Assembly: GCA_900316975.1 (NCBI GenBank)
Contig: ONFA01000024.1
Coordinates: 1 to 33,674, forward strand
From: an uncultured Prevotellaceae bacterium
Lineage (GTDB): Bacteria; Bacteroidota; Bacteroidia; Bacteroidales; Bacteroidaceae
DNA length: 33,674 nt
Direction of reading: 5' to 3'
In this document: positions 1 through 33,674 of the stretch, piece by piece
Layout: each line of letters starts with the position of its first letter
How positions within the stretch are numbered: position 1 is the stretch's first letter
Made by a program: the position numbers and the translations under genes
The notes under the pieces: generated by a model
What the model was told of the DNA's origin: nothing
The model's database searches: none
The model's input: the letters and a program-made list of their open reading frames with translations, nothing else

Positions 1-30
1 CACCGCAATGCGGGAGAGTAGGTCGCCGCC
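1..30 (+). rRNA. rrf: 5S ribosomal RNA, 3' end (partial)
   Basis: The first 30 bases match the conserved 3' terminal segment of Bacteroidetes 5S rRNA (the GCGGGAGAGTAGGTCGCCGCC-type end, recalled from the family). A strong intrinsic terminator on the same strand follows at once, which fits the end of an rRNA operon entering from the left. Only the distal part of the gene is inside the window, so the 5' boundary cannot be given and the last base may be off by a few. Confidence 0.8.
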
Positions 31-36
31 TTCTTG

Positions 37-84
37 AGAGAGGGGGTTCCTTGCAGGGATGCGGGGAACCCCCTCTCTTTTTTT
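37..84 (+). terminator. rRNA operon intrinsic terminator
   Basis: A perfect 14-bp stem pairs 37-50 with 65-78 (AGAGAGGGGGTTCC with its complement) around a 14-base loop and is followed by a run of T. It lies directly behind the 5S rRNA end and would end rRNA operon transcription. Confidence 0.93.
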
Positions 85-311
85 CTTTTTCCCCTCTTCC
101 CCCTTTTCTCTCTTTTCTTTTCTCTTCCCCTTTTTTGTCCGTGCTGTAGTTAGAGGATATATGGAAATCGGGAGAATCGTCTGGCTTTTTGTTGATTTCT
201 TTTGAAATCTTTTCTTGATTCCGATTGTTATGCTTATCTTTGTCATCTGAATGATGCACATAAGTGGTGAATAGATATAATATTGTAGAGGTTCGTTCGT
301 TTTATTAAGTG
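85..311. other. Intergenic stretch with polypyrimidine tract
   Basis: About 225 bases without a gene. The first part (to about 137) is almost pure C and T on the plus strand, continuing from the terminator T-run. The rest is AT-rich. A weak -7-like TAATATTG lies at 278-285, but no TTTG sits at the right distance, so I do not call a promoter for the downstream kinase. Confidence 0.5.
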
Positions 312-1490
312 ATGCAGATGTTTGATCGGATTCGTAATATTAGATATGTGTTGGTCCTATTTGCAATGTTAATAGCGATAGGGTCTTTGTTGATGTCTAA
401 CTATCTGATTTCTGATTTGGAAGAGGAGGAACGAAACAGAATGGAAGTGTGGGCGGAAGCGATGCGTTCCTTGAATGCTGCGGATGAAAATACGGATATG
501 AACTTAGTGCTGAAGGTGATCAATGGAAATCATACGATTCCTGTGATTATAGTGGATAAGGATGGAAAGGCATTGTCATCGCGAAATATTGGCAAATCAT
601 TCATGGAGAACGAGGATTCTGTGGCTTATTTGTCTGCATTGGCAAGAGAATATAGGCAGAGTGGGCGTTTTATTCGTATTGATATGCCCCAGGAATACAA
701 TTCGAATGATTTTATCACGATCTGTTATGACGAGTCGTTGATATTGAAGAGGTTGGCGATTTATCCTTACATTCAGTTGGGGGTGGTTGTATTGTTTGTG
801 CTGATTGCTATTTTTGCGATTTTCTCAGCGATGCGAGCAGAACAGAACAAACTTTGGGTTGGCTTGTCGAAAGAAACGGCTCATCAGTTGGGTACTCCAA
901 TTTCGAGTCTGACAGCATGGCTTCAAGTCTTGCAGGACACGTATCCAGATGATGTTTTGTTGCCCGAGATGGAGAAGGATGTCAAACGTTTGGAGCATAT
1001 TGCTGACCGTTTCTCGAAGATAGGTTCCATACCAGACCCAAAGCCTGAAGATGTGCTTGAAGTGATGGATAGGGTGGTGGCATATATGCGGAAACGTACT
1101 TCTAATAAAGTGGTCATTACAACGCACTACCCTAAGGATCCCGTGATTGTCAGCCTGATTTCCAGTCTTTTTGAATGGGTGGCAGAGAATTTGTGCAAGA
1201 ATGCGGTTGATGCAATGGATGGTGAAGGTTCCATCGACATTGTGGTGGATGAAGATGATGAGTGGGTGTATGTGGATGTGAAGGATACGGGCAAAGGTAT
1301 TTCGGGTAGTTTTGATTCTGTGTTCAAGCCGGGATTCACTACGAAGGCGCGTGGTTGGGGACTTGGACTGTCGTTGGCGAAGCGGATTGTGGAGGATTAT
1401 CATAAGGGCAAGATTTTTGTCGTAGATTCGGAGGTTGGCGTGGGTACAACCTTTCGTGTTGAACTTCCTAAAGCCCCTGCCGAAGTGTAA
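312..1490 (+). CDS. Orphan sensor histidine kinase, membrane bound
   Basis: Two-component sensor kinase of about 392 residues. A transmembrane helix at about residues 11-34 and a second at about 153-175 enclose a roughly 115-residue periplasmic sensor region with no domain I recognise. The dimerisation/phosphoacceptor motif ETAHQLGTPISS follows, with His at about 191. The ATPase domain shows an N box (NLCKNAVDAM), a G1 box (DTGKGI), GFTTK and the G2 box GWGLGLS. No HAMP, PAS or receiver domain is visible, and no response regulator lies next to it, so its partner must be encoded elsewhere. The frame is open from a GTG at 309. ATG codons follow at 312 and 318; I chose 312 because it is the first ATG, but there is no clear ribosome binding site to decide between them. 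Signal and output are unknown. Confidence 0.9.
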   Translation: MQMFDRIRNIRYVLVLFAMLIAIGSLLMSNYLISDLEEEERNRMEVWAEAMRSLNAADENTDMNLVLKVINGNHTIPVIIVDKDGKALSSRNIGKSFMENEDSVAYLSALAREYRQSGRFIRIDMPQEYNSNDFITICYDESLILKRLAIYPYIQLGVVVLFVLIAIFAIFSAMRAEQNKLWVGLSKETAHQLGTPISSLTAWLQVLQDTYPDDVLLPEMEKDVKRLEHIADRFSKIGSIPDPKPEDVLEVMDRVVAYMRKRTSNKVVITTHYPKDPVIVSLISSLFEWVAENLCKNAVDAMDGEGSIDIVVDEDDEWVYVDVKDTGKGISGSFDSVFKPGFTTKARGWGLGLSLAKRIVEDYHKGKIFVVDSEVGVGTTFRVELPKAPAEV

Positions 1491-1551
1491 AAAGGCATCT
1501 CAAAGTGATGAAAATCCTTTCAAGACTGAAAAAGTTGTGCTTTTTTCATCA

Positions 1552-1578
1552 TTGTTAAGAAATAAATTTGTACCTTTG
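1552..1578 (+). promoter_or_regulatory. Promoter for the yceD-rpmF-fabH unit
   Basis: The Bacteroidetes -7 box TACCTTTG is at 1571-1578, with an upstream TTG at 1552-1554 (spacing 16, slightly short). The start codon of the DUF177 gene at 1596 lies only about 18 bases beyond the box, so the 5' UTR would be very short. Confidence 0.75.
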
Positions 1579-1595
1579 CACTCCAAAAGGGAATA

Positions 1596-2168
1596 ATGGA
1601 TACTTGTAAGATTGATTTGTTGAGTTCTGGACTTGGAGGAAAGACCTTTGAATATGATCTTGACGACGATTTCTTCGCTGAAATCGATGGACTCATACAG
1701 CGTGGTGACATTCATGCGACCGTGGTTTGTTTGAGCGCAGGTTCAGTCTTTAAGTTCCGAATCCATAGCATTGGCACAGTCATTGTACCTTGCGACCGTT
1801 GCCTGTCCGACCTCGAATTGCGGATCGAGACGACTGATGCATTGAACGTGAAGTTAGGAAAAGAGTATGCCGATGATGGTGATTGTGTGATTGTTCCTGA
1901 GGCAGAAGGTTATCTTGACCTTGCACACTTCATCTATGAATTCATTGTCCTCAGCATGCCGATTGCGTGTTGTCACGAACCTGGGAAATGTGATGACACA
2001 ATGATGCACGAACTCAGCAGGCATCAAGCCACCCGAAGTGGTGAATCGGATGATGAGCAGACTGATTCAGAAATTGGTGATGTTCGCGATGAACAAGAAG
2101 GGGAAGTTTCTGATGACCCCGTAGATAGTCGTTGGGCAGCACTGAAACAGTTGAAAAACAAACTATAA
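1596..2168 (+). CDS. yceD: DUF177 / YceD-family 23S rRNA accumulation protein
   Basis: This 190-residue protein has the DUF177 (YceD) signature: a beta-rich N-terminal half leading to the CxxC motif VPCDRC (Cys66, Cys69) and a later HEPGKC element near residue 132. In other bacteria the family is needed for normal large-subunit rRNA accumulation and is almost always beside the L32 gene, as here (rpmF starts 15 bases after the stop). The tail from about residue 140 is strongly acidic (many Asp and Glu), common in Bacteroidetes members. The start at 1596 is fixed by the promoter just upstream. The family call is firm; the molecular mechanism is not established by the sequence. Confidence 0.9.
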   Translation: MDTCKIDLLSSGLGGKTFEYDLDDDFFAEIDGLIQRGDIHATVVCLSAGSVFKFRIHSIGTVIVPCDRCLSDLELRIETTDALNVKLGKEYADDGDCVIVPEAEGYLDLAHFIYEFIVLSMPIACCHEPGKCDDTMMHELSRHQATRSGESDDEQTDSEIGDVRDEQEGEVSDDPVDSRWAALKQLKNKL

Positions 2169-2183
2169 AATTATAAAAAGAAA

Positions 2184-2369
2184 ATGGCACATCCTAAAAG
2201 AAGACAGTCAAAGACTCGTACAAGAAAAAGAAGAACTCATGACGTTGCAGTAGCACCAACACTGGCAGTTTGCCCAAACTGCGGTGAATTCTACGTATAT
2301 CACACTGTATGTTCTGCATGCGGTTACTATCGTGGTAAGGTGGCGATCGTTAAGGAAGCTGCAATCTAA
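2184..2369 (+). CDS. rpmF: 50S ribosomal protein L32
   Basis: A 61-residue ribosomal protein of the large subunit. It starts with the invariant MAHPKRR and a very basic, Arg/Lys/Thr-rich N-terminus that threads into 23S rRNA. A zinc-ribbon follows with Cys30, Cys33, Cys43 and Cys46 (CPNC and CSAC), so this is the zinc-binding form. It sits between yceD and fabH with gaps of 15 bases each side, a co-transcribed unit coupling ribosome assembly with fatty acid synthesis. The plsX gene, which lies between rpmF and fabH in many other bacteria, is absent here. Confidence 0.98.
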   Translation: MAHPKRRQSKTRTRKRRTHDVAVAPTLAVCPNCGEFYVYHTVCSACGYYRGKVAIVKEAAI

Positions 2370-2384
2370 AAACACTCCTCTCTT

Positions 2385-3467
2385 ATGGGAAAAATCAACG
2401 CTGTTATAACTGGTGTAGGCGGTTGGGTTCCTACTTATATCCTTGATAATGAGGAGATGTCCACTATCGTTGATACAAGCGATGAGTGGATTATGGAACG
2501 GATCGGTGTGAAGACCCGTCACATCCTGAAACCAGAGGAAGGTGCTGGTACATCTTTCATGATGACCAAGGCTGTGAAGCAGTTGCTTGACAAGACGGGT
2601 GCTGACCCCGATTCCATTGAGGCAGTGATTGTTGCAACGACAACACCTGACTACCATTTCCCTTCTACAGCATCACTCATCATTGGCAACCTTGATTTGA
2701 AGCACGCCTTTGGTTTTGACATGGAGGCAGCATGTGCAGGTTTCCTCTATGCGATGGAGACTGGTGCAGGCTTCATCCGCAGCGGACGTTATAAGCGTAT
2801 CATCGTTTGTGGTGGTGACCATATGTCCTCCATGACCAACTATCAGGACCGCAACACTTGCCCCATCTTTGGCGATGGCGCAGCATGCGTGATGATGGAA
2901 GCGACAGAAGAAGACTATGGTTTGATGGACAGTTACTTGCGTGTGGATGGTAAAGGATACGAAAACCTTCACATGGCAGCAGGTGGCTCTGCAAACATGC
3001 CCAGTCATGAAACCGTTGACCAGCGTCTCCACTTCGTTTACCAGGAAGGTCGTGCTGTGTTCAAGCACGCTGTGACAGATATGTCTGATGCAGTGGAACT
3101 TGTTGCAAAGCGCAACAATCTCACCAAGGATGACATTGCATGGGTTGTTCCTCATCAGGCAAACGTGCGCATTGAAAGCGCCGTGGCACGCCGTATCGGT
3201 GTGGAGGAAGACCACGTGATGATTAACATTGACCATATGGCAAATACCTCAGGCGGCACACTTCCGCTCTGCCTTTGGGAATATGAGCCACAACTTAAGA
3301 AGGGCGACAAACTCATCTTCACCGCTTTCGGTGCAGGCTTCACATGGGGCGCAAGTTACATGATTTGGGGCTACGACGGCAGCAAGTTTGCTGACACACC
3401 TGCCGAGTTCTACAAGGAAGGTGTGATTAGCCGTGAAGAGTGGTATGCCAAGAGAGGAAGAAAGTAA
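2385..3467 (+). CDS. fabH: 3-oxoacyl-[ACP] synthase III (KAS III)
   Basis: FabH starts fatty acid elongation by condensing an acyl-CoA primer with malonyl-ACP in the cytoplasm. The Cys-His-Asn triad is complete: Cys117 in EAACAGF, His257 in VPHQAN and Asn287 in HMANTSGG. The N-terminal TSDEWI and RIGVKTRH motifs are also present. At 360 residues it is longer than the usual 320-330; the excess is mainly a charged C-terminal tail (about residues 335-360). In Bacteroidetes this enzyme may accept branched primers, but specificity cannot be read from the sequence. It is the last gene of the yceD-rpmF-fabH unit; a long inverted repeat follows the stop. Confidence 0.97.
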
Positions 3468-3475
3468 TTTTTATT

Positions 3476-3565
3476 GAAAAGTGAAGAGTGAAAAGTGAAA
3501 AATCCAAGTTACTCCTACTCGAATGGGGTAAAATGGATTTCTCACTTTTCACTCTTCACTTTTTT
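3476..3565 (+). terminator. Long inverted repeat / terminator between fabH and era
   Basis: Arms of about 30 bases (3476-3505 and 3535-3565) are complementary with about one internal mismatch and enclose a 29-base loop. The arms are built from short repeats of the type AAAAGTGAAGAGTG. T-rich sequence follows on the plus strand, so it can end fabH transcription. The right arm ends 17 bases before the era start, so it would also form in any read-through RNA close to the era start codon. Confidence 0.8.
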
Positions 3566-3582
3566 ATTATTTCGAAAACACT

Positions 3583-4464
3583 ATGCATAAATCAGGTTTC
3601 GTAAACATCGTCGGTAATCCCAATGTAGGTAAATCTACATTGATGAATCTGCTTGTGGGGGAGCGCATCTCCATTGCCACTTTCAAAGCACAGACAACAC
3701 GTCATCGTATCATGGGTATCATCAATGATGACGATGCACAGATTGTGTTTTCTGACACACCTGGTGTGTTGAAGCCCAACTATAAGTTGCAGGAGTCCAT
3801 GCTCGCCTTCTCCGAGAGTGCGTTGGTTGATGCCGATGTGCTGCTCTATGTCACAGACCCGATGGAGAAAGTTGATAAGAATGCAGATTTCCTGGCAAAG
3901 GTGGCCCAGATGGAAGTGCCAGTTCTTGTGCTTATCAATAAAATAGACCTGACCGACGAAAAGAATCTTGTGACTTTGGTGGAGCAATGGCATGAACTTT
4001 TGCCTAAGGCTGAAATCTTGCCTATTTCCGCGTTACACAAGTTCAATGTTCAACCTGTTTTAGTGCGTATCAAGGAACTGCTGCCTGAGTGTCCTCCTTA
4101 TTTCGATAAAGACCAACTGACTGACAAACCTGCCAAGTTCTTTGTCACGGAGATTATTCGCGAGAAGATACTGCTCTACTACGACAAGGAGATACCTTAT
4201 TCCGTGGAGGTTGGTGTGGAAAGTTTCAAGGAAGACAAGACTCACATCCACATCAATGCTGTCATTTATGTGGAGCGCGACTCACAGAAGGGCATCATCA
4301 TCGGTCATCAGGGTAAGGCTCTGAAAAAGGTGGCTACCGAAGCCCGTAAGAGTCTTGAAAAGTTCTTTGGCAAGAGCATCTATCTGGAAACATTTGTGAA
4401 GGTCGATAAAGATTGGCGCAATTCTACGAAGGAACTGAACTTGTTTGGGTACAATCCTGAGTGA
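3583..4464 (+). CDS. era: Era GTPase, 16S rRNA processing / 30S assembly
   Basis: Era is a 293-residue GTPase that binds the 3' end of 16S rRNA during small-subunit maturation. The GTPase domain shows the P-loop GNPNVGKS (11-18), a switch I threonine in TTRHR (about 38-42), DTPG (58-61) and NKID (119-122). The C-terminal KH domain (about residues 205-285) has the GHQGKALK loop (the GxxG RNA-binding signature). Length is typical. The PagL-like gene starts 8 bases after the stop, suggesting read-through. No -7 box was found between the upstream inverted repeat and the start. Confidence 0.97.
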   Translation: MHKSGFVNIVGNPNVGKSTLMNLLVGERISIATFKAQTTRHRIMGIINDDDAQIVFSDTPGVLKPNYKLQESMLAFSESALVDADVLLYVTDPMEKVDKNADFLAKVAQMEVPVLVLINKIDLTDEKNLVTLVEQWHELLPKAEILPISALHKFNVQPVLVRIKELLPECPPYFDKDQLTDKPAKFFVTEIIREKILLYYDKEIPYSVEVGVESFKEDKTHIHINAVIYVERDSQKGIIIGHQGKALKKVATEARKSLEKFFGKSIYLETFVKVDKDWRNSTKELNLFGYNPE

Positions 4465-4472
4465 TGGAATAG

Positions 4473-5783
4473 ATGGCGAGGTTTTTTGTTGTCATATACT
4501 GCATGTTGTCGGGTCTGGTAGCATATACCCAATCACTCAGGACTGACACGGTGAAAAATGACCACATTGCTCGCCTGAAGCATTGGGGCTACGAAGCAGA
4601 ATTGCAGGTTGGGCAGGTGCTAAAACTGGACAAGTACCAGAAAGCCTACATGATAGGGAAGTCAGACTATTCTTTGGCATTTAAGTTCCATCATGTAAGT
4701 TTGCCTTCAGATAGTGACGCATTTGCTTACGATTACCATTATCCTACCTTTTCTATCGTCGGGAAATTCAGCAAAAACAATGGTGCCACGATGCACCGCA
4801 ACGAAGACTATCCACACTGGGACAATCTGTCGGAGGACTATTATGACATTGCTCCGTACAACACACGTTTGGGCAACTCTTTCGCTGTCTATGGCTCTTT
4901 CTCCTACCCTCTGTATCGTGGTGCTCGGTGGGAGTTTGATGCCAGTGTCAATTTGGGACTTGCCTATTCTACCAGTAAATACGACAAGCAGACCAGTGTT
5001 GATAACGACATGATAGGTTCACGCTTCCTGTTCTATGCAGGGGGTGGTGTGAGCGCCACCTATCGTGTTGCACCCTCATTGGGCATCAAGGCAGGTATAG
5101 ATTATTGGCACATTAGTAATGGCAGTACCCGTCAACCTAACCGTAGCGCAAATATTCTCGGACCTACACTCGGTGTTGTCTATTACCCCTATTATGACCT
5201 TTTGTTCAAGCAGCGACATGTCTATCAGCCATCAGCATTCAAACCCTATTGGTACTTGAATCTTAAAGGTGGAATAGGAGCACAGACACGCATTGAGGAC
5301 TGGGATCGTACACAATACCGAATCACGAAAGACAATCCTGACTGGAGAAAAGAAGATTTTACGCTCTATTCGGTGGCATCCTTGCAAACCGATATTATGT
5401 ACCGTTATGCAAGGATTGGTGCATGGGGCGGGGGATTTGACATACAGTATTGCTCATGCTACTCCCATCTTTGGAACATCGATGAGGAGAAGGGTGTCAA
5501 CTGCGCACATCATCCTTGGTTGATAGCCTTCGACTTGAAACACACCTTTTTCTATGGCAATTTGTCGCTTGCTCTTGGCGGAGGTGTATATTTATATCGG
5601 GAGATGGGAGACTTCTCAGACCGCAATGATCCGTTTTATTTCAATCGCATAGGTGTTCACTACACGATTCCTCAATTGCACAATTTTACGGTGGGCATTG
5701 AAGTGAAGGCCCATCTCACCAAGGCAGACTTCACAGAATTGATGATAAGTTATCCTATTGAACTGAGAAAGAAGGGAAAATGA
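4473..5783 (+). CDS. PagL-like acyloxyacyl hydrolase / outer-membrane beta-barrel
   Basis: A 436-residue exported protein with a signal peptide at about 1-20. Alternating hydrophobic and aromatic strands of a beta-barrel cover most of the length. The HISNGS motif at 213-218, followed by QPN, resembles the His-x-Ser-Asn active-site block of PagL lipid A 3-O-deacylases (acyloxyacyl hydrolase family), which trim acyl chains from lipid A in the outer membrane. PagL itself is much shorter (about 170 residues). The extra N-terminal 130 residues and C-terminal half match the longer Bacteroidetes relatives only by general character. The acidic third catalytic residue of PagL is not obvious here, so activity is uncertain. 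It is 8 bases downstream of era and probably co-transcribed. Confidence 0.65.
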   Translation: MARFFVVIYCMLSGLVAYTQSLRTDTVKNDHIARLKHWGYEAELQVGQVLKLDKYQKAYMIGKSDYSLAFKFHHVSLPSDSDAFAYDYHYPTFSIVGKFSKNNGATMHRNEDYPHWDNLSEDYYDIAPYNTRLGNSFAVYGSFSYPLYRGARWEFDASVNLGLAYSTSKYDKQTSVDNDMIGSRFLFYAGGGVSATYRVAPSLGIKAGIDYWHISNGSTRQPNRSANILGPTLGVVYYPYYDLLFKQRHVYQPSAFKPYWYLNLKGGIGAQTRIEDWDRTQYRITKDNPDWRKEDFTLYSVASLQTDIMYRYARIGAWGGGFDIQYCSCYSHLWNIDEEKGVNCAHHPWLIAFDLKHTFFYGNLSLALGGGVYLYREMGDFSDRNDPFYFNRIGVHYTIPQLHNFTVGIEVKAHLTKADFTELMISYPIELRKKGK

Positions 5784-5850
5784 AAGGAGGGGATTCCGTC
5801 TATTGATAAGTGAAACAGGTCATCACAGGTGTCCCCCCTCTTAGAAATTA

Positions 5851-7263
5851 TCATCTCACTTCCAAGATGACTCTTTGGTAGGAGACCAAATGGAAGGGTC
5901 CGTCGTCATGCACCTCACAAATGAGGTGTATTTTTCCCCCTTTCGCAATTAGGGGCACTCGGAATTTGAGGCGTGATGCGGTATTGTCCGTGATAACGAG
6001 TTTTGTAGGGGAGGTGCCTGCTTCAGGTTGGTACCACCAGTAGAAAGAGAGGTGGTCGCCCTCGGCATCTTTCGACATCGAGGCATCCAGCGTGATGGTC
6101 TTGCCTGCTTTTGCTTTGATGTAGCGTGGTTTTATAGAATGGGTGCCGTTGATATAGACAATCGGATTGGTGTTGCCTTGCCCCTCTTTTGCCCATTGCA
6201 TTCGGGCCGAGAAATCGTTCAGTTCGTCGGAATAGAATCGTTGTTTGTACTCTTCGGTGATGCGTCTTTGCGGTTGTTGCCAACTGACCCATGCGTAAGT
6301 GAGTGAGTCTGCACTAAGCCCCCAAGTGTGGCATCCTCCCCAACCTGCCTGAGTAGGGTCATCCGGGTCGTTGAGTCCGTTGGGCATGAGGTGGAGAAAC
6401 GACGGGGTGTCGCCTTCTACGCCCCATTTGTAGTTCGGGTAGATGCTGCCCATCGCTCCATGTCTCTGGATGTTTTGCTGATGCTGTGTCCAATACTGTT
6501 TGCCCAGTTCACATTGCAGTTGCCATGTGCCTTCGTCCCAGATGAATGTTAGGTCGTCCTTGAATTCACGGCGCATCCACTGGTGTGAACTGTAAGCCAG
6601 ATTCAGACGCATGTCGTATTTCATGTCTTGGTCGGTGATGGTGTAGAGGCGAAACTTGTGAAGAAACGTCTTCAGTTCCTTTTCTGTGCGTGTCTGCTGC
6701 ACACGCCAGATAGCTTGTGCCAAAGTGTTCGCACCTCCCCATGCAGCCACCCAAATGGGGCGGTCATCATCTTCGTCAGCCAGTTGTATCAGGAAGTTGC
6801 TGCCCGGCGAATCGTTCCCTTCACCAATCACACCGATGCCACCCCGATGGCTACCCGCTATCGCACGGCTGCGAATGTAATCGACGCTTGGCCAATACCC
6901 CATCTTTTGTTTGCCATTTTCCTCGTCGAGGGATAGAAAAGCGGTTTGTGACGAGCGTTTCCTCAGGTTCTCCACATCCACACCGTAGGCATCAATCACC
7001 TGCTCCAGCACCTTTCCCCATTCTTGGGGATAAGGGTCGCAATTCCATCCCACCGTTGTCATAAAGGCTTCAATCTCAAATTGGTCGGCATAGGAAAACA
7101 GTCGAATCGCCGACTCCATATCATCAGGCTCCACGTTGCAGTCACCAATGTCAGACATGATGACAATGCGTGGTTTTAGTTCGTCAGTGTTTGACTTTGC
7201 TTCAGAGTTTGTTGACATCAGAAGGAGGAGGGAGAATAATAGTAGGTAACTTGGACTTTTCAT
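5851..7263 (-). CDS. DUF1593 nucleoside-hydrolase-like exported protein
   Basis: This 470-residue secreted protein belongs to the DUF1593 group, which combines a nucleoside-hydrolase-like fold with a C-terminal immunoglobulin-like beta domain. After a signal peptide (about 1-22) the segment IVIMSDIG...EPDD (33-48) carries the cluster of Asp residues that resembles the metal-binding start of nucleoside hydrolases. WVAAWGGANTLAQA and YTITDQD follow as family signatures. The last 90 residues look like a beta-sandwich. Substrate is unknown; homologues are often annotated as cellulose-binding or sugar-related. The frame is open back to 7416, but the start at 7263 is preferred because it begins a clean signal peptide and a -7-like box lies between 7263 and the longer start. 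It points against its neighbours. Confidence 0.8.
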   Translation of the reverse strand: MKSPSYLLLFSLLLLMSTNSEAKSNTDELKPRIVIMSDIGDCNVEPDDMESAIRLFSYADQFEIEAFMTTVGWNCDPYPQEWGKVLEQVIDAYGVDVENLRKRSSQTAFLSLDEENGKQKMGYWPSVDYIRSRAIAGSHRGGIGVIGEGNDSPGSNFLIQLADEDDDRPIWVAAWGGANTLAQAIWRVQQTRTEKELKTFLHKFRLYTITDQDMKYDMRLNLAYSSHQWMRREFKDDLTFIWDEGTWQLQCELGKQYWTQHQQNIQRHGAMGSIYPNYKWGVEGDTPSFLHLMPNGLNDPDDPTQAGWGGCHTWGLSADSLTYAWVSWQQPQRRITEEYKQRFYSDELNDFSARMQWAKEGQGNTNPIVYINGTHSIKPRYIKAKAGKTITLDASMSKDAEGDHLSFYWWYQPEAGTSPTKLVITDNTASRLKFRVPLIAKGGKIHLICEVHDDGPFHLVSYQRVILEVR

Positions 7264-7323
7264 GTGGAGTGGATGATTTATAGTTGGTGGTGAGGCGTTT
7301 CTTTGTCCGCACTCTTTCAAGTG

Positions 7324-7331
7324 CAAAGTTA
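7324..7331 (-). promoter_or_regulatory. -7 box for the DUF1593 gene
   Basis: On the minus strand these bases read TAACTTTG, a full match to the Bacteroidetes -7 box, about 60 bases before the ATG at 7263. No CAAA (TTTG on the minus strand) lies at the expected distance, so the -33 element is weak or absent. Confidence 0.5.
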
Positions 7332-7475
7332 CATAAAAAATGAAAAAGGACGATGAAGAATGATATTTTATTCTACAATTAAAGTTTTTGACAGTGATGA
7401 CAGCGTAAATGGTCAAATTCCCGTATCTTTACATAAGATAGGGTGCACCTCAACAATAAAAACAAACATGTTTGT

Positions 7476-7506
7476 TTTGTATTGTGCTTGGTTTTCACTA
7501 CCTTTG
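7476..7506 (+). promoter_or_regulatory. Promoter for der
   Basis: TTTG at 7476-7479 and TACCTTTG at 7499-7506 are separated by 19 bases, close to the Bacteroidetes consensus. Transcription would start near 7513 and leave a leader of about 115 bases before der. Confidence 0.8.
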
Positions 7507-7512
7507 CACCGA

Positions 7513-7628
7513 TTTTAGAGCCGCCTTGGCCTTATCCGGAGGATGGGGGAAGCCATCTGGGGCGGTGAGTATTAACCCGAAAAGGTGATAATGGCTATCA
7601 GTTCTTAATAAGAATTACTGAAAAGATT
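7513..7628 (+). promoter_or_regulatory. Structured 5' leader of der
   Basis: The region from the der promoter to the start codon can fold. CCGCC at 7521-7525 pairs with GGCGG at 7561-7565, enclosing TGGCCTT (7527-7533) against AAGCCA (7550-7555) and an apical ATCC/GGAT hairpin. Two smaller hairpins follow: TGATA/TATCA near 7586-7600, and the palindrome TTCTTAATAAGAA near 7603-7615. I do not recognise it as a known riboswitch or ribosomal-protein leader. The whole gap from 7264 to 7628 otherwise holds only the two divergent promoters. Confidence 0.45.
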
Positions 7629-8942
7629 ATGGCAAATTTAGTAGCAATAGTGGGTCGTCCCAATGTGGGCAAATCGACCTTGTTTAATAGATTGACCAAG
7701 ACTCGTCACGCGATTGTGAGTGATGAGGCTGGTACGACGCGTGACCGTCAGTATGGCAAATGTGAGTGGGGCAATAAGGAGTTTTCTGTGGTTGACACAG
7801 GAGGCTGGGTGGTGAACTCGGACGATGTGTTTGAGGAGGAAATCCGCCGCCAGGTGCTGATTGCTATCGAAGAGTGTGACGTGATACTCTTCATGGTGGA
7901 TGTGCGGACAGGTGTGACCGACCTCGACATGGAGGTGGCTGACATCCTGAGGCGCAGCAAGTTGCCCGTGTTTGTGGTGGCCAACAAGGTGGATAGCAAC
8001 GAACACCGCTACGATGCCGCAGAGTTCTACAGCCTGGGACTTGGCGACCCCTACTGCATCAGTTCGCTGACGGGCAGTGGAACGGGTGACCTCTTGGATG
8101 CAGTGGTGGGCAGTTTCACCAAAGAGATGCAGGAGGTGATTGAGGAAGACATTCCTCGCATCGCGGTGGTGGGCCGTCCGAATGCGGGCAAGTCGTCGCT
8201 CATCAACGCTTTCTTGGACGATAACCGCAACGTGGTGACCGACATAGCCGGCACAACGCGCGACTCTATCTACACGAAGTATGAGAAGTTTGGCTTCAAC
8301 TTCTATCTGGTCGATACCGCAGGCATCCGCAAGAAGAACAAGGTGACAGAGGACTTGGAATACTACTCGGTGATGAGGAGCATCCGCGCAATCGAGAACT
8401 CGGACGTGTGTGTGCTGATGGTGGATGCGACGAGAGGTATCGAAGGACAGGACATCAACATCTTCCAGCTGGTGCAGAAGAACCAGAAGGGACTGGTTGT
8501 GGTGGTGAACAAGTGGGACCTGGCGGAAGAGAAGTCGAATGAGGCGATTCGCCATTTCGAACGTGCCATCCGTGACCGTTTTGCACCATTCACGGACTTC
8601 CAAATCGTCTTTGCTTCTGCAGTGACCAAGCAGCGCATTTTCAAGGTGTTGGAAGAAGCACAGAAGGCTTATCAGGCAAGAACCAACAAGGTTTCGACGG
8701 CGAAACTGAACGAAGTGATGCTGCCTATCATTGAGGCTACTCCGCCACCATCGCTGAAGGGTAAGTACATCAAGATTAAGTATGTGATGCAGATTCCTGA
8801 CACACGAGTGCCTTCATTCGTATTCTATGCAAATTTGCCACAGTATGTGAAGGAGCCTTACAAGCGTTTCTTGGAAAACCAGATACGTGAGCATTGGAAC
8901 TTTAAGGGTACGCCTATCAATGTGTATATCAGACAAAAATAA
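7629..8942 (+). CDS. der: Der (EngA) double GTPase, 50S assembly
   Basis: Der has two tandem GTPase domains and a C-terminal KH-like domain and acts late in 50S subunit maturation. Domain 1 shows GRPNVGKS (9-16), DTGG (56-59) and NKVD (119-122). Domain 2 shows GRPNAGKS (182-189), DTAG (229-232) and NKWD near 293. The KH-like part covers about residues 350-437 and ends in the usual short basic tail (YIRQK). Length of 437 is standard. It has its own promoter and structured leader. Together with era, yceD and rpmF it makes this region a ribosome-assembly neighbourhood. Confidence 0.98.
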
Positions 8943-8967
8943 GGTCATTTACAATTTATCATTTGCC

Positions 8968-9366
8968 ATGCGGGGAGTGGGGAAGATTCTTATTGCGTTG
9001 GGGCTGTTGTGCATGGTGTCATGCCATGAGCCCACTCCTGAAGAGGCGGCTCAGATGGCGTTGAAGGAGGCATTAGAGGCGTTGGAGAAGGGAGAGCATG
9101 ATGTTTACTTGCAGCATGTGGATTTTGGCAAAGAGATGGATTCGGTGCAGACGGCATATATGAGGAATGTGTTGCGTCAGCATGTGGGATGGCGGCGTTC
9201 AGAACGTGCTGTTGTGTTGTCAATAGACATGGTGGACGTCAAGATGCAAGAGGATAGTGTCTGCACGGTATATTATCAGTATTCTTTTGCTGATGGAACG
9301 CGGGAAGTCGGAGTACAGAAGATGGTGCGGCATGGAAATGAATGGAAACTGCGATTGAGAAACTAA
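8968..9366 (+). CDS. Small lipoprotein, DUF4878 / NTF2-like
   Basis: This 132-residue protein has a lipoprotein signal peptide ending in MVSC, with Cys19 as the acylated residue. After it comes a Glu/Ala-rich helix and a cone of beta strands (AVVLSIDMVDVKM, VCTVYYQYSF, VGVQKMVRHGNEWKLRL) that resembles DUF4878/NTF2-like lipoproteins of Bacteroidetes. The function of that family is not established. The frame is open upstream to 8887, inside der, but the ATG at 8968 directly precedes the signal peptide and avoids the overlap. It lies 25 bases after der and 30 bases before the transporter gene, so it may be part of a der transcript. Confidence 0.75.
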   Translation: MRGVGKILIALGLLCMVSCHEPTPEEAAQMALKEALEALEKGEHDVYLQHVDFGKEMDSVQTAYMRNVLRQHVGWRRSERAVVLSIDMVDVKMQEDSVCTVYYQYSFADGTREVGVQKMVRHGNEWKLRLRN

Positions 9367-9396
9367 GTTTTTGTAGAACAAACACTAAAATAGATC

Positions 9397-10776
9397 ATGA
9401 AAACAAACAAGAATGTGTTTGCCTCGAAGGTGGGTGCTATTCTTGCAGCGGCAGGTAGTGCTGTGGGACTGGGGAACGTGTGGCGTTTTCCTACAGAAAC
9501 AGGTACCAACGGTGGCGCTGCATTCATCTTGATTTATGTATTATTCATGCTGCTGTTGGGTGTGCCGATTATGGTGACGGAATTTGCCATCGGAAGGCAT
9601 GGCGGCGAGGATGTGACCCATGCTTTTGAGAAGATGAGCGGAGGCCAGAGAGGATGGCGATGGATGGGCTTGATTCCTTTGGTTAGCGGTTTCCTGGTAC
9701 TCAGTTATTATGCTGTGGTGGCGGGATGGACGCTCTACTATGCTTATGAAGCACTTATTGGAGGCTTTTCAGGAAAGAGCCCGGAAGATTTTACTAATGA
9801 TTTTGTGGCGTTTTCTTCGGATTCCCTTCAGCCCGTTTTTTGGATGATGATCATCATTATTCTAACTTGTGGCATTGTGGCACTTGGCGTGCAAAAGGGG
9901 ATTGAACGGGGTGCTCGTATCATGATGCCACTGCTGTTTGTCTTTATTTTGGTGCTGGTGGGATGTTCTTTGGCATTACCTAATGCCAGCAAAGGCTTGA
10001 CTTTCTTGTTCCAGCCTGATTTCTCCAAGGTGAACAGTTCGGTGATTCTCAGTGCGATGGGTCAGGCATTCTTCTCACTGAGTGTGGGCTTGGGGTGCTT
10101 GTGTACTTATGCCTGTTACTTCCGTAAAGACATAGACCTGATGAAGGACGGGTTGAGTGTTGCCAGCATCGACACATTAGTGGCATTGCTCAGCGGTCTC
10201 ATCATCTTCCCCGCTGTCTATTCCATTCAGGGGCTGCAGCCCGATGCTGGACCTTCGTTGGTGTTCATCACATTGCCGAATGTGTTTCAGCAAGTGTTTG
10301 GCAATATTTCTTGGTTGGCATATCTCTTCTCGTTGATTTTCTATCTGTTGCTTGTCATGGCAGCCTTGACCAGCAGCATTTCGATGCTGGAGATGTCGGC
10401 TGCCTATTTTCACAAGAATCTTCATTTGTCCCGTCCGTTGGCGGCAGTGATTGTCAGCGTGGTGTGTATGCTGCTGGGCACTTTCTGTTCGTGGTCTTTT
10501 GGCGATTGGAAGGATGTCACTCTTTTTGGCATGGGCTTCTTCGACCTCTTCGATTACATCGTTGCCAAACTCATCATGCCGATTGGTGGCATGCTTATGT
10601 GCATTTTCCTCGGTTGGGTGGTTGACGAAAAGGTGTTGTGCGCCGAAATGACCAACAATGGCACCATCAAGAGCCCGCTTTATTCCACTTACCGTTTTAT
10701 CATCCGTTACTTTGCGCCGCTCTGCATCTTCCTCATTTTTGCAAATGAGTTGGGCTTGTTTGGATTCTTGAAGTAA
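9397..10776 (+). CDS. Neurotransmitter:sodium symporter (NSS/SNF) family transporter
   Basis: An inner-membrane transporter of 459 residues with about eleven or twelve predicted helices. The first helix carries the family signature AAAGSAVGLGNVWRFP, whose residues form the sodium and substrate sites in LeuT-fold members. GGAAF and GVPIM follow in helix 2, and GQAFFSLSVGLG matches the broken helix 6. Bacterial members usually import amino acids (tyrosine, tryptophan or other hydrophobic ones) with sodium; the actual substrate cannot be read here. The lack of a promoter in the 30-base gap suggests co-transcription with the lipoprotein gene. Confidence 0.94.
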   Translation: MKTNKNVFASKVGAILAAAGSAVGLGNVWRFPTETGTNGGAAFILIYVLFMLLLGVPIMVTEFAIGRHGGEDVTHAFEKMSGGQRGWRWMGLIPLVSGFLVLSYYAVVAGWTLYYAYEALIGGFSGKSPEDFTNDFVAFSSDSLQPVFWMMIIIILTCGIVALGVQKGIERGARIMMPLLFVFILVLVGCSLALPNASKGLTFLFQPDFSKVNSSVILSAMGQAFFSLSVGLGCLCTYACYFRKDIDLMKDGLSVASIDTLVALLSGLIIFPAVYSIQGLQPDAGPSLVFITLPNVFQQVFGNISWLAYLFSLIFYLLLVMAALTSSISMLEMSAAYFHKNLHLSRPLAAVIVSVVCMLLGTFCSWSFGDWKDVTLFGMGFFDLFDYIVAKLIMPIGGMLMCIFLGWVVDEKVLCAEMTNNGTIKSPLYSTYRFIIRYFAPLCIFLIFANELGLFGFLK

Positions 10777-10800
10777 ACACACTTCTTTTCTGGCTGAATT

Positions 10801-10832
10801 TTTGGCAGTTCGGAAAAAAAGTGCTACCTTTG
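10801..10832 (+). promoter_or_regulatory. Promoter for tig
   Basis: TTTG at 10801-10804 and TACCTTTG at 10825-10832, spacing 20. The leader contains a small hairpin (TTGC/GCAA plus CCC/GGG, 10842-10862) before the ATG at 10903. Confidence 0.8.
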
Positions 10833-10902
10833 CAGCCGATTTTGCCAACCCGTGTGGGGCAATGATTAGAAACTTGCAAACTCATAAACATAAATATTCA
10901 AT

Positions 10903-12234
10903 ATGAACATTTCAGTAGAGAACATTGACAAGGTGAACGCGGTGATGACTGCCGTGGTGGAACCTGCCGACTATACGGAGAAGTATGAGAAGGCTATCAA
11001 GGACGCAAAGAAGAAAATGAATATGCCCGGTTTCCGTCCTGGCATGGTGCCAGTAGGCTTGATTAAGAAGCAGTTTGGCGTGAGCATCCTCGCAGAAGAG
11101 GTGAACAAGGTGCTTCAGGATGGTCTGTTTGGCTATATTCGCGAGAACAAGATTAACATGTTGGGCGAACCTCTGCCTACCGAAGATAACAACAACGTGG
11201 AACTGAAGGAAGGCGAAAGTTTCACTTTCAAGTTTGAATTGGCAATTGCACCAGAGTTTGAGGTGTCACTGACCAAGAAGGATAAGATTGACTACTACAA
11301 CGTGGAGGTGAGCGACCAGATGGTGGAGAATCAGGTGGACATGTACCGTCAGCGTGGTGGTAAGTACGAGAAGGTGGACTCTTATGAGGACAATGACATG
11401 ATTAAGGGTATCATCACAGAACTGGATGTGGAGGCTCCCGTGAAGGCTGAGGATGTGGTGATGTTGCCAAAGTACTTCAAGAACGATGACCAGAAGAAAC
11501 TCTTCGAAGGTGTGAAGGTGAATGACATTGTGACATTCAACCCATCAGTGGCATATGACAACAACGAGGCAGAGTTGACCTCTCTGCTGAAGGTCGAGAA
11601 GACTGATGCTCTGAATCATAAGGGTGAATTCAACTTCCAGATTACAGAAATCACTCGTTTTGTGCCAGGCCCATTCAATCAAGAACTGTTTGACAGCGTG
11701 TTCCCTGGTGGTGAGGTGAAGACAGAGGCTGATTTCCGTGCGAAGGTGAAGGAACTGATCGCAGACCAGTTCAAGAAGGACAGCGACTATAAGTTCTTGC
11801 TCGATGTGCGCAAGCATGTGACCAAGAAGGTGGGCAAGTTGGAGTTCCCCGAGGAGAAACTGAAGAAGATTCTTCTTGCTAACACAGGCGATCAGGCTAA
11901 GGTGGATGCTCAGTTTGACAAGAGCATTGAGGAACTGACTTGGCATCTTATTAAGGAGAAACTCGTGGAACAGAACGAGGTGAAGGTGGAAGACGAAGAT
12001 GTGAAGAACATGGCGAAGGAGGTGACTCGCATGCAGTTTGCTCAATATGGCATGCTGAACATCCCTGATGAATATTTGGAGAACTCTGTAAAGGAGATGC
12101 TGAAGAAGCGTGAGACAGTGGATAACCTCATCGACCGCTGCATCGAAGTGAAACTGGGTGTTGCCATCAAGGAGAAGGTGACACTGAAGGAGAGCACCGT
12201 GAGCGCAGAGGAGTTTAACAAGATGTTTGAATAA
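10903..12234 (+). CDS. tig: Trigger factor, ribosome-associated chaperone
   Basis: Trigger factor binds L23 at the ribosome exit and shields nascent chains. The N-terminal domain carries the ribosome-docking signature GFRPGMVP at 43-50. The middle region (about 140-260) corresponds to the FKBP-like PPIase insert but is degenerate, as usual in Bacteroidetes. The helical C-terminal arms (about 265-443) are Lys/Glu-rich. Length of 443 is typical. It has its own promoter and terminator and is followed by clpP and clpX, the common tig-clpP-clpX order that groups folding with degradation. Confidence 0.95.
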   Translation: MNISVENIDKVNAVMTAVVEPADYTEKYEKAIKDAKKKMNMPGFRPGMVPVGLIKKQFGVSILAEEVNKVLQDGLFGYIRENKINMLGEPLPTEDNNNVELKEGESFTFKFELAIAPEFEVSLTKKDKIDYYNVEVSDQMVENQVDMYRQRGGKYEKVDSYEDNDMIKGIITELDVEAPVKAEDVVMLPKYFKNDDQKKLFEGVKVNDIVTFNPSVAYDNNEAELTSLLKVEKTDALNHKGEFNFQITEITRFVPGPFNQELFDSVFPGGEVKTEADFRAKVKELIADQFKKDSDYKFLLDVRKHVTKKVGKLEFPEEKLKKILLANTGDQAKVDAQFDKSIEELTWHLIKEKLVEQNEVKVEDEDVKNMAKEVTRMQFAQYGMLNIPDEYLENSVKEMLKKRETVDNLIDRCIEVKLGVAIKEKVTLKESTVSAEEFNKMFE

Positions 12235-12255
12235 TCAATTGTAGCAACCCAATAG

Positions 12256-12296
12256 AAAAAGTGGCGAGAGTCAAAGAACTCTTGCCACTTTTTTGT
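12256..12296 (+). terminator. Terminator of tig
   Basis: A 16-bp stem pairs 12256-12271 with 12279-12294 (one G-T-type mismatch) with a 7-base loop and ends in a T-run. It separates tig from clpP. Confidence 0.9.
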
Positions 12297-12344
12297 GCTT
12301 GGATAGGACTAAAATGCTTTTGTTGGAAAAAACTCAAAAAAAAT

Positions 12345-12376
12345 TTTGTTTTTTCATTCATTTATTCGTACCTTTG
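12345..12376 (+). promoter_or_regulatory. Promoter for clpP-clpX
   Basis: TTTG at 12345-12348 and TACCTTTG at 12369-12376 with a spacing of 20 bases. The box lies downstream of the first possible in-frame start (TTG at 12346), which rules that start out and supports the ATG at 12397. Confidence 0.85.
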
Positions 12377-12396
12377 AATTTCGAAACGATTTTAAT

Positions 12397-13086
12397 ATGA
12401 ATGTAACACGCGATTTTATGATAAACGACTTTCGGAAATATGCTACTAAGCATTTGGGAATGAATAGTATGGTGCTTGACGATGTGATGAAGGCTCAAGC
12501 AGGTTATTTGAATCCGTATATATTGGAAGAAAGACAATTGAATGTCACCCAACTGGATGTTTTTTCCCGTTTGATGATGGATAGAATCATTTTTCTGGGT
12601 ACAGAAGTGAATGACTACACGGCCAATGTGCTTCAGGCACAGATGCTTTACTTGGATAGTGTAGATAGCGCCAAGGACATCAGCATCTATATCAATTCCC
12701 CTGGTGGTAGCGTGTATGCAGGATTGGGCATTTACGACACGATGCAATTCATCAATAGCGATGTGCAGACTATCTGTACGGGCATGGCAGCAAGCATGGC
12801 AGCCGTGTTGCTGGTTGCAGGCAAGGAAGGCAAGCGTAGTGCGTTGCCTCATAGCCGCATCATGATTCACCAACCGATGGGTGGTGCACAGGGACAGGCA
12901 AGTGATATAGAAATTACTGCCCGTGAAATTCAGAAGTTGAAGAAAGAACTTTACACCATCATCAGCGACCATAGCCATCAGCCTTTCGACAAGGTCTGGG
13001 CAGATAGCGACCGTGACTACTGGATGACCGCCGAGGAGGCAAAGGAATATGGCATGGTGGATGAGGTGCTGGTGAGAAAGGGATAG
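12397..13086 (+). CDS. clpP: ClpP protease subunit
   Basis: ClpP is the serine protease chamber that works with ClpX. The 229-residue protein shows the triad Ser133 (GMAASMA), His158 (MIHQP) and Asp203 (KVWADSDRD), plus the YINSPGG oxyanion region. The N-terminal extension of about 35 residues before the conserved core is somewhat longer than in E. coli and may be a propeptide. The start at 12397 is chosen because the promoter -7 box lies between it and the longer open frame. The clpX gene starts 40 bases after the stop, and no promoter or terminator is seen between them. Confidence 0.97.
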   Translation: MNVTRDFMINDFRKYATKHLGMNSMVLDDVMKAQAGYLNPYILEERQLNVTQLDVFSRLMMDRIIFLGTEVNDYTANVLQAQMLYLDSVDSAKDISIYINSPGGSVYAGLGIYDTMQFINSDVQTICTGMAASMAAVLLVAGKEGKRSALPHSRIMIHQPMGGAQGQASDIEITAREIQKLKKELYTIISDHSHQPFDKVWADSDRDYWMTAEEAKEYGMVDEVLVRKG

Positions 13087-13126
13087 ATAGGAATTGATTA
13101 TACATTATAAATAATAATAGGGATAA

Positions 13127-14359
13127 GTGGCAAAACAAAATAGATGCTCGTTCTGTGGACGTGCGGAGAATGAGGTCAAGATGCTCATCTACGGAATAGA
13201 TGGATACATCTGTGATGAGTGTGCGGAACAGGCTATCACAATCGTCAAGGAGGCTCGTGCAAGTCGGAAACAAGATGTGAAGTTGGAGAACTTGCCAAAG
13301 CCGCAAGAGATTAAAGCGTATTTGGATAAGTATGTGATAGGGCAAGATGCTGCAAAGGTTGCCCTTTCTGTGGCTGTATATAATCACTACAAACGTCTGA
13401 ACCATCGGGATGAGAAAGATGATGTGGAACTGGAGAAGTCAAACATCATCATGGTGGGTAGTACGGGAACAGGAAAGACACTGTTGGCGCGGACGATTGC
13501 AAAGATGCTGTTGGTTCCTTTTGCGATTGTAGATGCGACGGTGCTGACCGAAGCCGGTTATGTGGGCGAGGATGTGGAAAGTCTTTTGGCACGTCTGTTG
13601 CAGGCTGCTGATGGCGATGTGAAGTTGGCGGAGAAGGGTATCGTCTTTATTGATGAGATAGATAAGATTGCCCGTAAGGGTGACAACCCAAGCATCACAC
13701 GTGACGTGAGTGGTGAAGGTGTGCAGCAAGGACTTCTGAAACTGTTGGAAGGAAGCGTCGTGAATGTGCCGCCCCAGGGAGGACGTAAGCATCCAGAACA
13801 GCAGTTTATTCAGGTGGATACGAGAAACATTCTCTTTATCTGTGGCGGTGCCTTCGATGGCATTGAGAAACGTATTGCCCAACGCCTGAACACACATGTG
13901 GTGGGTTTTGATGCGGCACGAAATGTGGCAAAGATTGACAAGTCAAACATGATGCAGTACATTGCGCCGATGGACTTGAAATCTTTTGGCTTGATACCAG
14001 AGATTATCGGCCGTTTGCCCATCTTGACGCATCTTGAACCTCTTGACAGGGAGGCTTTGCGTTCTATCTTGACAGAGCCGAAAAACTCGATTGTCAAGCA
14101 GTATAAGAAAATGTTTGAGATAGATGGTGTGAAACTGACTTTTGAGGAGGAGGTGTTGGATTACGTGGTTGACAAGGCTATAGAGTTCAAACTTGGTGCA
14201 AGAGGTCTGCGTTCACTCATAGAGGTCATCATGATGAAGCCCATGTTTGAAGTCCCGTCGACAGACGTGAAGGAGTTTGTCGTTACGCTTGACTTTGCAC
14301 GTCAGCAAGTGGAAAGTGCAAACATGGCGGTGCTAAAAGAAAGTACGGAAGACAAGTAA
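13127..14359 (+). CDS. clpX: ClpX AAA+ unfoldase
   Basis: ClpX unfolds tagged substrates and feeds them to ClpP. It starts with GTG at 13127. The N-terminal zinc domain has Cys7, Cys10, Cys29 and Cys32. The AAA+ domain shows Walker A GSTGTGKT (111-118), pore loop GYVGED, Walker B FIDEIDKI, the RKH loop (GGRKHPEQQ) that contacts ssrA tags, and sensor residues in the C-terminal GARGLRS. Length of 410 is normal. Second gene of the clpPX operon; a terminator overlaps its stop codon. Confidence 0.97.
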
Positions 14360-14394
14360 AAGTGATTTTTTCATAAAAAAGCAACACTTTTTCC
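14358..14394 (+). terminator. Terminator of clpPX
   Basis: AAAAGTG at 14358-14364 pairs with CACTTTT at 14385-14391, supported by an inner T-run/A-run pairing, and T-rich sequence follows. It begins inside the clpX stop codon. Confidence 0.65.
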
Positions 14395-14402
14395 ATTTTT
14401 TC

Positions 14403-14433
14403 TTTGATAATACAAAACAGAATTATAACTTTG
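14403..14433 (+). promoter_or_regulatory. Promoter for recQ
   Basis: TTTG at 14403-14406 and TAACTTTG at 14426-14433, spacing 19, about 60 bases before the recQ ATG. Confidence 0.8.
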
Positions 14434-14495
14434 TTCGTAGAATGCGAAAAATCCCATATAAATACTGCTTCTAACATCAAATTTTCTAGCATCTA

Positions 14496-17084
14496 ATGAA
14501 GAAATTCGCAACACTCCAGCAAGCGCTGAAATATTATTTTGGCTTTGACACGTTTAAAGGCGACCAAGAGGCGATTATTAATAATCTTCTTGACCGCAAG
14601 GATACTTTTGTGTTGATGCCGACTGGTGGCGGTAAGTCATTATGCTACCAATTGCCGGCATTGTTGATGGAGGGGACAGCGATAGTGATTTCACCACTGA
14701 TAGCCTTGATGAAGAATCAAGTGGATGCCATTAAGCATATCAGCGAGGAAGACAGCGTGGCGCATTTCATCAATTCGTCACTGAGCAGGGCGAGCATTGA
14801 CCAAGTGAAAGCGGACATTATGGCTGGAAAGACGAAGATGCTGTATGTGGCTCCAGAGTCTTTGACCAAGGAAGACAATGTGGATTTCCTCCGACAGGTC
14901 AATATCTCTTTCTTTGCTATTGATGAGGCTCACTGCATTTCGGAATGGGGACATGATTTCCGTCCTGAATACCGCAAGATACGTCCCGTCATCAATTGGA
15001 TTGCGATGGCTCCTGTCATCGAATTGTTCTTGCCTAAGGATAAACTGCCTGTTATTAAGGCTTTGACTGACACTTACCGGTCGAAAAAGCAGAAGTTCGA
15101 TGAGATGAACAAGGACTTCAAGCAGTTCCCGGACAGGGTTAATAAGAATGAGCTGGACGCATTGGAAAACAGTGTGAAGGGATTGGCTGATGTTGTTGCC
15201 TTTATGGCGGATATGAAGGAACAGATCAAGGAGAAGTCAGATAAATGCCCTCGTTTGGATGCTCGTTTTGTGGATGCATTGTTGGAAATCATGCCAGCCA
15301 TCCGTCGGGACTACAATGCGCTCAGAGAACGAATGGCGAATGAACCGGCGGTGATGAATTTGCCGGAACTTCCCAGCGATGAGGTCATTCAGGAGGCTTC
15401 GTCCAAGATATACGATGCTCCAGTGATCGCCTTGACCGCCACTGCCACCGATAAGGTGCGTAATGATATCAAGAAAAATCTTGGCATCGTGGATGCACAA
15501 GATTATAAATCGTCTTTCAACCGCCAGAACCTCTATTATGAAGTTCGTCAAAAGACGGCGGATGTGGAAAAGGACATCATCAAGTTTATCAAGCAAAACC
15601 AAGGAAAGAGTGGCATCATCTATTGCTTGAGCCGTAAGAAAGTGGAGGACTTGGCAGAAGTGCTTCGTGCCAACAACATCAAGGCGGCTGCCTACCATGC
15701 AGGCATGGACAATAAGGACCGTAATGAAACTCAAGACGACTTCATCATGGAGCGTGTGGATGTCATTGTGGCAACCATCGCTTTTGGCATGGGCATTGAT
15801 AAGCCAGATGTGCGTTATGTCATTCATTACGATATACCTAAGAGCCTTGAAGGCTACTATCAAGAGACTGGACGTGCTGGTAGGGATGGCGGCGAAGGCA
15901 AGTGCATCACTTACTACTGCCACAAGGACCTTGAGAAACTGGAGAAGTTCATGAAGGACAAGACGCCGGCTGAGAAGGATATCGGCACCCACCTCTTGAG
16001 TGAGACCGCCGCCTATTGTGAGTCCTCCGTTTGTCGTCGTAAGATGCTTCTGCATTACTTTGGAGAGGAGTACGATCGGGAGAACTGCGGAAATTGTGAC
16101 AATTGTCTGCATCCGAAGGTCAAGACAGACCAAAAGGATAATCTCTTGCTTGCTTTGCAAACCATCCTGGCGGTCAAGGAAAACTTCAGACGGGATTATA
16201 TCATCAATATCCTTCGTGGTGAGGAAAACGAAACGATACTGAGTCATAAGCACGAGAAGTTGGAACAGTTTGGTGCAGGAGCGGATGTGGAGGAAACGAT
16301 GTGGGATGCCATCTTCATTCAGGCAAGCCTCGAAGGGTACATTGAAAAGGAAGTGGAATCGTACGGTACACTGAAACTGACCAAGGCAGGCAAGAAATTC
16401 ATCAAGAAACCTGAACCCTTCATGGTGGTGGAAAACAATGATTTCGACGACGATTTTGATGACAGTGCCGACCAAGGAGGTACAGGAGTGGCGGATGAGG
16501 TGCTGTATGGCATGCTGCTTGACCTGAGAAAGAAAATTGCCAAGAAATATGATGTGCCTCCGTATGTGGTGTTCCAAGATGCTTCGCTTGAGTCAATGGC
16601 AACCCTCTATCCCATCAACGGGGAAGAATTGCAGAACATCCCGGGTGTGGGTGCCGGAAAGGCAAAGCGATACGGCGACGAGTTCTGCAAACTCATCAAG
16701 AGACATTGTGAAGATAATGACATTGTTCGTCCCACTGACATGCGTGTCAGGACAGTAGCAAATAAATCAAAAGTGAAAGTAAAGATTATACAAGCCATAG
16801 ACCGCAAGGTGAGCCTTGAGGAAATCGCAAAGAGCAACGGACTCGACTTTGACGAGTTGCTTGACGAGATGGAGGCAATCGTTTATAGCGGAACAAAGCT
16901 CAATATAGACTACTATTTTGAGGAAATCGAGATGGATGAGGACGTCATCGATGAAATCTATTCTTATTTCCGTACCAGCGAGACCGACGACCTCGACACG
17001 GCGCTTGACAACCTCGATGGTGACATTTACGAGGAAGACGTGCGGCTTGTGCGTATCAAGTTCATCAGCGACCTGGCAAACTAA
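14496..17084 (+). CDS. recQ: RecQ DNA helicase with a 136-residue insertion
   Basis: RecQ is a 3'-5' helicase for recombination and replication-fork repair. Walker A PTGGGKS is at 42-48, DEAH at 143-146 with the RecQ-specific [14 protein letters not shown] loop, TATAT at 314-318, and [10 protein letters not shown] in the second RecA lobe. The RQC zinc cysteines appear in CGNCDNC, an HRDC domain at about 690-765 ([14 protein letters not shown]), and a C-terminal helix-turn-helix-like segment with an acidic end. Between the DEAH loop and TATAT there is an extra block (about residues 176-307), helical and charged, that ordinary RecQ lacks. It is in frame and flanked by the repeated residues APVI. 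Without it the protein would be 726 residues with an uninterrupted core. The function of the block is unknown. It has its own promoter and terminator. Confidence 0.94.
15009..15434 (+). repeat. Imperfect direct repeat flanking the recQ insertion
   Basis: The 18 bases at 15009-15026 (GCTCCTGTCATCGAATTG) recur at 15417-15434 (GCTCCAGTGATCGCCTTG) with 14 identities, in the same reading phase and exactly 408 bases (136 codons) apart. They mark the ends of the extra block in recQ. The block itself shows no transposase, terminal inverted repeats or intein motifs. Confidence 0.7.
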
Positions 17085-17111
17085 ACAATGGGGGACATGT
17101 GTCCTTGGGAT

Positions 17112-17155
17112 AGCGAGGAACGAGGCAATGGAAGCCTCGCTCCTCGCTTTTTTTT
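17112..17155 (+). terminator. Terminator of recQ
   Basis: A 15-bp stem (17112-17126 with 17134-17148, one mismatch) with a 7-base loop is followed by a run of eight T. Confidence 0.92.
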
Positions 17156-17170
17156 GCCTTCTTGAAAAAT

Positions 17171-18718
<1,548 letters not shown>

Positions 18719-18757
18719 GTAAAGAGAACGAAAACGACAGACCCAGAGTCATCATAG

Positions 18758-18797
18758 ACGAGCACCCAGCACGAAATATATCGCGCTGGGTGCTCGT
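18758..18797 (+). terminator. Hairpin after guaB
   Basis: A 16-bp stem (18758-18773 with 18782-18797, one mismatch) with an 8-base loop. It lacks a clear T-run, so it may be a stabilising 3' end as much as a terminator. A second, weaker hairpin (outer ATGTG/CACAT, inner TGCGCG/CGCGCA, about 18803-18845) follows and reuses the words GTGCTGGGTGC. Confidence 0.7.
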
Positions 18798-18891
18798 AAT
18801 ATTATGTGCTGGGTGCGCGAAATGAGACGCGCACGGTGCTCACATAGACGTCGGTTTGGTATAAGAGCACTCACGGTTTGGAAGTCCTTTT

Positions 18892-19019
18892 ACCGCTTTG
18901 CGGGCTTTAGAAAAACAAGAAAAAATAAAAAAATACAAGAAAAAAAAGCATTTCACTTTCTCTATTTTTTCTTATTTTCTTTTGTTTTTTCTTGTTTTTT
19001 TTCAAGCCGCCGAAGGGGT
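18892..19019. repeat. Long imperfect inverted repeat (A-rich / T-rich arms)
   Basis: The left arm (about 18892-18950) and right arm (about 18959-19019) are complementary over roughly 60 bases at an estimated three matches in four. Both have a GC-rich outer tip (GCGGGCTT against AAGCCGCC) and an inner run of AAAACAAGAAAAAA against its complement. Further out, GGTATAAG near 18858 pairs with CTTATACC at 19024-19031. It could be a bidirectional terminator or a small non-autonomous element; nothing coding lies inside. Confidence 0.6.
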
Positions 19020-19127
19020 AATTCTTATACCGAACTCACGTTCACATAGGGAATCTATGACAATAAAAGTTAAAGCCTTGTGTGCTTTTTTCCTATTTTC
19101 TATCCGAAAGGTGTGTAAAAGCCTTGC

Positions 19128-19165
19128 TTCTGTGAATATGAGAATGCGTTTCTGTGAATATGAGA
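19128..19165. repeat. 16-base direct repeat upstream of the C10 protease
   Basis: TTCTGTGAATATGAGA occurs at 19128-19143 and again at 19150-19165, a period of 22 bases (two helical turns). It ends 22 bases before the -7-like box of the protease gene, a position suited to a regulator binding site. Confidence 0.6.
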
Positions 19166-19187
19166 GACTTTTTTTCTTTTTGATTGT

Positions 19188-19195
19188 TAAATTTG
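19188..19195 (+). promoter_or_regulatory. -7-like box for the C10 protease operon
   Basis: TAAATTTG matches TAnnTTTG. No TTTG lies at the usual upstream distance; the direct repeat occupies that area, which may mean the promoter needs an activator. Its position supports the protease start at 19251. Confidence 0.5.
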
Positions 19196-19250
19196 CGGCG
19201 TGAATTTCTGTGGAAAGTGCTTTGGATTTTTTAATACTAATAATAAGCGT

Positions 19251-22235
19251 ATGAAATTGTCTTTCCTAACATTAACACTTTTGTTCCTTCCTGCAATGGT
19301 ATGGGCTCAGGGTGTGAGTAGCGATGAAGCACTGCAAATAGCAGAGCGTTTCTTTGCCCAACAGTCCTCATCGGCTAATGCCAAGACACGTCGTGTGGCA
19401 AAGGTGGAGTCGATGAGCGTGTCGTACACTGCATCGAAAAAGAGTGGTGATGCGGCACTCTATGTGATTAATCGTGGCGACAACGACGGATTTGTGGTTG
19501 TGTCGGGTACAGCCAACACTGATTATCCTGTGTTGGGTTGGAGCGACGGGGGCGCATTCGAATATGACAAGGCACCTGTCCAACTCAAAGGTCTGCTGGA
19601 AGCATATAGCCAAGCCAACCCGCAACGCACAACAGCAAAAGGTGAGTCGGCTGAAGGTCTTGTAGAACTGGCTGATGGTCGTTGGGCTGTTCCTGTCAAT
19701 AACGGGCGGCATCAGTCGTTTATGGTGATTAATCAGTTGCAAACTTCGAGACATTCCGTACAGCGCAGGGTGGAATCAGTTCCCAATGTGGTTGTGGCGC
19801 CTTTGGTAAAGGTGAAGTGGGATCAGATGGGTGTGTTTGCTCAATATATTGATCCCTATTTTGCAGATGACTTATTAGGTCCTCTTGCCGGCTGTGTGCC
19901 AACGGCAATGGCACAGGTGATGGCGTACTGGAAATATCCTGCACGTGGACGTGGCTTCCATCTTCACAACATCCTCGACACGCATGGTAACATAGATGTT
20001 GCACAACTGGAAATGGATTATGCGGCAGGTAGAAGCACAGAATTGCTCAATGTCATTCAGGAATATTCACGTCCGTACAAAGTGAATTTCGGCGAATCGG
20101 TCTATCGATGGAATGAGATGGGTGGTGCAAACCCTATTACCGATGCAGAATGTGACAATGTAGCGAAAGTTATTTTCGACTGTCATGTAGCTTGTGCTCC
20201 TGCAAAGATTGGTGGAGGCACAGGCTCCAACACTGGAACAGCAGTAGAGTCGTTGGTTCAATATTTCGGCTATAGCCCAGATTATCAGAAAATAGGATGT
20301 GAGGGCAACGAAGACCTGATGCGACAGGAACTTGATGCGGGGCGCCCTATCCTGATGGAAGGCAATCCGTCGCAAGGATACACCAATGATGGCCATGCTT
20401 TTGTCTGCGACGGCTATGCAGAGGAAGGCTATTTCCATTTCAATTTCGGTTGGAGCGGCTCTGGCGACGGTTATTACCTATTGAGTAATGTAAACCCTGT
20501 AACATCTGACTTCAGTGTGAATCAAACAGCCTACATCGGCATCCAGCCTTCTTTGGCAGCCGTTGAGGAGGGGCAGGCTTTCATCAACGTCACCCCTGAA
20601 GGAGTGGGCGTCGTGGTGGGCGGCTATGGCGATGTGGTGGTGCCTGAGACGGTGCAGAAAGACGGGAAGTCCTACCCTGTTATGAAGGTCGGAGCCTTTG
20701 CGTTTCATGTGCCGCCTTCCATGTGCGATTCATTCTTTGACGAATGGGTAAGGGAGCACGTGACCAGCATCACGCTGCCCGAAAGCGTGACAGAGATAGG
20801 ACGGACGGCTTTTCCCAGCCTTTATCTGACAGAGGTGAACCTGCCCAGTAGCATTCGCAGGATTGGTGCTGGTGCTTTTCCCTACAACAACGATCTGAAA
20901 AAGGTTACCATTCCAAGCATTGAGGCATGGCTGAACATTGATTTTGAACCCAGTATTTTGGAAAATGGCTTTCACCAATACTTTTCCAACCCTATCTGGA
21001 GTTCAGACAAGTCGCACAAGACGCGCCTTTACATCGGAGATGAGGAAGTGAGCGATATCGTCATTCCTGCCAGCATCAAGGAGGTGCATGAGGCGGCTTT
21101 CTGCGGCTACCAGTTCCTCAACTCCGTGAAGATGGAGGAAGGTGTAGAGAAGATTGGTGCCAGTGCCTTTAAAAATGTGCCTTTGACGGAGATTCAATTT
21201 GCCTCCACGCTCAAGGAGATCGGCGCTGAAGCCTTCTACCAGCATAAGGCATCCACCATTACGATTCCTGCTGGTTTGACACGAGTGGGCAGCGAGGCAC
21301 TGTTGGGTGACCAGATGTCGGAATACATCGTAGATGAGAACAATCCCAAGTACAGTGCCTATCAAGGAATCCTCTATGACAAGTCGCGTCGCACCCTTGT
21401 CCATTGCCCTAATTATCGCCCTGGATTTTTGGAAGACAAAGCACGTGTTGCTGTGGGAGTGCCCTCAACGGTTTCCAGCATCCGCAGTCATGCTTTTGGC
21501 AATGTGGTGGAGAAACTGACGATTCCTGCCTCCGTCAAGAGCATTGAGGACGAAGCATTTGTAAACACCTACCACCTCAAGGAGCTCTACCTGTACTCGC
21601 CAGAGCCATTACCCATCACAGAAAAGACGTTCCACATGAATGCCACATCAATGTTTAACAAGGTCAATGTACATGTGCCCGTAGGGGCTGGCAAGGCTTA
21701 TAGGTCGGCAGCAGTGTGGAAGGACATGAACATCGTTGAGGACCAGCCGAAAGGCAGTGTGCCACCAGAACACTACGACTATGCCTCCGACTACAATGCT
21801 ATTGAAGTGGTGGATATGGTAGATCAGGATGGAGTAAGAAGTCGCTATACCTATTTCCTTTTCGACACCAACCCTGTGATTTCCCATTCGGGCACGTCGC
21901 TGATTATCACCAGTGACAAGGGTAAATACACTATTGAGAAAGAAACCTATCTGGACTGGAACTTCAAGTTCCGTTTCGCTCACTATGACGACCCGACCGC
22001 CATCGAAGAGGTGAAGACCCAAGAAAAGCGAGTGGTGATTCGCACCGAGGGCAATCAACTGGTCATCAGCGGTCTTGATGCCAGCACCCCTGTCATGCTC
22101 TACAGCATTGATGGTCGTCTGCTGGATTCTGCCAAGGCTTCATTGCAAGGAGATGCCAGCATTGAGATTCCTGCCGTCAGCCTCATTGTGGTGAAGGCGG
22201 GCAATCAGTCATTCAAAATTCACACTAAAAAATAG
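19251..22235 (+). CDS. Secreted C10 cysteine protease (streptopain/interpain type) with BspA LRRs
   Basis: A 994-residue exported protease. Signal peptide MKLSFLTLTLLFLPAMVWAQ is followed by a prodomain (about 25-190, GFVVVSG and YPVLGWSD) like that of streptopain. The C10 catalytic domain has Cys215 in GCVPTAMAQ, His382 in NDGHAF and the conserved Trp in NFGWSG. From about 463 to 815 come BspA-type leucine-rich repeats (LPESVTEIGRTAF and similar), which in other proteins bind host or bacterial partners. The last 80 residues (VMLYSIDGRLL to SFKIHTKK) resemble a type IX secretion sorting domain, so cell-surface attachment is likely. The frame is open from GTG 19200, but the ATG at 19251 starts the signal peptide and lies after the -7 box. 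First gene of a two-gene unit. Confidence 0.88.
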   Translation: MKLSFLTLTLLFLPAMVWAQGVSSDEALQIAERFFAQQSSSANAKTRRVAKVESMSVSYTASKKSGDAALYVINRGDNDGFVVVSGTANTDYPVLGWSDGGAFEYDKAPVQLKGLLEAYSQANPQRTTAKGESAEGLVELADGRWAVPVNNGRHQSFMVINQLQTSRHSVQRRVESVPNVVVAPLVKVKWDQMGVFAQYIDPYFADDLLGPLAGCVPTAMAQVMAYWKYPARGRGFHLHNILDTHGNIDVAQLEMDYAAGRSTELLNVIQEYSRPYKVNFGESVYRWNEMGGANPITDAECDNVAKVIFDCHVACAPAKIGGGTGSNTGTAVESLVQYFGYSPDYQKIGCEGNEDLMRQELDAGRPILMEGNPSQGYTNDGHAFVCDGYAEEGYFHFNFGWSGSGDGYYLLSNVNPVTSDFSVNQTAYIGIQPSLAAVEEGQAFINVTPEGVGVVVGGYGDVVVPETVQKDGKSYPVMKVGAFAFHVPPSMCDSFFDEWVREHVTSITLPESVTEIGRTAFPSLYLTEVNLPSSIRRIGAGAFPYNNDLKKVTIPSIEAWLNIDFEPSILENGFHQYFSNPIWSSDKSHKTRLYIGDEEVSDIVIPASIKEVHEAAFCGYQFLNSVKMEEGVEKIGASAFKNVPLTEIQFASTLKEIGAEAFYQHKASTITIPAGLTRVGSEALLGDQMSEYIVDENNPKYSAYQGILYDKSRRTLVHCPNYRPGFLEDKARVAVGVPSTVSSIRSHAFGNVVEKLTIPASVKSIEDEAFVNTYHLKELYLYSPEPLPITEKTFHMNATSMFNKVNVHVPVGAGKAYRSAAVWKDMNIVEDQPKGSVPPEHYDYASDYNAIEVVDMVDQDGVRSRYTYFLFDTNPVISHSGTSLIITSDKGKYTIEKETYLDWNFKFRFAHYDDPTAIEEVKTQEKRVVIRTEGNQLVISGLDASTPVMLYSIDGRLLDSAKASLQGDASIEIPAVSLIVVKAGNQSFKIHTKK

Positions 22236-22241
22236 AATCGT

Positions 22242-24806
22242 ATGAAGAAGATATTATCTCTCATGGCACTTCTGCTGATGCTCTGCAGTACTGCCAATGC
22301 CCAATATATGCTGAAGGTGCAGTACAAGAACGGCACTCACGATTTGTATGAGGTGGATTGTACTGACAATGTGGAATGGAAAGCGGATTACACTGATCCC
22401 AACAAGATTTATATGTCGGTGTTTGGCCGTTTGGCTGGACAGCACAACACCTCGGGTCTGGGCTACCCCATCGACATGATTGAGAACATGACCATTGTCG
22501 GTTCGGACCCCAAGACTCCTGCCGCTGAGCAGAGCACTTTTCAGGTGGACGAACAGACGAATTCTGTCAATATGGTCAACTACAGCATCGAGTTTGGTCC
22601 CTCTGCCATCCAGGGCACGAAAACCCTCACCGTCAACCGCATCGACGACGCTCCTGCACCAGCAGGGTTTGAGGATGGCGTGAACTACATGACTACCTAT
22701 GACTTCGACCTCGAAGGTGTGCACGACCTCAAGGGTGTGGTGGAAATCCGCATTCCAGTCGCCAAAAAATGCTATGCTGCCTATCTTAATGAAGAGACGG
22801 GTGAATGGGATCCTGTGCTCAGCTACTATGATGACCAGACCCACGAGATGGTCATCATCTCTGACCACCTCTCCACTTACAGTGTTTTCGATGTGACGGA
22901 CGAGCATACCCGTGCCGCAAAACTGCAATACTGGGGCTTTGACCCTCAGGCACCAGCAGACATAGAGGAAGTGGTGAAGACTTTTGCCAAGGTGGCGCAG
23001 GCAGATAACCCCAACATCGCAGCTTTCGAAGCATTTGCCAACGATGATTTTCAAAAATACAGTCTCGGACTGGGTGTGTTCTCATCACTTGTCGATGCTG
23101 GAGGTTTCGATTTCAAGCTTCTCAGCAAGTATAACGACATCATCAGTAGAATGGGTCAAGCATGGTCCATCGTGCAGATTGCCAACTCTATCCGTGTGGG
23201 CGATGACGTGAACGCGGCAAACAGTGCCTATCACCTGGCATACGATTTGATACTCAAACCTCAACTCGAAAAGAAACTCTTTGCGGGCAATTGGCTCTTC
23301 CCTGTCTGCATGACGGCTGTGGCTGTGCTGGAATTCGAGATTAACTGGTTTGCCACGACTGTTCACGAAACAGCCACCAGCCTCTATGAGAATGCCTACC
23401 AAAAATACATGAAAAAGGGTAGCGAATATCCCACGAAAGTAGGCTATGGCTTTCGCAGCAGCGAGCAATGGTACGACCTTATCTATCCACTCTTCATAGA
23501 CAGGGACAATATTCCCAGTATGGTTACTGAAGAAATTGACCAGAAGGTGACAGACTATGTCAATCAGCCTTGGCACGATGCCGACGGCTTCAATATGGCG
23601 ATGGCTGACAGCAGGGGTTTGTGGCCATTCTGGGTGGAGATCTCCGACAAGGACAGGAGGGCCATCTCCCAGAACCACCGTCAGGAACTCTATTCAGGCA
23701 CCCTGAAGAGCGTCATCCAAAACATCAACAGGAAGTATCTTTGCAAGACAAAGGAGAAGTTTGATGAGATCTACAAAGAGTATGTCCAAATGATGAACAA
23801 AATCGTGAACCTCCGATTCAAGGACTCTGCCGTAAAGGATGGAGAAAAAAGCAAATTCGCAGGTTGCAAGATTCGATTCAAGAGAATGCCCAATACCATC
23901 ACAGACCCCGAGAAATGGGAGTGCACCGTCAAGGATGATGGCACTTGCTACATTCAGTTCCGCATGTACCCCTACCTGAACGAAGGGTTCGATCCAGTGC
24001 TGGAAGTGGTGGACAAAGAAGACGCCATCGTGGGCGAAATCGACATCAAAGGTATTGAGGACATCGGCAAATACTACGAAGTCTGGTTTGACCTTTCCAA
24101 TAAGGAAGACATGGATTTGAAGGACAAGTGGAACATCACTTTGGAGCCTCAATATGCCACCATCGCAACTCCTGATGTCAGTGGAAACTATTACAATTGG
24201 GGACCTCTGGTCTTTGAGGATAATAAGGGCTTTGAATCACATGCCCGTGGTACAATTCCGGGTGACATCTATGGTCTGTTCAATGGCATTGTGGAAGCCT
24301 TTGAGGAGCGAACTCTCAACCTTGATGGAGAGGGCAACTTCTCCATCCAACACAATGGTCTCAATATGACAGGCAACTATAATGCCCGAACAAAATTTGG
24401 CACAGGTAAGTTTACGCTGAAGTCATCCTCTCATGGTGCCAATTTCGTGACAGAACACCAGGCTTTTGAAGAATATAGCAAATGGGCGGTATGGTATGGC
24501 AGTCATCCTGGAGAAAGTTATCATCAAGATCTTTGGACTTATTTGGATGAGTTTGATGCCACTTTCTCTGTAGAGGGGACTGCGGAAATTTATTATTCGA
24601 ACCTCATGGATTGTTATGTTCTCCATCTTGATGGAATAGGCTCCTACACGTTTGATGGCGAATACTTCTCTCACCCTTCTGATGGTTATGTTAAGATTGA
24701 GGAAGGAAAATCGACTTTTGTCTATAAAACGAAGAATATGGAGAAGGAAGACATCTACGTGAAAGAGGGTTCCTTCACTTTCAGCCCAACATTGATTTAT
24801 AAATAA
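22242..24806 (+). CDS. Large exported protein of unknown function, partner of the C10 protease
   Basis: I do not recognise this 854-residue protein as a whole. It has a signal peptide (1-20, ending ANA) and starts 6 bases after the protease stop, so it is surely co-transcribed. Residues 22-90 resemble the short N-terminal element of many Bacteroidetes surface proteins (a strand pair around KNGTHDLYEVD, later IENMTIVG). Residues about 110-218 are a beta domain ending in DHLSTYSVFDV. The middle (about 225-560) is mostly helical and aromatic, and the final 270 residues return to beta strands with many Tyr and Trp. No sorting domain, lipobox or catalytic motif is visible. Possible roles are protease inhibitor, chaperone, substrate or surface anchor; the sequence does not decide. 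Confidence 0.85.
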   Translation: MKKILSLMALLLMLCSTANAQYMLKVQYKNGTHDLYEVDCTDNVEWKADYTDPNKIYMSVFGRLAGQHNTSGLGYPIDMIENMTIVGSDPKTPAAEQSTFQVDEQTNSVNMVNYSIEFGPSAIQGTKTLTVNRIDDAPAPAGFEDGVNYMTTYDFDLEGVHDLKGVVEIRIPVAKKCYAAYLNEETGEWDPVLSYYDDQTHEMVIISDHLSTYSVFDVTDEHTRAAKLQYWGFDPQAPADIEEVVKTFAKVAQADNPNIAAFEAFANDDFQKYSLGLGVFSSLVDAGGFDFKLLSKYNDIISRMGQAWSIVQIANSIRVGDDVNAANSAYHLAYDLILKPQLEKKLFAGNWLFPVCMTAVAVLEFEINWFATTVHETATSLYENAYQKYMKKGSEYPTKVGYGFRSSEQWYDLIYPLFIDRDNIPSMVTEEIDQKVTDYVNQPWHDADGFNMAMADSRGLWPFWVEISDKDRRAISQNHRQELYSGTLKSVIQNINRKYLCKTKEKFDEIYKEYVQMMNKIVNLRFKDSAVKDGEKSKFAGCKIRFKRMPNTITDPEKWECTVKDDGTCYIQFRMYPYLNEGFDPVLEVVDKEDAIVGEIDIKGIEDIGKYYEVWFDLSNKEDMDLKDKWNITLEPQYATIATPDVSGNYYNWGPLVFEDNKGFESHARGTIPGDIYGLFNGIVEAFEERTLNLDGEGNFSIQHNGLNMTGNYNARTKFGTGKFTLKSSSHGANFVTEHQAFEEYSKWAVWYGSHPGESYHQDLWTYLDEFDATFSVEGTAEIYYSNLMDCYVLHLDGIGSYTFDGEYFSHPSDGYVKIEEGKSTFVYKTKNMEKEDIYVKEGSFTFSPTLIYK

Positions 24807-24812
24807 AAAGAG

Positions 24813-24855
24813 AATCGGTCATTTTCGGAAATCTGAAAATGACCGATTTGTTTTG
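24813..24855 (+). terminator. Terminator of the C10 protease operon
   Basis: A perfect 14-bp stem pairs 24813-24826 with 24835-24848 around an 8-base loop, followed by TTGTTTTG. It ends the two-gene unit. Confidence 0.88.
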
Positions 24856-24892
24856 TACTGTTTGGCAATAAAAGTAAAAAAATGTTTTTTCC

Positions 24893-24923
24893 TTTGTTTT
24901 GTGCTCACTTAATCGTAACTTTG
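24893..24923 (+). promoter_or_regulatory. Promoter for the PPIase-surA-OstA-mutL operon
   Basis: TTTG at 24893-24896 and TAACTTTG at 24916-24923, spacing 19, about 30 bases before the first ATG. No other clear promoter is seen until after mutL. Confidence 0.82.
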
Positions 24924-24954
24924 CACTCAAATTGGAAAATGGTATAAGTACAGA

Positions 24955-26388
24955 ATGAAAAAGATAGCATTTTTAGTGGCTTCGCTGATGGTGGGTCTCT
25001 CGGCTGTAGCACAGACGGGCGACCCTGTCGTGATGAAAATCAATGGAAAGAACATTACGAGAAGTGAATTTGAGTATTCGTTTAACAAAAATAATTCGGA
25101 TGGTGTGCTCGACAAGAAGACGGTGGAGGAATATGTGCCGTTGTTTGTCGATTTCAAACTGAAAGTGGCTGAGGCTGAAAGCCAAAGGATTGACACGCTG
25201 AGCACCATTCGCAAGGAATTGGATGGCTACAAGGAGCAAATGGTGCTTCCTACCCTTGTGGACAATGACTACATTGAGCGTGAGGCTCGAAGGACGTATG
25301 ACCAGACGGCGTCTCGTTTTGAGGGGCAGGACCTTCTTACGGCAAGTCACATTTTGGTGCTGATGCGTCAGGATGCGACGGCTGAGCAGCAGACGGCTGC
25401 CAAGGTGCGGATTGATAGCATCTATGGAGTATTGAAGGCAGTGCCTAAGGAACAACTGGCAGAGCGTTTTGCTGAGTTGGCGAAAGAGAAGAGTGACGAC
25501 AAGGGCTCGGCACAGCAGGGCGGTGCATTGGGTCAGTTTGGCAAAGGCATGATGATTCCCGACTTTGAACAGGCTGCCTACGCATTGAAGGCTGGCGAGA
25601 TGTCTGCTCCCGTGAAATCGACGGTGGGTTGGCATATCATCCTGATGAAGGAGCGTCATCCGTTTGAGTCGTATGAGTATCACCACGACAATATCATCAA
25701 GTTTTTGGAACAGCGTGGCATTAAGGAAGCCTCGGCAAATGCCTATTTGGATTCTGTGGCGAATGAGCGTAGCATCTCAAGGGCGGAATTGGTGGATGAA
25801 CTGCATGAGAAGTTGATGGCGAAGGATGCGGAACTGAAGAATTTGTCGCAGGAGTATTATGACGGCACGCTGATGTATGAGGTGACGAAGAAGGACGTAT
25901 GGGATAAGGCGCAGCAGAATACGGCTGGTCAGGAGGCTTATTTCAAGGCTCACAAGAAGGATTATGCTTGGGATTCGCCTCGATTCTGTGGTATCGCGAT
26001 TCACACGAAGGATGCTGCCACCATGGCGCAGGTGAAGAAACTGCTGAAAGGTGTGGCAGAGGAGGACTTGGCGAAGAAGGCTGTGTCGTTGAATAATGAC
26101 TCGGTAAAGGTGGTGCGTGTGGAGCGTGGCATCTTCAAGCAGGGTGACAATGCAGGTGTGGACAAGTTAGTGTTTGGCAAGAATGTGGAATTGAAGCCAA
26201 TGGCGGGTTATCCGGTGACGGATGTGTGGGGTAAGAAAGTGAAGGCGCCTCGTACGATGATGGATGTGAAAGGGCAGGTGACGGCAGATTATCAGAATGA
26301 GCAGGAAAGGTTGTGGGTGGAAAAACTGAGAAAGAAGTTTGCTGTGGAAGTGTATGACGATGTGATAAAGACGGTTAATAAGCATTGA
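24955..26388 (+). CDS. Periplasmic parvulin-type peptidyl-prolyl isomerase
   Basis: A 477-residue exported folding catalyst. The signal peptide spans 1-20 (ending VAQ). A helical N-terminal part leads into a parvulin domain (about 128-235) with SHILV, the QQGGALGQFGKGMM loop, PDFEQAAYAL and the closing GWHIILM, all hallmarks of PpiC/SurA domains. The C-terminal 230 residues resemble a degenerate second copy. It probably helps outer-membrane proteins cross the periplasm together with the SurA encoded next. First gene of the operon that also carries OstA-like and MutL. Confidence 0.93.
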   Translation: MKKIAFLVASLMVGLSAVAQTGDPVVMKINGKNITRSEFEYSFNKNNSDGVLDKKTVEEYVPLFVDFKLKVAEAESQRIDTLSTIRKELDGYKEQMVLPTLVDNDYIEREARRTYDQTASRFEGQDLLTASHILVLMRQDATAEQQTAAKVRIDSIYGVLKAVPKEQLAERFAELAKEKSDDKGSAQQGGALGQFGKGMMIPDFEQAAYALKAGEMSAPVKSTVGWHIILMKERHPFESYEYHHDNIIKFLEQRGIKEASANAYLDSVANERSISRAELVDELHEKLMAKDAELKNLSQEYYDGTLMYEVTKKDVWDKAQQNTAGQEAYFKAHKKDYAWDSPRFCGIAIHTKDAATMAQVKKLLKGVAEEDLAKKAVSLNNDSVKVVRVERGIFKQGDNAGVDKLVFGKNVELKPMAGYPVTDVWGKKVKAPRTMMDVKGQVTADYQNEQERLWVEKLRKKFAVEVYDDVIKTVNKH

Positions 26389-26415
26389 TGTTGAATGTTA
26401 AATGTAAAATATCCA

Positions 26416-27780
26416 ATGTTGAATAATAGAATTGTTCGTAATATTTTTATAGGACTGTTTGCCGCATGTTCATTGTTGGCATCTGCACAGAAACAGAAGA
26501 ATGTAATTGACGAGGTGATATGGGTGGTTGGCGATGAACCTATATTGCGATCAGACGTGGAAAATGCCCGCATGGAGTTTCTACAGCAGGGACAACGCTT
26601 TGAGGGTGACCCTTATTGTGTGATTCCAGAGCAATTAGCGGTGCAGAAGTTGTTTCTCCATCAGGCAGCCATCGACTCGGTGGAAGTTTCGGATGCCGAT
26701 GTGTTTCAAGAGGTGGACATGCGTCTGAATGAGGCTATCTTGAACTATGGCTCTCGTGAGAAATTGGAAGAATATGTGGGTAAGGGAATGTCGCAGATAC
26801 GCGAGCAGATGTACAATGTATATCGGGACAAGAAGGTGGTGACGGAGGTGCAGCGCAATCTGGTTAAGAACATTAAGGTTACGCCAGCCCAAGTGCGCCG
26901 CTACTTCAAGGATTTGCCAGAGGATAGCATTCCGTTCATTCCCACAAAGGTGGAGTGCCAGATTATCACTCGTGAACCTGTCATTCCAATGGAAGAGATT
27001 GAAAGGGTAAAAGAAGAGCTACGTAGTTATACGGAAAGAGTGAACAATGGCAGTGCGCAGTTCTCGACGTTGGCTTTGTTGTATTCGGAGGATAAACTCT
27101 CAGCCCAGCAAGGCGGTGAACTGGGTTTTGCGGGTAGAGGCAGTTTTGTGCCAGAGTTTGCCAATGTGGCATTCAACCTGACGGATCCGAAGGCTGTGTC
27201 GAAAATTGTGGAAACAGAATTTGGCTTCCACATTATTCAGTTGATTGAGAAACGAGGCGATATGATTAATTGCCGCCACATTTTGCGTAAGCCTCGCGTA
27301 TCGATGGAGGCATTGCAGCAGTGTGTAAATGATTTGGATTCAATCTCGGCGGAGATAGGGAAAGGACTTTACACCTTTGACGAGTGTGTGGGATTGGTGT
27401 CGTATGACAAGGATACGCGTAACAACTATGGCTTGTTGTTTGACAAGGAAACGGGTGTGTCGAAGTATGAGATGAAAGACCTTCCTACGGAAGTGGCTCG
27501 TGCAGTGGCAGGAATGAAAGTGGGGGAGATATCCAAGCCGTTTGTGATGGTGAACAAGAGTGGTAAAGAAGTTGTGGCAATCGTGAAATTGAAGAATCGC
27601 ATAAACGGGCATCGTGCCACGATGGCCGAGGATTACCAGGAGTTGCAGAATGTGGTGTTGGAGAAGTTGCGTGAGGAGAAAATTGAGAATTGGATCCGGG
27701 AGAAGCAGCGGACAACTTATGTTCACGTCAATGATGATTGGCAAAATTGCGAGTTTCAGTATCCTGGTTGGGTTAAATAG
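26416..27780 (+). CDS. surA: SurA-like periplasmic chaperone / PPIase
   Basis: SurA guides outer-membrane proteins to the Bam complex. After a signal peptide (ending LLASAQ) comes the SurA N-terminal domain (VIDEVIWVVGDEPILRSDVENA onward). A first parvulin domain follows (QQGGELGFAGRGSF, FVPEFANVAF, FGFHIIQL), then a second, more divergent one (CRHILRKP to VAIVKLKNR). Length of 454 is typical. Two starts fit: ATG 26395 and ATG 26416. The spacer is a copy of a short repeat (ATGTTGAAT at 26388 and 26416), and I chose 26416 because it gives a compact signal peptide. It follows the first PPIase by 27 bases. Confidence 0.92.
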   Translation: MLNNRIVRNIFIGLFAACSLLASAQKQKNVIDEVIWVVGDEPILRSDVENARMEFLQQGQRFEGDPYCVIPEQLAVQKLFLHQAAIDSVEVSDADVFQEVDMRLNEAILNYGSREKLEEYVGKGMSQIREQMYNVYRDKKVVTEVQRNLVKNIKVTPAQVRRYFKDLPEDSIPFIPTKVECQIITREPVIPMEEIERVKEELRSYTERVNNGSAQFSTLALLYSEDKLSAQQGGELGFAGRGSFVPEFANVAFNLTDPKAVSKIVETEFGFHIIQLIEKRGDMINCRHILRKPRVSMEALQQCVNDLDSISAEIGKGLYTFDECVGLVSYDKDTRNNYGLLFDKETGVSKYEMKDLPTEVARAVAGMKVGEISKPFVMVNKSGKEVVAIVKLKNRINGHRATMAEDYQELQNVVLEKLREEKIENWIREKQRTTYVHVNDDWQNCEFQYPGWVK

Positions 27781-27811
27781 TTTAGGGTTCAGAAATTAGA
27801 GTTTAGGGTTA

Positions 27812-29443
27812 GTGTTGGGAAGGCATGGAAACATAGGAACCAAGTTGTTGATAGGCTGTATGTGCCTGTCAACAGTTTGTATGCTTTTTGCTTCACGTCC
27901 CGATGACCGTCCTCGGAAGGCGTCGAGTGAGGAGGTGAAGTTGATTCACAGTGATGTTTGGTACAAAAACTATCAGGATGTGCGTGCCGATGTGCTCGTG
28001 GGCCACGTGAAGTTGTATCACGATGGAATGTATCTTGACTGTGACAGTGCCCGTTTCTATAAGGATGACAACACTTTCAATGCGTATGGACACGTGAAGA
28101 TGGTGCAGGGCGATACACTGACACTGACAAGTGACACACTGTTATATAATGGCCCGATGATGCAGGCACACGCACAGGGGCATGCGGTACTTACTCACCG
28201 AAAGACAAGGCTGGTGACGGATGTGATAGATTATGATCGTCTGGAGGGAGTGGGTTTCTATCCTCGGCATGGCACGCTGTATGATAGCGAGAATGTGCTG
28301 AACTCTGATTATGGACAATATACGCCTGCTTTGAATGAGGCGATTTTTAAAGACAATGTGGTGCTGGAAAATCCGAAATTTGACCTGAAAACGAACGAAT
28401 TGTACTATTATTCGGACACAAAGGTGGCAAGGATAGTATCGGAAACAAACATCATCTCGTCGGATAGTACGTTTGTCTATGCTTTGCGAGGTGATTATGA
28501 CACACAGACGGGAAGGGCTAATCTGATGGATAGATCGCATGTGTATAAGGATATGCGTGATATTGTTGGCGACAGTCTGTTTTGCGACAATGAAACGGGG
28601 GTGAGTGAGGCTTTTGGGGATGTTGTGTTGATTGATGTGGAGAACAAGTGTATGTTGACAGGAAACTATTGCCGTTATGAGGATAAGACAGGTGTGGCTG
28701 TGGCAACAGATAGTGCAGTGTGCTATGAGTTCTCAGAGGCGGATACGCTGTATGTGCATGGCGATACGCTGAAAATGGTGACATATAACCAAAAGACAGA
28801 TTCTGTTTATCGGGATTTGTTTGCTTATCATAAGGTGAGGATGTTTAGGAAAGACTTTCAAGGCGTGTGTGATTCATTGGTGTCGCACGAGAGGGACTCC
28901 TGTACTTATCTGTATGGTCAACCCATCTTATGGAATGAGGGACAGCAGGTGTTTGGTGAGGAAATCCGCGTGTATAACAATGACAGCACGGTGGAGTGGA
29001 TTCACATTGTCAATCAGGCGATGACGATTGAACAAATCGATTCGGTGTCGTATAACCAAGTATCGGCAAAAGAAATGTTTTGCTATTTCGTGGATGGTGT
29101 GATAGAACATAACAATGCAAAAGGAAATGTGTATGTGGTCTATTTCATGGAAGAAGATGATGGTAGTCGAATTGGCATGAACTATACGGAGACGCCGGAA
29201 CTGAACCTCTTCATGAAGAACAAGAAGGTGAATAAAATTTGGATGTCCACACCGTCGGGGGTGATGTATCCTCCGTTTGCTATTCCTGAAGACAAACGAT
29301 ATCTGACAGGCTTTGCTTGGTTTGATTATATCCGTCCGATGAATAAAGATGACATCTTTGGATGGAGAAGCAAGAAGAAGGAGCAGGAACTGAAAAAGAC
29401 GGAAAGAAAAATTGTTCCGAAACAGCATCTGGATGATTTGTGA
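27812..29443 (+). CDS. OstA-like LPS transport / organic-solvent tolerance protein
   Basis: A 543-residue exported protein of the OstA-like (LptA/LptD N-domain) beta-jellyroll family. Successive segments such as VLVGHVKLYHDGMYLDCDSARFY and FNAYGHVKMVQGDTLTLTSDTL show the repeated strand pattern that binds lipid A in the LPS transport bridge. In Bacteroidetes such proteins are presumed to help carry LPS to the outer membrane. The start is a GTG at 27812 (a TTG follows at 27815; the first in-frame ATG is at 27860, inside the signal peptide). The segment GTKLLIGCMCLSTVCMLFAS is the hydrophobic export signal. It sits after surA, a sensible pairing of outer-membrane biogenesis factors. Confidence 0.85.
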   Translation: MLGRHGNIGTKLLIGCMCLSTVCMLFASRPDDRPRKASSEEVKLIHSDVWYKNYQDVRADVLVGHVKLYHDGMYLDCDSARFYKDDNTFNAYGHVKMVQGDTLTLTSDTLLYNGPMMQAHAQGHAVLTHRKTRLVTDVIDYDRLEGVGFYPRHGTLYDSENVLNSDYGQYTPALNEAIFKDNVVLENPKFDLKTNELYYYSDTKVARIVSETNIISSDSTFVYALRGDYDTQTGRANLMDRSHVYKDMRDIVGDSLFCDNETGVSEAFGDVVLIDVENKCMLTGNYCRYEDKTGVAVATDSAVCYEFSEADTLYVHGDTLKMVTYNQKTDSVYRDLFAYHKVRMFRKDFQGVCDSLVSHERDSCTYLYGQPILWNEGQQVFGEEIRVYNNDSTVEWIHIVNQAMTIEQIDSVSYNQVSAKEMFCYFVDGVIEHNNAKGNVYVVYFMEEDDGSRIGMNYTETPELNLFMKNKKVNKIWMSTPSGVMYPPFAIPEDKRYLTGFAWFDYIRPMNKDDIFGWRSKKKEQELKKTERKIVPKQHLDDL

Positions 29444-29495
29444 TATTTGTGATAAATGGTGGTAAAGCGTATTACACATATTATATATATAATGT

Positions 29496-29792
29496 ATGGG
29501 AATGTTTACGGTACGGAAACCTAGAGGTTTCCATCATAATTACATCTATTATGACCCGAGGAAGGAAAAACTGAAGGAGATAGACGAGCGGGCGAAACGA
29601 GAGTTGGGGCTGCTTCCTCCGAAGGAATTTTCTCCTGAGGACATACGTGGAAAGTTTGTGCAAGCAACGAAACATTTGAAGCGACGGAAGGAAAGTGGCA
29701 GAAAGCCGCTGTCGTATGGGGTGCTGATTGTGGCGATTGTGCTCTTGCTCCTTTTGATGCATTATTTATATACGGGAAGTGTTTCCTTTTAA
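29496..29792 (+). CDS. Small tail-anchored membrane protein, unknown function
   Basis: A 98-residue protein with a basic N-terminal half (FHHNYIYYDPRKEKLKEIDERAKRELG, Lys/Arg/Glu-rich and helical). A single hydrophobic segment follows near the C-terminus (YGVLIVAIVLLLLLMHYLY, about 74-92), so it should be anchored in the inner membrane with the charged part in the cytoplasm. A second ATG at 29502 is an equally possible start. It lies 52 bases after the OstA-like gene and 24 before mutL, within the operon. I recognise no characterised family. Confidence 0.8.
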   Translation: MGMFTVRKPRGFHHNYIYYDPRKEKLKEIDERAKRELGLLPPKEFSPEDIRGKFVQATKHLKRRKESGRKPLSYGVLIVAIVLLLLLMHYLYTGSVSF

Positions 29793-29816
29793 TCAACGTT
29801 TGATAAGAAAGTCATT

Positions 29817-31706
29817 GTGAACGATATCATTCATCTTTTGCCAGATTCTGTTGCCAACCAAATCGCAGCAGGCGAAGTGGTTCAACGCCCGTCTTCTATC
29901 ATCAAGGAGATGGTGGAGAACTCTATTGATGCTGATGCCACCAGTGTGAAGGTGTTGGTGACCGATGGGGGCAAGACGACGGTGCAGGTGATAGACGACG
30001 GAAAAGGCATGTCGGAAACGGACGCACGGCTTTCTTTCGAACGCCATGCCACGTCTAAAATTCAGAAGGCGTCAGACCTCTTCAATTTAACTACAATGGG
30101 ATTTAGAGGGGAGGCGCTGGCGAGTATTGCTGCTGTGGCTCAGGTGGAACTGAAGACGAGACGCAAGGAGGATGAACTGGGCACGATGATTCAGGTGGCT
30201 GGTTCCAAGATTGAAAAACAGGAACCAGTGGCATGTCCTGCCGGCAGTAATTTCTTGGTACAGAACTTGTTCTTCAACGTGCCGGCAAGAAGGAAGTTCC
30301 TGAAGTCGAACCAGACAGAATTGACAAATGTGGTGGCTGATTTTCAGCGTATCGTTTTGGTTCATCCGGAAATCTCTTTCTCATTATATAATAATGGTGT
30401 GGAGATGTTTCATCTTCCTGCGGCATCTGTTCGGCAACGAATAATTGATGTATTTGGAAAGAAAATCAATGCGGAGTTGTTACCGATAGAGGTGGAGACT
30501 TCCTTGGTGAGCATATCTGGCTATGTGGGGAAACCGGACTCGTCCAAGAAGAAGGGTGTGCATCAGTATTTCTTTGTGAACGGGCGTTATATGCGTCATC
30601 CTTATTTTCACAGTGCTGTGATGAAAGCCTATGAGAATTTGATCCCCGTCGGTGAACATGTGTCTTATTTCATTTATTTTGCCGTAGATGCTTCTTCGAT
30701 AGATGTCAATGTGCATCCGACAAAAACAGAAATAAAGTTTGATAATGAGCAGCCGATTTGGCAGGTTCTTTCTGCTGCAGTGAGAGAAACGATTGGGCAG
30801 TTTTGCAATGTTCCACTCATTGACTTCGATGTGGAGGGAAAACCTGATATTCCAGCCATCGGGGCAAACACATCTATACCACATCAACCTAAGTTGGCGC
30901 CATCCTCCTATAATCCCTTTAAGACTGAAGGCTCTCGGTCTTATTCTCAATCGGCCGGATGGGAAAAATTGTTTGATAAGTATTCAAATCCTGTGTCAAG
31001 TGAAGGTGATGAGGGACTCACCTCTATTCAGATGAATCCATCGGAAAAGGTCCCTGGTGAAGGGGAAGTGCTTGAGGGGGATAATCTTCAGGGTTCTATA
31101 TGGAATGCTGTTATGGGAAGAGACGGTGTCGCAGCTCCTTTTGATGTAACAGTACAAAAGTTTCAGTATAAGGGACGTTACATCGTCCTCCCAAGCTCCA
31201 ATGGCATCATGGTTGTGAATCAGCACCGTGCTCATGTGCGGGTTTTATTTGATCAGAATATGCAATGCATCAATTCTGGTAATCGCCCGTCTCAGAAAGA
31301 ACTCTTCCCTATCGTTGTGCAGTTTGAAAAGGCTGATTGCATAGTGCTGGAGAATTTGATGGAGGATATATGCAGTTTGGGATTTGATTTGTCCAATCTA
31401 GGGGGGGGGGCATATTCGGTGAATGGAATCCCTGCAGGGCTGGAAGGCATTGATATCAACACATTGCTTCATGATATGGTTGTTTCGGCAAAAGAAATGA
31501 CTAATGATATACGCAGAGATGCACAAGAGGCTTTGGCATTGACGATGGCGGAAAATGCGGCAATTGTATATGGGCAAGTTTTGTCATCGATGGAAATGGA
31601 GCGCCTTTTGCGAGATTTGTTCGCAACAAAAATTCCAGCAAGAACGCCAGACGGTAAATTGGTTTATACGATTTTAGATGATAAAATGCTGAATGACCTC
31701 TTTTAA
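29817..31706 (+). CDS. mutL: MutL mismatch repair protein
   Basis: MutL links mismatch recognition by MutS to strand removal. It starts with GTG at 29817. The N-terminal GHKL ATPase has ENSIDA (34-39), DDGKGM (60-65), the ATP lid and GFRGEAL (95-101), followed by the VNVHPTK loop. The C-terminal dimerisation domain (about 435-629) has NQHRAH at 468-473 where nicking MutL proteins carry DQHAxxE. The later Cys/His metal motifs are also missing (TPDGKL in place of CPHGRP), so the endonuclease is probably inactive. A run of ten G (31401-31410, residues 529-532) inside the C-terminal domain is a strong slippage site. Last gene of the surA-OstA operon. Confidence 0.96.
   Translation: MNDIIHLLPDSVANQIAAGEVVQRPSSIIKEMVENSIDADATSVKVLVTDGGKTTVQVIDDGKGMSETDARLSFERHATSKIQKASDLFNLTTMGFRGEALASIAAVAQVELKTRRKEDELGTMIQVAGSKIEKQEPVACPAGSNFLVQNLFFNVPARRKFLKSNQTELTNVVADFQRIVLVHPEISFSLYNNGVEMFHLPAASVRQRIIDVFGKKINAELLPIEVETSLVSISGYVGKPDSSKKKGVHQYFFVNGRYMRHPYFHSAVMKAYENLIPVGEHVSYFIYFAVDASSIDVNVHPTKTEIKFDNEQPIWQVLSAAVRETIGQFCNVPLIDFDVEGKPDIPAIGANTSIPHQPKLAPSSYNPFKTEGSRSYSQSAGWEKLFDKYSNPVSSEGDEGLTSIQMNPSEKVPGEGEVLEGDNLQGSIWNAVMGRDGVAAPFDVTVQKFQYKGRYIVLPSSNGIMVVNQHRAHVRVLFDQNMQCINSGNRPSQKELFPIVVQFEKADCIVLENLMEDICSLGFDLSNLGGGAYSVNGIPAGLEGIDINTLLHDMVVSAKEMTNDIRRDAQEALALTMAENAAIVYGQVLSSMEMERLLRDLFATKIPARTPDGKLVYTILDDKMLNDLF
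31401..31410 (+). repeat. Ten-G homopolymer inside mutL
   Basis: Ten consecutive G encode Gly529-Gly531 and the first base of Ala532. With eleven G the frame reaches TGA after about 17 further codons, and with nine G after about four. Either slip removes roughly the last 95 residues of MutL. Confidence 0.95.
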
Positions 31707-31796
31707 TTACTCAAATTGAGGCTCGAAGAGGACAAAAATGTGAAAAAATATAAAAAAATCACGAAGAAATACATTTTTTTTACATTTTTTTTGTTT

Positions 31797-31833
31797 TTTG
31801 TAGCGTGCGAATAAAGTAAAATGTTTAACTTTG
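31797..31833 (+). promoter_or_regulatory. Promoter and long AU-rich leader of the OmpA gene
   Basis: The -7 box TAACTTTG is at 31826-31833, and the nearest TTTG (31797-31800) is 25 bases upstream, longer than usual. Transcription from here leaves a leader of about 115 bases, AT-rich near the start codon, as is common for abundant outer-membrane proteins. No clear mutL terminator was found in 31707-31796, which is mostly A- and T-runs. Confidence 0.6.
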
Positions 31834-31957
31834 CATCAAGATTAGTGTGAAATAGTGCTTTGATGGCAAATCAGCCAAGAGAGCCTTCACCTGATTGATA
31901 AACGAGGAAATAGTTTTAAGAAAATATTAATTATTGTTTTATTAAAAATTTGTTTTT

Positions 31958-33136
31958 ATGAAAAAGTTAATGATGGCGTTGGCCTTTGTAGGTCTTTGCA
32001 CTGCAGCAAATGCACAGTGCGATGAGTTTGCAACTCCAACAACAAACAAGTACAGTGTGGCAACTAACTCTTTCTGGGCAAATTGGTTTGTTCAGGCAGG
32101 TGTTGACGCTAACGTTGTAAGTATGTATGGTAAAGGTTCTCTCCTTAAGAAGGATTGGCACAATGGTCGTACTTACGGTTTTGACCTCGCAGTAGGTAAG
32201 TGGTTCACTCCAGGTATTGGTGTACGTGGAAAGGTGAACTGGGAGAATGGTGCTTTTTACAAAGCTTTCCGTAAGTATCGTCACGCTTGGGAGACTCCAG
32301 ATGGTGCAAAGGGCGGTTATGCTGCTATCTATTTCGACACTGAGTTCAACATGAGCAACATCTTCTGTGGCTACAGCGACACTCGCGTTTGGAACCTCAT
32401 CCTTTACCCACGCATGGGTGTGATTCGCAACTTCGATAGTGGTAATTATACTTCTGCTATTGGTGGTGGTCTCGAGTCTTCTTGGAAGGTTGCTAAGCGT
32501 GTAAGCATTTACGCTGACCTCGCTTGTGTGTTCACTCCTCAGGGCTTCAACGATGAGGTTCCTATGGGTTCAAAGAACAGATGGTGGAAATCTAACCAGA
32601 TTGTATCTCTTGACCTCGGTGTAACATACAACATCGGTAAGACAGGCTGGTCTAAGGCTGTTTCTCTTGAGGACTACGAGGCTCTCTCTGCTGAGGCATG
32701 CGCTAAACTCGCTGCTCTCCGTTCACAACTCAAGGCTGAGCAGGATGAGAATGCACGTCTTCGTGCTGAACTCGCTAAGTGGGCTAACCACAAGTGCCCA
32801 GAGCCAACAGGCAACGTGACTGCAGGTTCTACTTCTGTATTCTTCGACCTCAACTCTGCTAAGATCAATTCTAAGAAGGATCTTATCAACCTCGAGGCTA
32901 TTGCTGCAGCTGCTAAGAACACTAAGGCAACTGTTGTTGTAAGAGGTTCTGCTGATAGCAAGACTGGTTCTTCTGCTTACAACCAGAAACTTTCTGAGTC
33001 TCGTGCACAGGCTGTTGCTGACGAACTCGTTAGCCTCGGTGTAGATCGTGCTAAGATCCAGGTTTCAGGTGTTGGTGGTGTTGCCGAAGTTGAGCCATTC
33101 AACCTCAACCGTCGTGCAATCGTAACTCTGAAATAA
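31958..33136 (+). CDS. OmpA-family outer-membrane porin
   Basis: A 392-residue major outer-membrane protein. Signal peptide 1-19 (ending ANA) is followed by a beta-barrel (about 25-230) rich in Trp, Tyr and Gly. A short coiled-coil linker (about 240-272, LRSQLKAEQDENARLRAEL) follows. The OmpA C-terminal peptidoglycan-binding domain (about 285-392) shows SVFFDLNSAKI at its start, LSESRAQAV and FNLNRRAIV at its end. In related genera these are abundant, often trimeric porins that tether the outer membrane to peptidoglycan. Codon choice is markedly biased (repeated GCT, CTC, AAG), consistent with very high expression. Own promoter, long leader and terminator. Confidence 0.95.
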   Translation: MKKLMMALAFVGLCTAANAQCDEFATPTTNKYSVATNSFWANWFVQAGVDANVVSMYGKGSLLKKDWHNGRTYGFDLAVGKWFTPGIGVRGKVNWENGAFYKAFRKYRHAWETPDGAKGGYAAIYFDTEFNMSNIFCGYSDTRVWNLILYPRMGVIRNFDSGNYTSAIGGGLESSWKVAKRVSIYADLACVFTPQGFNDEVPMGSKNRWWKSNQIVSLDLGVTYNIGKTGWSKAVSLEDYEALSAEACAKLAALRSQLKAEQDENARLRAELAKWANHKCPEPTGNVTAGSTSVFFDLNSAKINSKKDLINLEAIAAAAKNTKATVVVRGSADSKTGSSAYNQKLSESRAQAVADELVSLGVDRAKIQVSGVGGVAEVEPFNLNRRAIVTLK

Positions 33137-33162
33137 GAATCTGAATAAGAGTTCAATATAAG

Positions 33163-33199
33163 ATGGAGCGCATCAATATGGTGTGCTCCATTTCTTTTG
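33163..33199 (+). terminator. Terminator of the OmpA gene
   Basis: A 10-bp stem (33163-33172 with 33182-33191, one mismatch) with a 9-base loop is followed by T-rich sequence. Confidence 0.8.
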
Positions 33200-33345
33200 T
33201 TATTTTCAATGGCATTTGAAAAAGTCTATTGGGGTATTGGGATTGTTTTATTTGTTGGATAGCGTTTGTGAAATGAAAGATGTATAAAGTCTTACGACAA
33301 AAGACTGATTTTTGTTGTTTGTACGAAAAAAATGGAGGTTTTATT

Positions 33346-33375
33346 TTGCCAATTCAAATAAAAGCCGTACCTTTG
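33346..33375 (+). promoter_or_regulatory. Promoter for the tRNA-Pro/tRNA-Val unit
   Basis: TTTG at 33346-33349 and TACCTTTG at 33368-33375, spacing 18, about 40 bases before the mature tRNA-Pro. The preceding 33200-33345 holds nothing I can identify. Confidence 0.8.
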
Positions 33376-33416
33376 CACTGCTTTTGAGAGGGGAACTCTT
33401 TTGAGCACTTGAAAAT

Positions 33417-33492
33417 CGGGATGTAGTACAGTTGGTAGTATACTTGGTTTGGGACCAAGGGGTCGCACGTTCGAGTCGTGTCATCCCGACCA
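33417..33492 (+). tRNA. tRNA-Pro (anticodon TGG)
   Basis: A full cloverleaf of 76 bases. The acceptor stem pairs CGGGATG with CATCCCG, the anticodon stem CTTGG pairs with CCAAG and presents TGG, and the T arm contains GTTCGAGTC. ACCA follows the acceptor stem, so the CCA end is encoded. It reads CCN proline codons with a wobble U. Confidence 0.96.
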
Positions 33493-33496
33493 ATAA

Positions 33497-33571
33497 GGGC
33501 GCTTAGCTCAGTTGGTTCAGAGCGTCTGCCTTACAAGCAGAGGGTCGGCGGTTCGAATCCGTCAGCGCCCA
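33497..33571 (+). tRNA. tRNA-Val (anticodon TAC)
   Basis: A 75-base cloverleaf with acceptor stem GGGCGCT/AGCGCCC, D arm GCTCAGTTGGTTCAGAGC, anticodon stem TCTGC/GCAGA presenting TAC, and T arm GTTCGAATCC. Unlike its neighbour, CCA is not encoded (the gene ends in A followed by CTT). It starts 4 bases after tRNA-Pro, so both come from one precursor. Confidence 0.96.
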
Positions 33572-33674
33572 CTTATTTAACGTGAGTTCGACGAATTCAA
33601 AAGAGTGCTAATTGTCTGTCTATAGCCCTTTCGCAGGCAATGCACGGTTTCTTTGGGAAAAAGCAGTATGCCGC

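Follow-up and report, generated by a model that had tools for sequence, protein, structure and literature searches.

A guanine homopolymer inside mutL of an uncultured Prevotellaceae bacterium as a candidate slippage hotspot

Mismatch repair suppresses homopolymer slippage, and a slippage-prone tract inside a mismatch repair gene would therefore have the logic of a self-reinforcing switch. A run of ten guanines (G10) lies inside mutL in a 33,674-nucleotide stretch of DNA (the window) from an uncultured Prevotellaceae bacterium, whose genome assembly comprises 3.08 Mb in 94 contigs and is 98.8% complete. The tract raises the question of whether cells of this lineage flip reversibly between repair-proficient and mutator states at a single site, as a preliminary description of the window had proposed.

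The closest known case is the 6bp-delta-mutL system of Salmonella and E. coli, in which, according to excerpts of Chen et al. 2010 (PMC2955026), a slippage-prone repeat in mutL was likewise proposed to turn the gene from functional to defective and back. The same excerpts report that locking the mutL repeats of Salmonella lowers mutability, that conversion of Salmonella non-mutators went undetected, and that short repeats, mostly mono- and trinucleotide, occur in mutL or mutS of more than 100 species. As described there, mutL of Salmonella and E. coli has three 6-bp units and a change of one unit stays in frame, whereas slips in the repeat described here, a homopolymer of G within the C-terminal domain, truncate the protein. 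The G10 tract is a repeat inside mutL, as in Salmonella, and we infer that it is prone to slip. The Salmonella-type 6-bp unit, which we take to be CTGGCG, was absent from the window as a tandem pair, either exact or with one mismatch, and five matches were found with two mismatches.

Location of the tract and predicted slip products

The features discussed below all lie on the forward strand of the window.

29817..31706, + strand: mutL, intact, GTG start, 629 aa (TIGR00585, 482 bits against a cut-off of 180)
31164..31577, + strand: Pfam MutL_C dimerisation domain, residues 450-587 (Pfam match)
31218..31253, + strand: site of metal-binding motif II, NQHRAHVRVLFD instead of DQHA(X)2E(X)4E (NQHRAHV for DQHA..E; consensus from excerpts of PMC2965676)
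31401..31410, + strand: G10 homopolymer, Gly529-Gly531 and the first base of Ala532 (read from the window sequence)
31420..31422, + strand: TGA ending the -1 frame (G9 product, 534 aa; frame prediction, product found as P0121)
31451..31453, + strand: TGA ending the +1 frame (G11 product, 545 aa; frame prediction, product found as P0123)
31644..31658, + strand: site of motif V, TPDGK instead of C(P/N)HGRP (consensus from excerpts of PMC2965676)

The product scored over the cut-off of the NCBIfam model TIGR00585 and contained both ATPase and C-terminal dimerisation domains (Pfam models over cut-off: PF01119, PF08676, PF13589 and PF02518), which places it among the MutL proteins. The preliminary description had assigned the tract to the C-terminal domain within 31398-31412, and this was borne out; the span reads CTA GGG GGG GGG GCA, and the exact tract occupies 31401-31410. 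Neither strand of the window contained a second copy of GGGGGGGG, and the tract was the only run of G or C of at least 8 bases within the window. An assembly error as the source of G10 in the window is unlikely, since a second genome record has an in-frame G11 with the same codons.

Frame prediction indicated that loss of one G (G9, -1 frame) would add 3 foreign residues before a stop, for a product of 534 aa ending in HIR. Gain of one G (G11, +1 frame) would add a fourth Gly and 13 foreign residues before a stop, for a product of 545 aa ending in GIFGEWNPCRAGRH. These predictions agreed with the earlier statements that a slip in either direction meets a stop within 4-17 codons and deletes about 95 residues (534 or 545 aa against 629 aa). 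The loss of the dimerisation domain that had been expected to follow also held as a prediction, most of the domain being missing.

An AlphaFold2 model of the C-terminal domain (residues 431-629), built on a 35-sequence alignment, had a mean pLDDT of 85. It matched solved MutL C-terminal domains, namely those of B. subtilis and N. gonorrhoeae (NgoL) and entry 1x9z, which is presumably that of E. coli MutL. In the model, Gly529-531 (model residues 99-101, numbered from residue 431) form the predicted turn between strands 94-99 and 102-109, and truncation at this turn would delete everything from strand 102-109 through the last helix. The dimer interface of N. gonorrhoeae MutL consists of the last helix and the B1 sheet, as given in excerpts of PMC2965676. 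Because everything past the Gly turn would be lost, including the last helix that lies at the dimer interface in NgoL, loss of function of the slipped MutL is likely.

MutS1 and MutS2 genes were found in the host genome, which makes a MutS/MutL repair pathway plausible. Compared with the consensus in excerpts of PMC2965676, the host MutL lacks motifs II and V, which characterise the endonuclease type of MutL. The motif V site read xTP.G or xSP.G in all of the 111 aligned MutL copies. A database record and the NCBIfam model both apply the name 'endonuclease' to the host-type MutL despite the absent motifs. Dimeric MutL is still expected to be needed for repair in this lineage.

Tract codons in relatives and G runs across genomes

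The Gly-Gly-Gly motif was conserved in 70 of the 83 distinct mutL sequences compared, host included. Three GGG codons were present only in the host genome and in one sister species and were absent from the other 81 sequences. The sister, uncultured Bacteroidaceae bacterium isolate Reindeer_1_mag_61 (G041, also L013 and L042), encodes a MutL of about 91% protein identity, and its tract is an in-frame G11, the preceding Leu codon there being CTG. The check on relatives' codons that the preliminary description had suggested gave mixed Gly codons in 68 of the 70 sequences that keep Gly-Gly-Gly. GGG made up 7.4% per codon at the motif in these 68 sequences, a rate at which three consecutive GGG codons would be expected 0.03 times in 70 motifs; the next longest G run found at the motif was G7 (L058/L028). 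Host and sister differed at 22 of 120 bases in the flanks of the tract (82% identical), and their mutL genes were 60% identical at fourfold sites. In view of both figures, recent gene transfer between the two species is not favoured as the cause of the shared tract.

Asn-Leu-Gly-Gly-Gly encoded with nine Gs was found in 2 of 399 family genomes, the host and the sister, which belong to the same genus. A looser tract pattern was found in 2 of 393 order genomes, the host and one other (G627, L210); this second Bacteroidales match was rejected because it lies outside MutL. No second origin of the mutL tract was seen in the 399 family or the 393 order genomes. A MutL match was obtained in 40 of the 45 genus genomes (5 had none), and there were no inner stops among the MutL matches listed for these 45 genomes. 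A record titled Roseburia sp. (L077, JAMPEL010000014.1) encodes a MutL close to those of these Bacteroidaceae, with 59% identity, and its bin or title is probably wrong.

In a 313,674-base sample of the host genome, the number of G/C runs fell from 233 at length 5 to 34 at length 6, and GGG accounted for 10.6% of the Gly codons. Extrapolation from shorter runs gave about 1.2 expected runs of at least 9 bases per genome, and nine were observed in the host (G000), two of which were G10 (in mutL and in the chorismate synthase gene). All nine tracts are on the + strand of the contigs that carry them, the search having given 11 forward matches and 0 reverse. The mutL tract is longer than chance would give and has on and off frames, as a contingency locus does. 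Since G9 was present at least once in 44 of the 45 genus genomes, the host tract count is not unusual for the genus. One genome of the same genus (G044) had 242 G9 matches, whereas none of the other 44 exceeded 24.

These data bear on the view that the tract is an evolved mutator contingency locus, kept because mutator-producing lineages adapt faster, as has been proposed for the mutL repeats of Salmonella. In its favour, the mutL tract was the sole tract of at least nine Gs common to the host (9 tracts) and the sister (6 tracts), two species that differ in the flanks of the tract. Retention was compared in mutL and 12 other genes that could be aligned with the sister contig; of the 20 genes tried, 7 lacked a counterpart on it. 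The sister kept GGG at 3/3 codons of the mutL motif, against 9/26 elsewhere in the aligned genes, and the coding-strand G5 runs of the aligned genes were broken in the sister in five cases out of five. The chance of three retained GGG codons was about 0.04 at the 9/26 rate and 0.17 at its upper 95% limit, and the small number of codons behind this statistic counts against the contingency view. Judged on sequence comparison, the sole shared tract and the GGG retention slightly favour selection over a purely passive history.

Other tracts in the same genome argue against such a locus. In the host, the histidyl-tRNA synthetase gene hisS contains a G9 (L002, G000:C32) and the chorismate synthase gene aroC a G10 (L005, G000:C51), both at conserved Gly-Gly-Gly motifs. 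A frameshift in either gene should be lethal or costly, and switching there should be senseless. The corresponding Gly-Gly-Gly motifs in the sister are written with mixed codons. An IspD-family gene of the host also has a G9 at Gly-Gly-Gly, and the sister has no close counterpart of it (35% identity). The presence of these three tracts in the host, together with the mixed hisS and aroC codons in the sister, indicates that G tracts appear and disappear through the choice of rare codons; the longer persistence of the mutL tract may be luck. The restriction of the mutL tract to one genus among the genomes scanned, which suggests one origin only, also weighs against an evolved locus.

Two further observations concern the sister genome. 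Its chorismate synthase gene is split over two reading frames (L198/L199, G041:C32), by a frameshift or an assembly error. Its G9 tracts include one inside the start of an HlyD-family gene and one inside an S41 peptidase gene (L122, L125), both possibly phase-variable.

Shortened MutL proteins in public data

The C-terminal stretches of the -1 product (residues 475-534) and of the +1 product (residues 480-545), as well as full-length MutL, served as queries against a collection of 5.8 billion predicted proteins. The -1 search gave 336 hits from 343 candidates, and the best among the 120 matches listed was P0121, a protein of 534 aa with the exact tail SNLGGGHIR. The +1 search gave 327 hits from 338 candidates; here the best among the 120 matches listed was P0123, of 545 aa, with the exact tail SNLGGGGIFGEWNPCRAGRH. 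The full-length search gave 7,998 hits, of which the best 120 were all 629 aa. Both truncated products thus have exact counterparts in public protein data, themselves predicted from DNA. Defective length alleles of the kind proposed for Salmonella may accordingly exist in nature, each product being represented on a single contig where error is possible.

Among the matches listed, 2 of 208 distinct MutL proteins were frameshifted at the tract and 206 passed through the motif, in a set that is a non-random sample because two of the three queries had been chosen to find shortened forms and the best 120 per search were taken. One of the 206 read-through proteins had Val as the middle Gly, and one had a different end further on. 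The contigs of the matches listed summed to 1,070, and the shortened forms were on 2 of them, one for P0121 and one for P0123. The P0121 entry lists 18 member sequences, possibly fragments. A further 57 of the 208 listed proteins were 609 aa long and started at residue 21, and they lay between P0128 and P0187. This group was rejected as a disrupted allele, since it formed no clade and 46 of the 57 matched a full-length variant at every position of residues 27-531; by sequence, a contig-edge start at the conserved mutL start is the likelier source.

Over residues 27-531, P0121 was identical to P0072 and P0140, and P0123 was identical to P0109, P0135, P0171 and P0198. Given this identity to in-frame variants, the frameshifts are recent, or else they are assembly errors; the pattern would fit recent, non-persisting slips and assembly error equally well. 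The occurrence of both off frames in public data favours an evolved contingency locus, and their low number among the listed proteins speaks against it. A tract with a single origin and so few off forms hardly resembles a switch in regular use, and we regard an evolved locus of this type as unlikely. It is likewise doubtful that the G10/G11 mutL of these two sister Bacteroidaceae species acts as a self-reinforcing switch under selection, in which the gene would slip off, mutation would become fast, at the tract as elsewhere, and the gene would slip back.

Rather unlikely, too, is an inert tract, at which slippage would stay within the tolerance of the cell and the two shortened proteins would stem from faulty assembly or sequencing of a difficult homopolymer. 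If the consensus were wrong at a run of ten identical bases, the resulting protein would be the same as after a real slip. The single contig behind each shortened protein and their complete match to in-frame variants over residues 27-531 fit this explanation, and excerpts of PMC9187656 state that G-tracts in databases can be misread. The same excerpts, however, describe real length mixtures at the G10/G11 tracts of Bifidobacterium, obtained with a method intended to exclude PCR and sequencing error, and the 18 members listed for P0121, which may be fragments, also argue against inertness. Slippage of RNA polymerase or of the ribosome, giving a fixed share of short MutL from unchanged DNA, would produce the same -1 and +1 products through the permissive frames, but it is very improbable, because the database proteins were themselves derived from DNA sequence, which places the frame changes in the assembled DNA, and because the G run is not conserved among relatives.

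Proposed origin and consequences of the tract

We consider it probable, with some reserve, that the G10 tract is a slippage hotspot which gives rise to rare, temporary MutL-defective cells and which originated by rare codon choice. A conserved Gly-Gly-Gly turn would have acquired three rare GGG codons beside an Ala codon starting with G, and an unstable tract would have resulted. Rare cells would then gain or lose one G and produce a MutL that ends prematurely within its dimerisation domain; such MutL-defective cells would likely be temporary mutators until a second slip restored the frame. Purifying selection on MutL would keep the tract in frame in most cells. We infer that the shortened products arise by slippage in living cells, have no repair activity and are lost again by reversion. 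The mutator-switch reading of the preliminary description is strengthened in part by the tract itself, its frames, the predicted domain loss, the mixed codons of relatives and the exact -1 and +1 products. Its suggestion of an evolved switch fared less well, given the hisS and aroC tracts, the rarity of off-frame forms among the listed proteins and the lack of a second origin in the family and order scans.

Slippage in other repair and surface genes provides partial parallels. According to excerpts of a review (PMC8875331), slippage at a homonucleotide tract occurs in H. pylori mutY, where, as proposed here, homopolymer slippage frameshifts a repair gene and raises the mutation rate. In the same excerpts, mutY is a base-excision repair gene of a species without MutS, MutL and MutH, whereas the tract described here lies in a gene of mismatch repair, the pathway that limits slippage; in yeast, homopolymer slippage is repaired mainly by mismatch repair. 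The pilus genes of Bifidobacterium breve resemble the present case in that a gut commensal carries coding G10/G11 tracts at which one-base slips set the frame (excerpts of PMC9187656). They differ in that they encode surface pili and are annotated out of frame in the reference, whereas mutL is a housekeeping repair gene and was in frame in nearly all of the listed proteins. Among the open-licence PMC papers listed (25 of 29 matches in one search), none had a title or abstract that dealt with a poly-G switch in mutL of Bacteroidales. Nor did this particular mutL tract, the history that the two species share in it, or the truncated proteins that correspond to its slips turn up among the papers listed; repeat-driven switching of mutL is known from Salmonella.

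If the frameshifts are errors, they are a warning that homopolymers of repair genes in metagenome assemblies can mimic loss of function. If they are real, one predictable site would be where mutators of a widely sampled gut lineage arise and revert, and metagenome reads already available would suffice to count them directly, with no need for culture. The long-standing question of whether mutators are maintained or just tolerated could then be tested in nature.
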